This document shows positions 1 to 64,000 of a stretch of 64,000 bases of DNA, in pieces. A model generated the notes under the pieces. It searched no databases. It had not been told where the DNA came from and worked only from the letters and a program-made list of their open reading frames with translations. Position 1 is the first letter of the stretch; each line of letters opens with the position of its first letter. The DNA is taken from the NCBI GenBank assembly GCA_903829015.1, contig CAIKOJ010000151.1, forward strand, positions 62,001 to 126,000. Reading direction: 5' to 3'. The translations under genes and the position numbers were made by a program. Source of the DNA: an uncultured Bacteroidota bacterium. Its GTDB lineage: Bacteria; Bacteroidota; Bacteroidia; Chitinophagales; Chitinophagaceae.

Positions 1-123
1 TAATTGCGTAGGGCTCATTCCCACATCCTTTCCGCCTGCCGCTACAGATTCATCGGCTGTATATTTATGGTTGCCGGCTTCCAGTACCGCCTGGTAATTA
101 TCCTGTAAAAAAGCAGTGACCAT
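1..123 (-). CDS. OsmC family protein, N-terminal part (runs off the left edge)
   Basis: Reverse frame from ATG at 123 reads MVTAFLQDNYQAVLEAGNHKYTADESVAAGGKDVGMSPTQL; the ADE..xxGGxDxGxSP pattern is typical of OsmC. Not in the supplied ORF track because it is truncated. Confidence 0.6.
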   Translation of the reverse strand, partial: MVTAFLQDNYQAVLEAGNHKYTADESVAAGGKDVGMSPTQL

Positions 124-432
124 ATTCTTTGATTCAGAAATGTAAGATCAAACGAAAATAACGATTTCCATTCCAACAACTGATATTGTCCACCAAATCT
201 TAATCTGGCGGGTGGTAGAATGAGTATTACCAATTCTTTGAAACTACTCTGGTGGTTGCGGTAGTACCGAAAACAGTGTATTAGCAATAAAGGCAATAAT
301 TAAGCGTTAAGTAGTATACTGAACTCGCCATCGAAAAATCACTTGATGAAACTTACAAATACCTAATTAACAATGGTAATAAAATACTATAATTCGTAAC
401 AAAACCTTACTTTCATTAAAATTTAGTGACCA

Positions 433-939
433 ATGAAACAATCTATAGTGCCTGAATCACCAAACGCCGCTGATTTTCTTGAAGTAGCCTTTGAAAAGAA
501 AATACCGGAAAAGGTATTGGAGTGCTATATTGAGATGTTTGAGAAACGAGGTTTTACATTGGAACAAAAATTTTACCCTGATTTTGAGAAGGCTCACCCC
601 AATGAAATGTTCAGGAATTTCAAAAGTGAGGCAGGCAGCACATATACAGTGGTTACTTTAATGGCTCAGCAACCGGGCGACTGGATATTTAAAGTACGTA
701 AAGGCAATATTTTACTTCCTCAAAACGGCAAAGTAACAAGCCTGATGCTGATGAAAAACATGTACTGGTCAGACTTTATTACTACAGCATCAACCACCGC
801 CACCGGAGGTCAGATCGACTGCGATCTGAAGATCAGCGCATACGATAACCAGGTAACCAACCTGCCAGTTTACATTCTAATTTTCGGAGTTGATAAGGTA
901 AAAAGCCTCAATTTATCAGATTCCGGAAACCCGTTCTGA
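433..939 (+). CDS. hypothetical protein
   Basis: 168-aa ORF, no recognised motif. Confidence 0.6.
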   Translation: MKQSIVPESPNAADFLEVAFEKKIPEKVLECYIEMFEKRGFTLEQKFYPDFEKAHPNEMFRNFKSEAGSTYTVVTLMAQQPGDWIFKVRKGNILLPQNGKVTSLMLMKNMYWSDFITTASTTATGGQIDCDLKISAYDNQVTNLPVYILIFGVDKVKSLNLSDSGNPF

Positions 940-1049
940 TCTTATTTTTAGGTTCCCGTGATAACCTGCCGGCAAAGTTCATTCCTATCGCCGGGGTAAT
1001 AGTTTGTTGAGTACCGAAGGTTTGATATATTCGTTTTGAAATACAATAT

Positions 1050-2021
1050 ATGGAGGAGCTGCAAAGTGCGTTGAAAAACTGGGTACCTGAAAAAATATTA
1101 ATTGATGATAGAGAGCTGATTTTCAAGTGCCTGTGTTGCAGTGACCTACCTTTTACAGAGCCTTTTTTTGACGACACCCTCCGTAAGTTCAGAACGTTGG
1201 ATCTAAACAGAAAGCAGTACAAATGTTTTGTTGGAGCTGAGATGATCAATGAATGGGCCGGCAATATCGATTTCGTACCGCCAACTGCTTTTATCTTTCA
1301 TGTTTCCCGTTGTGGCTCCACTCTGGTTTCGCAATCCCTGGGATTGAACAATGAATTTATCTCACTCTCTGAAGTCCCGGTACTTGACCAGATTCTCAGG
1401 CTAACTGTTTCGAACGATGAGGAAGTGAAAGGCAAGGCGGAACAGTTATTCAAATCTTTGGTAAAAATCTATGGTGCACAACGAACCGGTGTTGAAAATA
1501 AATTGTTTATTAAGACTGACTGCTGGCATTTAATGTTTTACAAACAACTGCGGTCTTTATACCCTACTACGCCTTTCATAATCATGTATCGCCAACCAGC
1601 GGCTGTAATTGAGTCAAACAAAAGAAGTAAGGGTATACAATGCATTCACTCATACGTTCCTCCGGAGATATATGGAATGGAAGGTAAGCTCAAAAGTGAT
1701 GATTTGGTGCCGGATAACTATTTCAAAATAGCATTGGAGCAGTTTTTCAGAGCAATTATTGAAATTGCAGCAAACGAAAATCAGGTATTGCTGTTGAACT
1801 ATAACGAAGGTATTCCTGCACTAATGAGTAAGATCGCAGGATATACCGGTCTTTCATTCAGCGGGGAATTTGAAAGCAAAATACTGAAAAGGAGTGCCTA
1901 CCATGCTAAAAACCCGGACGAGGAATTTGTGGAGCAAAATACTGCGGCAAAATTCAGTGACATTACTGTTCTGGAGGAACTTTACAATAGTATAGAAAAT
2001 ATAAGGTTGAAAAGCAGGTAA
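1050..2021 (+). CDS. sulfotransferase-like P-loop protein
   Basis: FIFHVSRCGSTLVSQSL resembles the 5'-PSB/P-loop of sulfotransferase family proteins; later FIIMYRQPAAVIESNKRS resembles the 3'-PB region. Confidence 0.65.
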   Translation: MEELQSALKNWVPEKILIDDRELIFKCLCCSDLPFTEPFFDDTLRKFRTLDLNRKQYKCFVGAEMINEWAGNIDFVPPTAFIFHVSRCGSTLVSQSLGLNNEFISLSEVPVLDQILRLTVSNDEEVKGKAEQLFKSLVKIYGAQRTGVENKLFIKTDCWHLMFYKQLRSLYPTTPFIIMYRQPAAVIESNKRSKGIQCIHSYVPPEIYGMEGKLKSDDLVPDNYFKIALEQFFRAIIEIAANENQVLLLNYNEGIPALMSKIAGYTGLSFSGEFESKILKRSAYHAKNPDEEFVEQNTAAKFSDITVLEELYNSIENIRLKSR

Positions 2022-2111
2022 CTGCTGATGCTTGTCTCAGCTTTTCCCGGAAATATAAACGTGTACATTGTGATCAATCTTTCTATCCTCAAATTACGAT
2101 CCGGTTTGTTG

Positions 2112-2702
2112 ATGAAGCAGTTATTGTTATTTGTAGCGTTTGCATGTATCTCCTGTTCATGTAACAACAATAACAGGCAGACGGGCGATGAAAAATTGAA
2201 AGAAGCAATTCTGGTTTATCATACCTCCGGAACAGCAGGAACTGACACTTCCGCAATTGACAGTATTAGTATACAATATGTAGATACCCTTTCACTGAAG
2301 AAAAGTGTAAAAATAGCTTTAGACAGAAACAACAGAACACTCAAACTTCAGACGGCTGTTTATGAGTCTAACATTGCTCAGATTGGAGTGGATACACTTT
2401 TATTAGTGACCCTGCGGCTGCAAAAATCTCTCTACACGAAAGCGGTGTTAAAATATGACTCTACCAATTTTATTGAACAAAAAAACAAACTGGCCGCCGA
2501 CTCTTTGCAACTCATGGGGAGTTACCACACTATGCAGAACACAAGGAAAGCTATTGACAGCCTCCAGTCGGTTTATGCGGCAGCCGATTCTTTGGCGCTG
2601 TTTGAGTTTTATGTCGGCGCAACCATCTACCATAGAGGCGCGGATCATGAGCAGGGAGTGTATACCATCTCGAAAAACTGGAAGGTGCGCATGAAAAATT
2701 AG
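2112..2702 (+). CDS. hypothetical lipoprotein
   Basis: Internal start MKQLLLFVAFACISCSCNN gives a lipobox-like signal peptide. Confidence 0.6.
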   Translation: MKQLLLFVAFACISCSCNNNNRQTGDEKLKEAILVYHTSGTAGTDTSAIDSISIQYVDTLSLKKSVKIALDRNNRTLKLQTAVYESNIAQIGVDTLLLVTLRLQKSLYTKAVLKYDSTNFIEQKNKLAADSLQLMGSYHTMQNTRKAIDSLQSVYAAADSLALFEFYVGATIYHRGADHEQGVYTISKNWKVRMKN

Positions 2703-2732
2703 AGTACCGATCTTCCCTCTGCATTTACGATA

Positions 2733-3422
2733 TTAATCCACAAGGCTCAGGCCATTTGCATCAGTAGTAAGTACGTCGCTCATATAATCCAGAAAAGGGC
2801 GCATCTTTTTAAAAGTGTCACTGACTTTTTTCGCAAACCCCGGGCTCAGTACATCTTCGTCTGTAAAATCATGCTTCAGCAAAAACTGTTTATACCTCAA
2901 AAGGTCTATTGCCGGATGGTCTTTAGCATATCCTCGGGGTGCCGTGCCTAATTGTGTTCCGGTCATACCGCCGAACGCTTGCACGAGCGGTTTGCTCGCT
3001 AGCATTTTTCTCCAGTCTTTATTGTTCAGGTCAATATCCTGCCTGATGCGCTGCAGGTCTTTTGTTTCCGGCCCCCAGAACCCGCCACCAATAAATGTGT
3101 TCCCCGGCTCTATGTGGTAATAGTACCCGCCGCGGAGCTTCTTCGTAGCCCGCTTAAAGCCGCCGTTCCAGTGCGTATTGTAGGGCGTCTTTTCTTTCGA
3201 GAAGCGCACATCCCTGTATATTCTAAACAAACTTGCCTTCCCCGATTCGGTTTCGATGTTATCATGCTTGTTCATTTCGGCAAGCAGTGATGATGCAAAG
3301 CCAATCATATTTTCGTGGGCGGCTGTGTATTTGTCTTTGTTTTTGGCAAACCACTCTCTGTCGTTATGCTTGGCAAGCGTTTTCAGGAAATCTATCGATT
3401 GTTTGTTTATGGCGGAGGACAT
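2733..3422 (-). CDS. DUF2461 domain-containing protein
   Basis: FLKTLAKHNDREWFAKNKDKY...SLFRIYRDVRFSKEKTPYNTHW is the DUF2461 signature. Confidence 0.9.
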   Translation of the reverse strand: MSSAINKQSIDFLKTLAKHNDREWFAKNKDKYTAAHENMIGFASSLLAEMNKHDNIETESGKASLFRIYRDVRFSKEKTPYNTHWNGGFKRATKKLRGGYYYHIEPGNTFIGGGFWGPETKDLQRIRQDIDLNNKDWRKMLASKPLVQAFGGMTGTQLGTAPRGYAKDHPAIDLLRYKQFLLKHDFTDEDVLSPGFAKKVSDTFKKMRPFLDYMSDVLTTDANGLSLVD

Positions 3423-3486
3423 ACTTTTTTACTATTTACTAAAGCGAGGCTGAAAAATTTCAAGAGAGAATGAGGTTGCAAAAATA

Positions 3487-3924
3487 CTACTTTGTTTTTC
3501 TGAATTGCTCATCAACGGCAATAGCCTCAAATATGTATGACTTGAGCAGATCTGTATCTATCTCGTTCGGTTGGTTAAAATTCCGGTAATACACTTGTTT
3601 CCTTCCGCCCTTATCCAGGTAATTCGTTTCATCTGTGAGCAGGTACCCTTGCTGAAACCCGAAACGGACGCCACAATGTGTTTTCGACTTACCCCAAAGC
3701 ACAGATGCCGGCCATATGAAAAACAGGCCCTTGTTGATTTTGTAAAACGGCACATTATAAGAGAGTTGCTCCTTTATGTGGGGAGCACAATCAAAGATGA
3801 TCTTTCGCAGGCGTTCGGTTATTTTCAACTCATCGGCAGGCAGATAATCCAGAAATTCATCAACCGAGCTGAATCGCACATCCTGCATTTTATATCCGCC
3901 ACCTGTGTTTTTTTTAAGTGCCAT
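3487..3924 (-). CDS. DUF1801 domain-containing protein
   Basis: VDEFLDYLPADELKITERLRKIIFDCAPHIKEQLSYNVPFYKINKGLFFIWP; start uncertain (3939, 3924 or 3888). Confidence 0.75.
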   Translation of the reverse strand: MALKKNTGGGYKMQDVRFSSVDEFLDYLPADELKITERLRKIIFDCAPHIKEQLSYNVPFYKINKGLFFIWPASVLWGKSKTHCGVRFGFQQGYLLTDETNYLDKGGRKQVYYRNFNQPNEIDTDLLKSYIFEAIAVDEQFRKTK

Positions 3925-4109
3925 ATAGCAAACAATCATTCAAAGCTAATGAGATATTTACTTATCTAAGTCAATTAGCATCGGTAACCGACTCAAATAT
4001 TAACCAACGATTTAAGATGTTAATAACATGTGTATTTTTACATTTTGGTTACATTAGCTTGTATCTTTTGCCTGTTATTTTCAGTAACTTTGGTTTAAAC
4101 GATGAGCAT

Positions 4110-5531
4110 ATGTTTGATGATGATCTGAATGACGAAGAATGGGGGCCATTGGATGAAACCTTGAGGCGCTACGAGGAAGTGAAGAAAGGGGAATCTACAA
4201 GTATTCTTGATGAAGAAGAGTTTGAGCGCGTAATTGAATATTATTTTCAGAACAGTAATGAAGAGCAGGCTTTACTGGCCTGTGAGATTGCCAGAACCTA
4301 CTATCCTTTTTCGGCATCTGTACTTTTGCTAAAAGCAGAGATTCTCACCCAGGCGCAAAAATACGGACAGGCACAGATTGCCCTCGACGAGATGGACCAA
4401 TACGATGGGGTGAATCTGGATGCAGTATTGTTAAGGTCAGATATATTATTGGCGCAGTTTAAATACGATCAGGCGGCTTTGCTGCTGGAAACGCGCGCCG
4501 AGGATTTCTCAGGAAAGGAGAAAACAGAGATACTGCTGGAACTTTCTGATGTATATGACGAAAGTGAGGAGTTTGATGCCGTTTTTGACACACTGAAACG
4601 TGTGATCAAGATCGAAAAACGCAACGAGGAGGCTTTACAGAAAATATGCTTCTGGGCAGAGTTCACTCAGCGTCTGGATGAAAGTGTAACCATTCACACC
4701 CAGCTTACCGATGAAGACCCATACAACGCCCTTGCCTGGTTCAACTTGGGTGCGGCTTACCAGGGTCTGAAGATGTATGAAAAGTCTATTGATGCCTATG
4801 AATACTGTGTAGCGATAGATGAAAAGTTTGAATTTGCCTACCGCAATATGGCTGATGCCTATATGCGGCTGAAGTGGTATGAGAAAGCACTGGATGTACT
4901 GGAAAAGCATATAGAAATAGCCAAACCTGAAGATGTGATCTTTGAGGCAATGGGCTATTGCTGGGAAAAGAGAAAAGATTTCCGCAGAGCCAGGCAGTTC
5001 TACAGGCAGGCATCGCAGCTAAGCCCGCAGGACGATGGTATATTCTATAAGATAGGCGAAACCTACGCACGCGAAAAGCAGTGGGAAAAAGCGGTTAAAT
5101 CTTTTTCGGTGGCACTGCACCTCAACAAAGACAATGCATCTTATTGCATGGCCATAGGCAACTGCTTGATGGAAATGGACGTAAAAAGCGAAGCATTGGT
5201 ATGCTACCTCAATGCTGTGCGCCTGAAGCCCGGCAACAAAAGCACCTGGGTGGCGCTGATCCGTGGTTTGTACCTTACCGGCTACTTCGAAGAAGCGATT
5301 ATGCAGCTGGCAGTGGCCCGTGAACATTGCGGAGACAAAGGCGATTTTTACTACTACCATGCTGCTGCCCTGCTGGATATGGGCAAAGCCAAAGAGGCAA
5401 TGCTGCAACTGGAGAAGGGACTGAAAATGTCTCCTACCCGTGTTAAAACTTTCACAGACCTTAATCCTGAGTTTCTCAGGAGAAGCACTGTAGTAGAGTT
5501 GATTGCCAAGTACAAAAAATCAAAGAAGTAA
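4110..5531 (+). CDS. tetratricopeptide repeat protein
   Basis: Repeated TPR motifs (ALAWFNLGAAYQGLKMYEKSIDAYEYCVAID). Start set at MFDDDLNDEEWG, 17 nt after a TAACTTTG -7 element. Confidence 0.9.
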   Translation: MFDDDLNDEEWGPLDETLRRYEEVKKGESTSILDEEEFERVIEYYFQNSNEEQALLACEIARTYYPFSASVLLLKAEILTQAQKYGQAQIALDEMDQYDGVNLDAVLLRSDILLAQFKYDQAALLLETRAEDFSGKEKTEILLELSDVYDESEEFDAVFDTLKRVIKIEKRNEEALQKICFWAEFTQRLDESVTIHTQLTDEDPYNALAWFNLGAAYQGLKMYEKSIDAYEYCVAIDEKFEFAYRNMADAYMRLKWYEKALDVLEKHIEIAKPEDVIFEAMGYCWEKRKDFRRARQFYRQASQLSPQDDGIFYKIGETYAREKQWEKAVKSFSVALHLNKDNASYCMAIGNCLMEMDVKSEALVCYLNAVRLKPGNKSTWVALIRGLYLTGYFEEAIMQLAVAREHCGDKGDFYYYHAAALLDMGKAKEAMLQLEKGLKMSPTRVKTFTDLNPEFLRRSTVVELIAKYKKSKK

Positions 5532-5550
5532 CATTTTTTCGAATTATCAG

Positions 5551-5587
5551 GGGTATCCGGCACAACTTGCTTTGGATACCCTTTTTT
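5551..5587 (+). terminator. intrinsic terminator after TPR gene
   Basis: GGGTATCC...GGATACCC followed by TTTTTT. Confidence 0.75.
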
Positions 5588-5680
5588 CTGTTCCACACTG
5601 GAATAATGCCGCAATTCCAACTCTTTTAGTCTCCCTTTAGCTATTATTTGGCTTTAAATTAACCTCAATAATACCGATAG

Positions 5681-5713
5681 TTGATTTATATATTGATATA
5701 TTCGGTACCTTTG
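5681..5713 (+). promoter_or_regulatory. Bacteroidota-type promoter for typA
   Basis: TTG-N22-TACCTTTG, matching the known TTG / TAnnTTTG consensus. Confidence 0.7.
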
Positions 5714-5844
5714 CACCCTGAAAAAAAGACCCCTCCTGATTTTCTCCTTCAGAACGGCTCTTTTACAGGCTCATAACGATTGTATAACAGGAGAAATAAG
5801 TATAAAAATATTGCCTGCACAGGCGGGCAGAAAAGAAGGGTTTT

Positions 5845-7653
5845 ATGGATATCAGAAACATTGCCATTATTGCGCACGTAGATCACGGTAAGACTACCCT
5901 GGTTGACAAAATTTTACACTCAACCAACGTATTCCGCGACAACCAGGAAACGGGCGAGCTGATCATGGACAGCAACGACCTGGAACGCGAGCGTGGCATC
6001 ACCATCCTTGCAAAAAACATTTCAGTTACCTACAAGGGTGTGAAAATTAACGTGATCGATACTCCGGGTCACGCCGACTTTGGTGGTGAAGTGGAGCGCG
6101 TACTTAAAATGGCCGACGGTGTACTGCTGCTGGTAGATGCCTTTGAAGGACCAATGCCGCAGACTCGATTTGTACTGCAGAAAGCACTGAACCTGAATCT
6201 GCATCCGATTGTGGTGATCAATAAGGTGGATAAGCCTAACTGCCGCCCCGACGAAGTACATGATTCGGTATTTGAATTGTTCTTCCAGCTTGATGCTACT
6301 GAAGAGCAGTTGAACTTCCCTACACTGTACGGATCGAGCAAGCACGGCTGGTTCAATACATCACTTACACAAACTGAAGACATTACTGTACTACTCGATA
6401 CTATACTCGAGAAAGTACCTGCACCAACAGTTGTTGAAGGTCCGGTGCAGATGCAGATCACATCGCTCGACTATTCTTCATTCCTGGGTAGGATCGCAAT
6501 TGGCAAGATCACCCGTGGTGTGCTGAAGGAGGGCCAGAACATTATGCTTTGCAAAGCCGATGGCACTATGCAGCGCAGCAAGGTAAAAGAGCTGTATGTG
6601 TTTGTAGACATGGGCAAAAAGAAAGTTTCCGAAGCTCAGTGCGGCGATATCTGTGCCGTGGTAGGCGTTGAAGGTTTCCAGATCGGCGAGACGATTGCTG
6701 ATTATGAGAACCCCGAAGCAATACCAATGATACCTATCGATGAGCCGACTATGAATATGCAGTTCAGCATCAACAACTCACCTTTCTTTGGTAAGGAGGG
6801 TAAGTTTGTAACCAGCCGCCACATCCGCGACAGGTTGATGAAGGAACTGGAAAAGAACCTGGCACTGCGCGTAGCCGAAACTGATGATGCCGATAAATTC
6901 ATGGTGTTTGGCCGTGGTATTCTGCATCTGAGCGTACTGGTAGAAACCATGCGCCGCGAGGGTTACGAGCTTACAGTTGGTCAGCCGCAGGTAATTACCA
7001 AAGAGATCGATGGCAAGAAATGCGAACCGTATGAGGTGCTGGTAGTAGATGTACCGGCAGAACTGAGCGGCCGCGTAATAGACCTGGTAACACAGCGCAA
7101 GGGCGAAATGCATGTAATGGATACCAAGGGTACCATGCAGCATCTGGAGTTTGATATTCCATCGCGCGGGCTGATAGGCCTTCGTTCGCAGATGCTGACT
7201 AATACACAGGGCGAGGCAGTAATGGCTCACCGTTTTGCAGAGTACAAGCCATGGAAAGGCTTTATACCCGGCAGAAACAACGGTGTATTGCTGGCCAAGA
7301 CCGCCGGTAAAGCAACAGGTTATTCTATCGACAAGCTGCAGGACCGTGGTGCATTCTTTATAGATCCGGGTGAGGAACTGTATGAAGGCCAGATGATCGG
7401 TGAGCACATTAAGCCAGGCGATCTGGTGGTGAATGTGGCTGAAACCAAGAAGCTGACCAACATGCGCTCCAGTGGTACTGATGATTCAGTAAGGATCACA
7501 CCGAAAATACAGATGACACTTGAAGAGTGCATGGAGTATATTCAGCAGGACGAGTGTATCGAGGTTACCCCTAAGAGCATCCGCCTGAGGAAAATCATGC
7601 TCAATGAAGAAGACCGTAAGAAATACTCGAAGATCATGAAGGCAGACGCCTAA
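5845..7653 (+). CDS. typA: translational GTPase TypA/BipA
   Basis: NIAIIAHVDHGKTTLVDKIL, GELIMDSNDLERERGITILAKN, DTPGHADFGGEVERVL; 602 aa. Confidence 0.98.
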   Translation: MDIRNIAIIAHVDHGKTTLVDKILHSTNVFRDNQETGELIMDSNDLERERGITILAKNISVTYKGVKINVIDTPGHADFGGEVERVLKMADGVLLLVDAFEGPMPQTRFVLQKALNLNLHPIVVINKVDKPNCRPDEVHDSVFELFFQLDATEEQLNFPTLYGSSKHGWFNTSLTQTEDITVLLDTILEKVPAPTVVEGPVQMQITSLDYSSFLGRIAIGKITRGVLKEGQNIMLCKADGTMQRSKVKELYVFVDMGKKKVSEAQCGDICAVVGVEGFQIGETIADYENPEAIPMIPIDEPTMNMQFSINNSPFFGKEGKFVTSRHIRDRLMKELEKNLALRVAETDDADKFMVFGRGILHLSVLVETMRREGYELTVGQPQVITKEIDGKKCEPYEVLVVDVPAELSGRVIDLVTQRKGEMHVMDTKGTMQHLEFDIPSRGLIGLRSQMLTNTQGEAVMAHRFAEYKPWKGFIPGRNNGVLLAKTAGKATGYSIDKLQDRGAFFIDPGEELYEGQMIGEHIKPGDLVVNVAETKKLTNMRSSGTDDSVRITPKIQMTLEECMEYIQQDECIEVTPKSIRLRKIMLNEEDRKKYSKIMKADA

Positions 7654-7676
7654 GATTCTTTATAATTTTTGTTTGA

Positions 7677-7708
7677 AACGCTGCCCGGAAACTGGCGGCG
7701 TTTTTTTT
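7677..7708 (+). terminator. intrinsic terminator after typA
   Basis: AACGCTGCC-CGGAAACT-GGCGGCGTT plus T-tract. Confidence 0.8.
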
Positions 7709-7861
7709 GTGTAGCCGTCGCTACGGCCGCCGTTGAAACTATGGCTGATAAAAAAAAGCTTCGGCCGGCAGGCGCAAAACAGGGTGAGGAGCGGAGATAA
7801 GACGGCAACAAAAGGTTTCTTTGTATTTGAGTTCGTAATGCTATTTGGGTGAGTGCGAATT

Positions 7862-7926
7862 CTCAGGGGATTTCTCCCTACACTTCACTGCGGCTCCGCC
7901 TGGTTTCGTTCCAGTCGAAATGACGT
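7862..7926. repeat. candidate dispersed intergenic repeat (CATTTCGA...GAAATC type)
   Basis: Reverse strand reads CGTCATTTCGACTGGAACGAAACCAGGCGGAGCCGCAGTGAAGTGTAGGGAGAAATCCCC, like intergenic elements I recall from Bacteroidota genomes; single copy here. Confidence 0.4.
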
Positions 7927-7954
7927 TCAATACTCGGCTGGCTACCAAAAATAT

Positions 7955-8746
7955 TTATCCTACGGTATAGTATACACAGGTGGTTACAAAGTCGCGGAGG
8001 TAGGGGATGTAGGTGATGGGGGCCCACTGGCGGCGGGGCTGGAGTCCGAATTTGAATTTGTATATGGGGTTGATGAGGTAGTGCTCTTTGTGCATGACTT
8101 TGAGTCCGGAGGCTTTGACTATGCGCTCAAAACGCTCGATGGTGATCTGTGTGTCTTTGATCTCCATAAGTTCCTGAATGATGGATGGGTGCTCGCCAGC
8201 CATTTTGAGCATGCCGCGGTATATGAACCCTGGCAGTACATGGTACCAGGGCAGCACACTGGCCCATTTTTTATAGCATACCTGCTGGTGCCCGCCAAAG
8301 GGCATGTACCAGGGCGGGAAGCCGAAGAAAATTTGTCCGCCGGGTTTTAAAAAGGTTTTGAGGTGGGTGATGAACTGTTGCTGCTCGGGCACGTGCTCAA
8401 TCACATCTTTGAGTATGATAACATCGAACTGGGTGCGGAAGCGGGTTATGAATGCATCGTCGTAAATATTCTGGCAGAGGAATTCTACTTTGCCGGCGGC
8501 TACCTCGGCGGCCAAAAATTCGTTGGCCAGATCGATACGGGCAGGGGCAAGGTCTACGCCCACGCATTTGCAGCCACGGTTGATGAAGGGGAGCAGTACG
8601 CCGCCTTCGGCAGTACCTACTTCGAGGATAGATGTGCCGGCACCAATGGTGTGGGTTTTTTCTATAAACGGCAGCACATAGGTAAGTGAATTATCTACCT
8701 GCTGATCGAATCGTACTCTGTCGTTGGTGTGCTGCTTTAATGCCAA
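7955..8746 (-). CDS. class I SAM-dependent methyltransferase
   Basis: SILEVGTAEGGVLLPFINRGCKCVGVDLAP...DVIILKDVIEHVPEQ. Confidence 0.88.
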   Translation of the reverse strand: MALKQHTNDRVRFDQQVDNSLTYVLPFIEKTHTIGAGTSILEVGTAEGGVLLPFINRGCKCVGVDLAPARIDLANEFLAAEVAAGKVEFLCQNIYDDAFITRFRTQFDVIILKDVIEHVPEQQQFITHLKTFLKPGGQIFFGFPPWYMPFGGHQQVCYKKWASVLPWYHVLPGFIYRGMLKMAGEHPSIIQELMEIKDTQITIERFERIVKASGLKVMHKEHYLINPIYKFKFGLQPRRQWAPITYIPYLRDFVTTCVYYTVG

Positions 8747-8792
8747 TGTTGGTATGTTTTTAGACCCCGCCGCGGCGGGTGATGGGGTAAAT

Positions 8793-9869
8793 TTACTTTT
8801 TTATTTCGTTTTCCCTGCCCTCGAGTATGGACAGCTGGCGGCGGATGCTCTCGTGGTGGATCATCTCGTATAGCTGTACAATGAATTCTTTGGGCAGGCG
8901 GTGTGCAATAGCTTTTTCGCAGATGTTCTCGACCATATCGCGCCAGCGGCCGGGTTGGAAGGCGGTGAGGTTGCCTGCTTTCTTTACATCGCCCATCTGA
9001 TCGCTGAGCTCCATGCGGCGTGCTATGAGGTCTATGATCTCGGCATCCATATTGTCCATAAGCTGGCGTAGGTATTCGAGCTGTACCTGGCTGCTCATAT
9101 CGCTGGTAAACTCGGCACGGATGACGAGTTTTTGCAGCAGTGTGGCAAGTGCGGCGGGGGTTACCTGCTGGGCGGCATCGCTCCAGGCTTCATCGGGCCG
9201 GGGATGGGTTTCGATCATCAGTCCGGAGAAGTGCATGTCCATGGCTTTCTGGGCAATCTCGGCCACACGGCTGCGGTTGCCGGTGATATGGCTGGGGTCG
9301 CAGATCATAACCAGATCGGGCATGCGCCGTTTGAGCTCAATGGGTATAGGCCAGTTGGGCTGATTGCGGTAACCACCTGCCGAGCTGTAGCCGGTGAACC
9401 CCCGGTGAATGGCACCGACATCAGCGAGGCCTACTTTGGTGAACCGCTCAATGGCTCCCTGCCACAGATCGACATCGGTATTAACAGGATTTTTGACCAG
9501 CACGGGTATTCCGGTGCCGCAGAGGGCATCGGCGAGGTTCTGTACCTGAAAGGGGTTAACGGTGGTGCGGGCACCTATCCAGAGTGCATCTACGCCGTAT
9601 TTAAGTGCCAGCTCTATATGTGCGGTTTCGGCTACCTCTACCGCTACCGGAATATTGTATTGTTTCTTTGCTTCCTGCAGCCACTGCAGCGCGGCCTCGC
9701 CATTGCCCTCGAAGGTGCCGGGGCGCGTGCGGGATTTCCATACTCCGGCTCTGAACAACTGGATGCCGAGCGGTGCGAGCGCGGCGGCAGTTTCGAGCAC
9801 CTGTTCGCGGGTTTCGGCACTGCATGGTCCGGCAATGATAAAGGGCCTGGCTGTGTTGAAAAAAGACAT
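8793..9869 (-). CDS. bifunctional 3-deoxy-7-phosphoheptulonate synthase / chorismate mutase
   Basis: FIIAGPCSAETREQVLETA, GARTTVNPF, MICDPSHITGNR; C-terminal chorismate mutase type II region (DNMDAEIIDLIARRMELSDQMGDVKK). Start moved to MSFFNTARPFIIAGPCS. Confidence 0.93.
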   Translation of the reverse strand: MSFFNTARPFIIAGPCSAETREQVLETAAALAPLGIQLFRAGVWKSRTRPGTFEGNGEAALQWLQEAKKQYNIPVAVEVAETAHIELALKYGVDALWIGARTTVNPFQVQNLADALCGTGIPVLVKNPVNTDVDLWQGAIERFTKVGLADVGAIHRGFTGYSSAGGYRNQPNWPIPIELKRRMPDLVMICDPSHITGNRSRVAEIAQKAMDMHFSGLMIETHPRPDEAWSDAAQQVTPAALATLLQKLVIRAEFTSDMSSQVQLEYLRQLMDNMDAEIIDLIARRMELSDQMGDVKKAGNLTAFQPGRWRDMVENICEKAIAHRLPKEFIVQLYEMIHHESIRRQLSILEGRENEIKK

Positions 9870-9873
9870 GGTG

Positions 9874-9881
9874 CAAAGGTA
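9874..9881 (-). promoter_or_regulatory. TACCTTTG -7 element 4 nt upstream of DAHP synthase ATG
   Basis: Reverse strand TACCTTTG-CACC-ATG. Confidence 0.5.
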
Positions 9882-9943
9882 GGGGATTGGGGGGAATTGG
9901 TTGATTGGGGGTTGGGAATTGGGAATTGGTCGATGGGGGGATG

Positions 9944-10048
9944 GCCGATGCCCACCGCTGGGGGATTGCTCCCTTCCAGGGCTGAGACGAGGTGTTTTTT
10001 TTCGATGGGCGTTGCCCATCGTTGTTATATTTTGCCCTTTCAGGGCGG
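9944..10048. repeat. hairpin repeat, family GATGGGC-N3-GCCCATC ... GCCCTTTCAGGGC (apparently two tandem copies, one degenerate)
   Basis: CGATGGGC-GTT-GCCCATCG at 10003-10021 and GCCCT-TTC-AGGGC at 10034-10046; related sequence at 36434-36474. Confidence 0.65.
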
Positions 10049-10080
10049 ACACCGGATACAGGAGGTATTATTTATGTTGG

Positions 10081-13000
10081 TTATTTCTTTTTTGATGGTT
10101 GGGTATTGAGTTCGGAGATGGCGGAGACGATGGATTTGTAGGAATTGTTGTATTTAAGATAGGTTGCGTGGCTTTGGTCGGCGGCGGAGATGCACTGGGA
10201 TGTGGGCCGGACATCGCCGCCCTGTATCGTGTCGATAACCGTGCTGAGGGTACTGATGAGTGCGGCGAAACTTTCGTTGCCGGAAATAAGATGCCCGGCC
10301 AGTTCGATGAGCTCATCCAGTTTTTTCTGATCGGCGGTATTGTAACCTGATCGGGCGGCTGTAAGCTTTGCGATGTGTTTGTTTAACTCGTTTATTGCTT
10401 TGATGGATTTTACTTTTTCGGTATAGGCACGGACGGAGAGATCGTGCTGGAGCTGCAGATCGGCATAGGCTGTTTGTACGCGCGGGTCCATAACTACCTT
10501 GATCGGCTGTGTGTAGGTTTTGCCGTTTACTGTCAGCAGTATATTGTAAATGCCCGGCATCACCCATGGGCCGTTGGGGGTTGGTGGTGTGTTTTCGAAG
10601 ATGGCACCCATAGAGTATGCCGGGGGTTGGTTGAGGGGCTGGTAGTGCATATCCCATACAAATCTGTGCGCACCTGCGGCACCAGACAATAACTGCTGCG
10701 GCCTTACCCAATAGAGTGGTATGTTCACCGCAGGTACGGTGTACATTGTGTCGGAAGAGCTGTAGCGACGGATGATGTTGCCCGATGCATCTTCTATATC
10801 GAGCGTGATGACGGAGTTGGTTTTTTCGCTGAGGTAATAATCTATAATGGCGCCATCGGGAGGGTTCTCGCCCGCAGGCTCGTCGGGTGGGAGCGGAGTA
10901 TCTGAGTTCATGTTCCAGCGCACGCGGTAAGCGGTTTGCGGTTTGTACAGTACTGTATTGCCGGATGCTTTGCCGGTGGCTATCTGCCGCAAGGGAGTGA
11001 TATCGTCCATGATCCAGAAGGAGCGGCCGTGGGTGGCTGCCACAATATCGTTGTCTTTAATCACCAGATCGCGGATAGAGGTGGCGGGCATATTCATGCG
11101 CAGGGTTTGCCAATGCTCGCCGTCATCGAAGGATACATAGACGGCACGCTCAGAGCCGGCAAACAACAGTCCGGGCACAATGGGGTCTTCCTTTACTATA
11201 TTGATGGGGTCATTGGGCAGGCCGTTCGTTATTTCTTTCCATGTTTTGCCGCCGTCTCTGGTGCGGTAAATGTGCGGATGCAGATCATCGAGCCGAATGC
11301 GGTTTACGGCAGCATAGGCAGTGCGTTTATCGGTATGGCTGGCATCCATGAGGGATACCTTGCTCCATGATGTAAGAGCAGTTGGTGTTACATTCGCCCA
11401 GTCCTTTCCGCCATTCTGTGTAATGTGTATCAGGCCGTCGTCGGTGCCTGCCCATATAATATTGCTGTCTACCGGCGATGGAGCAATGGTATAAATAACA
11501 CCTCGGCGCGGCATAGTTTTCATTTCGTCTTTACGGTACACCCCGATGCATTCAGGCACATCGTAGGACGTGCGGGTAAGATCGGGGCTGATGGTTTGCC
11601 AGGAGTTGCCGCCGTCGAGGGTTTTGAACATTACGTTGCCTGCGTAAAACAATGTCCTGTTATCTACGGGTGAAAATACGATGGGTGCTGTGCGTATAAA
11701 GCGGTAATTGCCGGAGTGTGTTATGTCGGGTGAAATGTTGATGCTTTGGCTGGTGCGCTTATCGTAGCGGGATATCTTACCACCGAAAATGATGTTTGGG
11801 TCTTTGGGATCGGCTACCACATAGCCGTACTCTTCGGCATTCACCGGGTGCCAGTCGCGGAAGGTGATGGCGCCGTCGTTGCCACGCGAAGAGATGCCTA
11901 CTGAGCCACTCTCCTGCTGGCCACTGTATACATTGTAGGGGAAGTCATTGTCGGCACTGACATGATACATTTGCGCAGTTGGCTGGTTGTACCACGAACT
12001 CCAGGTAGCGCCGCCGTTGACAGTGATCCCCGCACCCTGGTCGCCGGCAAGCAGTATCACGTCGGGGTTCTGCGGGTTGATCCAGAGGCGGTGGTAATCG
12101 TCTCCGCCGGGAGCTCCTTTAAAGCCCTTCCATGTTTTACCGCCATCGGTAGATTTCCAGGTCACGACATTTGCATCGTACACGATATCAGGGTTTTTAG
12201 GATCAACCTTAACTTCTGCAAAATCATCTCCGCGGTCCCACAGGCGATGATCGCCACTCATTTTCTTCCAGCTGTTGCCGGCATCATCGCTGCGGTAGAG
12301 GCCACCGTTGTTGCGGTTAGCGTTGACTACAGCATACATACGATTGTGATTGGAAGGCGCTATGCAAAAGCCAATTCTGGTCAGCCCGCTGTCTGTGGAT
12401 GGTAAGCCGTTCTTTAACTGTTTCCAGCTATTTCCCCCGTCGGTGGATTTATACAAGCCACTGCCCGGGCCTGCCCATTGACCGTTTTCCCATGGAGCCA
12501 GGCGACCAGCCCACATGTCGGCGTACACAATCGCTGGATTTACAGGGTCAATAGTAACCTGAATTGCGCCCGTGTTCTCATCAATGTATAAAACCTGCTT
12601 CCAGGTTTTGCCACCATCGGTAGTACGGTAAACGCCACGCTCTTTATTAGCACCGTATGGGTGACCCAACACAGCGGCAAACACGCGGTTTTCATTATTT
12701 AGATCGACTGATAAACCGCCTATCTGCAAAGCTTCACGCAGGCCCAGGTGCGCCCAGGTTTTGCCCGCATCAACTGATTTGTAGATACCATCGCCTACAG
12801 AAAGATCGGGGCGTTGAAGTCCTTCGCCACTGGCTACATAGACTGTGTTTGGATTGGACGGAGCGACGGCAACATCGCCGATTGAGCCGGTAGGCTGATC
12901 ATCGAAGATTGGTAGCCAGGTGCGGCCGTAGTCGGTTGTTTTCCATACGCCGCCGTTGTTTACGCCTATGTAAAAAACATTGGGATGCTTAGTATCGCCT

Positions 13001-13131
13001 GAGGCGCCAACGGTTCGCCCACCACGAAAGGGGCCAATCATTCTCCATTTCAGGCAATTATACAGCGAGGGATTTACCTGCTGCGCAACAGCCCCAAATT
13101 GTAGTGCAACAACAGCCAGGCACAGCAACAC
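10081..13131 (-). CDS. VPS10/sortilin-like beta-propeller (BNR repeat) glycosyl-hydrolase-type protein, secreted
   Basis: Many xSxDGGxTWx repeats (VYRTTDGGKTWKQVLYI, VWKTTDYGRTWLPIF). Start uncertain: ORF opens at 13323, ATG at 13248 and GTG at 13131 are candidates. Confidence 0.85.
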   Translation of the reverse strand: MLLCLAVVALQFGAVAQQVNPSLYNCLKWRMIGPFRGGRTVGASGDTKHPNVFYIGVNNGGVWKTTDYGRTWLPIFDDQPTGSIGDVAVAPSNPNTVYVASGEGLQRPDLSVGDGIYKSVDAGKTWAHLGLREALQIGGLSVDLNNENRVFAAVLGHPYGANKERGVYRTTDGGKTWKQVLYIDENTGAIQVTIDPVNPAIVYADMWAGRLAPWENGQWAGPGSGLYKSTDGGNSWKQLKNGLPSTDSGLTRIGFCIAPSNHNRMYAVVNANRNNGGLYRSDDAGNSWKKMSGDHRLWDRGDDFAEVKVDPKNPDIVYDANVVTWKSTDGGKTWKGFKGAPGGDDYHRLWINPQNPDVILLAGDQGAGITVNGGATWSSWYNQPTAQMYHVSADNDFPYNVYSGQQESGSVGISSRGNDGAITFRDWHPVNAEEYGYVVADPKDPNIIFGGKISRYDKRTSQSINISPDITHSGNYRFIRTAPIVFSPVDNRTLFYAGNVMFKTLDGGNSWQTISPDLTRTSYDVPECIGVYRKDEMKTMPRRGVIYTIAPSPVDSNIIWAGTDDGLIHITQNGGKDWANVTPTALTSWSKVSLMDASHTDKRTAYAAVNRIRLDDLHPHIYRTRDGGKTWKEITNGLPNDPINIVKEDPIVPGLLFAGSERAVYVSFDDGEHWQTLRMNMPATSIRDLVIKDNDIVAATHGRSFWIMDDITPLRQIATGKASGNTVLYKPQTAYRVRWNMNSDTPLPPDEPAGENPPDGAIIDYYLSEKTNSVITLDIEDASGNIIRRYSSSDTMYTVPAVNIPLYWVRPQQLLSGAAGAHRFVWDMHYQPLNQPPAYSMGAIFENTPPTPNGPWVMPGIYNILLTVNGKTYTQPIKVVMDPRVQTAYADLQLQHDLSVRAYTEKVKSIKAINELNKHIAKLTAARSGYNTADQKKLDELIELAGHLISGNESFAALISTLSTVIDTIQGGDVRPTSQCISAADQSHATYLKYNNSYKSIVSAISELNTQPSKKK

Positions 13132-13195
13132 ACATCCTTTTGAGAGATGCTGATGTAATGAACGTAATAATAAGTGAAAGTGAGTTAAAGCAGTA

Positions 13196-13645
13196 TCAGG
13201 CTCTGTGGTGGTCTGCTTTCCAGTTTTTAATTGCTTTCTTGATATCATCGGCTGAGAGATTCTTTTCGATCGCTTCAGTGATGAGTTCTTTAAACTCATC
13301 ATCCGGTGCAAAGCGAAGCGCAACTATCTGCGAGATAGTGAGACGAGGATCGAGCTGCTTGCCGGTAAGTATATAATGACGAAAGTTTTCTTCTGCCCTA
13401 ATAGCCCTGTCCTGTACTTTGGTAGCAAACTGGCGGGTGTACACAAACAACATGATGAGTACAATTGCGATACACAAAGGAATAATGCCGGTATACATAA
13501 GATCACTGAACATCCACTGTCCGCTCATGATTGCCTGCACCAGCTTCCAAGCAGCAAATGCAAAAATCAATACTGATAAAAGTGCGGTGAAAAAATGAAA
13601 GCCCGGCACAAGGCGCCTGTGGTTTGCATAATTCTGTTGTTCCAT
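13196..13645 (-). CDS. DUF6526 family membrane protein
   Basis: EQQNYANHRRLVPGFHFFTALLSVLIFAFAAWKL; two TM segments. Confidence 0.75.
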   Translation of the reverse strand: MEQQNYANHRRLVPGFHFFTALLSVLIFAFAAWKLVQAIMSGQWMFSDLMYTGIIPLCIAIVLIMLFVYTRQFATKVQDRAIRAEENFRHYILTGKQLDPRLTISQIVALRFAPDDEFKELITEAIEKNLSADDIKKAIKNWKADHHRA

Positions 13646-13767
13646 AAAAAACGATTTTTTGTGAATATACATATTATTTTGGTTACAGCGTAGCTACCGG
13701 AGATATAACCTGCATTCTGCTCAGTATCTCCTGCTTTACTTAATTTTAATATCACAATAAGGATGCA

Positions 13768-14244
13768 ATGAATTTATCAACACAACTGGCAAAGCAATTC
13801 AGGGAAGTATATTTTGGAGGTAACTGGACATGGTCTAATATGAAAGAAAATCTGGGTGATGTGAACTGGGAAGAGGCAACAACGCAGGTAGGGTCATTGA
13901 ATACGATCCTGAAGCTTACTTATCACATACATTATTTTGTATCGGTTACATTGAAAGTGCTAGAAGGAGGGCCTCTTGATGGTCATGATAAATTCAGTTT
14001 TGATCACCCGTTTATAACCACCGACAGGGATTGGGCAGCTTTTCTGGAGACAGTTTGGGCAAATGGCGAGAAATTTGCTGCACTCGTAGAGAAACTGCCA
14101 GAGGAGCAATTATGGGAGACATTCTGTGACGAAAAGTACGGCACCTACTACCGTAACATTCAAGGCATTATCGAGCATACACACTACCACCTGGGCCAGA
14201 TAGCGATCGTCAAAAAGCTGGAAAGGGACGAGCTGCGGGCGTAA
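13768..14244 (+). CDS. DinB-like / DUF1572-type protein
   Basis: 158 aa, four-helix DinB-like pattern ending IIEHTHYHLGQIAIVKKL. Confidence 0.75.
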   Translation: MNLSTQLAKQFREVYFGGNWTWSNMKENLGDVNWEEATTQVGSLNTILKLTYHIHYFVSVTLKVLEGGPLDGHDKFSFDHPFITTDRDWAAFLETVWANGEKFAALVEKLPEEQLWETFCDEKYGTYYRNIQGIIEHTHYHLGQIAIVKKLERDELRA

Positions 14245-14267
14245 GATAAACTTCTTACTTTCGCAGA

Positions 14268-15470
14268 ATGATACCGGCATCAAAACCCCATAATGAAACC
14301 GAGAGGATCGCAGTTTTGAATGAGTACGCCATTCTTGACAGCTTGCCTGAAAAAGAATTTGACGATCTTACCCAAATCGCTGCTGATGTATGCCGCACCC
14401 CAATTTCGCTGATATCGCTGGTGGACCATAACCGGCAATGGTTTAAATCAAAAGTGGGAATAGATGTTTCAGAAATGCACAGGGATACGGCGTTTTGCGC
14501 CCATGCCATCCTGGAACCGGAGAAATTGTTTATAGTGCATGATCCTGCCGGAGATAGCAGATTTCATGACAACCCGATGGTTACCGGGCATCTGAATATT
14601 GCATTTTATGCAGGTGTACCGCTGGTGACAGAAGGGGGACATGCACTTGGAACCCTTTGTGTGATGGATAGAAAGCCCAACGATCTGAATCAGGAGCAGG
14701 TAACTACTCTCACTGCACTTGCCAGACAAGTTGTAGTTCAGTTTGAACTCAGAAAAAAGAATTGTGAGTTAAAAAGGCAAAGAGATGACCTGCAAAAGCT
14801 GAATGAGGATCTGACCAAATTTGCGTATGTGGTAGCACACGATATTAAATCTCCCTGCAACAGCCTTGCTATGTCTGCCGGCTATTTAAAAGACGCGTGT
14901 TCGGAGAAACTGGATGAGGAAATATTAGAGATCATTAATATTATGGAATCCACTTCTTTAGTGGCCATTGAAATGGTTAACGGAATTCTTACACATACTT
15001 TGGCGATCAATCAGGCAGAAATAAACAAGGAATCATTTAGGTTTGGAGATATAATAAAGGAGTTGCAGTTACTAATAACGCTACCGACAGATTTCACCTT
15101 TGAAGTGGAGAATGAAGAAATGGAGTTATATACTTCGAAGAGCGTGCTGGCTCAGGTGTTGCAAAACCTTTGTAACAATGCAATTAAGTACAACGACAAA
15201 GAAAACGCGTGGTTAACCGTTACTGCGAATGATACAGGCAATTCCTATTTATTCTCAGTTAAAGACAACGGCAGAGGCATTTCGGCAAAAGATCAGGAGA
15301 GTATTTTCGACCTATTTAAAACTGTAGGACATACAGACAGGTTTAACAACAAAGGAACCGGTATAGGACTGGCGACCGTAAAAGGCCTCGTTGAAAAAAT
15401 GGGCGGTAATATAACAGTTAACTCAGAGGTAGGAATAGGCAGTAACTTTATTTTTACATTTAGAAAGTAA
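14268..15470 (+). CDS. GAF domain-containing sensor histidine kinase
   Basis: N-terminal GAF; VVAHDIKSPCNSLAMS H-box; DNGRGIS and GTGIGLATVKGLVEKMGG ATPase motifs. Confidence 0.92.
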   Translation: MIPASKPHNETERIAVLNEYAILDSLPEKEFDDLTQIAADVCRTPISLISLVDHNRQWFKSKVGIDVSEMHRDTAFCAHAILEPEKLFIVHDPAGDSRFHDNPMVTGHLNIAFYAGVPLVTEGGHALGTLCVMDRKPNDLNQEQVTTLTALARQVVVQFELRKKNCELKRQRDDLQKLNEDLTKFAYVVAHDIKSPCNSLAMSAGYLKDACSEKLDEEILEIINIMESTSLVAIEMVNGILTHTLAINQAEINKESFRFGDIIKELQLLITLPTDFTFEVENEEMELYTSKSVLAQVLQNLCNNAIKYNDKENAWLTVTANDTGNSYLFSVKDNGRGISAKDQESIFDLFKTVGHTDRFNNKGTGIGLATVKGLVEKMGGNITVNSEVGIGSNFIFTFRK

Positions 15471-15543
15471 CATCATTATGCCTTTGCTTTTCGATGGGAT
15501 ATTACGGTGATTACGGCGCATGTAAGAAACAAATAAATAAAAC

Positions 15544-15551
15544 TATTTTTG
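15544..15551 (+). promoter_or_regulatory. TATTTTTG -7 element 7 nt upstream of murB ATG
   Basis: TATTTTTG-CCGGGTC-ATG. Confidence 0.4.
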
Positions 15552-15558
15552 CCGGGTC

Positions 15559-16563
15559 ATGCAGCTGCAGCAAAACATATCACTCGAAGCATACAATACA
15601 TTCCATATAGATGTGGCCGCTGAGTATTTTACTGAACTGAATGACACAAGCACTCTTGAAGAAATATCGGCTCTGTCTCAGCAGAAACATATATTAGGTG
15701 GAGGCAGTAATATACTGATGACGCAACCAGTGAAGGGTCTGGTAATACATAACAACCTCAAAGGAATTGTATTAGAAAAAGAGGATGATAGGCATGTATG
15801 GCTGAGAGTGGCATCGGGAGAAATATGGCATGAACTGGTGATGCATGCGGTGAATAATGGTTGGGGAGGTTTGGAGAATCTGGCACTGATACCTGGCACC
15901 GTGGGTGCTTCTCCGATACAAAACATAGGCGCATATGGGGCAGAGGCTAAAGAAACAATTGAAAGCGTTGAATGCTGGAGCTGGGGTCAGAAGGCTATGC
16001 AAACTTTCAGCAATAGTGATTGTGAGTTTGGGTACAGGGACAGTATTTTCAAGCGTATTTTAAAAAACGAAGTACTCATAACATCGGTGTCGTTCCGACT
16101 GAATAAAGTACCGGTTTATAACATCAGCTACGGTGCTATAGAGCAGGAACTGAAACAGATGGGTGTTGAAGAATTAAGTGTGAAAGCTATCGCTTTTGCA
16201 GTGATGAACATAAGAAGGAGCAAACTACCAGATCCGAAAGTAACAGGAAATGCGGGCAGTTTTTTCAAGAACCCTACCATCTCAAAATTGCTATATGATA
16301 AGATACATGCCAACTACCCAAGTATACCTTCGTACCAGGTAAATGACCTGAAGATAAAGGTACCGGCTGGATGGCTGATAGAGCAATGCGGCTGGAAAGG
16401 CTACCGAAAAAATGATGCGGGCGTGCATGATAAGCAAGCGCTGGTATTGGTAAACCACGGTCATGCCAAGGGTGATGAAATATGGAAACTGTCGGGCGAG
16501 ATCGTATCGTCGGTAAAAGAAAAATTTGCAATAGAACTTGAGCGGGAAGTTCAGGTGTGGTAA
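15559..16563 (+). CDS. murB: UDP-N-acetylmuramate dehydrogenase
   Basis: NTFHIDVAAEYF, ILGGGSNIL, GLENLALIPGTVGASPIQNIGAYG, GNAGSFFKNP. Confidence 0.97.
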   Translation: MQLQQNISLEAYNTFHIDVAAEYFTELNDTSTLEEISALSQQKHILGGGSNILMTQPVKGLVIHNNLKGIVLEKEDDRHVWLRVASGEIWHELVMHAVNNGWGGLENLALIPGTVGASPIQNIGAYGAEAKETIESVECWSWGQKAMQTFSNSDCEFGYRDSIFKRILKNEVLITSVSFRLNKVPVYNISYGAIEQELKQMGVEELSVKAIAFAVMNIRRSKLPDPKVTGNAGSFFKNPTISKLLYDKIHANYPSIPSYQVNDLKIKVPAGWLIEQCGWKGYRKNDAGVHDKQALVLVNHGHAKGDEIWKLSGEIVSSVKEKFAIELEREVQVW

Positions 16564-16569
16564 AACCCA

Positions 16570-19500
16570 CTATGCGTCAGCATGTTTTGTCAATGGTAGT
16601 TTTATATAGAAGGTTGTGCCCTTGCCTTCTTCAGTTTCGAACCATATCTCACCTTTCCAGAATTCGATGATCTTTTTTGTCATTGCAAGACCGAGACCTG
16701 TGCCGGACGTTTTGGTTGTAAAATACGGTTGAAACATTTTTCTAACTATTTCTTCAGGTATACCAGGTCCATTGTCGGTAATGGTTATTGTGGCACAATG
16801 ATCTGCAACAGATACAGCAACATTTATTACACCCTGACTTGCTGGAGGAATGGCTTGCTTTGCATTTTCGAGAAGGTTAGTAAATACCCTCAGTAACTGG
16901 CTCCTATCTGAAAGAACCATCAAGGCATTGGGATATCCGGAAAGAGAAACCGTTATGTTGCTATCGGTACTATATAACTCAACCGCTTTACGCAGCAGCG
17001 ACACCAGTTCCAGTTCTTCTGGCCTGGCTTCGGGCATCTTAGCAAAGTTGGAAAATTCAGAAGCGATATAGGAGAGGTTGTCGATCTGTTCAATAATGGA
17101 ATAAGAGACCCTGTCGGTGAGCTCCTTAATATTCGGTGCATCATTGCGCATAGCCTGCTGCAAATACTGAATATTCAATTTCATAGGGGTAAGCGGATTC
17201 TTGATCTCATGGGCTACCTGGCGGGCCATTTCGCGCCATGCGCTTTCTCGCTCGCTTTGTGCAAGGGCAGCAGCGTTCTCTTCTACCTTATTGACCATTT
17301 TGTTATACTCCCTCACCAGCAGACCTATCTCATCGTCGTAAGCCCAAACTATGCGCTCATTTTGCTGGAGATTGATACGACCGAACTGCTCGATAATGAC
17401 ATTAAAAGACTTGGTGATCCACCGTGTGATGAAAATAGTAATGAGGCTGGAGAAAAGGAAAATGAACGCATACAGGTTGATGAGTGTAACAACGATATTT
17501 GATATCTGAAAATTCAATTCTTTCTCAGAAGTAAAAAAAGGAACATTGATGAACCCATGTACGCCGCCATGCTCATCACGAATGGGCTGGTAGGCAGACA
17601 GGTAGTTAAGGTTTGCCACCCTTTCGTTCTGAATGACGATTGACCTGCCCACAGTATTGATCAAATAGTAGGCGTCGGGCTTCATCATATGAGATATCAA
17701 CCCTTTGTTATAGATCTCATCTTCTGAAGTATTGAGCAGAGAACCCAGGCTGTTAAAGATATTGATATCTATCTTCTGACCATGAGCTACAGTGGTGATC
17801 AATGATTTAAATCCAGGCGATTTTGTAACCGAATCAAATGCATAGTCGCTTTCGAACGCTTTCATTTGTTTCAGATTCTCCTGAATAGATTGCCGTGCCA
17901 GCTGCATTGCAGACTGATAATTAGTGGCGTTTGAAGACTTATACTGAACACTAAAAAACAAGATCGTTACAAAGCCAATAATTATGAACGATATAAGCAC
18001 CACACTCAGCATAGAAAAATGCACACGGCGACGTAGGGTGAGCCGTACAAATTTTTCCTCCGCCAACTTGCCTGAGAAATAGGAGAGGTATAGCTGGTAA
18101 AAAAGAATGATGACAGCCAGCAAAACTTCGATCACAAATAAATAAGAGAAAAGTGTGATCATCTCAATAGCTGTACTGTGCAAGTGTACTATTACTATTG
18201 TGGTTTTATCGGAGGTTTTGTAATACAGCTCTGACACGCCGTTGCGTATATAAAAGGCATAGTCCTGCTCTTTCTTTAGAGAGTCGTTGGTGAGATAGGT
18301 AAGAAAAGGATAGTCATTAGTTTGCGAGTAAATTTTGTCATTTATGTAGACCGCATAAGTGTATTCATTTTCCCGTGTGTTCACATTTTTATTCTCAGGC
18401 TGTAGAAGCTCCGGATATACCGTCTGAGCCGTCTGTTTCTTCAGATCCAGATCTATGAATATGTATCCGATGATCCGATTAATGGTATCGCTGTAAACAG
18501 GTACATAGCACAGATAAAAATGCCTGTCGTGTATATTCTCTTTGTAAAAAATATAGGGAGAATTGGTGGAGCCCGATTCGTTTTTCTCAGCTATCAGTTC
18601 ATCGAAGTCCGCCGTTGTGTCTTTGTTGTACAACTCACTTCCGTCGGTAGCAAACAGATAGAGTTTTGATTGGAAGGCGCCAAAGACGCTACTTGAAAAG
18701 TATTTTTGCTCAAGGTAAGCGTTGAGCAACTTACGTGTTGATGATGCGGGGGTGTTCAAAAAATCTTTTACCTCCTTATCCTGCAGCAGAGAATTGGCGA
18801 CTTTGTCCAGCGAAAACTCCATAACGTTGTCTCGTTTGGGAGTCAGATGAAGTTTTACATAAGCCAGCCTGGTATCCCTTTCCTTCACCTCATTAAAATA
18901 TTGTAAAACGGCGGTGCAAAACAGGCATATAAACACAGCCCAAAAAATCATATGGGGCTCGAACAGATCAGATACAAGTGTGAAATTTTTTACATCGAGT
19001 AATGGAATAAAAATTAGTAGCCAGCCAAGCAACAGCCAGTAGAAATTCCAGTCGAAAGGAGAGGTGCCCGCACTGTTGTCGTGCATAAAACCAGCAAGTG
19101 CTAAAAGACCAGCACCGGTGATTGCCAGCAACAAGTATCTGACGTACTTGCTAGTGATAAGCACACTGAATTGTATATTAAAGAGGTAAATGATGAGGCA
19201 CGACATGCCGGTAATGGTGGCTATTACCAGTATGCCAAGAACGGTATAAATGTCTATGGAATAGAAATGGCTTACATCGAACGAGATGCTGGAATCGAGT
19301 ACGAGGCTCTTTATGACATTGACAAATAGATATACGTAGGCAAGCAGCAACACCATGAGGCAAAGAGCGATCGCCCAACGGATGCCGCCGTTGCCACCTG
19401 GTTTGAAATAGCTGCGGTAAGGAGTATGACGGGTAATGAATATGACCAGCCACAGTATACAAAGGGTATTGATAAAAAGATCGCCGAGCGACCGTAGGTA

Positions 19501-20346
19501 AATACTGGAGGCATACAGCGTAGAAGAAAAGAACTGCAGCGTATCTAAATTGAAAGGAAGACCGTATATGTATAAAAGAATGCGCAGGGCCAGAATAATG
19601 ACCAGTGTGATCATGAAACCAATAATGGGTGTTCGTTTCCGAGTGAGGTAGATAGCCATTAGCTGTATCCACCAAATGCTGGCAAGGGCAGCGGCTAGCA
19701 ACAGAGAAATAAACAGCAGATCAGGTGACCATTTCTGAATATCAAGAATATTGAATTGCAGATAAAAGAGCGGGTTGTAGGCACCAATAGCAACCGGGAA
19801 ACCGGAAATGCTTGCCGTACCTGCTGCAACAATATTAGTAGATACGGGTATATTGCGGGAAGCAACAAAATGAGATTTCAGGTAGTTATTTTCCAGTGGG
19901 TAAGTAATGAGCACCGGAAATAAGATCACCAGTTTTTCGTTGGGATGGAGGAATGGAGGGCGAACACACTTTTGAATAAATACTCCTTTTTCGTTTCTGA
20001 TAACCAGATCGTTATTTACAGAACTGTCGTTTGGCTTGCCTATTACAGAGTTGGTATTCCAGAAGATCAGAGAGTCGTTTTCGTAGGCATATATGTAGAA
20101 AGGCAGATTCTTCAGTCGGTTGAACTCCTTTAGTGAAAGTGAATCAATAAAAATCTTATTTACCAATTCCTGATCGCTGACGAATTCGGCATAAACCCCT
20201 ACCCTGTTGTTCAGATCTTTGTTTACAGCACCAGCCAGACGCGCCGGCGATAATGCATTGTTATGCATCTGGAAATAATAGCCGTTTACACACCAGAGCA
20301 GAACACTGATGATGAGCCATCCCCAATATGGATACCGTCTTAGCAT
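16570..20346 (-). CDS. large multi-TM NtrY-like sensor histidine kinase
   Basis: 1258 aa; many hydrophobic segments, HAMP-like region, REMARQVAHEIKNPLTPMKLNIQYLQ H-box, DNGPGIPEEIVRKMFQPYFTTKTSGTGLGLAMTKKI. Confidence 0.9.
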   Translation of the reverse strand: MLRRYPYWGWLIISVLLWCVNGYYFQMHNNALSPARLAGAVNKDLNNRVGVYAEFVSDQELVNKIFIDSLSLKEFNRLKNLPFYIYAYENDSLIFWNTNSVIGKPNDSSVNNDLVIRNEKGVFIQKCVRPPFLHPNEKLVILFPVLITYPLENNYLKSHFVASRNIPVSTNIVAAGTASISGFPVAIGAYNPLFYLQFNILDIQKWSPDLLFISLLLAAALASIWWIQLMAIYLTRKRTPIIGFMITLVIILALRILLYIYGLPFNLDTLQFFSSTLYASSIYLRSLGDLFINTLCILWLVIFITRHTPYRSYFKPGGNGGIRWAIALCLMVLLLAYVYLFVNVIKSLVLDSSISFDVSHFYSIDIYTVLGILVIATITGMSCLIIYLFNIQFSVLITSKYVRYLLLAITGAGLLALAGFMHDNSAGTSPFDWNFYWLLLGWLLIFIPLLDVKNFTLVSDLFEPHMIFWAVFICLFCTAVLQYFNEVKERDTRLAYVKLHLTPKRDNVMEFSLDKVANSLLQDKEVKDFLNTPASSTRKLLNAYLEQKYFSSSVFGAFQSKLYLFATDGSELYNKDTTADFDELIAEKNESGSTNSPYIFYKENIHDRHFYLCYVPVYSDTINRIIGYIFIDLDLKKQTAQTVYPELLQPENKNVNTRENEYTYAVYINDKIYSQTNDYPFLTYLTNDSLKKEQDYAFYIRNGVSELYYKTSDKTTIVIVHLHSTAIEMITLFSYLFVIEVLLAVIILFYQLYLSYFSGKLAEEKFVRLTLRRRVHFSMLSVVLISFIIIGFVTILFFSVQYKSSNATNYQSAMQLARQSIQENLKQMKAFESDYAFDSVTKSPGFKSLITTVAHGQKIDINIFNSLGSLLNTSEDEIYNKGLISHMMKPDAYYLINTVGRSIVIQNERVANLNYLSAYQPIRDEHGGVHGFINVPFFTSEKELNFQISNIVVTLINLYAFIFLFSSLITIFITRWITKSFNVIIEQFGRINLQQNERIVWAYDDEIGLLVREYNKMVNKVEENAAALAQSERESAWREMARQVAHEIKNPLTPMKLNIQYLQQAMRNDAPNIKELTDRVSYSIIEQIDNLSYIASEFSNFAKMPEARPEELELVSLLRKAVELYSTDSNITVSLSGYPNALMVLSDRSQLLRVFTNLLENAKQAIPPASQGVINVAVSVADHCATITITDNGPGIPEEIVRKMFQPYFTTKTSGTGLGLAMTKKIIEFWKGEIWFETEEGKGTTFYIKLPLTKHADA

Positions 20347-21120
20347 TTATTTTTTGGGTTCATCTGCTTTCACTTTGTTCCAGAGTGCATCCATTTCCCA
20401 CAGGGTCATATCGTGGAGCGATTTGCCATCGGCCTGCGCCAATTCTTCTACTGCGGTAAACCGCCTGATAAATTTCTTGTTTGTTTTTTCGAGTGCGCGC
20501 TCGGGGTCTACTTTTACAAAGCGTGCGTAGTTGATGATGGCAAACAAAACATCGCCCAGTTCGTTTTCAATCTCAACCTGGTTTTCGTCAGCTACGGCTT
20601 CGTAGAGTTCGTTTAGTTCTTCTTCTACCTTGGCCTTTACCTGCCCGGTATTCTCCCACTCAAAGCCTACGGTCTTTGTTTTCTCCTGGAGGCGGAGTGC
20701 TTTTATCAGTGCGGGCATTGCATTCGGTACGCCGCTGAGAATAGATTTCTTGCCTTCGGCCTGTTTTATTTTTTCCCAGTTTTGCTTTACTTCATCTTCG
20801 TTGTTCACTTTAAGTGCGCCGTAAATATGCGGGTGGCGGTTGATGAGTTTGTTGCAAACGCCTTCAACCACATCATCGAAAGTGAACTGCTGCTGCTCGC
20901 TGCCGATCTTGCTGTAAAACATAATATGGAGTAGTAGATCTCCCAGTTCTTCTTTGAGGCCCTTCCAGTTCTCATTTACTATGACCTCCGACAGCTCGTA
21001 GACCTCCTCGAGTGTTTGTGGCTGCAGGGTATGAATGGTTTGCTTTCTATCCCACGGGCACTCGGTGCGGAGTTCGTCCATTATGGTTTTGAGCCGCTCA
21101 ATTGATTTAGAATATTCCAT
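20347..21120 (-). CDS. mazG: nucleoside triphosphate pyrophosphohydrolase MazG
   Basis: LRTECPWDRKQTIHTLQPQTLEEVYEL...ELGDLLLHIMFYSKI; two MazG repeats. Confidence 0.95.
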   Translation of the reverse strand: MEYSKSIERLKTIMDELRTECPWDRKQTIHTLQPQTLEEVYELSEVIVNENWKGLKEELGDLLLHIMFYSKIGSEQQQFTFDDVVEGVCNKLINRHPHIYGALKVNNEDEVKQNWEKIKQAEGKKSILSGVPNAMPALIKALRLQEKTKTVGFEWENTGQVKAKVEEELNELYEAVADENQVEIENELGDVLFAIINYARFVKVDPERALEKTNKKFIRRFTAVEELAQADGKSLHDMTLWEMDALWNKVKADEPKK

Positions 21121-21239
21121 GCAATGCTTGGGTGTATTAATATATTTTGGTTGCAGACAATGAGTATGCTATGCCTAAATTTACGCATACTTTATTAAAC
21201 CGCCATTGTAAAGTAATTACACAAAGAATTTAACCCAGC

Positions 21240-21806
21240 CTATTCGTTGGTTTCACCCCAACGGTAGCCACCTACATCTATGCCTGCAAGCTGGAGTACC
21301 CTGCTTACGACGGTATCGGCCATTTCCTCGAGGGTGGATGGACGGCTATAGAAAGAAGGCGTCGCCGGGCAAATGATTCCACCTGCCTCGGTAACCGTGG
21401 TCATGTTTTTAAGATGAATGAGGTTGTACGGTGTTTCCCTGACCACACAAATGAGTTTGCGGCGCTCCTTGAGCATTACATCTGCAGCCCGGGTAATGAG
21501 GTCGTTGCTGATGCCGGCGGCTATGCGGCCCAGTGTGCCCATGCTGCAGGGGCAGATAATAAGTGCGTTGTACATGGCACTGCCTGATGCAAATGGTGCC
21601 ATAAAGTCGTTCTTACCCCACACCTTAAACGGGTACTGTGCGTAGGCTTTATTCTGCAGCTCGTGCTCCCAAACGGTAAACGAGTTATCGCTCCACACCA
21701 GACTTACTTCGGTCAACTGGTCTTTTATGAGCAGGAGCCGGTCGAGCAACACTTTGGCATAAATGGATCCGCTGGCACCTGTAACCGCAATTGCTATTTT
21801 TATCAT
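21240..21806 (-). CDS. ubiX: UbiX family flavin prenyltransferase
   Basis: IAIAVTGASGSIYAKVLLDRL; CPCSMGTLGRIAAGISNDLITRAADVMLKERRKLICVVRETP. Confidence 0.95.
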   Translation of the reverse strand: MIKIAIAVTGASGSIYAKVLLDRLLLIKDQLTEVSLVWSDNSFTVWEHELQNKAYAQYPFKVWGKNDFMAPFASGSAMYNALIICPCSMGTLGRIAAGISNDLITRAADVMLKERRKLICVVRETPYNLIHLKNMTTVTEAGGIICPATPSFYSRPSTLEEMADTVVSRVLQLAGIDVGGYRWGETNE

Positions 21807-21865
21807 AAAATTATTGTCCGAATGGGCAAAACTACATGGAATATTTGTAAATTCGTTTTTCTAAA

Positions 21866-22507
21866 ATGCTAATAATAATGAAACGTGTATTGCTTATTGC
21901 AGTAGTTATGTTGTCGGTGCCTGCCCTGTTGCTGGCAGATGGCAAGAGCAAAAAATCGGCCGCGACTGAAAAAGGAACAACCGCAGCCAGTGCGCCGGAA
22001 GCGAAGAATGATGAGATCCACTGGATCACAGATATGAACGAGTTGCAGCAGAAGATGGCAGCCAACCCTAAGAAAGTGTATTTTGATATATATACCGACT
22101 GGTGTGGCTGGTGCAAAAAAATGGACGCTGCCACATTCACCAATCCGGAACTGATCAAGTATATGAATACTAACTTCTATGCTGTGAGGCTGAATGCCGA
22201 GCGCCAGGACGTGATCAATTTTCAGGGTAAGGAATACAAATTCGAACCACAGTATAAGGCCAATACTTTTGCTGTAGAGATCATGCACGGGTCTATGTCT
22301 TACCCAACCAGTGTATTTATGGTGGAGAATTTTCAGAGCCCTACGCCTATACCGGGCTACCATACCGTGAAGGAAATGGAATTGTTCATGACCTATTTTG
22401 GTGACAATGCCTACAAGCATATTAAGTACGATGACTATGCTAAAAAATATAGTTATGCATGGGATCGTGGTCAGGCACCGGATATGACACCACCGGCAGG
22501 ACATTAG
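21866..22507 (+). CDS. thioredoxin-fold protein, secreted
   Basis: Signal peptide; KKVYFDIYTDWCGWCKKMDAATF (CxxC). Start may be 21878. Confidence 0.9.
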   Translation: MLIIMKRVLLIAVVMLSVPALLLADGKSKKSAATEKGTTAASAPEAKNDEIHWITDMNELQQKMAANPKKVYFDIYTDWCGWCKKMDAATFTNPELIKYMNTNFYAVRLNAERQDVINFQGKEYKFEPQYKANTFAVEIMHGSMSYPTSVFMVENFQSPTPIPGYHTVKEMELFMTYFGDNAYKHIKYDDYAKKYSYAWDRGQAPDMTPPAGH

Positions 22508-22527
22508 TACCAACTTAAAGCTATTAC

Positions 22528-22562
22528 AAGCCCCGAGACATTGCGTTTCGGGGCTTTTTTTA
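22528..22562 (+). terminator. intrinsic terminator
   Basis: AAGCCCCGA...TCGGGGCTT + T-tract. Confidence 0.85.
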
Positions 22563-22633
22563 TTGGGGGTGGTGTTAGATACCGTGTTGCTAGTATTAAA
22601 TAAATTGGTATCTTTATTATATAAGGTGTGTTT

Positions 22634-23596
22634 ATGAAATTTTCTACCCTACTCTTATTGGTTATATTCTGCTCATTGGTTTCAAGTGCTAGTGTTGGGC
22701 CAATTACCGGTGATACAAGTGTGTGTGTTGGCCGCAATATTACATTGTATGATACTACTATAGGCGGCAAATGGAAAAGCAACGATACCGCCATCGTCAG
22801 CATTGATTCGATATTGGGGACTGTAACTGGTACAGCGGCCGGCACTGCTGTAATTACCTATATGGTTGGTCTAGATTATGTTACCAGAATAATTACTGTA
22901 AATCCAAATCCCGCACCTATAGTGGGCAGCATATTATGTGCCGGAGGAGGTGGCACAATAAGTGACCCAACATCCGGAGGCTACTGGGATATCACCTCCC
23001 ATTTTACCGGATCCTTTAGTTCGTTTGATTCGTTACTGATTTTATCGGGCCTGTCGGCAGGGCCACTTGATGTCTTTTATGTATTGCCAACAGGGTGCAG
23101 CGCATTCGCAAATTTATTCGTCTATCCACCTCCTCCCCCTATTACCGGAAATACCCATACCTATGTAGATTCAACAACTACTTTGAGTGATGTACGGACA
23201 GGGGGTATTTGGTACAGCAGTAATACCTCTATTGCAACAGTTGGTTCGTTAACAGGTGTAGTAACAGGTATTGATACGGGCGCAGTAACCATCTATTATT
23301 ACGCACCATGTGCCACTTCAACGACTGTGGTTGTTACTATTCCCTCCGGCGAATCTATACAAACGCTCAACAGGGAAAATGAAATTAATTATTACCCAAA
23401 CCCCGTTGGAAACAAACTGAACATTACTGCGACCAACGCAATAACTTCTTTATTCATTTCCAACCTTTTTGGGCAGGTGGTATATAGCCATGGGTACAAT
23501 ACAAAAGAGGTGCAAATAGATGTTGCAGACTTGCCGGTAGGTTTTTATTTTGTTAAGATAAATGGTACAGAGGTGAGGAGGTTTGTGAAGGAGTAG
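22634..23596 (+). CDS. Ig-like (BIG_2) secreted protein with T9SS type A sorting domain
   Basis: Repeated ...SSNTSIATVGSLTGVVTGIDTGAVTIYY; C-terminal YPNPVGNKLNI...GFYFVKINGTEVRRFVKE. Confidence 0.85.
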   Translation: MKFSTLLLLVIFCSLVSSASVGPITGDTSVCVGRNITLYDTTIGGKWKSNDTAIVSIDSILGTVTGTAAGTAVITYMVGLDYVTRIITVNPNPAPIVGSILCAGGGGTISDPTSGGYWDITSHFTGSFSSFDSLLILSGLSAGPLDVFYVLPTGCSAFANLFVYPPPPPITGNTHTYVDSTTTLSDVRTGGIWYSSNTSIATVGSLTGVVTGIDTGAVTIYYYAPCATSTTVVVTIPSGESIQTLNRENEINYYPNPVGNKLNITATNAITSLFISNLFGQVVYSHGYNTKEVQIDVADLPVGFYFVKINGTEVRRFVKE

Positions 23597-23636
23597 GTGA
23601 TGGATAAATAATATTTTTAGTTTTTAAGACGTGCTT

Positions 23637-25076
23637 ATGAAACAGCTTATTGTCACTTTAGGACTTGCGATTATTTTAACGAACAGCACGCATTGTTTTG
23701 CTGTTACGTGGCCAGGACTATGTCTTAAAATGTTTTATGACATTAATGCCAACTGTATAAAAGACAGTACAGAGTCTTATTCACTGGTGCCTGTACTGCT
23801 CAGGGTTGACTCAAATGGAGTGACTGTGGATACTTTGTCTGCAACGAGCGTTGTGTTTTACGTTCCAAATGCTCCCGTGGGTACGATCTACAAATTCACA
23901 GTATTGCCCTATCCCGGGGGCCCAACGATCTCCTGCCCTTCATCCGGCTTCGTTTTGGATACTATATTATCTACTTATTCTTACCATGACAAATATTTTG
24001 CCATGACTTGTCCCACAACACCAGTATTTGACCTTGGGGAGCACTGCATCTCACATTTGGCTGGAACAATGGACCAGCAAGCCCTCATCTACGCAGGCAA
24101 TAACTCATGCGCGACGGCAGCAGGGACACTCACTGTCAATTTCGGTCCTAAATATATGTATGCCGGAGGCCCTGGCAGAACCCCTACTTCGGTATCAGGC
24201 CGCACACTTACCTGGAATATACCCGGCGGCCCCAGTGAAGCTATATATGTCGAGCTTCTTCATGATGCGGGGGCAGGGATGCTAACGGTCGGAGACACTG
24301 CACAAATGCATATAACAATAACGCCAACGGCAGGAGACATTGATACCAGCAATAACAGCGAAACGATAACAGATACGATAAAGGCCAGCCATGACCCAAA
24401 TGAAATCACTGTATCACCTGCGGGATGCATCGCATCGGGAATGAGCCCGGTAGTGCTAACTTATGATTTACGCTTCAGCAATACGGGTACCGATACTGCT
24501 CAGAACATTTATGTACTGGATACCCTTTCGGAGTTTTTAGACCCACATACATTGCGTATAGTTGCGGCTACAGACACTATGAACATTACGGTACAAAATA
24601 TTCTGGACATGTATTCCGGCATCTACCACGGTATTGTAAAATTTGAATTCCCGAACATAAAACTGCCTGATAGTTCGCACCACGGGCTATGTGACGGCGG
24701 AGTAATTTATACAGTTAAAACCAGGCCTGGCCTGACGGCAGGTATGCACATTTACAACCATGCAGGTATTTACTTTGACAGCAACCCAGCTGTACTGACC
24801 AATTGGGCCGATAATGGGATTGGCTGCGCCACAACCGGTGTAGTTATGCCGGCGGCAAAAACAACCGATATCTACCCCAACCCCGCAACAACAGAACTGA
24901 CTGTGACTGCACAGGATAGGATAACGACGATAGCCATCAGCAACGTCTATGGGCAGACAGTGTACAGCAATGATTATAATGCAGAAAAAGTTGGCATAAA
25001 TATTGCTGCTTTACCAGCAGGTATCTACTTTATCAGGATCAATGGTACAGAGGTGAAGAGGTTTGTGAAGGAGTAG
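23637..25076 (+). CDS. secreted protein with DUF11/DUF7619-like repeat region and T9SS type A sorting domain
   Basis: ASHDPNEITVSPAGC...LTYDLRFSNTGTDTAQNIYVLDTLSEFLDPHTLRIV; C-term IYPNPATTELTV...GIYFIRINGTEVKRFVKE. Confidence 0.85.
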   Translation: MKQLIVTLGLAIILTNSTHCFAVTWPGLCLKMFYDINANCIKDSTESYSLVPVLLRVDSNGVTVDTLSATSVVFYVPNAPVGTIYKFTVLPYPGGPTISCPSSGFVLDTILSTYSYHDKYFAMTCPTTPVFDLGEHCISHLAGTMDQQALIYAGNNSCATAAGTLTVNFGPKYMYAGGPGRTPTSVSGRTLTWNIPGGPSEAIYVELLHDAGAGMLTVGDTAQMHITITPTAGDIDTSNNSETITDTIKASHDPNEITVSPAGCIASGMSPVVLTYDLRFSNTGTDTAQNIYVLDTLSEFLDPHTLRIVAATDTMNITVQNILDMYSGIYHGIVKFEFPNIKLPDSSHHGLCDGGVIYTVKTRPGLTAGMHIYNHAGIYFDSNPAVLTNWADNGIGCATTGVVMPAAKTTDIYPNPATTELTVTAQDRITTIAISNVYGQTVYSNDYNAEKVGINIAALPAGIYFIRINGTEVKRFVKE

Positions 25077-25116
25077 TTCTGTTTGAACATTGAAAACAGG
25101 CACGTATTTAATAGTT

Positions 25117-25133
25117 GCACCCCGATGGGGTGC
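25117..25133. repeat. perfect hairpin GCACCCC-GAT-GGGGTGC
   Basis: 7-bp stem with 3-nt loop, directly before the 75-bp array. Confidence 0.7.
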
Positions 25134-25155
25134 TGGTTACAAACAATTTTTAAGT

Positions 25156-25455
25156 CTACAAAGCTTGGACTCCTAAAGGAGTCTTACAAGAAAATCGATG
25201 TCTGATTTTAAGGACTAATTGGTATATACACTACAAAGCTTGGACTCCTAAAGGAGTCTTATTAGAAAATCGACGCCTGATTTTAAGGACTAATTGGTAT
25301 ATACTCTACAAAGCCTGGACTCCTAACGGAGTCGTAGTAAAAAATAGATGCCCTATTTTAAAGTCTGATTGGTAAAAAGTCTACGAAACCCGGACTCTTA
25401 TAGGAGTCGTACAAAAAATAGATGCCTTATCTAAAGTCAATTTGGTATATACAGA
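25156..25455. repeat. tandem array of four 75-bp units, each with a GACTCC-N4-GGAGTC hairpin
   Basis: Units start at 25156, 25231, 25306 and 25381 (CTACAAAGCTTGGACTCCTAAAGGAGTC...GGTATATA). Hairpins at 25168-25183, 25243-25258, 25318-25333 and 25393-25408. Confidence 0.93.
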
Positions 25456-25541
25456 CTACTATTCAGGCACGGTTGTGGGTTGCATAGTGAGTGTAAGGCA
25501 ATGAAGGAATCAAACGAAATTTGTACAAATAAGTTCGGCAA

Positions 25542-26282
25542 CTACAGCCCCATCAGCGACGGAGTACGATGGGTATTGCGGCGTGAGTTTCTTAGTTTTT
25601 TTACGCCTTTCCAGTGATCTGGACCATAGCTACCAAAAGGAAGACGACCGCCACCCTGGCCGCAACGGCTGATGTAGAAACCGAGATTCACACAAATGGC
25701 TGAGGGCTTCATACTATTATCGGCATCGCCATGTGCCTGTATATTTTCGAGGCCCATTATGTATTTGACTCTGGCATAAAAATGTCTTTTGAAAACGTAT
25801 CCAACGTTTAAGTTCATACCCAAACTGCCGCTATTGATCATGCCATCTGAGCCAATCTTAATAGTTGCAGAGGTATCATTTGTAAACTTCGTTTTTTCTA
25901 CTTTATACGATCCACTGAGGTTATTAATCCTGTTTATACCCAGTCCGAAAAAAAATCTCTTACCACATCTCTCTCCTGTTTTGTATAGCAGATCGAGCTG
26001 AAGATCCACCGTACTGAGATTGTATTGAATCTTGGGATCTTGAGTGACTTTGCACCCTGCCATTTCGTAGGCGAGGCCGGGTTCAAAAAAGATCTTACCG
26101 CCCAGAGAGAAATCATATAGCACGCCAAAATTAAATGCAGTGAGCATACTTGTACTCACGGACTGACCGGCAGCTTTGATTTTCAAGTTTGGCATACACA
26201 GCCCGCCCTCAAATGCAAACTGGGCAAGGGATGAACCTGTGGCAAATGCTACTATCATTAGAGTAATAAAGATCCTTTTCAT
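25542..26282 (-). CDS. outer-membrane beta-barrel (PorT-like) protein
   Basis: Signal peptide; EGGLCMPNLKIKAAG...FNFGVLYDFSLGGKIFFEPGLAYEM alternating pattern. Confidence 0.7.
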   Translation of the reverse strand: MKRIFITLMIVAFATGSSLAQFAFEGGLCMPNLKIKAAGQSVSTSMLTAFNFGVLYDFSLGGKIFFEPGLAYEMAGCKVTQDPKIQYNLSTVDLQLDLLYKTGERCGKRFFFGLGINRINNLSGSYKVEKTKFTNDTSATIKIGSDGMINSGSLGMNLNVGYVFKRHFYARVKYIMGLENIQAHGDADNSMKPSAICVNLGFYISRCGQGGGRLPFGSYGPDHWKGVKKLRNSRRNTHRTPSLMGL

Positions 26283-26476
26283 AAAAACCAGTTTTTGTTG
26301 CTATGCACAGGTTTACCCGCGGCGTGTTTTAATTTGCATGTGAAATTACAAAAATAAAAGTAGTTGTCAATATGAAACATGAGATTATTATTACATAATG
26401 AATCCAGCTTAAGAAAAAAGTACTGAACTCAACATGTGGTACCCGGTTTTGCTACCTTCAAAAATCTATTGCAATA

Positions 26477-26947
26477 TTATTTCAATAACAGCAGCTGTCC
26501 TAAATGGTTAGAAAGGTGAGTTGTTCGTCCTAAAACCACATTTAGCCTGTTGCGGTGCGGCTCTTTTGCAAAGTCTTCCACAGATACCGAAGTATGTTTC
26601 ATCAGCCAATCGGCAGGTTGCAGACTCTTAAAGTGCTTTTCCAGTTTTGCGTTTGTAGCTGTCCAGGCTGCGCGAAGATCGGCAACCGACGGCATTTGCT
26701 GCCCTGATTTGTCGGGGGATTTGATGAATATTTCCAAAAAATCGTGGTGTGCCCTTTCCTCAAACCCCAGCAAGGGCAGCATCAGATCGTGCACGGCAGT
26801 AAGGTGTCCCAATAAATATACTCCGCTATTGCGGCCGGGTGCTACGTCTTTCATGAGTTGCTCATCGGTGAGGGCGTCCAACAGTTTGTTGGTTTGATTG
26901 ATGGTGTTGTACCAATTGTCCAGTATTATTTTGATAACGAGTTCCAT
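26477..26947 (-). CDS. DinB family protein
   Basis: ATG at 26947; NSGVYLLGHLTAVHDLMLPLLGF and THLSNHLGQLLLL. Confidence 0.8.
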   Translation of the reverse strand: MELVIKIILDNWYNTINQTNKLLDALTDEQLMKDVAPGRNSGVYLLGHLTAVHDLMLPLLGFEERAHHDFLEIFIKSPDKSGQQMPSVADLRAAWTATNAKLEKHFKSLQPADWLMKHTSVSVEDFAKEPHRNRLNVVLGRTTHLSNHLGQLLLLK

Positions 26948-27155
26948 TAGTTTCAAATTTAGGTTACTAAAATAATGGTTGTAATGAAAAAGTGACTGAT
27001 AAAGGTATAGCTGATCTTTATAAAAGCCAGAGCACTAGTGTGCCGCTGCTTTCTCGTTTGTTATTTTGCAAACAGCAAAATCTTTTCCGTTGTTTTCCCG
27101 TATAAAAAGTTGTGCCAAAACCCTAAATTTACTCCTACACTAAAATCCACACTAT

Positions 27156-27845
27156 ATGTCAATGAAAAACTACGGCGTTCTGAAAGGACGGGTATATGAC
27201 CGTAAGCTTGCCACGCCACAGGCCGAGCACTACCAGTTGTTAGTAAACAGGGGTGGCAAGCCGCATAGGGTAGCCATCAATACGCTATCGCAAACGGCAC
27301 CTACGCTTGTACTGTTTTACCTCAACGACAATTTTCATCACCCTATTACAGACGCGATACTAGCAGCCAAACTGCCAATAGGATATACTGAACTGAGGGG
27401 TCTATCGAGTGCAAATGTGAATGTAAAAGGAATTTGCCTGGATGAGATCAGGTCAAACCTGTTTCGTTTGCAGGATTTGAAACCGCTCCAGCCCTCGGCA
27501 CCGGGCCCGGACAATGATCTGAATGATAAGATGGACATGATTGTAAAGCAGGCCATCAGCGATCCTACGGCAGTGCTGTATGCTTTTGGTGAGCACTGGC
27601 AAGATACAACAGGAGCGGACAATTATTTCCCGGAAGTATCGCCGAGCAGGGGCGTGCACCAAATACATATGAACCAGGGCAACCCTGCAGGTACCAGCTA
27701 CTTCGCTGAGAATGGTGTGTATCAGGACGGCGGACTGCTTTTCCATTTTCCCAGCCGCAACAAATGGGTGGCAATATTCACTGCTTTCCAGTCGCAGATA
27801 TTCCATACTGATGATGTGTATGGCAAAACCATTGCCGGGTTTTAA
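27156..27845 (+). CDS. DUF2278 (YukJ-like) family protein
   Basis: NYGVLKGRVYDRKLATPQAEHYQLLVN...HQIHMNQGNP...YQDGGLLFHFPSRNKWVAIFTAFQSQ. Confidence 0.85.
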   Translation: MSMKNYGVLKGRVYDRKLATPQAEHYQLLVNRGGKPHRVAINTLSQTAPTLVLFYLNDNFHHPITDAILAAKLPIGYTELRGLSSANVNVKGICLDEIRSNLFRLQDLKPLQPSAPGPDNDLNDKMDMIVKQAISDPTAVLYAFGEHWQDTTGADNYFPEVSPSRGVHQIHMNQGNPAGTSYFAENGVYQDGGLLFHFPSRNKWVAIFTAFQSQIFHTDDVYGKTIAGF

Positions 27846-28200
27846 ACCGGGGCTACCACCGGCAGGTACACCTGCGGCTAATGTGCATATAGTTGCAGCT
27901 ATGGTCAATCCCGCAGGTAGTGACCCAGGAAATGAATTTGTGATGTTGCTCAACACCGGTACGATTGATGTAAATCTAAAGGGATGGCAGGTTGCTGACA
28001 ATCAGAATAAAAGAGACACGTTAGGGAATCTCACAGTACATGCCGGAGAAACTATTAAAATAAAACTCAGCGGCAATGGTGCTCAGCTACCCAATAGCGG
28101 GGGCAATATTACTTTGCTCAACAAAGATGGCATAAAGATCAGCGGTGTGTCTTATACAAAAACAGATGCGGCTACCGAAGGAGTGCTAGTGAAATTCTAA
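27712..28200 (+). CDS. lamin-tail-domain reading frame, probable C-terminal part of the DUF2278 gene in the +1 frame
   Basis: ANVHIVAAMVNPAGSDPGNEFVMLLNTGTIDVNLKGWQVADNQNKRDTLGNLTVHAGETIKI is LTD-like. The meaningful part starts about 27844. Confidence 0.6.
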   Translation: MVCIRTADCFSIFPAATNGWQYSLLSSRRYSILMMCMAKPLPGFKPGLPPAGTPAANVHIVAAMVNPAGSDPGNEFVMLLNTGTIDVNLKGWQVADNQNKRDTLGNLTVHAGETIKIKLSGNGAQLPNSGGNITLLNKDGIKISGVSYTKTDAATEGVLVKF

Positions 28201-28219
28201 CATTGGTAATTAGCTGTGT

Positions 28220-28259
28220 AAAGAGCCATCAGGCAGCACCTGATGGCTCTTTGTTTTTT
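28220..28259 (+). terminator. intrinsic terminator
   Basis: AAAGAGCCATCAGG-CAGCA-CCTGATGGCTCTTT then GTTTTTT. Confidence 0.88.
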
Positions 28260-28436
28260 CAATAAGGGGTGTATCGGTGGCAAATATGTTGTACCTGAGG
28301 TTATTGATAAAAACATAGTATTTGTAAGGTATGCGCGATCCAATTGTATCAGTTTGATCTGTGTTACACGGCAACAAGGCAATATCAAGGCAATAACGTA
28401 GATTTATTTATCTTTAGCTTCTAAGCCCCTGCACAA

Positions 28437-29864
28437 ATGGTATTCAGCAGTATAGTATTCATTTTCTATTTCCTGCCTATCTTTTTTCTGGTCTACTACC
28501 TGGCCGATAAAAGGTATAAGAATGCCATTATATTACTCGGCAGTGTTTTCTTTTATGCATGGGGTGCCCCGAAGTTCGTTTTTGTATTACTTGGCGTAAC
28601 CGTCATTGATTTTTACGTAGTTAGGCTGATGGATAGTCAGCAAGAAAAGGCGCGGCGGGTTATGCTGCTGAGCCTGTCGCTGTGTATCAACCTCGGGTTG
28701 CTGGTTTATTTTAAATACAGCAATTTTTTTGTAGAGAATGTAAATGTGCTGCTATCGCAACTGGGTATGAAACAGGTGCCATGGACCAAACTCATACTCC
28801 CTATAGGTATTTCGTTTTACACTTTTGAAACCATTACCTATGTGGTAGATGTGTACAGGAGCGTACACAAGCCGCTGCGCAATTTCTGGGACTACCAGAT
28901 GTACATCATACTGTTTCCGAAATTAATAGCAGGTCCTATCATTAGGTTTCATGATTTTGCTGACCAGATCTATGACCATGCACAGAATGAAACTACGGAT
29001 AACAAGCTACGCGGATTGTACCGGTTTTTCTTTGGGTTGGGCAAGAAAGTACTGATTGCGAATGTAATGGGTGCCAACGCCGATGCGATCTTAAACATCC
29101 CGTTTGGTGAACTTGGCACTGGTCAGCTTTGGTTAGGTGTGCTCAGCTATACTTTCCAGATCTACTTTGACTTTTCGGGCTATTCTGATATGGCCATAGG
29201 CCTAGGGTTGATGATGGGTTTCAGGTTCCCGGAGAATTTCAACAATCCATACATTGCCACTTCGGTTACAGATTTCTGGAGGCGCTGGCACATTACACTG
29301 GGCAGCTGGATGCGCAACTACCTGTACATTCCTCTGGGTGGTAATAAGGTAAATACCAGGCTACGGCTGTATCTGAATCTGTGGTTGGTTTTCCTCGCAT
29401 CAGGCTTGTGGCACGGAGCCGCATGGGGTTTCATTTTCTGGGGTGCTTATCATGGTTTCTTTCTTGTAATAGAACGGATCTTCCTAGGAAAGTGGCTTGA
29501 AAAAATCGGGCGGTTTGCTTTTCTATACACGTTTCCGGTGGTGCTGGTGGGGTGGTTGTTTTTCAGACTTGAATCTTTAGGCACATCACTTCATTATTTA
29601 AAGCGAATGTTTGTGTGGCACGGAGGTGATATCAGGTTTTGGAGGCCGGATAAAGAATATATAACCTATCTTTTAATTGCGGCAGTATTTTCATTTTTCT
29701 CAATCAGCGGACCTGCCAGACGGCTTCAGGAAAAACTGCTTTCGCCAGACTATACGTTAAAAATGCATTATGCGATGATGTTCCTGGGCATTGTAGTTTT
29801 TATTTTGTCTGCAGGAAAAATTACAGGGTCTGATTTTAATCCGTTTATTTATTTCAGATTCTGA
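28437..29864 (+). CDS. MBOAT family O-acyltransferase (AlgI-like)
   Basis: LPIGISFYTFETITYVVDVYR; PENFNNPYIATSVTDFWRRWHITLGSWMRNYLYIPLGGN; LWHGAAWGFIFWGAYHG. Confidence 0.95.
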   Translation: MVFSSIVFIFYFLPIFFLVYYLADKRYKNAIILLGSVFFYAWGAPKFVFVLLGVTVIDFYVVRLMDSQQEKARRVMLLSLSLCINLGLLVYFKYSNFFVENVNVLLSQLGMKQVPWTKLILPIGISFYTFETITYVVDVYRSVHKPLRNFWDYQMYIILFPKLIAGPIIRFHDFADQIYDHAQNETTDNKLRGLYRFFFGLGKKVLIANVMGANADAILNIPFGELGTGQLWLGVLSYTFQIYFDFSGYSDMAIGLGLMMGFRFPENFNNPYIATSVTDFWRRWHITLGSWMRNYLYIPLGGNKVNTRLRLYLNLWLVFLASGLWHGAAWGFIFWGAYHGFFLVIERIFLGKWLEKIGRFAFLYTFPVVLVGWLFFRLESLGTSLHYLKRMFVWHGGDIRFWRPDKEYITYLLIAAVFSFFSISGPARRLQEKLLSPDYTLKMHYAMMFLGIVVFILSAGKITGSDFNPFIYFRF

Positions 29865-31021
29865 TGAAAGCCAAAAACATTAAGCAACTGTTGTTTTACC
29901 TGGCATTCGTAGTAATTGCATTGCCGTTGTCGCAAGACATGCTGCAGTTTATTGGAAGTGGTGCACTGAAGGGGAGTTATAAATTGGCAGATGATACATC
30001 TTTTTCGGTACAGGGTTGGTTATCGGGTGCTTATCAGCAAAAGAAAGAGAAATATATTAATGACAATACCGGCTTCAGGCCGGACTTCATCAGGCTGATC
30101 AACCAGATAGACTATTCGTTGTTTGACAAATGCCATGCGGGTTGGGATATAAAAGGAAAGGACCGCTGCGTATTTCAGTTCCCGTATATAGACGCATATC
30201 ATGGCAAAGACTATGTAGGGTACGAACGGATATATAAACGCTGCACAAAGTTGAAGGCCATACAAGATACCATGGCCAGAATAGGTAAGCACCTGATTAT
30301 TGCTTTTTTGCCGAGCAAGGCATCATTTTATCCTGAGTTTTTCCCTGATAACAGACTGGAGCAAACATGGGGAATGACGAACTATAAGGCATACCTGCAA
30401 TTGTGTGACTCGCTTGGCTTGAACCTGATAGATATGGATGCGTGGTTCAGATCAATGAAGAGCACTAGTAAAGAACCGCTTTTTTCAAAGCAAGGCATAC
30501 ACTGGACGGTTTACGGTGCCATACTTGGTGGCGATAGCCTTACCAGGTACATGGAACTTCTCACAAATATTGAGGTAGAGCATCCAGACTGGTCGGAAAT
30601 AGAGCATACAGATGAGCCACGCATGGGTGATGATGATGTGGCGAGTGAAATGAACCTGATATTTCCGGTAGCAAAGGAGACACTTGCCTATCCGAAAATA
30701 AAAGAGATCCGGGATACTGCCGGCAGGAAACTCAATGCGATTTACATTGGAGACAGCTATATGACTAAGATGATACTAAATGGAGTGATCCAAAAAATGA
30801 ATAAACAATGTGAATATTGGTCTTATTTCGAAGAGATGCATGATCTATACCAATACCGGTATGCACCGATTGCCGAATATGACTGGAAAGGAGCAATGAA
30901 GACGGCAGATTGTATCGTGATAGCATATACATTGTTTAACCTGAGGGATTTTGGGAGCGGATTTATAGAGAGTGCCTATGACTATTACTATCCCAAGGAC
31001 ACCACACGGTCGCTTCGCTGA
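29864..31021 (+). CDS. AlgJ/AlgX-like SGNH-type polysaccharide O-acetylation protein
   Basis: TGATG overlap with the MBOAT gene; ...SKQGIHWTVYGAILGGDSL and AIYIGDSYMTKM. Confidence 0.75.
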   Translation: MKAKNIKQLLFYLAFVVIALPLSQDMLQFIGSGALKGSYKLADDTSFSVQGWLSGAYQQKKEKYINDNTGFRPDFIRLINQIDYSLFDKCHAGWDIKGKDRCVFQFPYIDAYHGKDYVGYERIYKRCTKLKAIQDTMARIGKHLIIAFLPSKASFYPEFFPDNRLEQTWGMTNYKAYLQLCDSLGLNLIDMDAWFRSMKSTSKEPLFSKQGIHWTVYGAILGGDSLTRYMELLTNIEVEHPDWSEIEHTDEPRMGDDDVASEMNLIFPVAKETLAYPKIKEIRDTAGRKLNAIYIGDSYMTKMILNGVIQKMNKQCEYWSYFEEMHDLYQYRYAPIAEYDWKGAMKTADCIVIAYTLFNLRDFGSGFIESAYDYYYPKDTTRSLR

Positions 31022-31065
31022 TCCTCAAGTCATTTACCCAAATTGTAAACGGCATAGCCGGGCAT

Positions 31066-31099
31066 AAAAAAAAAGAGACTGTAAACAGTCTCTTTTTTT
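31066..31099. terminator. bidirectional intrinsic terminator
   Basis: A-tract-GAGACTGT-AA-ACAGTCTC-T-tract between convergent genes. Confidence 0.9.
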
Positions 31100-31118
31100 A
31101 AGATCGCTTAAAGAAGTA

Positions 31119-31337
31119 TTATTTCTTTTTAGCGACTGCTCTTTTCTTAGGAGCAGCATTCTTTTTAGCTGCAACTTTCTTAGGAGCTGCCGCTTTTTTT
31201 GGTGCTGCTTTTTTCGGAGCAGCTGCTTTCTTTGGTGCAGCTTTTTTAGGAGCTGCTTTCTTTGCTGGGGCAGCTTTTTTAGGAGCTGCTTTCTTTGCTG
31301 CGGCTTTTTTCGGAGCCGCCTTCTTTGCTGTTGCCAT
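31119..31337 (-). CDS. histone H1-like Lys/Ala/Pro-rich basic protein
   Basis: 72 aa made almost entirely of KKAAPKKAA repeats. Confidence 0.8.
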   Translation of the reverse strand: MATAKKAAPKKAAAKKAAPKKAAPAKKAAPKKAAPKKAAAPKKAAPKKAAAPKKVAAKKNAAPKKRAVAKKK

Positions 31338-31399
31338 AACTGTGAATTTAAGGGTTAAACAAAAATCTTTATGCTATATGGCAAAATCGCCGTAGGGGG

Positions 31400-31672
31400 T
31401 TAGGCCTCGGCGATTGCAGTATTAAATTCTTTAACTGATACTAAAGTCTTGTTACGAGTTTTCCTGAATTCCACTAAACCATCAGCTATTGCATAGATGG
31501 TAAAATCCTTACCCAGTCCTACGTTAGTACCTGGATGGTAAACTGTTCCACGCTGACGTACAATGATATTTCCATTGATAGCTGGTTGTCCACCAAAAAT
31601 CTTCACTCCTAATCTCTTACTATGTGAGTCGCGGCCGTTCCTTACACTGCCTTCCCCTTTTTTATGTGCCAT
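31400..31672 (-). CDS. rpmA: 50S ribosomal protein L27
   Basis: [61 protein letters not shown]. Confidence 0.98.
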
Positions 31673-31724
31673 TATTTCTTGTTAAATTATTATTACGAAT
31701 TAAAGTTAAGCAATTCAATTTGAA

Positions 31725-32024
31725 TTATGCAATAGCATTGATCTTTATTTTTGTCAGACACTGACGATGACCATTTTTCTTCTGGTATCCTTTGCGCCTG
31801 TTCTTTTTAAAGATAATTACTTTGTCACCTTTTAAATGATCTATAATTGAAGCCTGAACTTTTTTACTGTTATTGCCAACGGTGATATTTCCATCATTGC
31901 TTACCATGAGGATATCTGAAAATTCAACCTTATCACCAGCACTACCTTCGAGGCGGTGCACAAACAATTCATCATTCTGTTTTACTTTGAATTGCTGCCC
32001 TGCTATTGTTACTATTGCAAACAT
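31725..32024 (-). CDS. rplU: 50S ribosomal protein L21
   Basis: MFAIVTIAGQQFKVKQNDELFVHRLEG...VIIFKKNRRKGYQKKNGHRQCLTKIKI. Confidence 0.97.
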   Translation of the reverse strand: MFAIVTIAGQQFKVKQNDELFVHRLEGSAGDKVEFSDILMVSNDGNITVGNNSKKVQASIIDHLKGDKVIIFKKNRRKGYQKKNGHRQCLTKIKINAIA

Positions 32025-32045
32025 GATTTTTCTAAAATATTTCCG

Positions 32046-32077
32046 CAAAGATAATGCACTTTTTTATTTCAAACAAA
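32046..32077 (-). promoter_or_regulatory. Bacteroidota-type promoter for rplU-rpmA
   Basis: Reverse strand TTTG-N20-TATCTTTG. Confidence 0.65.
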
Positions 32078-32200
32078 AAAATTTGTTATTTTTTTTTATT
32101 TTGACAGAAATATTGCATATAACCATATCAGAGAATGTGCAGTTATTTAATAGTACAACCCTTTTATTTAGTGCTAACTTTGGAGCCGAATAATATTTAG

Positions 32201-33700
32201 ATGAAAATAAAATCTTTCCTTGCGAAACCTTACGCTTCCATTATTCACTCGAAGCTACGAAAAGGGATGATGCTTGCTGTTGAAAATCAGCAGGCCATTT
32301 TTCATCACCTCATTAAACGGGCCGGCAGTACTGCATTTGGAAAGGAGCATAATTTTAAAAGCATAAAAACTTACGATGACTTTAAAAAAGCTGTTCCGAT
32401 CCGCGACTACGAAGCATTTGCACCTTATATAGATAAAATAAAAAACGGCACGCAGGATGTACTGTGGAACGGTCGCCCAATCTATTTTGCAAAAACATCG
32501 GGCACAACCAGTGGTGCCAAGTACATCCCAATCAGCAAAGATTCTATATCCAATCATATTAATGGGGCACGCGATGCGCTGCTATGTTATATGGCCGAAT
32601 CTGGCACAACAGATTTTGCCAATGGTAAAATGATGTTTTTATCAGGCTCACCGGAGCTTGAAAGAATCGGCTCTATACCCACCGGCAGATTGAGTGGCAT
32701 TGTTAATCATTTTATTCCCCGCTATCTGCGCGGCAATCAGTTGCCATCGTACGAAACGAATTGCATTGAAGACTGGGAGGTGAAGCTGGATAAGATAGTG
32801 AACGAGACAATGCATGAGGACATGACGCTGATCAGTGGTATACCACCGTGGATGCAGATGTACTTTGATTGGCTTAGCGAACGAAATGACGGAAAAAAGA
32901 TAAAAGACATCTTCCCAAATTTGCAGGCAATAGTGCATGGCGGCGTAAATTTTGAACCCTACAAAGCAAGATTGCTTGACAGTTTGGGCAAGCATGTGGA
33001 TATGATAGAAACATTCCCGGCATCTGAGGGGTTCTTCGCGTTTCAGGATGTGCCGGGCCAGGAAGGACTTTTACTTAATACTGATTCCGGTATTTTCTTT
33101 GAGTTCGTACCTGCTGATGAAATATCTAACCCATCACCCACGCGGCTTTCATTGGGCGAAGTAGAGATTGGTGTAAACTATGCACTGATCGTATCTACCA
33201 ATGCTGGGCTTTGGGCATATAATATTGGTGACACTGTGAGGTTCGTTAGTAAGAACCCTTACCGGTTAGTTGTTACCGGAAGGGTAAAGCATTTTATATC
33301 TGCTTTCGGTGAACATGTGATAGGTGAAGAAGTAGAGCATGCACTTAATTGTGCCTCTGCTGATGCCGGGCTGCAAACGATAGAATTTACTGTAGCACCA
33401 GCCATCCAAGTTTCGGAAGGACTACCCTACCATGAATGGTTCATAGAGTTTGAAACACCTCCACAAGACCTGAAAAATTTTGCGGCTCTGGTTAACAAAT
33501 ATCTGCAGGACAAAAACATCTACTACAACGACCTCATTACCGGCAACATACTCGAAACTCTGAAAATAAGAGTGATGAAAAAGAACTCTTTTATCGAGTA
33601 CATGAAATCAATTGGCAAACTGGGTGGACAGAACAAAGTGCCCAGACTGAGTAATGATCGTAAAATTGCCGATGCCTTACAGCCCTGGATAGATTACTAG
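32201..33700 (+). CDS. GH3 (auxin-responsive promoter) family protein
   Basis: YFAKTSGTTSGAKYIPIS, ASEGFFAFQ, YALIVSTNAGLWAYNIGDTVRFVSKNPYRLVVTGRVKHFISAFGEHVIGEEVE. Confidence 0.92.
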   Translation: MKIKSFLAKPYASIIHSKLRKGMMLAVENQQAIFHHLIKRAGSTAFGKEHNFKSIKTYDDFKKAVPIRDYEAFAPYIDKIKNGTQDVLWNGRPIYFAKTSGTTSGAKYIPISKDSISNHINGARDALLCYMAESGTTDFANGKMMFLSGSPELERIGSIPTGRLSGIVNHFIPRYLRGNQLPSYETNCIEDWEVKLDKIVNETMHEDMTLISGIPPWMQMYFDWLSERNDGKKIKDIFPNLQAIVHGGVNFEPYKARLLDSLGKHVDMIETFPASEGFFAFQDVPGQEGLLLNTDSGIFFEFVPADEISNPSPTRLSLGEVEIGVNYALIVSTNAGLWAYNIGDTVRFVSKNPYRLVVTGRVKHFISAFGEHVIGEEVEHALNCASADAGLQTIEFTVAPAIQVSEGLPYHEWFIEFETPPQDLKNFAALVNKYLQDKNIYYNDLITGNILETLKIRVMKKNSFIEYMKSIGKLGGQNKVPRLSNDRKIADALQPWIDY

Positions 33701-33707
33701 TCGCAAC

Positions 33708-34346
33708 CTAGAATCCAAATTCCGTTACCGAAACATCATCTAGTATATGGTTGATGAATTCGTGATGGTTCTTCTCGTTGCCTTTTACTACCCAGGTACC
33801 GGTAATTGTATTGCCATTTTTCAATTGGGCGCGGCTTTTCACATTCAGGCTGTATTGTTTCATCAACAACTCATATTTATTGTGCTCTTTATTGTTATAG
33901 CCATACATGATCTTGTAGGTACGCAGCTGATTGTACCGTTCCAGAAAACGGTCGAAGAATGAAAAAAGGAACAAAACTGAAACGACCAGTACACCCCCCA
34001 ATATGGACGCAAAGTAATAGCCGCAGCCTATGCCCATACCCAGTGCCGCTGACAACCATATAGATGCTGCAGTGGTAATACCATTGACCCTGTTGTTGTC
34101 ACTTCTGAAAATAACACCGGCACCCAAAAAACCAATACCTACCACCACATTTGATGCTATCCTGTCGGGGTTGTTAAGTCCGCCTATAAATTTTGAAAAC
34201 ACCGTGAATAATGTGGCACCCAGGCAGATAAGTATAATGGTTCTGAATCCGGCAGATTTGCTTCTGAGTTCACGCTCAATGCCCACCGCACCACCAATGA
34301 CGATTGACAACAACAGTTTCAAAATCAATTCGTGATCCAGTTCCAT
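33708..34346 (-). CDS. MgtC/SapB family membrane protein
   Basis: GGAVGIERELRSKSAGFRTIILICLGATLFT...VVGIGFLGAGVIFR. Confidence 0.92.
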   Translation of the reverse strand: MELDHELILKLLLSIVIGGAVGIERELRSKSAGFRTIILICLGATLFTVFSKFIGGLNNPDRIASNVVVGIGFLGAGVIFRSDNNRVNGITTAASIWLSAALGMGIGCGYYFASILGGVLVVSVLFLFSFFDRFLERYNQLRTYKIMYGYNNKEHNKYELLMKQYSLNVKSRAQLKNGNTITGTWVVKGNEKNHHEFINHILDDVSVTEFGF

Positions 34347-34394
34347 TCGATTTCAATTGATAATAGTAAATGTACGAAAAGCGACGCATGCAAG

Positions 34395-36251
34395 TTAATA
34401 GTTGTTCAGCTGCACCAGATCAGGAGCGGCGATAAAGTTGCTTGAGTAACGATATTTTATGTTTGCATTGACAATGACTTTAAATCCGCGCATATCCTCG
34501 GGGGCCACCGGAAAGAAATAAGCTCTCAGCTCGATTGTCTCAAATATCAAGTGCTCGTTCCTTGCCCTTACACCGCCGCCTACACTCGTGTAAAATGAAG
34601 ATTTTGAGAATGAGCCATGCTCAGGTGTGAGTAAAGACATATCTATGTAAGGAAATGGCGCAAACTGAAATCCAAGTATTTTGAACCGAAGAAAAAATTC
34701 CGTTTCAAGTTGCAGACTTATGCGTTGCCCCCCATATGCCGAATCAGATAAAAATCCTCTAAGGCCGTAAAAATTATTAATAGCGAGCGGTGCCGTTGTT
34801 ACCCTGTTATGTAGCTGCGTGTAACTGGCATTCACGTATTGCCTGATCTTGGTACTGTTCCAGAAGTGTATACGACTGAACAGAATGGCACCGAGCAGAA
34901 AACCGCCGTCCTGAATTTTGTTGTCATAAAGGAATCCGCCGGTGCGTAGATAGGCTTCGATAAAATCTCCTTTTGGGGTGGCTATATATTTTGTAGCGTT
35001 TAGACCAGCGTATACCCGCTCCAGATTGAGTTGTTTGTGCCAACCTGCCGTTACAGATACTTTATAACCATAAGGAAGATCTTCTGTGGTACCGAAACCA
35101 TATACGTACTGTGTTTTATAATAGTCTTGTCGGAACAAGGTGACCTGGGCCAGCAATGCCTGCGAGCTGTTATATATCGGATTGAATCTGTTGTTCACCT
35201 GAAAGGGTATCTTGGTAAAAAACCGATCATAATACCTTAGTGCCACAAACTTCCTGTCGCGTTTAGTATTAATTTCTGCTGTTATTTTTCTAATGCCCAG
35301 ATTATAGCCAGCCCACAGATCGAACATGTTGTATTTGTACTCGAATATGTTTGAGTCGGGCGTATTGTACGCGTTATGTGATTCATTGTGACTGATGGTG
35401 AGCCCCCCTGCAAATCTGGAATATGGCGAGGTAAGGCGTCTGTTCAACGAGACATACTCGGTTTCTTGTTCTTCCCGAGTATACTCGCTTTTGTTCATTA
35501 CGCTGTAGCCTGCTGTGCCATCTATAAATGAGTGCGCAATGTTTGTTTTACGGTACAAAGCACCGTACCCAAAATTGGGGCTGCGGTTATAGTCGTATAG
35601 CCCAGAAATTTCAACCCGCTGCCCCATACCTACAAAATTGGCATCATACAGATTGAGGTTAATGTGGTTGAGGCCGTCTGAAGCACCACCGCCGCCAATA
35701 CTAAACAGGTCTTTGGTATAAACGGTCACATCCACAGAATCGGGAAATCCCGGTACCTCATCTACAAGTATCCTCGCATCCTGAATAAACTCCAACGAAC
35801 GAATATGCCGTTCATTATCGGCTACCTTATAAGCGTTAAGAGGTGAATTTTCTTCAATGAACAGGTTATTTCTGACCACGAACTTGCGTGTAGTGTGATG
35901 TAGATGGCCACCAAATCTGGCTGCCCAGCTGGTTTCACGCCGGCTTGTATCATAAAACGATCGGTTGAATCCGTAGGGCTCAATATTTATATGCCTGATG
36001 ATCTTGCCCTGATAAGGGAGATAGGGATCTTCACTTTTACCGTTTAGGTAACTTTCATCTGTACTGGCATCGGGAGTACGGGTTACAGAATTCACCGCCT
36101 GCTGAAAAATATTGTTTACAAACTTGTTTTGCGTGAAATGTAGTTTCTTGAGGTCGAGAGTATCTGGCAGCTTGACTTCCTGGGCATGAAGCACCCCGGC
36201 GGCAAAACCGAATAAAAAAACGAATAATATGACTCTAGCGGGTTGCTGCAA
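34395..36251 (-). CDS. BamA/TamA-like outer-membrane protein
   Basis: Signal peptide, POTRA-like segment (IIRHINIEPYGFNRS...), beta-barrel alternation through the C-terminus. Confidence 0.65.
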   Translation of the reverse strand: MQQPARVILFVFLFGFAAGVLHAQEVKLPDTLDLKKLHFTQNKFVNNIFQQAVNSVTRTPDASTDESYLNGKSEDPYLPYQGKIIRHINIEPYGFNRSFYDTSRRETSWAARFGGHLHHTTRKFVVRNNLFIEENSPLNAYKVADNERHIRSLEFIQDARILVDEVPGFPDSVDVTVYTKDLFSIGGGGASDGLNHINLNLYDANFVGMGQRVEISGLYDYNRSPNFGYGALYRKTNIAHSFIDGTAGYSVMNKSEYTREEQETEYVSLNRRLTSPYSRFAGGLTISHNESHNAYNTPDSNIFEYKYNMFDLWAGYNLGIRKITAEINTKRDRKFVALRYYDRFFTKIPFQVNNRFNPIYNSSQALLAQVTLFRQDYYKTQYVYGFGTTEDLPYGYKVSVTAGWHKQLNLERVYAGLNATKYIATPKGDFIEAYLRTGGFLYDNKIQDGGFLLGAILFSRIHFWNSTKIRQYVNASYTQLHNRVTTAPLAINNFYGLRGFLSDSAYGGQRISLQLETEFFLRFKILGFQFAPFPYIDMSLLTPEHGSFSKSSFYTSVGGGVRARNEHLIFETIELRAYFFPVAPEDMRGFKVIVNANIKYRYSSNFIAAPDLVQLNNY

Positions 36252-36431
36252 AAAGTATTCTTTGAAACAATGATAACGAAATCAACGTAAGCTTACAATA
36301 TTACAAGTAAACAACAGCAAAAACCATGCGCAACTACACAATGTAGCTGAAGACATGGATTTTAACTTTCCAGAAAATAAATACAAATCCTAAATCCAGG
36401 GTTCGGTGGGCGATGCACTTCACGGGAGTTT

Positions 36432-36476
36432 GATGGGCAATGCCCACCTCTATGAGACTTTGCCCTTTCAGGGCGG
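36432..36476. repeat. hairpin repeat, same family as 10003-10046
   Basis: GATGGGC-AAT-GCCCA ... TTTGCCCTTTCAGGGCGG. Confidence 0.7.
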
Positions 36477-36578
36477 TCCATGATGATGTTTGTATTTTTA
36501 TGCATTTGATGGGACATATAATAGTTATTTTGGAAAAGTTTCCGATTCGTTAATTTCTCGTTATTTTGGGGAGGATTT

Positions 36579-38072
36579 ATGAGGCGTTTTAGTTTACTTT
36601 TTTTATTAGGTTTTTTAATTGCAGGCTCAACTTTTGGTCAGACACCCAAGCGTGAGTTTCGTGGAGCGTGGATTGCATCGGTGGCTAATATTGACTGGCC
36701 CTCGAAACCCGGCCTGCCTGCAATAGAGCAGCAACAGCAGTTCGTGCAACTTTTAGACAAACTGAAAGCGCTTGGCTGCAATGCGGTGATTGTGCAAATA
36801 CGCCCGGTATGCGATGCATTTTATAATTCTAAAATAGAACCATGGAGCCGCTATCTTACTGGCAGACAGGGTGAGCCACCGTTCCCATATTACGACCCGC
36901 TTATTTTTATGGTGGACGAGGCTCATAAGCGCAACATGGAGTTTCATGCGTGGTTTAATCCATACCGTGCACTTATGGACAGCAAGGTTAACAACAATCC
37001 GCCGTCTCATATTACCCGCAGGCACCCAGAGTGGACCATCAGCTACGGCGGCAAAACCTACCTTGACCCGGGCATACCCGAAGTGCGTGAATATGTAATA
37101 GGTGTGATCAGCGACGTAGTGAAACGCTATGACATTGATGCAGTGCATCTGGACGATTACTTCTATCCGTACCGCGTGCCGGGCAAGCCATTTGGCGATG
37201 CAAAAACATACTCCCGTTTTGGCAACGGCAAATCGCTGGATGACTGGCGGAGGGAGAATGTAAGCCTCTTCATATCATTGCTCAATACCAGCATCAAGCA
37301 GATAAAGCCAACGATGAAACTCGGCATTAGCCCGTTTGGTGTGTGGCGCAACAAAAGCAAAGACCCTGAAGGCTCTGATACCCATGGCGGCCAGACCAAC
37401 TACGACGACCTGTATGCCGATGTGCTGCTGTGGATGCAGAAAGGCTGGATAGACTATCTGATGCCACAACTTTATTGGGAGCACAACCACCACGCAGCAT
37501 CCTTTAACACACTTATGCCCTGGTGGTACGGCCACTGCTACAAGCGGCATATGTACTACGGCTTGGGCCTGTACCGTATGACGGATGCACGCAAAGGCCC
37601 CTGGACCAGCGCACACGAACTACTTTGGCAGCTGCGCGATATAAGGGAGCAATGCCCCAATACCGGCTACTGCTTTTACAGTGCAACCTGTTTTGACAAA
37701 ATACGCGGCCCGATAAAAGACAGCATACAAAACAGCTATGCAAAATACCCCGCACTGGTGCCGCCTATGGTATGGCTGGACAGTGTAGCTCCTGTGGCAC
37801 CTGTTCTAAGCATTACCACAAATAGTGAGGGTGCTGAACTGAGCTGGAAAGAACAAAACCCTACTAAGGAAACACTACGTTATGTTGTATACCGATTTAC
37901 CAACAATGAGCGCGTGAACCTGGACCGCAATGACCGGATCATATCTATACAACATACCACCGAATTCAAAGACACTGATATGCGGCACCGCGGCCACTGC
38001 ACTTATGTAGTTACCGCTCTGGACAGAATGTGGAATGAGAGCAAGGCGAGTAATATGGTGTCGGGGAATTAG
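36579..38072 (+). CDS. family 10-like glycosyl hydrolase (GHL10/DUF187)
   Basis: KREFRGAWIASVANIDWPSKPGL; IVQIRPVCDAFYNSKIEPWSRYLTG; HAWFNPYRA; VHLDDYFYPY. Confidence 0.93.
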   Translation: MRRFSLLFLLGFLIAGSTFGQTPKREFRGAWIASVANIDWPSKPGLPAIEQQQQFVQLLDKLKALGCNAVIVQIRPVCDAFYNSKIEPWSRYLTGRQGEPPFPYYDPLIFMVDEAHKRNMEFHAWFNPYRALMDSKVNNNPPSHITRRHPEWTISYGGKTYLDPGIPEVREYVIGVISDVVKRYDIDAVHLDDYFYPYRVPGKPFGDAKTYSRFGNGKSLDDWRRENVSLFISLLNTSIKQIKPTMKLGISPFGVWRNKSKDPEGSDTHGGQTNYDDLYADVLLWMQKGWIDYLMPQLYWEHNHHAASFNTLMPWWYGHCYKRHMYYGLGLYRMTDARKGPWTSAHELLWQLRDIREQCPNTGYCFYSATCFDKIRGPIKDSIQNSYAKYPALVPPMVWLDSVAPVAPVLSITTNSEGAELSWKEQNPTKETLRYVVYRFTNNERVNLDRNDRIISIQHTTEFKDTDMRHRGHCTYVVTALDRMWNESKASNMVSGN

Positions 38073-38195
38073 TAGTTAGTAATTAGTAGATAGTACTTAG
38101 TAGATAGGCGGGAGGCTATTGCAGAAAGTAGCAAGTGGTACGTACTTTGTTTAAAGTTTGGTTGATGAAGTTTTGAGCGTTGCCGGGAGACCTCT

Positions 38196-38345
38196 CCCGA
38201 GCAGCGCTCTTTCACTTGCGTTCACTCCAAAGGAGAGGTGAAGCAAAGCAGCCCTGCGAGCGTGAGGAAAAGGGTGATGTCTTTCCTGAGTTACGCTCGT
38301 TGACTTGCGTTCACTCCAAAGAGAGGAGAAGCACAACAGAACTGA
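38196..38345. repeat. diverged direct duplication with 89-bp offset
   Basis: CACTTGCGTTCACTCCAAAGGAGAGGTGAAGCA (38213) versus GACTTGCGTTCACTCCAAAGAGAGGAGAAGCA (38302). Confidence 0.55.
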
Positions 38346-38469
38346 GTTAGGCAGCAAGCGCGAAGCAATAATCAGCTTGGGGACACAGTGATGTTGCGAC
38401 AAAACTCCTGAAATCTGTCTGCATTTTTAAATACCCCATCGTTACCTTTATCTTCAAAAAAAAAATTGC

Positions 38470-39264
38470 ATGAAAAATTTTGTCGCCATATGCGTGCTCT
38501 TTTTAGTGAGTGCAGCTGCCTTTTGCCAGGGTACAGATACTTTTGAAGTTCGTTTTGCCAAGCGGGTAATCAGCTTAAGCAAAGCTCATGAAGCCTATCT
38601 GGATAAGCTGATCAAGACCGGCAAAATAAAACCCGGACAGCAGTTGATGTTGCTGGGCTATGCCGACTACCGCGGTACACCTGAACACAACGATACAGTA
38701 TCTGCCGAGCGCGCCGGCAGTGTGCAGGCCTACTTGTTGTCTAAAGGGTTTAGCAAAAGTGATATAACCATGTGCGCGGGAAAGGGTCAGATACAACGCC
38801 CCGGTATGACTGGCGTGAATGGATATGCTCCAGATAGGAAAGTGCAGATAATAACGCAGGGGACTACCAAGATGGATATCAAAGAACTAAAGGTGAATGA
38901 GACAGTGAACCTGAAAAATATTTTCTTTGAAGGTGGCCTTCCCGACATTACTATGGCATCGATGCCGGAGCTGGAAAACCTGCTGAATTTTTTGAACGAG
39001 AACAAAAAAGTGACCTTGCAGATTGAAGGGCATGTATGCTGCAAGGGAATCACCACTGTAAATGAAGGCCCGTATAACAACGACCAGAAGTTATCTGAAC
39101 TGCGGGCAAAAGCCATACAAGACTATCTGGCCGCTAAAGGCATAAGCAAACAAAGAATGAAATATGTGGGTTACGGCACAACAAAACCTTTGATCTACCC
39201 AGCCACCACAGAAGCACAGCAGGCTCAAAACCGCAGGGTGGAGATCAGGATTCTGAGCAAGTAG
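38470..39264 (+). CDS. OmpA family protein with two OmpA-like domains
   Basis: GYADYRGTPEHNDTVSAERAGSVQAYLLSKG; second domain ends YLAAKGISKQRMKYVGYGTTKPL...AQNRRVEIRI. Confidence 0.88.
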   Translation: MKNFVAICVLFLVSAAAFCQGTDTFEVRFAKRVISLSKAHEAYLDKLIKTGKIKPGQQLMLLGYADYRGTPEHNDTVSAERAGSVQAYLLSKGFSKSDITMCAGKGQIQRPGMTGVNGYAPDRKVQIITQGTTKMDIKELKVNETVNLKNIFFEGGLPDITMASMPELENLLNFLNENKKVTLQIEGHVCCKGITTVNEGPYNNDQKLSELRAKAIQDYLAAKGISKQRMKYVGYGTTKPLIYPATTEAQQAQNRRVEIRILSK

Positions 39265-39548
39265 TCATTTGCTTTTTAATACCCCCGTTTGTACTCAATA
39301 TTACCGCTTTAGTTATATACCCGTTGCTTCTTTGCTGGCTCGAAAGGGTACTTCTCTAATGAATCAGCAGCAAAAATGAAACGGTTCTGACATTTCAGGG
39401 ATTTGGAGAAACATGTGAAATATGTAACTCAAACACTCTATTGTGTAACGGGCAACCGTGCTTATACAAGCACCTTTACATCTGCTTTAGCCGAGTACCG
39501 ATCATCGGTTCTATCTGCTTAACGCTCAGTATTTTAATTCTGATAACG

Positions 39549-40580
39549 ATGCTAGAAGTAAAGAAACAAGGGGTGATATTGGAGAAAACAGATCTTGGCT
39601 TTGAGAACGAAGGTGTATTGAATCCAGCTGCTATAGATGATGGTGAATTCATTCATTTGTTTTACAGGGCTGTTAGTAAGGGCAATTTCTCGAGCATTGG
39701 CTATTGCAAATTAAAAGGACCATTGGTGGTAAAGGAGCGCCAGCATGCACCCGTGCTGGTTCCAGAGTTTCCTTATGAATCTCATGGCATTGAAGATCCC
39801 CGCATAGTGATGATCGATGATCTGTATTTCCTCACGTACAGTGCTTATGACGGTGTAAATGCGCTTGGCGCCTTGGCTGTATCAACTGACCTTATTCATT
39901 TTGAAAAGAAAGGATTAATTGTTCCCCAGATCAGCTATGATGTTTTTTGCCACATGGCTGGGGTAAATTGTAAAATCAACGAAAAATACATCCGCTATAA
40001 TGAAAACGGGAAGCTGGCGGAAAAAGAAGGCATAAAGGTGCTGATGTGGGATAAGAACGTGATCTTCTTTCCGGGTCGTATAAACGGGAAAATGTACTTC
40101 ATGCATAGAATAAAGCCCGACATACAAATAGCATCGATCAACGAACTGACCGACATAACTCCAGAATTCTGGGACAAATACTTCCTGCACTTTGAGGAAA
40201 AAATACTGATGACTGCCATGTATGAGCACGAAGTAAGTTACATAGGCGGCGGTTGCCCACCTATAAAAACAAACGAAGGCTGGCTGCTTATTTATCATGG
40301 CGTACACGATACGCTTGAGGGATATGTTTACTCGGCATGTGCTTCTTTGCTGGACCTTGAAAACCCAACAAAAGAACTTGCCCGACTGCCATATCCGTTG
40401 TTTCAGCCCGATCAGCGGTGGGAGCAGATAGGTGAGGTGAGCAACGTTTGTTTCCCGACCGGAGCCATAGAGCATGACGATACACTATACATTTATTACG
40501 GTGCGGCCGATGAGCAGATAGCTTGTGCATCAGTGAGCATGAAATCATTATTAAGCGAGCTATTGATAAACAAACTGTAA
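39549..40580 (+). CDS. GH130-like glycoside phosphorylase/hydrolase
   Basis: NPAAIDDGEFIHLFYRAV, HGIEDPRIVMIDDLYFLTYSAYDG, GGGCPPIKTNEGWLLIYHGV, YIYYGAADEQIACA; start reset to MLEVKKQG. Confidence 0.85.
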   Translation: MLEVKKQGVILEKTDLGFENEGVLNPAAIDDGEFIHLFYRAVSKGNFSSIGYCKLKGPLVVKERQHAPVLVPEFPYESHGIEDPRIVMIDDLYFLTYSAYDGVNALGALAVSTDLIHFEKKGLIVPQISYDVFCHMAGVNCKINEKYIRYNENGKLAEKEGIKVLMWDKNVIFFPGRINGKMYFMHRIKPDIQIASINELTDITPEFWDKYFLHFEEKILMTAMYEHEVSYIGGGCPPIKTNEGWLLIYHGVHDTLEGYVYSACASLLDLENPTKELARLPYPLFQPDQRWEQIGEVSNVCFPTGAIEHDDTLYIYYGAADEQIACASVSMKSLLSELLINKL

Positions 40581-40581
40581 A

Positions 40582-42981
40582 ATGAATACGGAAACAGGCA
40601 ATACTGTTCACACAGATACCTTGGGCACCTGGATAAGTATTTCAGGTGAAGAAGCGGGTGATACCGGAAATGTAAACGAGTCGCTGCCCGGCATTCTGTT
40701 CATTACAAGCTACCCGCCAAGGGAATGTGGAATTGCTACTTACTCTCAGGATCTGATACTGGCATTGAACAACAGGTTCAACAACTCATTCTGCATAAGT
40801 GTTTGTGCGCTGGAGACAGATACCGAGCAGCATACCTATTCTGAAGACGTACAATACACGCTCAATACAGATGATGCTTCGGATTTCGACGATATAGCGG
40901 GTTGTATCAATAACGACTCCTCGATCCGAATTGTTTTGATACAACACGAGTTCGGGCTTTTTAAGAATAACGAACAAAAGTTCCGAGAGTTTTTAAGGGT
41001 GCTTACCAAGCCGCTTATTGTGGTGTTTCATACTATATTGCCCAACCCTGATGCACTGCTAAAAATGGCTGTAGTGCAAATAGCAGATGCCGCACAATGC
41101 CTGATCGTAATGACCAATTCATCGGCTGAGATATTGACCAATCAGTACGATATCCCACCCTCCCAAATAGCCGTAATACCACACGGCACCCATCTGGTAC
41201 CACATGCCGACAAATCTGTTTTAAAAACAAAATACCAGATGGCCGGCAGAAAAGTACTTGCCACCTTCGGTCTGCTCAGCTCAGGAAAAAGCATTGAAAC
41301 TACACTTGAAGCCTTACCCTCCATAGTGCAAAATGACCCCTCGGTGCTCTTTCTCATTATTGGCAAAACGCATCCTACCATTGTAAAGAATGAAGGAGAA
41401 CGGTACCGGGAAATGCTTATTGCAAAGGTCGATGAACTGCAGCTGCATGATAACGTCTTATTTATCAACCAGTTTCTGCCACTGCCGCAGCTGCTCGAAT
41501 ACCTGCAGCTTACCGATATTTATTTGTTCACTTCCAAAGACCCTCACCAGGCGGTCAGCGGCACATTCTCTTATGCTATCAGCTGTGGCTGCCCTATTAT
41601 ATCCACCCCTATACCCCATGCCTGCGAAGTGCTGCGTAATGACACTGGGCTGATCATTGATTTTAACAATGCCGCGCAATTGTCTGATGCTGTAAATACT
41701 TTGCTCAGAGATGAGGAAAAACAACAGCATATGATCTCAAACGGTCTGCATAGAATGGCATCGACAGCGTGGGAAAATGCAGCCATTGCCCACGCACTAC
41801 TTTTTGAAAAAAACAGTATTGTACACATTGCGCTCAACTACAGCATACCCGAAATTAATCTGGACCATGTGAAAAAGCTAACTACCGGTTTCGGCATCAT
41901 TCAGTTTTCTAAGTTAAATCAACCTGATCTTTCATCCGGTTATACACTGGATGATAATGCACGGGCACTGATAGCCATGTGCCAGTATCTGGAATTAACA
42001 AAAGATGCGGCATCCATTGCCCACATCAAAACATATCTTGCCTTCATAAAATATTGTCAGCTGCCCGATGGACGCTTTCTGAATTATGTAGATGAAAACA
42101 GACATTTCACCAGCCAGAATAAAGATGCCAACCTCGCAGATTCCAATGGGCGGGCAATTTGGGCATTGGGCTACTTAGTATCTTTTGCCCATCTACTACC
42201 TGCTGCTATGGTGCAGGAAGCCGATGAAATGATGCAGCAGGCGCTGACTGTTGCAGAAAAGCTGCATTCTACGCGGGCTATGGCATTTATAATAAAAGGC
42301 TTGTACTACTACAATATGGAAACCGGCAACCAAACCCACCGGGACTTGATCGTACTATTTGCAGACAGGCTGGTACAGATGTATAAACACGAAGCGATTG
42401 AAAAATGGAGGTGGTTTGAAAGCTACCTCACCTACGGCAACAGCCTTTTATCTGAAGCCATGCTCTGTGCTTGGCTGGCTACAGGCAATAGGGAGTACAG
42501 GAACATAGCCAAACTGTCATTTGATTTTCTGCTGTCAAAAACCTTTAGGGATCACAAAATAATAGCGATCTCCAATAAGTACTGGATGGTACGGGGTAAC
42601 GAAAAAGAACATCAGCCTGCGGGCGGGGAGCAACCTATTGAAATTGCTTATACAATATTGGCTTTGGATAAGTTCATTCAGGTTTTTGGCGATAAGGATT
42701 ACGCTGATAAACTGCGTGTTGGTTTTAGCTGGTTCTTAGGCAACAACCACCTGCACCAGGTAATTTACAACCCATGCACAGGCGGATGTTATGATGGGCT
42801 TGAAGAATCTTATGTGAATCTGAACCAGGGTGCTGAATCAACGCTTAGTTACCTGATATCAAGGCTGGTAGTTGAAAAGAATAAGGTTGCGGTTAAAGAG
42901 AAACCAGTGCAGCCTTTTCGATTTATCAATGCAAAAACATCCGACAGAACTGAGCCGGCAGGCTACGGTATACTTGCCTGA
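40582..42981 (+). CDS. GT4 glycosyltransferase fused to C-terminal alpha/alpha-toroid-like domain
   Basis: N-term ITSYPPRECGIATYSQDL ... TSKDPHQAVSGTFSYAISCGCPIISTPIPHACEVL (GT-B); C-terminal about 390 aa helical repeats. Confidence 0.82.
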   Translation: MNTETGNTVHTDTLGTWISISGEEAGDTGNVNESLPGILFITSYPPRECGIATYSQDLILALNNRFNNSFCISVCALETDTEQHTYSEDVQYTLNTDDASDFDDIAGCINNDSSIRIVLIQHEFGLFKNNEQKFREFLRVLTKPLIVVFHTILPNPDALLKMAVVQIADAAQCLIVMTNSSAEILTNQYDIPPSQIAVIPHGTHLVPHADKSVLKTKYQMAGRKVLATFGLLSSGKSIETTLEALPSIVQNDPSVLFLIIGKTHPTIVKNEGERYREMLIAKVDELQLHDNVLFINQFLPLPQLLEYLQLTDIYLFTSKDPHQAVSGTFSYAISCGCPIISTPIPHACEVLRNDTGLIIDFNNAAQLSDAVNTLLRDEEKQQHMISNGLHRMASTAWENAAIAHALLFEKNSIVHIALNYSIPEINLDHVKKLTTGFGIIQFSKLNQPDLSSGYTLDDNARALIAMCQYLELTKDAASIAHIKTYLAFIKYCQLPDGRFLNYVDENRHFTSQNKDANLADSNGRAIWALGYLVSFAHLLPAAMVQEADEMMQQALTVAEKLHSTRAMAFIIKGLYYYNMETGNQTHRDLIVLFADRLVQMYKHEAIEKWRWFESYLTYGNSLLSEAMLCAWLATGNREYRNIAKLSFDFLLSKTFRDHKIIAISNKYWMVRGNEKEHQPAGGEQPIEIAYTILALDKFIQVFGDKDYADKLRVGFSWFLGNNHLHQVIYNPCTGGCYDGLEESYVNLNQGAESTLSYLISRLVVEKNKVAVKEKPVQPFRFINAKTSDRTEPAGYGILA

Positions 42982-43009
42982 CGTAGGGGAAATCAGCCAA
43001 TCTACGAAC

Positions 43010-43039
43010 AAAGCAGAGCGACCATAAATCGCTCTGCTT
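43010..43039 (+). terminator. hairpin after GT4 gene (weak T-tract)
   Basis: AAGCAGAGCG-ACCATAAAT-CGCTCTGCTT. Confidence 0.5.
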
Positions 43040-43195
43040 CATTATAGTGTCACTTTCAGAGTTACTGCTTCGAAAAACGACTATACAAATGAGATTGACC
43101 GCTTGACGCCGTGATAAAATAACTGCCTGTTGCCGAATTGGTATGAAAAACATTGTTTATGGTAGCACTCATGTGGCGTTATTTGGTTCAGCCTG

Positions 43196-43717
43196 TTAGT
43201 TCTTTTGAACCTTTTTTAGACAGGCAGAATATATTTTCCTGATTGCATTGTTCTCCTCCCGTTGTATTATTGCTTCAACCGCAGGGATCAAATCTGTATT
43301 GTGTTTTGTATTCAACAGAACTATACTACTGATTGCGTATGCCGAACTCCAGCGAACAACTGTGCCGGGATATTCCGTATTAGCCAAGAGCCGCACAATA
43401 GCATCATCGAGTTTTGTTTTGTACAAACAAGCAATGTTACCAATAACTTTCGCCGCCTCCCACCTTACCCGGGGCGCTTTGTCGGTGAGACAACCGACCG
43501 CAAATTCTAAACACTTTTGGCTGGACATCTCAGGATTTGACCGGGTGATGAACTCCAATGCTTCTACGCAGGTTCCTTTTTCAGACCCTTTTGTTGCAGA
43601 TCCTGCTTTAATAACATCTGCAATTTTAATTTCACCGGTAAGAACAGCGTTTGATAATTTTTCGACATTATCTTTTGCTTTAATGGTTTTGTCTTTCAAG
43701 ATCAGTTCTATATCCAT
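43196..43717 (-). CDS. HEAT-repeat-like protein
   Basis: CLTDKAPRVRWEAAKVIGNIACLYKTKLDDAIVRLLANTEYPGTVVRWSSAYAISSI. Confidence 0.7.
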   Translation of the reverse strand: MDIELILKDKTIKAKDNVEKLSNAVLTGEIKIADVIKAGSATKGSEKGTCVEALEFITRSNPEMSSQKCLEFAVGCLTDKAPRVRWEAAKVIGNIACLYKTKLDDAIVRLLANTEYPGTVVRWSSAYAISSIVLLNTKHNTDLIPAVEAIIQREENNAIRKIYSACLKKVQKN

Positions 43718-43792
43718 ATTGGAGTCCTTTACTGCAAAATATGTTTCAAATATAGTTCACTACAACAGGAATTAAACAAAAAAAACCTGATT

Positions 43793-44326
43793 TTAGATTT
43801 GCACAGTTCTCTGTATTTTATCGAGATCAAATCCTTTATCTTTCAATCTGGAAATGATCTGCTGATACACAACTTCATCCATTTTAGGTTTCCTTGAAAG
43901 TATCCAAAGGTATTTCTTGCTGGGGTGACTTACTACGGCATAACTGTAATCATCGGCCAGGTCTATTATCCAGTATTTACCACGAAAGGGCCAAAAGAAC
44001 TGAACTTTCAGCTTTGCATTGCCTGTATTTTTTTCAACAAAGGCTTTCCCTTTTATGTAAGATTGCTTGCCATTAACACTACCCTTATTGCATCTGTTCT
44101 CTACAATTAAATATCCCTTATCAGTGAGGGTATATTCGGCGGTAGTGCAATGGCACCCTTTCTGAAAACGCTGCGGATAGGATGCTATCTCATACCACTT
44201 ACCCGAATACTTTTGCACATCAACATGGGGAACTGTTTGAAGTGTTTGGGATGTTGACTCGGCTGCAGGCATAATTAGGAAAATAATCGTGAAGAAAAAC
44301 CAGGCAATCCTGTTTTGTATATGCAT
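43793..44326 (-). CDS. lipocalin family protein (Blc-like)
   Basis: VDVQKYSGKWYEIASYPQRFQKGCHCTTAEYTL...YWIIDLADDYSYAVVSHPSKKYLWILSRKP. Confidence 0.93.
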   Translation of the reverse strand: MHIQNRIAWFFFTIIFLIMPAAESTSQTLQTVPHVDVQKYSGKWYEIASYPQRFQKGCHCTTAEYTLTDKGYLIVENRCNKGSVNGKQSYIKGKAFVEKNTGNAKLKVQFFWPFRGKYWIIDLADDYSYAVVSHPSKKYLWILSRKPKMDEVVYQQIISRLKDKGFDLDKIQRTVQI

Positions 44327-44563
44327 TGAACAAATTTCGTTGTTTAAAGATACGCTTTAAAAAGCGGGCTGGTTGTTTTTGATTTTCACTACATAGTTTT
44401 TTAACTATTTAGAAAACCGGACCCTGTAAAAGCGTTTACAAAAACACCCTGTGAAAAACCCAGTACCCTATACGATGTTATTGCGTGCAGTTGGTAACGT
44501 TTGACCGAAAATCGAATACAAAATCTTATGCGGTAAGCAGGAATAAACAGTGCAGGATGATTC

Positions 44564-45142
44564 CTAACCAGCGATAAAAATGCGCTCAATTGTCCAGTAC
44601 AACGCTATGCACCCGATAATAGTTGAAAAAGGATAAACAATTCGGCTGTAATACCAACTCTTACTTGCAAACCATTTGGCGATTGCAAAATATGCAATCA
44701 GGATTATAGTGATCTGCCCAAACTCAACCCCAATATTGAAAAATAATAAAGATTCGAAAAAATGGGTTTTAGATAACCCAATATCTTTTATGGCAGTGGC
44801 AAACCCCATGCCATGAATCAGCCCAAACAGGAAAATCACTGCTACCCTCCATTGATTTACTTTGTTGTGAACAATATTTTCGATTGCTACAAACAGAATT
44901 GATATGGATATCAACGGCTCAACTATCTGCGAATCAGGAAGTATATAACCGCAGGCGGCCAGACCAAGGGTTATTGAATGAGCAATGGTAAATATGGAAC
45001 ACTGAATAACTACCGATCTTATTCTCGAATTCAACAGGAAAATACCAACAATAAATAAAATGTGGTCAAAACCCAACGGCAAAACATGGGTATAGCCCAG
45101 CTTGAAATAGCCTACGGCAATCTGAGAAAAAGTATTCTCCAT
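44564..45142 (-). CDS. HupE/UreJ family membrane protein
   Basis: GYTHVLPLGFDHILFIVGIFLL...FTIAHSITLGLA...GLIHGMGFA. Confidence 0.88.
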   Translation of the reverse strand: MENTFSQIAVGYFKLGYTHVLPLGFDHILFIVGIFLLNSRIRSVVIQCSIFTIAHSITLGLAACGYILPDSQIVEPLISISILFVAIENIVHNKVNQWRVAVIFLFGLIHGMGFATAIKDIGLSKTHFFESLLFFNIGVEFGQITIILIAYFAIAKWFASKSWYYSRIVYPFSTIIGCIALYWTIERIFIAG

Positions 45143-45152
45143 AAATTCAAAA

Positions 45153-46397
45153 TCACTTCACCAGAAGAAACTTTCCGGAGGATGTTTGCAATGTCTGATC
45201 GTTACCAATTACTTCAATTGAATAGAAGTAGTTGCCTTCAGGCATATTTTTTGCTTCCCAAACGTACTGGTTCAGACCATCGGTACATTCCGTAATACGC
45301 TGTTCCAATACTTCAATCCCTAAAAAATTAATAATAACTAACTTCACAGTTTTAGCTTTGTGCAGGCTGAAGCATATTGTGACATAGTTGTCAGCGGGGT
45401 TAGGGAAAGCAAACGAATTCGACGTGAGACACGATACCGAACGAATCCCTGTCGGAACAAAAGCATTACCTCTAACACAGAGGGTATAAAGATTTCTGGT
45501 TTTAGGGATGTAGGTGGTAATACCATTAAGACTATTGAGGTACCAGGCATTTGCTCCATTATTAAATTGAGTAGTAGAAGACCAGTAATACTTAACTCCG
45601 GAGCCAACTGTAAAAATTGGGTTCATCGCCGGATTTGATGCAGCTAAATCAGCTATGGACTGCAGTTCTTTTATATTGGGCAGCCTCCAGTCGTTGTACC
45701 CTGCCAGTGTGAGCGTATCGGCATAGGTAAGTGCCTGATCCCAGATTAAGGTGTCCGGTGCCAATAACTTTTGCCAAACAAGCAGTGTGAGATTATCTGT
45801 TATTGTACCATTGCCATTGTCGGTATAATGTTGCGGTAAAAGTGGTGGAAGGGTGAAGTCGCGAACTGCCCTAACGTGAAAACTCTTTACACCTCCGGCA
45901 CTAATTGTTTCAGATCTGGGGTGATTGCCGATCCCTCCTCCTGCATTGGTCACCCATATTTTTGTTGTGTCAGTAACGTCCATGTCACCTGACCACCAGT
46001 AGTCGGCGTGACTGTTAGTGAAGAAATTGGTATCCAAAGCAGGATTTAAACGGTTTAGATTAAGAATGCTAAACGCTTCACGGGCGTTGGGCAACCTCCA
46101 GTTAGTATAACCGCCCAGTGTCAAAGAACCACAATAAAGTCTTGCGTTATCTACTGACATTTCTCCACCATCAGATTTCTGCCACATTAGGCCTGTAACT
46201 GTGTCTGTGATGGTACCGTTACCATTATCAATAAAAAAAGGTAAGAAGATTGAGAAATCATTGTCCTCTCCAAAAGTAGCAGTATAGCCCGTAGTATCGC
46301 CTGTATCAGGCAAATGCTTCATAGTTTTTACGACACTCTGCCCGTAAGCAGGCAAACCTATCATGACAGCGCAGACTATCGCTATAAATTTGTTCAC
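45153..46397 (-). CDS. DUF1566 (Lcl-like) protein with T9SS sorting domain
   Basis: DNGNGTITDTVTGLMWQKSDGG...GGYTNWRLPNAREAFSI (twice); C-term FAFPNPADNYVTICFS. Confidence 0.9.
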   Translation of the reverse strand: MNKFIAIVCAVMIGLPAYGQSVVKTMKHLPDTGDTTGYTATFGEDNDFSIFLPFFIDNGNGTITDTVTGLMWQKSDGGEMSVDNARLYCGSLTLGGYTNWRLPNAREAFSILNLNRLNPALDTNFFTNSHADYWWSGDMDVTDTTKIWVTNAGGGIGNHPRSETISAGGVKSFHVRAVRDFTLPPLLPQHYTDNGNGTITDNLTLLVWQKLLAPDTLIWDQALTYADTLTLAGYNDWRLPNIKELQSIADLAASNPAMNPIFTVGSGVKYYWSSTTQFNNGANAWYLNSLNGITTYIPKTRNLYTLCVRGNAFVPTGIRSVSCLTSNSFAFPNPADNYVTICFSLHKAKTVKLVIINFLGIEVLEQRITECTDGLNQYVWEAKNMPEGNYFYSIEVIGNDQTLQTSSGKFLLVK

Positions 46398-46424
46398 AGA
46401 AAATTTAGTTTAAGACATTATTAC

Positions 46425-48074
46425 TTATTGAACAATCAGTTTTTTGTTAATCTGCTCTGCGGCAAGTTGTATATGCACGACATAACTACCTTTTGGCCAT
46501 GGTCTTGTATCTATGTTCTGGATATAACTGAATGAGTGAAATACAGTTTGACCCATAATATTATCAACAGAAATACTCTTAACATCAGCAGGCATAATCG
46601 GTGCATTCAAAGCAATTGAAATGATACCATTAGCGGGATTTGGATAAATATCGAGCTTGTACATAGAATAAGTGATGTCAGTTGCACTGTTTGGCAAAAC
46701 ATAACAAGGCACAAACCCATGGTAAACGCTATCTCTGGGAGCAGAGCCTGGCGAACTAAAAACAAACGTGTATATGCCAGCTGTAGTCCAGCTATAAGTT
46801 ATTGTGTCGCTAACGCCACTTAGGGTATATATAAGTCTATATCCGTTTGTACCTACCTGTTGGCAGCTTGTTATCAGAGCACCGGGGAGAGGATTTTGGC
46901 CACCTCTCACTGGACTTGCAGCAGCCTGAGGAATCAATTGATGGGTGCCATCTTCAGTAACCTGCCCTGCGAAACGCCCGATCATGTAGGGGTAGGTTGT
47001 TGTACCGTGATAATGATAAACGCCTCCGGTCCAAAAATGCCCATGGTTGGTATCCAAGGCTATCATTGGAGAGCCGTCCGGTTCATGTGCGCCATACACT
47101 GCAAAACCATCAAACGCATATGCGATGGGGAAATTGGCAGATGTTGTTCCATAGAGATGAAGAGGAGCAATATGATAGTGATAGTCATCCGCTCTTCCGC
47201 AATGTCCGCCATAATTATCCAACTGTCCGGCAACCAAAGCATCGGCACCTGTATTCGTATGTTCGTTAAAAATTGGCACACCATTTACTGCGATTGCAAT
47301 GGCACCTCTTGTAAAATGAATGGTATCGACAGGAATATGATTTGCGGCTATTGTTGGTTTCAAAGGAATGCTCCAGGCATTAGATGGTAAAAGATAACAT
47401 TGGGGTATTGGCACCTGCTGCTGCCAACCGTTACTACCAATGCCAACCATCATGCCATGGGTAGTTGGAATACCGTGCGACTGAACATAAAAATATGTTG
47501 TGTCCCAGGACGTAATTACATTTGGTTTAAAAGGCGTAAAGGCAGAATCTATAACGGCAGGATTCGTGGCAGTGGTTGTACGGTATGCTTTATTAAAACC
47601 CAAAAGAGTGGTTACGACACCTACAGTAAGAATCGGGTAAGCATATCTTATCCTGTCTTTGCTAATAAATTTCTGTCCGATACCTTTCGATAGACCGAGC
47701 AGCAATAAGAGGAAAATAACACAAAGTACCGCAGTGACGTACAGCCTGACATTTACATTTGGCAAAGGGTGAGCAATAACTCCAGAGAATGCTGTGCTCC
47801 CGTCATTTATTTGCCTTACCCAATACTGCTTTTTTATTACATATTCCTGATCTTCTTTTGACAGTGCATAAAGCGGATATGAAACAATTTCATTATCTGC
47901 TTTATCAATGAATACCTTCCCATCACGCATCATATAAAATGATCCTTTTATGAAAGCGTTATTGGATTCAATCTTCCACAGATGCATTTTTACATTCTTA
48001 TAGTCTACAACATGCGCACCGGCACGAATGTTCATCAGACACACAGCGATAATAATGAATAGTGCTTTTCTCAT
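46425..48074 (-). CDS. SHD1-like + TM + YHYH-domain protein with T9SS sorting domain
   Basis: GGHCGRADDYHYHIAPLHLYG, GGVYHYHGTTTYPYMIGRFAG; N-term WKIESNNAFIKGSFYMMRDGKVFIDKADNEIVSYPLYALSKEDQEYV; C-term LDIYPNPANGIISI. Confidence 0.88.
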   Translation of the reverse strand: MRKALFIIIAVCLMNIRAGAHVVDYKNVKMHLWKIESNNAFIKGSFYMMRDGKVFIDKADNEIVSYPLYALSKEDQEYVIKKQYWVRQINDGSTAFSGVIAHPLPNVNVRLYVTAVLCVIFLLLLLGLSKGIGQKFISKDRIRYAYPILTVGVVTTLLGFNKAYRTTTATNPAVIDSAFTPFKPNVITSWDTTYFYVQSHGIPTTHGMMVGIGSNGWQQQVPIPQCYLLPSNAWSIPLKPTIAANHIPVDTIHFTRGAIAIAVNGVPIFNEHTNTGADALVAGQLDNYGGHCGRADDYHYHIAPLHLYGTTSANFPIAYAFDGFAVYGAHEPDGSPMIALDTNHGHFWTGGVYHYHGTTTYPYMIGRFAGQVTEDGTHQLIPQAAASPVRGGQNPLPGALITSCQQVGTNGYRLIYTLSGVSDTITYSWTTAGIYTFVFSSPGSAPRDSVYHGFVPCYVLPNSATDITYSMYKLDIYPNPANGIISIALNAPIMPADVKSISVDNIMGQTVFHSFSYIQNIDTRPWPKGSYVVHIQLAAEQINKKLIVQ

Positions 48075-48152
48075 AACAGCATAGATTTTTAGTTTCTTTC
48101 TACAGATTTGACGACTATTGTCAAATATTCCGGCATTTATCTGAAACTTTTT

Positions 48153-48773
48153 TTACTCCCGAGGCGGAGGCCTTTTGTTTGTTCTGTTCTCTGGTCTGAA
48201 ATAATCACGAATTTCCTTTACAAGGCTGCTAAATTTTTCTAACTGTTTTGGTGTGCAAATACTCTTCAACTGTTTGGCCTGCTCAATACGAAGTAATTCC
48301 ATTTTATACTCGTTTTGAGACACGCTAAAAGCCAATTGTTTGAGCTGTTCTTCATTAGTATTTATGTTAAACATCTGTATGTTCATTGAATCTCGTTCAC
48401 TCCGAATGATCGCTTCCAATATTTTTTCTTTGTCGAAAAAAGACTCCCTGATATTTCTAATCTGCTCAGCCTGCTTACCGGTCAAATCCAGTTCATGTTC
48501 TAAAATTCTTGAAACATCGCAGTGATCGTCATTGGAGCCGGAAGCGCCTTTTATACCGCCACTTTCAAAATACTCATCTCGTCTATTTTTTTCCGTAGAA
48601 TCAGGTACCCTTGCTTGGTCTCCATCCGCAATTTGACTATCCTGCATTCGCTGCACCGGATGAACTCTCCTGTCTGCACCCATCCAGAGAAATATCCCTA
48701 TTGCGGAAATATTGATGAGCAGCAATATGATCACAATCCGGACCAACAGTTTTTTTTGAGTAAAAATGTCCAT
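48153..48773 (-). CDS. Spy/CpxP-like periplasmic heavy-metal-sensor-type protein
   Basis: N-terminal TM, DLTGKQAEQIRNIRESFFDKEKILE...CTPKQLEKFSSLVKEIRDYF. Confidence 0.7.
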   Translation of the reverse strand: MDIFTQKKLLVRIVIILLLINISAIGIFLWMGADRRVHPVQRMQDSQIADGDQARVPDSTEKNRRDEYFESGGIKGASGSNDDHCDVSRILEHELDLTGKQAEQIRNIRESFFDKEKILEAIIRSERDSMNIQMFNINTNEEQLKQLAFSVSQNEYKMELLRIEQAKQLKSICTPKQLEKFSSLVKEIRDYFRPENRTNKRPPPRE

Positions 48774-48776
48774 AGG

Positions 48777-49088
48777 TCAGTTTGCGGATATCGGGTTAAT
48801 AAATAATTCTTTTGAAAGTGTGCGATAATCCTCTGAATAAACAGAGTAACGGCTTTTAGTGCTGCGCAACGTTTGCAGCATAAAACCTACGTTGAATAAA
48901 AGCACTGCTGCAACAAAAACACCTAATGCAGGAAAATAATTCCTGACAACCGGCGATGATTTTGATTGAGCTATTTTCCTCATAAGCGAATCATCCCAGC
49001 CAGCAGTGGTGGTGAAATTGGGCAATTCATCAAAACGTTCCAGAAATTTTAAAGCTTCTGTTTCTTCAATGTTTCTGTTCATATTCAT
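48777..49088 (-). CDS. small single-TM protein (anti-sigma-like position)
   Basis: 103 aa, one TM (YFPALGVFVAAVLLFNVGFML), 3 bp from the next gene and just downstream of the sigma factor. Confidence 0.6.
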   Translation of the reverse strand: MNMNRNIEETEALKFLERFDELPNFTTTAGWDDSLMRKIAQSKSSPVVRNYFPALGVFVAAVLLFNVGFMLQTLRSTKSRYSVYSEDYRTLSKELFINPISAN

Positions 49089-49133
49089 ACGATTATATTT
49101 GACGACTAATATTTTTTTTTCCAGCGGATCTGC

Positions 49134-49703
49134 TCAATCATTCTTCAAAAAATCTGCTAATTTTCGAATTAACTCTTTTTTTGCCCTGTATATCAATGAC
49201 TCCACTGCTGCTGTGGTTGTATTCATTATCTCAGCTATCTCCGGATTTGCATAACCTTCTACCTTGCTCAAAATAAATGCTATACGTTGGTTGTCGGGTA
49301 GGGTATCCATCGCCTTAGCTATCTCTTTCATGTCTTCTTTGCCTGTCAATTGTTTCTCAGGTGAGTTTGCTCCGACCAACCAATTTGCCAGGTCTTCCAG
49401 ATGCACCCTTTTGGCAACAGAGGTTATACGTTTTTTACGTTTCTGTTTTTTTATTTCATCAAGGCTTTTTGAAACAGCTATGCGTAGAATCCAGGTTGAT
49501 AATTTCGAATCACTGCGAAAAGACTGAATAGACCTGAACACCTCAATAAAAACCTCCTGCGAGACATCTTCTGCATCGCTTTTATCCAAAAGGAATTTAT
49601 AACAAGTGTTAATCACCCTGTCTTTGTTTGCTGCGACTAAATCCCTAAAGGCAGATGTATCACCTGCTTTCAGTAACTTAATAAGTGATGATTCATCTGT
49701 CAA
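49134..49703 (-). CDS. ECF RNA polymerase sigma factor
   Basis: DAEDVSQEVFIEVFRSIQSFRSDSKLSTWILRIAVSKSLDEIKKQKRKKR; LPDNQRIAFILSKVEGYANPEIAEIMNTTTAAVESLIYRAKKEL. Confidence 0.96.
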   Translation of the reverse strand: MTDESSLIKLLKAGDTSAFRDLVAANKDRVINTCYKFLLDKSDAEDVSQEVFIEVFRSIQSFRSDSKLSTWILRIAVSKSLDEIKKQKRKKRITSVAKRVHLEDLANWLVGANSPEKQLTGKEDMKEIAKAMDTLPDNQRIAFILSKVEGYANPEIAEIMNTTTAAVESLIYRAKKELIRKLADFLKND

Positions 49704-49907
49704 TCAGAGCTGCATTATAAGTTAACCCTTATTGGAACTACTGACCAAAAGTAGAAATTGTAACCCTAATAAATAATGATATCTATTAGGGTATTGCAAT
49801 CTGCCGGAAGACCAATGTTTGGCAGAACAAATTTACAACTCCCTGAAGGGAAAAATGTTTCAACAATATCCTGATTGATTCAAGCCTGTTACATTACAGG
49901 GGATATT

Positions 49908-50831
49908 TCAGTATCGCTCAAACCAGTCAAATTTACTGTGGATGATGTTGTCTTTTTCCTTTTTCAAATACTCGAGATAGGCTTTGGAGGCTGATGAGAA
50001 TTTTTTGTTCTTCAGCCATATCAAATGCCAGTTGGTCTTTATGGGAAACTTCTTAACCGGCACTATCTGCAGCTCTCCATTACTGAGTTCGTTCTTTATG
50101 CCAATAAGAGGCATTATCGATGAACCCAGTCCTGCTATTACAGCCTGTTTAACAGCTTCGTTTGAGGTTAGTTCCATTTTCTTCAATACAGTTAAGCTGT
50201 TAGCACGAATAAACTGCTCCATCACAAGGCGGGTAGCTGACCCTTGTTCTCTGTAGATGAGCGGTAGCTGCTCGAAAATAGAGTTGTCATATACTCCCTT
50301 ATTTAACCTTGTGTCGGTGTTAGAAACCAGGTACAATTTATTCTGCATCAACTTAATGCTATCTACCGCTATGGAATCCGGCAGAACAGATACCAGCGAA
50401 AAATCCACTTCATTTTTTTCAAGACTCTCTATTACTTTGGCTTTGTTGGTCACATCCATCACCAGTTCTACACCCTGATGCAGCCTTAGAAAGTCAGCCA
50501 GAAAATAGGGCATCACATATTTGCCGGTAGAAACAATAGACATTTTGAGTCGACCGGTGAGCTGCCCTTTATGGGCCAGGGTTTTATAATTCAGCTCATA
50601 TACACCTTCCAATATCAGTTCTGCCGCCGTGGCGATCTCTCTTCCGAATTCGGTAACATACAGTTTCCTTCCGACGACTTCTGTCAGGGGAATTTCAAAC
50701 TGGTCCTGAAAATTTTTTAGCTGAATAGACACGGCCGGCTGTGCCAGGTGCAACTCTTCGGCCGCCTTGGTAATACTCTCTGTCTGTGTGACTTTGAGAA
50801 AAACCTTTAGTTGATTAAGCGTGTAATTCAT
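49908..50831 (-). CDS. LysR family transcriptional regulator
   Basis: MNYTLNQLKVFLKVTQTESITKAAEELHLAQPAVSIQLKNFQDQF. Confidence 0.96.
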   Translation of the reverse strand: MNYTLNQLKVFLKVTQTESITKAAEELHLAQPAVSIQLKNFQDQFEIPLTEVVGRKLYVTEFGREIATAAELILEGVYELNYKTLAHKGQLTGRLKMSIVSTGKYVMPYFLADFLRLHQGVELVMDVTNKAKVIESLEKNEVDFSLVSVLPDSIAVDSIKLMQNKLYLVSNTDTRLNKGVYDNSIFEQLPLIYREQGSATRLVMEQFIRANSLTVLKKMELTSNEAVKQAVIAGLGSSIMPLIGIKNELSNGELQIVPVKKFPIKTNWHLIWLKNKKFSSASKAYLEYLKKEKDNIIHSKFDWFERY

Positions 50832-50842
50832 AAATATTTTTT

Positions 50843-50885
50843 ATGATAGTCATTGCAAAGTTAAATAATTACTAATGATAGTAAT
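50843..50885. promoter_or_regulatory. candidate LysR operator: two ATGATAGT(C/A)AT sites 32 bp apart, second inside ATTACTA-ATGA-TAGTAAT
   Basis: Sites at 50843-50853 and 50875-50885 in the divergent lysR/purK region. Confidence 0.45.
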
Positions 50886-50946
50886 GATTCACTTTTGCGC
50901 CATCAAATTAGAGAGTGGGAAAAGGAATAACAATACACTACATTAT

Positions 50947-52086
50947 ATGTTAGAACAATTAAAAACAGGCATATTGGGGGGAGGACAATTAGGCGCAATG
51001 TTACTGCGGTCCGCAATTGATTTTGGTCTTAACGTATCTGTAATGGATAAAGATCCAAATGCTCCCTGTTCGCGGCATACCTCTTCCTTTAAGATCGGTG
51101 ATCCCATGAATTATGACGATGTAGTAAAATTTGGCAGCAACCTTGACATAATCACTATCGAAAAAGAAGCGGTAAATACTAAAGCACTCAAACATTTACA
51201 GGCAAACGGTGTAAAAGTGTACCCCTCGCCGGAAACAATTGAGATCATACAGAACAAGTATGACCAGAAGCAATTCCTGATCAAAAACGAACTACCTGTG
51301 GCTGCCGGCATACTTGTAAACGGCAGAGAAGAGATAATGAAGCACTTAGATAGACTACCTGCCTGCCTTAAAAAATGTTCGCACGGTTATGACGGCAAGG
51401 GCGTGATGGTGTTAAGAACCCCGGAGGATATAGCCAATGCTTTTGATGAACCCTGCGTGCTTGAGGAACTAGTAGATATTAAACATGAAATATCGGTTAT
51501 TGTTTCGAGAAATGAAAGCGGTGCCATAGAATGTTATGATCCGGTATTAATGACCTTTAATAAAGGAAGGATGATACTGGACTTTCAGATGTGCCCGGCC
51601 AACATAGATGTGGATATAGCGATGCAAACCAGCAATCTGGCCATTAAAACAGCAGAAGCTCTAGAACTGGTTGGCATTATGGCTGTGGAAATGTTTGTTG
51701 ACAGCCATGGAAATGTAGTTGTAAATGAGCTGGCACCAAGACCACACAACAGTGGTCACCATACGATTGAGGCAAATACCACATCGCAATTTGAACAACA
51801 GATTCGGATCATTCTGGGATTGCCCTTGGGGAGTGCTAAACTCAACAAGGCAAGTGTAATGATCAATATACTTGAACCTGTTGCGCTGCGGAAGAACAAT
51901 CAAACAGATGCCATAAATAACATTCTCTGTACCGACGATGCCCACCTGCATTGGTACGGAAAGCATAGTGGAACAGAGGGACGCAAAATGGGTCATGTTA
52001 CGATTGTAGGATCAACGATTGAAAATGCACTGTCAAAAGCAGTAATAATTCGTCACTTATTAAAAGGAGCATATGAAGAAAAATAA
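50947..52086 (+). CDS. purK: 5-(carboxyamino)imidazole ribonucleotide synthase
   Basis: [25 protein letters not shown]-grasp; [28 protein letters not shown]. Confidence 0.95.
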
Positions 52087-52582
52087 AGTTGGCATCATAA
52101 TGGGCAGCAGTTCTGATTCGGAAATAATGAGCGCCGCCGCCAAAGTATTGGATCAATTTGGAGTTGAACATGAGTTTACGGTAGTATCAGCGCACCGAAG
52201 CCCCGAGTGGATGTTTGAATACGCAAAAAGCGCTGAAAGCAGAGGTTTGAAAGTGATCATAGCCGGTGCCGGCGGAGCCGCTCATCTGCCCGGCATGATG
52301 GCTGCTCTAACTGTGCTGCCTGTGATAGGGGTGCCTATTAAATCATCTAATTCGATTGATGGCTGGGATTCCCTGCTTTCGATTGTTCAGATGCCGAACG
52401 ATGTACCGGTGGCTACGGTAGCTGTGAACGGTGCGCATAATGCCGGAATTCTGGCGATAGAAATGCTGGCTATCCACGACAAAGCACTTAAAGAAAAGCT
52501 GATAGATCTGAAGAAGAGGAACACGGAAAAAGTCAGACAACAAAATTCATCCCTCAACGAAAGACCTGCCAACCTAAAATAA
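52073..52582 (+). CDS. purE: 5-(carboxyamino)imidazole ribonucleotide mutase
   Basis: [68 protein letters not shown]. Confidence 0.97.
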
Positions 52583-52585
52583 TTC

Positions 52586-53545
52586 ATGAATTACAGCTTA
52601 CTGATCAACAACTTAACTAATCCAACGCTTCTGTTTTTTGTTTTGGGGATCATAGCAACCGTGCTAAAAAGCGACCTGGAGATACCAGCTTCTACGTCCA
52701 AATTTATTTCACTGTATTTGCTGTTCTCGATTGGTTTTAAAGGCGGACAGGAGCTGGCGCACAGTGGGTTAAACAGCGAGATACTATTGACACTTGGTCT
52801 TTGCATTGCTATGGCAACAATCGTTCCGCTTTATTCATTTTATATTCTTAAGAGAAAGCTGTCGGTACAAAATGCCGGCGCAATAGCCGCCACATTCGGT
52901 TCAGTTAGCGCTGTCACATTTGTTACGGCAACATTGTTCCTTGAAAATCTCAAAGTGCCTTTCGGAGGACATATGGTAGCTGCTATGGCTCTTATGGAAG
53001 CTCCGGCAATTATAATTGGTGTAATGCTTATGAGAAGTTACAGCGCAGAAAAAGCAAAAACCGGTTTTAAAGATATTGTACACGAATCACTGACAAACGG
53101 ATCAGTGATAATGATCACCGGCAGTCTGGTAATAGGCATCATATCTGATGTAAAAGGAGCCGAAGGAATAAAACCATTCACTACAGATATTTTCAAAGGT
53201 TTTCTTGCAATATTTCTTCTTGAAATGGGTATGGTTGCGGCCAGGCGTTTTAAAGCTTTCAAAAACTATGGTCTCTTTGTCTCGATTTTTGCAATCGTAG
53301 TGCCGATATGCAACGGACTTCTGGCTATTGCGGCCACACATTTTTTCGATATCGCACCCGGCAATCGTTTGCTGCTGGCCATTTTAGCATCCAGCGCCTC
53401 TTATATCGCTGTTCCTGCCGCTATGAAACAAGCCGCACCGGATGCAGATCCGGGTCTTTATGTGCCAATGGCACTTGGAGTAACCTTTCCGTTTAATATT
53501 ACCATTGGTATGCCGCTGTACTGGATACTGATTCAGAATTTTTAA
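52586..53545 (+). CDS. SbtA-like sodium-dependent bicarbonate transporter
   Basis: NPTLLFFVLGIIATVLKSDLEIPASTSKFISLYLLFSIGFKGGQEL; GSVSAVTFVTA; SSASYIAVPAAMKQAAPDADPGLYVPMALGVTFPFNITIGMPLY. Confidence 0.92.
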   Translation: MNYSLLINNLTNPTLLFFVLGIIATVLKSDLEIPASTSKFISLYLLFSIGFKGGQELAHSGLNSEILLTLGLCIAMATIVPLYSFYILKRKLSVQNAGAIAATFGSVSAVTFVTATLFLENLKVPFGGHMVAAMALMEAPAIIIGVMLMRSYSAEKAKTGFKDIVHESLTNGSVIMITGSLVIGIISDVKGAEGIKPFTTDIFKGFLAIFLLEMGMVAARRFKAFKNYGLFVSIFAIVVPICNGLLAIAATHFFDIAPGNRLLLAILASSASYIAVPAAMKQAAPDADPGLYVPMALGVTFPFNITIGMPLYWILIQNF

Positions 53546-53624
53546 CGGATACAGCATCGCAGACAGTTCTTCCCAACATATACACTATTGAACAGACCTC
53601 AACAAAGCAACAAAACAGGGAGTA

Positions 53625-55982
53625 TTAGAATTGTATTTTATAAATGAAATTAGGGAACAGGCCCAGCTGATATGTGGTCGTGATCCTTTTGCTTCCGTTG
53701 TCGTAGGTTTGACTGAATACATTCTGGTGATTGGTTACATTCTGGATGTCCAGCGAAAATGTCTGTGCTACTTTTCGTTTTTTGCTGTTCAACACATATC
53801 CCAACTTGAAATCCAATCTGAAATAATTGTCGTATCGGCTGGTATAGGCGTACTCATCGCCTTTTAATTGGGTATTGCCGCGTAATTGAGAGGCGGGCAG
53901 ATCTATAGGGGTATGATACCTGCCGCCGGCATTGGTTAATTTTATGTCCGTTGATATTTTATTTCTTCTTCCCTTACCGACTATAAACTCTTTCCCACAC
54001 AAGATGTTGTATACGTAATTACCATTGAAGGCTGTATTATGTTCAACACCATCACTTCCTTTGTATTTGGAATCGTAGACAGATGCAGTGAACAAACCGT
54101 AGTACCCTTTACTGAAAAATTTCTCAATCGTTAGTTCAACACCGTAATTTGTACCCGTGCCGTTATTTTTCAGATTAGTTTCCAAATCAGGCTTGAAACC
54201 CGCGCCTGTGTTGAGCATAGAATAAGAACTGGCAAAAGAATCAACCGGAACGTCGAATAAATACTGATAGTAAGCTTCTGCTTTGACTCTCCAATCTTTA
54301 AAAGGTTGCCAGTCGTATCCAAGCACCAAATGGTGGCTTTTTGTAAATCCGAGATTCTTATTGCTGCCGCTGTCTGTTCCACTCTTGCTTTGCACCTGAT
54401 TGTAGTAAATATTAACTGGCTGCATCTGCGCATGTAATCCGTATCCAAAACTCAAACTACTCTTACTACTGATATCATACTTTAAACCGAGTCGCGGCTC
54501 TGCAGATAGTGAAGCATCATTTAAAAACAGCTTGTGCGCATGCAAACCGGCATTTAGCGTCAATCGCTCTGTGAAGCTGTATTTAGCATGAATATATGCC
54601 TGTGCCAGATTGGTGGAACTATTGTTGTCCCAGATCCGCTGCCAGTCAGGCAGATTTCTTCTTGTTCTGTAATACAGGCTCAGGTCAATCAATTCGTCCT
54701 GAATGCCAGCTTTAATGAATAGTCTGGAATTCACCTTCAGGTTATAGCTAGTGGCAAATTCGTAAGCCGTTTTTGCTACTTTCTCTTCTTCGTTGGTCCG
54801 GCTACCGCCAGTGGAATCAGAACTGGTTTGCAGCTGTGTATTTTTTGAGTAATTAATGCCAATGGTTGTACTTATATAGGAACGACTATTGATCGTTTTT
54901 ACATGCCTGAGTCCTGTTATGCCAATATCGCTGGTCAAATCAGTATTGTCTGGTGTAGAATATAGAGAGCCTGTTTTGCCACCTGTAATGGAAATGCTGC
55001 TGTTTGCGAGTATCCCGAATAAAGTGAATGTGCCCAGCTTTGTATTGCCGCTGCTGATTTTGAATGACAGGTCCTGATAAGATGGAGTAGATGGAGTGCC
55101 GATGTCAATTCCCAGCAAGGGTGCAATTACTGCTACGGAGTGGCGATAGCCAATAAGATAAGATGAACCGTTACCTTTTTTGATAGGACCCTCTGTCATT
55201 GCCTCAAGACCGGTTACTAATCCTAATTGTACTGTGTTCTCTCTACGCTCTGAGTTACCATTGCGGAACCCTAGATCAAACACTCCCGAAAGCGCATTGC
55301 CGTACTCAGCAGGAAAAGCTGAAGTAAAAAAATCCGAGCTCTTCAGCATATTGGTATTTAACGCGCTTACAGCTCCGCCTGTTGTGCCTACGGTGGCAAA
55401 GTGGTTTGGGTTGGTAACATTCATCCCATCGATCCGCCATAGTACTCCGGTTGGCGAATTGCCCCTGATAACAATATCATTTCTCGAATCGTCAGGCGTA
55501 CTTACCCCCGCAAAGTTGGCAGCCAAGCGGGCGGGGTCGCTTCTACCACCCGCATAACGGTTTACCTCTTCCATTGAAAATGTGCGTGCACTAACTACAG
55601 CCAGTTTGTTTATTGAGCCGGCCTTGTTGGTTCCTTTAACCACCACTTCATTCAGGCGTTTAAATTTTTCCTCCATACTTATATCCAATATGGTTTCTTT
55701 GCCTGAAGTAACAACAACGTTGGGTATAACGACGTCTTTATAGCCAGAATAGGAAATTTTAACCTCATATCTGCCGGGGGCAACATCGGTTAAAACGAAA
55801 TTTCCGTTTAAATCAGTCAATGCGCCATTCCTATTCGTATCATAGTTTAATTGGGCTGCAGCACCAATAATTGGTGTTTGGGAAAGTTTATCAAGAACTG
55901 TACCCCTTATTTTTTGTTTATTGCTTTGGGCAAGAAGCAAATTAGGAATGATTGCGAATAACACTAACAAACGAAAATTCAT
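53625..55982 (-). CDS. TonB-dependent receptor with CarboxypepD_reg-like N-terminus
   Basis: KIRGTVLDKLSQTPIIGAAAQLNYDTNRNGALTDLNGNFVLTDVAPGRYEVKISYSGY; plug RIDGMNVTNPNHFA; barrel. Confidence 0.92.
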   Translation of the reverse strand: MNFRLLVLFAIIPNLLLAQSNKQKIRGTVLDKLSQTPIIGAAAQLNYDTNRNGALTDLNGNFVLTDVAPGRYEVKISYSGYKDVVIPNVVVTSGKETILDISMEEKFKRLNEVVVKGTNKAGSINKLAVVSARTFSMEEVNRYAGGRSDPARLAANFAGVSTPDDSRNDIVIRGNSPTGVLWRIDGMNVTNPNHFATVGTTGGAVSALNTNMLKSSDFFTSAFPAEYGNALSGVFDLGFRNGNSERRENTVQLGLVTGLEAMTEGPIKKGNGSSYLIGYRHSVAVIAPLLGIDIGTPSTPSYQDLSFKISSGNTKLGTFTLFGILANSSISITGGKTGSLYSTPDNTDLTSDIGITGLRHVKTINSRSYISTTIGINYSKNTQLQTSSDSTGGSRTNEEEKVAKTAYEFATSYNLKVNSRLFIKAGIQDELIDLSLYYRTRRNLPDWQRIWDNNSSTNLAQAYIHAKYSFTERLTLNAGLHAHKLFLNDASLSAEPRLGLKYDISSKSSLSFGYGLHAQMQPVNIYYNQVQSKSGTDSGSNKNLGFTKSHHLVLGYDWQPFKDWRVKAEAYYQYLFDVPVDSFASSYSMLNTGAGFKPDLETNLKNNGTGTNYGVELTIEKFFSKGYYGLFTASVYDSKYKGSDGVEHNTAFNGNYVYNILCGKEFIVGKGRRNKISTDIKLTNAGGRYHTPIDLPASQLRGNTQLKGDEYAYTSRYDNYFRLDFKLGYVLNSKKRKVAQTFSLDIQNVTNHQNVFSQTYDNGSKRITTTYQLGLFPNFIYKIQF

Positions 55983-56307
55983 TAAATAATTTATTTATGT
56001 TGTTAGACGGTAGGCCTTGAGGAAACCTTCGCGGTTATTTGTATTTATTAATTCACTGTGTAAGTGAATTGAGGTACTACCGGCAAATGTTTAGAAGAAA
56101 CATCGCCCGAACACGCATAGATAATTATTGGCATCTTAACAGAATCCGGTTGATTCGGTGGGCGTACATATTAAATGTAAACGGATTAAAAATGATTATT
56201 ACCCTGAAAATCCCGTAGAAAAGACTCCCGGATTTAATTTCAATCATTTTAGGTGCATTCCCAGCCAAAATTTTTACATCCAATTCAAAGAGCAAGTTGT
56301 ATTCTGC

Positions 56308-56315
56308 TACCTTTG
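56308..56315 (+). promoter_or_regulatory. TACCTTTG -7 element upstream of glnS
   Basis: TACCTTTG ending 18 nt before ATG 56334. Confidence 0.45.
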
Positions 56316-56333
56316 CACCCAATAGACAATACA

Positions 56334-58001
56334 ATGAGCGAAGAAAAATCACTTAATTTTCTTGAAGAGATAATAGAGAATGATATTGCGGCTGGTAAGA
56401 ATAATGGCCGGGTACATACCCGTTTCCCCCCTGAGCCAAACGGCTACCTGCACATAGGTCATGCTACTTCCATTTGCCTCAACTTCGGTCTGGCAAAAAA
56501 GTACAATGGTAAATGCAATCTCCGTTTTGATGATACCAATCCGGTTACCGAAGAGACCGAATATGTAGAAAGTATTAAAAACGATATCCGCTGGCTTGGG
56601 TTTGAGTGGGATGGTGAGTACTATGCATCAGACTATTTTGACAAGCTGTATGATTTTGCTGTTGTCCTGATTAAAAAAGGTCTAGCATACGTTGACGACA
56701 GCACTGCTGAACAAATAGCTGCTACCAAGGGTTCTTTCGAAAAACCAGGACAAGAAAGTCCGTACCGCAACCGTAGTGTAGAAGAAAACCTGCAGTTATT
56801 TGCGGAAATGAAAGCCGGTAAGTACAATGACGGTGAAAAAACGCTGCGAGCCAAAATTGATATGGCACACCCCAACCTGCTGCTCCGCGACCCACTGATG
56901 TACCGTATAAAACACGAACACCACCATCGCACAGGTGATACATGGTGCATCTATCCTATGTATGACTATGCACATGGTCAGAGCGACAGCATAGAAGAGA
57001 TCACACACTCCATATGTACACTGGAATTCATTCATCACAGACCACTATACAACTGGTTCATTGAGCAGCTTGGCATATTCCCATCGCACCAGTACGAGTT
57101 TGCCCGCCGCAACCTTACATATACAGTAATGAGTAAGAGGAAGCTGCTGCAGCTGGTAAATGATAAGCATGTATCAGGCTGGGACGACCCACGTATGCCT
57201 ACTGTAAGCGGAATGCGCCGCAGGGGTTATCCGGCGGCGGCATTGAGGCAGTTCTCTGATACTGTAGGTATTGCCAAGCGGGAGAATATTGTAGATGTAG
57301 GCCTGCTGGAATTTTGCGTGCGCGAGCACCTGAATAAAACGAGCAACCGTGTGATGGCAGTGTTGGATCCGGTGAAGCTGGTGATCACTAACTACCCGGC
57401 AGGACAAGAAGATATATTTGAAGCCGAAAACAACCCAGAAGACCCCAACGGCGGCGCAAGGCCGATCCCTTTCAGCAGTGAGTTGTGGATAGAGCGAGAG
57501 GACTTTATGGAAAACCCGCCAAAGAAATTCTTCAGACTGGCAGTAGGCAATATGGTGCGCCTGAAGAGCGCCTATATTGTAAAATGTGCAGGCTTTAAGA
57601 AAGACGATGCGGGCAACATTACAGAAGTACACTGTTCGTACCTGCCTGAGAGCAGGAGCGGCAACGATACCAGCGGTCTTGTAGTGAAGGGAACCATTCA
57701 TTGGGTAAGTGTAGCACACGCACGCACTGCAGAAGTAAGGCTGTACGACAGGTTATTTAAGGTAGAAGATCCATCGAATGAAGACGGAGACTTTAAAGAC
57801 TATATTAATCCTGATTCTTTGTCGGTGCTTCCATCGGTTTATATTGAGCCGGAGTTAGCGAAAGCTAAACCCGGAGATCAGGTTCAGTTTATGCGCAAGG
57901 GTTACTTTGCGGTCGATACAGATAGCACAGAGAACAAGCTTGTATTTAACCGTACGGTTACACTCAAAGACGCATGGGCTAAGGAAGTGAAGAAGGGGTA
58001 A
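56334..58001 (+). CDS. glnS: glutamine--tRNA ligase
   Basis: [55 protein letters not shown]. Confidence 0.97.
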
Positions 58002-58019
58002 CTTTTTTCTAAGCACGGC

Positions 58020-58475
58020 TTATTGTGGGAACAGGCGTTCGTCGGCTGATACCGGGCGCATGTGAGTAATCCTGACTTTTTTGAAGTCAGGATGATTAGG
58101 ATTCAGTAGGTAGTTGTGCTCTTCCGATATCAATACAGAAGGGACTTTTAATGCAAGATATTTACCGGCGCTAATGAAGTTGTCGCCAGTTACTTTTAGG
58201 GTATCCGGGGGAGGATTTGAAGCCCAGGTTTGTGGCAATTTTTCAGCCGATAAAATTTCTATGCTTTCCTCGGGAATTTCAATGGTTGCTATACAGAATC
58301 CACTCTCAGGTATTCTGCCAATATGAGCCACAGCCTCCAGCAATGCCAGCGCCCTGCTTTCGGCAGTATACAACATGTATGTGTCTTTACTGTTCCAGCG
58401 ACCACCAAACATAGCAGCACCCTTACCCGAAAGATCATTAATAAACCTGCAGTCGCTAATCCTGTAAATGATCAT
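58020..58475 (-). CDS. RES domain protein (NAD-degrading-type toxin candidate)
   Basis: YRISDCRFINDLSGKGAAMFGGRWNSKDTYMLYTAESRALALLEAVAH. Confidence 0.9.
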   Translation of the reverse strand: MIIYRISDCRFINDLSGKGAAMFGGRWNSKDTYMLYTAESRALALLEAVAHIGRIPESGFCIATIEIPEESIEILSAEKLPQTWASNPPPDTLKVTGDNFISAGKYLALKVPSVLISEEHNYLLNPNHPDFKKVRITHMRPVSADERLFPQ

Positions 58476-59011
58476 TATGCAAAAATGCCGTGTTGTATTT
58501 TGCCCATTTCATCCATTAGCATGGCTATACCCAATGATGTATCTAAAAACTCTTTTGGGGTTTTGTTGCCAAAAGTTAAAAGCCGGGTATCCATCCATTG
58601 CCTGAAGCTATCTATTGAACCGAATACTTCGATACCCCTGCTATAGAGCCTCGCCATTTCTACCATTCGTTCGGATTGCTCCTGCGAAAGTTTTTGATGC
58701 GCAGTATACCGACGAAGAGTTCTATCGGAGGTATGTACGATCATAGACATTTCTTTTAACGAAATATCTGCGATCTTCATTAAGTGAAACATCGCCTGCA
58801 TGGGCACACCCGCTCTAATGAGCGAAATCAGGTCGTTATCATTTTTAATGGTCGTAAAATCTTTTTTACCGCTCATACCCATCAATCCGATAGTACGAGC
58901 GGTGATAGAATCCTGCGGAGCATACTGATAAACCGATACGGGCTCTTCAATTACACCAGAATTGGTTTCTGATGGATTGTAACCCGTTGATTTTTTTGAT
59001 TGCCTTGCCAT
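58475..59011 (-). CDS. Xre/MbcA/ParS-type antitoxin (DUF2384)
   Basis: TAATG overlap with the RES gene; C-term SRGIEVFGSIDSFRQWMDTRLLTFGNKTPKEFLDTSLGIAMLMDEMGKIQHGIFA. Confidence 0.9.
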   Translation of the reverse strand: MARQSKKSTGYNPSETNSGVIEEPVSVYQYAPQDSITARTIGLMGMSGKKDFTTIKNDNDLISLIRAGVPMQAMFHLMKIADISLKEMSMIVHTSDRTLRRYTAHQKLSQEQSERMVEMARLYSRGIEVFGSIDSFRQWMDTRLLTFGNKTPKEFLDTSLGIAMLMDEMGKIQHGIFA

Positions 59012-59060
59012 TGCGTACAATTTGTCCGCAATTTACGGCCATTTGTCCAAATTATAAAAT

Positions 59061-59441
59061 TTATTTTCCTGCAATCATACTTATTTCAACATTCACGCCC
59101 TTTGGTAAACCAGCGACCTGTACAGTTTCACGGGCAGGCGAATAGTCGGGGAAATAGCTGCCATATACTTCATTAACTGATCCGAATTGACCCATGTCCA
59201 TTAGGAAAATTGATGTTTTGAGGACATTTGTAAAATCCATGCCAGCCTCCGTAAGAATAGCTTTGAGGTTTTCCATTACCATACGGGTTTCAGTTTTTAT
59301 ATCATCCTGAACCAGGTTGCCTGTTTTGGGATCCAGAGGTATCTGCCCTGATATAAACAGCATATTGCCAAACTGAATGGCCTGATTGTATGGCCCAATG
59401 GGGGCAGGAGCGTTGTCTGTGCGTATGATTTTCTTTTCCAT
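59061..59441 (-). CDS. ridA: RidA family protein
   Basis: IIRTDNAPAPIGPYNQAIQFGNMLFISGQIPLDPKTGNLV...ETVQVAGLPKGVNVEISMIA. Confidence 0.95.
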   Translation of the reverse strand: MEKKIIRTDNAPAPIGPYNQAIQFGNMLFISGQIPLDPKTGNLVQDDIKTETRMVMENLKAILTEAGMDFTNVLKTSIFLMDMGQFGSVNEVYGSYFPDYSPARETVQVAGLPKGVNVEISMIAGK

Positions 59442-59445
59442 ACCA

Positions 59446-59453
59446 CAAAAGTA
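59446..59453 (-). promoter_or_regulatory. TACTTTTG -7 element 4 nt upstream of ridA ATG
   Basis: Reverse strand TACTTTTG-TGGT-ATG. Confidence 0.45.
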
Positions 59454-59547
59454 ACTGTATTTTGAAAAGGTAGTGATTACAATTATTGACAGCAATCAAT
59501 AGGTATATCTACGTTGGATTATGGAACAGCAGATTTGATAATTGCAC

Positions 59548-59555
59548 TACTTTTG
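59548..59555 (+). promoter_or_regulatory. TACTTTTG -7 element 5 nt upstream of tsaB ATG
   Basis: TACTTTTG-TGCCA-ATG. Confidence 0.45.
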
Positions 59556-59560
59556 TGCCA

Positions 59561-60220
59561 ATGGATTACCTTTTACATATAGACACTTCGTCTGACGCCG
59601 GTTCAGTGGCAATAGGGGCTGATGGGAAACTGCTTGCGCAAAGGATCAATAACGAAACCCGCAATCATGCCGCTACAATCAATATGATGATTGAAGATGT
59701 GCTGGCAGATGCCGGCATCAATATGGAGCAGCTTAGCGGTGTTGTGGTTTGTGCCGGGCCCGGATCGTATACAGGACTGCGAATTGGGATGGCGACTGCA
59801 AAAGGTATTTGCTACGCACTTGATAAGCCCCTACTGCTCGATAATAAGCTCACTCTGTTGGCCTATCAATGTTCTAAAAAACAACCGGCATCCCAATATA
59901 TCTCTTTGCTTACAGCACGCGAAAAAGAGTACTTTATTGCAGTATATGACTCGGATTTTTATTGTATCCTTACCCCTCAGCATATCATGGCAGAACACCT
60001 CAGTTCGATTATAAAAGAAGCTGATACAACGGTACTTATTACAGATGATGCGGCGGTTGGCGGTGCATTACCTTTGAGTAATTTACAAATTGAAGATAGC
60101 ACAAACATAAATTTTGAATTATGGATATCCTATGCAAATGAGCAATTTAAGCGTAGGAACACGGTAAATTTAAGCACAGCTGAGCCTTTTTATCTGAAAC
60201 AAGTTTATACCCATAAATAA
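59561..60220 (+). CDS. tsaB: tRNA threonylcarbamoyladenosine biosynthesis protein TsaB
   Basis: LLHIDTSSDAGSVAIG; VVVCAGPGSYTGLRIGMATAKGICYALDKPL. Confidence 0.95.
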   Translation: MDYLLHIDTSSDAGSVAIGADGKLLAQRINNETRNHAATINMMIEDVLADAGINMEQLSGVVVCAGPGSYTGLRIGMATAKGICYALDKPLLLDNKLTLLAYQCSKKQPASQYISLLTAREKEYFIAVYDSDFYCILTPQHIMAEHLSSIIKEADTTVLITDDAAVGGALPLSNLQIEDSTNINFELWISYANEQFKRRNTVNLSTAEPFYLKQVYTHK

Positions 60221-60416
60221 TTGGTAATCAACGTTTTATTGCCTATATTTATTAATCAAATTTTTGGATTTAACACTATGTTAACTTTTTTTTATCAAAA
60301 TATTACATTTCATATCGGTTTAATTGAGTATGTTTGCACTCCCATTCAATAATTTTATTTAATGGCAGTGAAGTAGTAAGAATTTTTTAACCAATTAACA
60401 CTTTAAAATTTAATTA

Positions 60417-60785
60417 ATGGAAACAACGGCGTCAGCAAACACACTGGTAATTAGGAAAGGTGAAGGTTCCAACGATCAAATCAAGTTGGACTATGTTGCA
60501 GTGAAAAATGCAGCAATGACATTGAGGGCAATCAACCACAAACTGCGTCAGCAGATTGTTAAGTTGTTGGAAGAAAACAAGCGTATGAACGTTACTGACA
60601 TTTATGTAAAGTTGCGTTTGGAGCAGTCAGTTGCTTCACAGCATTTGGCAATTCTTCGTAGGGCAAACATCGTGATCACTGAGCGTGATGGTAAGTTTAT
60701 CCACTATGCACTGAATCATGCACGTATCGCAGCAGTGGCCAAGTTCGTAAATGAGCTGGTTCATTCTGAAGAAACTGCAGCTTAA
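60417..60785 (+). CDS. ArsR-type winged-helix transcriptional regulator
   Basis: AMTLRAINHKLRQQIVKLLEENKRMNVTDIYVKLRLEQSVASQHLAILRRANIVITERDGKFIHYALN. Confidence 0.88.
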   Translation: METTASANTLVIRKGEGSNDQIKLDYVAVKNAAMTLRAINHKLRQQIVKLLEENKRMNVTDIYVKLRLEQSVASQHLAILRRANIVITERDGKFIHYALNHARIAAVAKFVNELVHSEETAA

Positions 60786-60795
60786 TTATTTAGTC

Positions 60796-60844
60796 TCCAG
60801 TTAATAGAAACGCCCCGAAGTTCGGGGCGTTTCTATTAACTGGA
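60796..60844. terminator. 49-nt perfect palindrome, probable bidirectional terminator
   Basis: TCCAGTTAATAGAAACGCCCCGAA-G-TTCGGGGCGTTTCTATTAACTGGA between convergent genes. Confidence 0.75.
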
Positions 60845-60862
60845 AGTTTATAAACCGATCTG

Positions 60863-61465
60863 TCAGCTATTGCTATCCTTGATCTGCTCCCATGTGCTGT
60901 ATAACGATTCCTGAGTTGGGCGATCAGCAGGTAGCTCACTAAGAGGGCTACATGCGATCAGGGTATCGTGACAGTCTTTTGGAAGCATCTGATACAATCT
61001 GGTACCCTTGGTTTTCCAGTTAAGCATTTCATCGCTTACTTCTTTAATAACCTTGCCCGGGTTGCCTACAACCAGACTGCGCGGAGCGATCACTGTTTTT
61101 GCTGCGATAAACGTCATAGCACCAATAATGCATTCATCACCTATTACAGCCTCGTCCATGATGACTGAATTCATACCAACAAGCACATTCCTGCCAATAC
61201 TGGCGCCATGTATTATAGCGCCATGACCTATGTGGGCTCCTTCCTTTAATGTAAGCGTTACGCCCGGAAACATATGTATAGTACAATTCTCCTGTACGTT
61301 GCAGCCGTCTTCTATTACGATGCCTCCCCAGTCGCCACGGATAGCGGCACCCGGACCTACGTATACGTCTTTACCAATAATAACATTGCCAGTAACAGCA
61401 GCCTGAGGATGTACAAATGACGATGGATGAACAACCGGAATAAACCCTTTGAATGAATAGAACAT
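60863..61465 (-). CDS. gamma-carbonic-anhydrase-like / PaaY-CaiE hexapeptide repeat protein
   Basis: VHPSSFVHPQAAVTGNVIIGKDVYVGPGAAIRGDWGGIVIEDGCNVQENCTIHMFPG...HIGHGAIIHG. Confidence 0.9.
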   Translation of the reverse strand: MFYSFKGFIPVVHPSSFVHPQAAVTGNVIIGKDVYVGPGAAIRGDWGGIVIEDGCNVQENCTIHMFPGVTLTLKEGAHIGHGAIIHGASIGRNVLVGMNSVIMDEAVIGDECIIGAMTFIAAKTVIAPRSLVVGNPGKVIKEVSDEMLNWKTKGTRLYQMLPKDCHDTLIACSPLSELPADRPTQESLYSTWEQIKDSNS

Positions 61466-61671
61466 GAAATCAAAATTATAAAATATTGTGGTCTAACGAA
61501 CCATAAGCTGTAACATACAATTCAACAAATGATTATTTACAGCCGGGATGGATAGAGATTTTACTTTAGACCTTCGCCTGAAGCATTTTTATCCAAGGTT
61601 AGTGGTACAGTTGCTGGCCGGAAACTTAATTCAGCAAACTACCAATCAACCTGTTTTTAAACGGTGCACAT

Positions 61672-61703
61672 AAAAAAGTGGCTGCAGCCTAGCTACAGCC
61701 ACT
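61672..61703 (-). terminator. intrinsic terminator for the SprB-like gene
   Basis: Reverse strand AGTGGCTG-N11-CAGCCACT-TTTTTA. Confidence 0.75.
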
Positions 61704-61721
61704 CGAAAAAAACAAAAATTC

Positions 61722-64000
61722 CTATTGTTGTTGTTTCACAAGCCTGCCAGAAGCTTTGCCGGAAGAATTCTGCGCTGATACCAAATATACACCCGGTGGC
61801 AATGCAGCTATATCCATTGATACAGAAGCCCCACTTATCACATTTATGGGTTGTTCTGCTACTTTCTGACCTAGCATATTATATATATACACCGTAGCCT
61901 TGCCTTCAAACTTAGGCATGATGATCTTTATCTGATCGTCAGCAGGGTTGGGCAGAATGTTGATCTCCGTAGGTTTATTAGTACGGAAATTCACCATAGA
62001 TGGTTTTGAATATGCCGTACGTGATTCACCTTTATGCTGAATACTGTGTTTGAGACTGGTGAAAGTCCAGTCGCTACCTGTATCTATAATTGAGAATTGT
62101 ACAGCATTGATCACACTATCGGTAACACTAGTTGAAAGCGCTTCAGCTGGCTCGGTATAAAATCCATACGGAGGATCTGCTGAAACAGAAACGCTCCAGT
62201 CGCCTTCTACTGATTCATATACAACAGGAAGGTAAGAAACCGAATCAGTAAACTCTACAGCCATCGGTGACACAACCAGCATCAGCGAGCCGAGCTCTTT
62301 ATGAGTATCTGCTTCTATACACCTGCCGGTCTGGTCTTTTAATACCGCATGGAACCGGGTAACGGAATTAGTACATGATCCAATCACAGATTCATCGTCG
62401 TCATCACGATCGTGATCATCGGCATCCACATCGTCATGTCCACCTACACGCTTTGCGGTGTAAATAGTACAAGTTGTGCCACCACATTTAGTAGAAGAAA
62501 CAACCGACTGGCCTACTACCAAATAATGGCCGAAAGCAGGCACGGTAATAACATACTGGTAAGCCGGACCACCGCCCAGATTCACAGAAACGGGACTGCT
62601 GACTACAGCATTGGCTATTTGTCCGGAAGTGCTGTTCCATACCGAGGCATAATGACTCTGGCTGCCATCGCGTGCACCGGATGTGTGCCTGTTGTACACT
62701 TTTATGCTAGATGCAAGAGCAGATTTTGTAACACCGGGATGGTTACCACTGCCGGTAACATACAACGAAGAATATACCGTAATAGTTGCACTGGGTGTTA
62801 CTGTTACACCCAAACCAGCAGTACTGGTGCAGCCTCCGGAGCCTGTTCCGGTAAGTGAAACCGTATAAGCATTAGCACAGCAAGGGCTTATTACTGTTAC
62901 GCTTGAACCGGTAGCCGACCCGGAAAAATATGGCCCGCCGCAATGCTGGTGATTGCAATAGTGACCGCTGTTGTGATGACAGGCTGATGAGCAAGACTGC
63001 CCGTTGTGATCGCAGCCTGCGTCGCAGGTGTGGGCACTGTTGTGGTGGCAGTATTTACTGCAATGATGATCGCCGGTATGGGTGTTGCCGCAGCTATGTC
63101 CGCTGTGGTGGTGACAGCCGGATGGGCATGAGCCACCATAATGATCACAACCCGACCCACAGCTATGGCTGCTGTTATGATGACATTTAGGATCACAAAC
63201 GTGGTCGCCACCGGTCAGTGACCAGCTGTAAGAAGACAGGCCGGAAGGAGCTGTATACACTGTTGCAACATTGCCAAGCACTGAAGTGCTGCCGGAGATA
63301 CTAACAGTAGTGGTAGTGTAGGTAGTAACAGCTGCCGAAGCTGACTTGGTACAGCTATGGGCATCAGTTACTGTAACACTGTATGTGCCTGCTGATAAAC
63401 CGGTGTTTGTGGATCCTGACTGTGAATTACTCCAGGCATATGTATATCCGCTGGTGCCGCCGCTAACGGAAGCGGCAATACTTCCATTTGAAGTACTTCC
63501 GCAGGAAACGTTGGTTGGTGTGAGCGTAACACTCAGTGCCGTGGGTTGGGTTACCGAAGCTGAGGATGCTTTGCTACAGCTATTTGCATCAGTCACCGTA
63601 ACGCTATACGTACCGACCGATAAACCCGAGATACCGGAATTAGAACCGCCATTGCTCCATACATAAGAATATGTTCCTGCACCGCCAGAAACTGATGATG
63701 TAACGGCACCGTTGCCGGAGCTGCCTCCGTTGGCACTATTACAAGATACGTTTGTGGCAGACAATGAAACGCTCACCTGCGCAGGCTGGCCAACTGTTGC
63801 AGAACCCGTAACGGTACAATTGGAAGCATCTGTAACAGTTACAGAATAGGTACCTGCACTCAGTGCGGAAGGATTGGCACCTGAGGCACCACCGGTCCAC
63901 GAATAAGAATAGGAGCCTGTACCACCGCTAACTGACGTGGTAATACTACCATTGGTATGGTTGCCGCCATTTGCTGTATTGCAGGATATATCGGTTGCCG
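61722..64000 (-). CDS. SprB-repeat adhesin-like protein with Cys/His-rich insert and T9SS type A sorting domain (5' end beyond the window)
   Basis: Repeated NVSCNSANGG...SVSGGAGTYSYVWSNGG...GLSVGTYSVTVTDANSC modules; C-term INILPNPADDQIKII...GVYLVSAQNSSGKASGRLVKQQQ. The frame stays open to 64000 (ATDISCNTANGGNHTNGSITTSVSGGTGSYSYSW...); the listed start at 63776 is an internal GTG. Confidence 0.9.
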   Translation of the reverse strand, partial: ATDISCNTANGGNHTNGSITTSVSGGTGSYSYSWTGGASGANPSALSAGTYSVTVTDASNCTVTGSATVGQPAQVSVSLSATNVSCNSANGGSSGNGAVTSSVSGGAGTYSYVWSNGGSNSGISGLSVGTYSVTVTDANSCSKASSASVTQPTALSVTLTPTNVSCGSTSNGSIAASVSGGTSGYTYAWSNSQSGSTNTGLSAGTYSVTVTDAHSCTKSASAAVTTYTTTTVSISGSTSVLGNVATVYTAPSGLSSYSWSLTGGDHVCDPKCHHNSSHSCGSGCDHYGGSCPSGCHHHSGHSCGNTHTGDHHCSKYCHHNSAHTCDAGCDHNGQSCSSACHHNSGHYCNHQHCGGPYFSGSATGSSVTVISPCCANAYTVSLTGTGSGGCTSTAGLGVTVTPSATITVYSSLYVTGSGNHPGVTKSALASSIKVYNRHTSGARDGSQSHYASVWNSTSGQIANAVVSSPVSVNLGGGPAYQYVITVPAFGHYLVVGQSVVSSTKCGGTTCTIYTAKRVGGHDDVDADDHDRDDDDESVIGSCTNSVTRFHAVLKDQTGRCIEADTHKELGSLMLVVSPMAVEFTDSVSYLPVVYESVEGDWSVSVSADPPYGFYTEPAEALSTSVTDSVINAVQFSIIDTGSDWTFTSLKHSIQHKGESRTAYSKPSMVNFRTNKPTEINILPNPADDQIKIIMPKFEGKATVYIYNMLGQKVAEQPINVISGASVSMDIAALPPGVYLVSAQNSSGKASGRLVKQQQ

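Follow-up and report, generated by a model that had tools for sequence, protein, structure and literature searches.

Cys/His-rich module in a SprB-repeat protein predicted to be exported

Near one end of the window (the whole 64,000-nucleotide stretch of DNA analysed here, from an uncultured member of the Chitinophagaceae), the minus strand encodes a segment in which 36 of 89 residues are Cys or His. This locus raises the question of whether such a segment is a genuine domain and, if so, what its Cys and His residues do. A reading made from the sequence alone had proposed about 90 residues with 15 Cys and 21 His, and both counts hold over the 89 residues encoded at 62940-63206. These are residues 265-353 of the minus-strand frame translated from 61722-63998, and the residues originally quoted are identical to this translation letter for letter. 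The frame stops at 61722 and is open from beyond the window end; read in the parent contig, the whole host ORF comprises 1823 amino acids (L021:1723-7194), so that the GTG at 63776 that had been taken for the start lies inside the gene. The features of the window part, all on the minus strand, are as follows.

61722..63998 (-) host gene, C-terminal 758 codons (translation)
63420..63527 (-) SprB repeat (PF13573) with the highest score, E 6.6e-14; two further stretches of the window part also score
63207..63329 (-) N-terminal half of the PKD-like domain that the module interrupts, VTTYTTTTVSISGS...YSWSLTGG (profile)
62940..63206 (-) 89-residue Cys/His module; its 15 Cys and 21 His are invariant in five copies (translation, alignment)
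63072..63206 (-) half-repeat 1, 45 residues, 7 Cys (half-repeat alignment)
62937..63071 (-) half-repeat 2, 45 residues, 8 Cys (half-repeat alignment)
62790..62939 (-) C-terminal half of the same PKD-like domain, GPYFSGSATGSSVTVISPCC...VTVTPS (profile)
62877..62882 (-) Cys-Cys pair in the C-terminal PKD half (alignment of copies)
61959..62792 (-) C-terminal region with no Pfam match, exclusive to module-bearing proteins (profile and homology searches)
62391..62444 (-) Asp-rich stretch GGHDDVDADDHDRDDDDE, inside the C-terminal region (translation)
61731..61955 (-) T9SS type A sorting domain, TIGR04183 / PF18962 (profile match)

The host is a protein of known kinds, with SprB repeats, a PKD domain and a T9SS type A tail. 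Its earlier assignment as a SprB/T9SS protein is supported by matches above cut-off to PF13573 (51.7 bits versus 28, three stretches, Pfam) and to TIGR04183 (45.3 bits versus a curated cut-off of 23). The protein is thus predicted to be exported via T9SS and held at the surface outside the cell, and its architecture suggests an adhesin. Its own SprB repeats contain recurring Cys pairs. The C-terminal region at 61959-62792 is itself an orphan: it occurs in the same three species of the 35 genus genomes as the module, and about 200 family genomes from outside the genus lack it.

The Cys residues of the module are separated by gaps of 3,7,3,6,3,7 / 9 / 3,7,3,6,3,7,4 residues, which is the duplicated spacing with a nine-residue linker noted previously, plus one extra Cys that closes the second half. 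A half-to-half similarity of 26/44 was reached in none of 100,000 shuffles of the same composition, and the number of CxxxC pairs taken alone is mildly enriched relative to shuffles (p = 0.01). The combined Cys and His count is the highest among 18,032 segments of 89 residues drawn from all six-frame open stretches of the window. A, V, I, L, M, F, W, Y and P together account for only 9 of its 89 residues.

As the sequence-only reading had anticipated, no named family has this pattern: Pfam, NCBIfam, PHROGs and the PDB returned no useful match, with zero PDB matches at E<=10 for both the module sequence and a half-repeat profile, and we found no such module described in the literature. Without ligand, AlphaFold leaves the module unstructured (pLDDT about 30); as only four similar sequences went into the prediction, this is weak evidence. 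A Foldseek search with the C-terminal model returned antibody-like noise and was set aside.

Insertion into a PKD-like domain

The intact window protein gives no Pfam match to a PKD domain. With the module excised, the paralogue in the same genome matches K319L-like_PKD (PF22352) at 30.9 bits versus a cut-off of 27 (E 2.7e-7), and the window copy matches at 25.8 bits, just under that cut-off (E 1.1e-5). PKD_6 (PF19408) also matches after excision, and the PKD matches span the junction. Because the module-free flanks of the paralogue score as PKD above the Pfam cut-off, the module is best described as a loop insertion. In all copies, a profile built from the domain without the module falls into two clean parts on either side of the module. 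This profile also matches, through the junction, uninterrupted PKD domains that relatives carry, such as W-TVTGG-TIVSGTTTSSV in L032. Together, the junction-spanning matches, the split profile and the empty relatives bear out the original proposal of an insert between two PKD halves, and place the insertion point after the YSWxxTGG strand. AlphaFold renders the flanks as PKD-like strands (pLDDT 50-60), the first of which runs into the module, and the best structure matches are PKD1 domains, although these are not significant by E-value.

The Cys-Cys pair at 62877..62882 is unchanged in all five copies that carry the module, and none of the empty PKD relatives seen has it. These residues are possible partners for the odd Cys of the module.

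Conservation and distribution

The paralogue that carries the same module is 61% identical to the window protein over the C-terminal 750 residues. Of the 35 genus genomes searched, just two others contain the module, with two copies in G211 and one in G214, and it is absent from the remaining 32. A search for the insert in SprB-like proteins of relatives, as proposed earlier, thus brings the further copies, the paralogue included, to four, all within the genus, for a total of five copies in three species and three separately assembled genomes; two pairs of close orthologues are included in the five.

All 36 Cys and His positions are invariant across the five copies, versus 12 of the 53 other positions (Fisher 9e-15), and the His positions alone give 2e-10. 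Any two copies differ synonymously at 16-23 of these 36 codons, nearly as many as two-codon amino acids allow. Drift thus had ample time to alter these residues, since their codons are synonymously saturated. These comparisons show that purifying selection acts on every Cys and His of the module, and the pattern argues strongly against chance, frameshift or misassembly. When the ten half-repeats are aligned, 17 columns are invariant (H2 C4 C8 H9 H10 H14 C16 C20 D21 H22 C27 C31 H32 H33 H37 C39 H43), comprising seven Cys, nine His and one Asp and nothing else. The two halves within one protein share only 22-27 of 45 residues, and the internal duplication must therefore be old.

No module was found in a sample of about 1,200 genomes from across the phylum. 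Divergent modules with other spacing could have escaped these searches, and the scan of the genome collection relied on short peptide patterns. The 200 family genomes contain no relative of the module (the sole weak match, in G080, lacks it), nor do 399 order or 395 class genomes, in which weak matches lack the C-x3-C-[HD]-H motif. A pattern scan of 396 phylum genomes produced one match outside the genus, in G408, with an in-frame stop just before it. Sets of plasmid, phage and viral contigs do not contain the module. We conclude that the module is a real, selected and narrowly distributed orphan domain.

The two copies in the window genome are syntenic with the two in G211, and the duplication of the gene therefore predates the split of these two species; the G214 copy lies at a different place. 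Shared distribution and synteny indicate that the module and the C-terminal region were inherited together. The C-terminal region is never seen without the module, so the search yielded no direct "before" state of the gene. The G211 orthologue carries an in-frame TGA (L054:5171-5173) about 660 codons before the module, which reflects either a point mutation or a sequencing error.

Possible functions of the module

The invariant columns consist only of Cys, His and Asp, which points to metal-ligand chemistry without a hydrophobic core. A metal-organised domain is favoured because conservation is confined to these residues, hydrophobic residues are few and no fold is predicted. The sequence-only reading had offered a metal-binding or a disulfide-knotted module. 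Of these, metal binding is the best inference from the invariant His and Cys, and is probable. On the available sequences we judge it somewhat better than evenly supported that this orphan duplicated domain forms a knob on a PKD loop that binds a soft or borderline metal outside the cell. In such a knob, the Cys and His residues would bind several soft or borderline ions at mixed Cys/His/Asp sites. Zn would be the most likely metal, a preference that draws on general chemistry, and Cu, Ni or Fe might serve instead. The metal would give order to a knob that otherwise has no core, and close to the cell the knob could then offer either metal or a contact surface that depends on it; storing metal, delivering it or gluing cells together are conceivable roles. 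Alternatively, the knob might be stapled by disulfides between some of its Cys, with the metal bound by the His. The most specific version, an extracellular metal-cluster domain of a kind not previously described, so far seen in one genus, with Cys/His/Asp ligands in a duplicated 45-residue unit that metal folds into a knob on the PKD loop, and several ions per knob, is a tentative proposal to which we give less than even weight.

Against the metal-binding reading, free extracellular Cys is prone to oxidise, and the comparison covers only five copies. A rival is a knob stapled by disulfides only, in which short loops closed by the Cys make up a ladder and the His have a part in contact or pH sensing and not in metal binding. 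The host is predicted to be exported, given its SprB repeats and T9SS tail, and the 15 module Cys, the Cys-Cys pair and the GGC Cys of the PKD half sum to an even 18, with the pair confined to module-bearing PKD domains among those seen. However, conservation of the 21 His is as complete as that of the Cys, and because disulfides do not require invariant His, a disulfide-only knob leaves these residues unexplained. In addition, an extra Cys in one copy makes the total odd. VKOR was not found in the genome, nor was an exported-type DsbA, and the sole DSBA-family match is fused to a protein resembling FAD-dependent oxygenases and, by eye, lacks an export signal; on the other side stand the recurring Cys pairs in the SprB repeats of the host. 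We regard a disulfide-only knob as rather unlikely.

A sub-case of the metal-binding reading, whose probability overlaps with it, is that metal bridges neighbouring knobs and so triggers adhesion between cells or to surfaces. The Cys/His cluster would be displayed at the surface on a repeat protein, and comparable Zn-dependent behaviour is known for the B-repeats of staphylococcal Aap (PMC9802226), which by analogy might extend to the host. The module lies near the C-terminal anchor, however, rather than at a distal tip, and we consider this use of the metal a minority prospect.

Two further possibilities fare much worse. The module might be a compact multihaem c-type cytochrome, with haem held by its four CxxxCH motifs, which are about 23 residues apart and each accompanied by further His that could act as axial ligands. 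CxxxCH is a rare haem motif, and the module contains no CxxCH. Two of the six CxxxC motifs are followed by Asp instead of His, hydrophobic residues for packing haem are nearly missing and no cytochrome family in Pfam or NCBIfam matches, which makes this reading very improbable. Low-complexity drift, a frameshift or an assembly artefact, which biased composition and narrow distribution might suggest, has a negligible chance of being correct; the sequence-only reading had named frameshift and misassembly among the outcomes that would refute it. Reading frame, length and every Cys and His are preserved in five copies from three genomes that were assembled separately, despite saturated synonymous codons, the orthologues are syntenic, and this conservation pattern rules out frameshift and misassembly.

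Comparison with known systems

Like other SprB-repeat T9SS surface proteins of Bacteroidota, the host has PF13573 repeats and a TIGR04183 tail; it differs in the Cys/His module and C-terminal region, which occur in no other protein searched. Its flanks join into one PKD domain (PF22352, PF19408), in keeping with the weak structure matches to PKD1, but it carries an 89-residue insertion and a Cys-Cys pair unseen in empty relatives. Metallothioneins are also Cys-rich with repeated spacing, in their case CxC/CxxC. The module, by contrast, has more His than Cys, uses CxxxC spacing and lies inside a large protein predicted to be exported, and it scores well below the cut-off of the metallothionein profile (Metallothio_6, 8.5 bits versus 23, E 3.9, Pfam).

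The Zn-dependent adhesins Aap and SasG are built from G5/E repeats, folds that have few metal ligands. By analogy, they and the host may both be surface repeat proteins whose behaviour depends on metal; Pfam and PDB searches showed no homology. The stalk and knob of bovine ultralong CDR-H3 offers a purely architectural analogy, in which a Cys-rich mini-domain likewise projects from a loop in an Ig-like sandwich; it is unrelated to the module and lacks an invariant His array.

If the metal-binding reading is correct, the module would represent a new and very dense extracellular metal-ligand motif, and a clean example of a new domain family inserted into an Ig-like scaffold. At 45 residues, its unit is short enough to be studied by direct chemistry. 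A metal-responsive module would bear on metal handling or surface attachment in these Bacteroidota.

Gene neighbourhood

The three module loci have different neighbours, and no metal uptake or efflux gene is consistently adjacent, which counts against the metal-binding reading. Adjoining the host gene at window 60417-60785 (+) is what appears by eye to be an ArsR-type winged-helix regulator, which lacks Cys. This neighbour occurs in every one of the 25 good genus genomes and is therefore not linked to the module. With loci that differ and an ArsR-type neighbour that belongs to the core gene set of the genus, gene neighbourhood was dropped as a clue to function. Upstream of the host gene, L021:9444-12842 (-) encodes, by eye, an RND-type efflux transporter and a membrane-fusion protein; the transporter is kept at the G211 locus and not at the other module loci. 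Also adjoining the gene, and conserved in G211, is a look-alike (by eye) of gamma-class carbonic anhydrase or PaaY hexapeptide proteins at window 60863-61465 (-).
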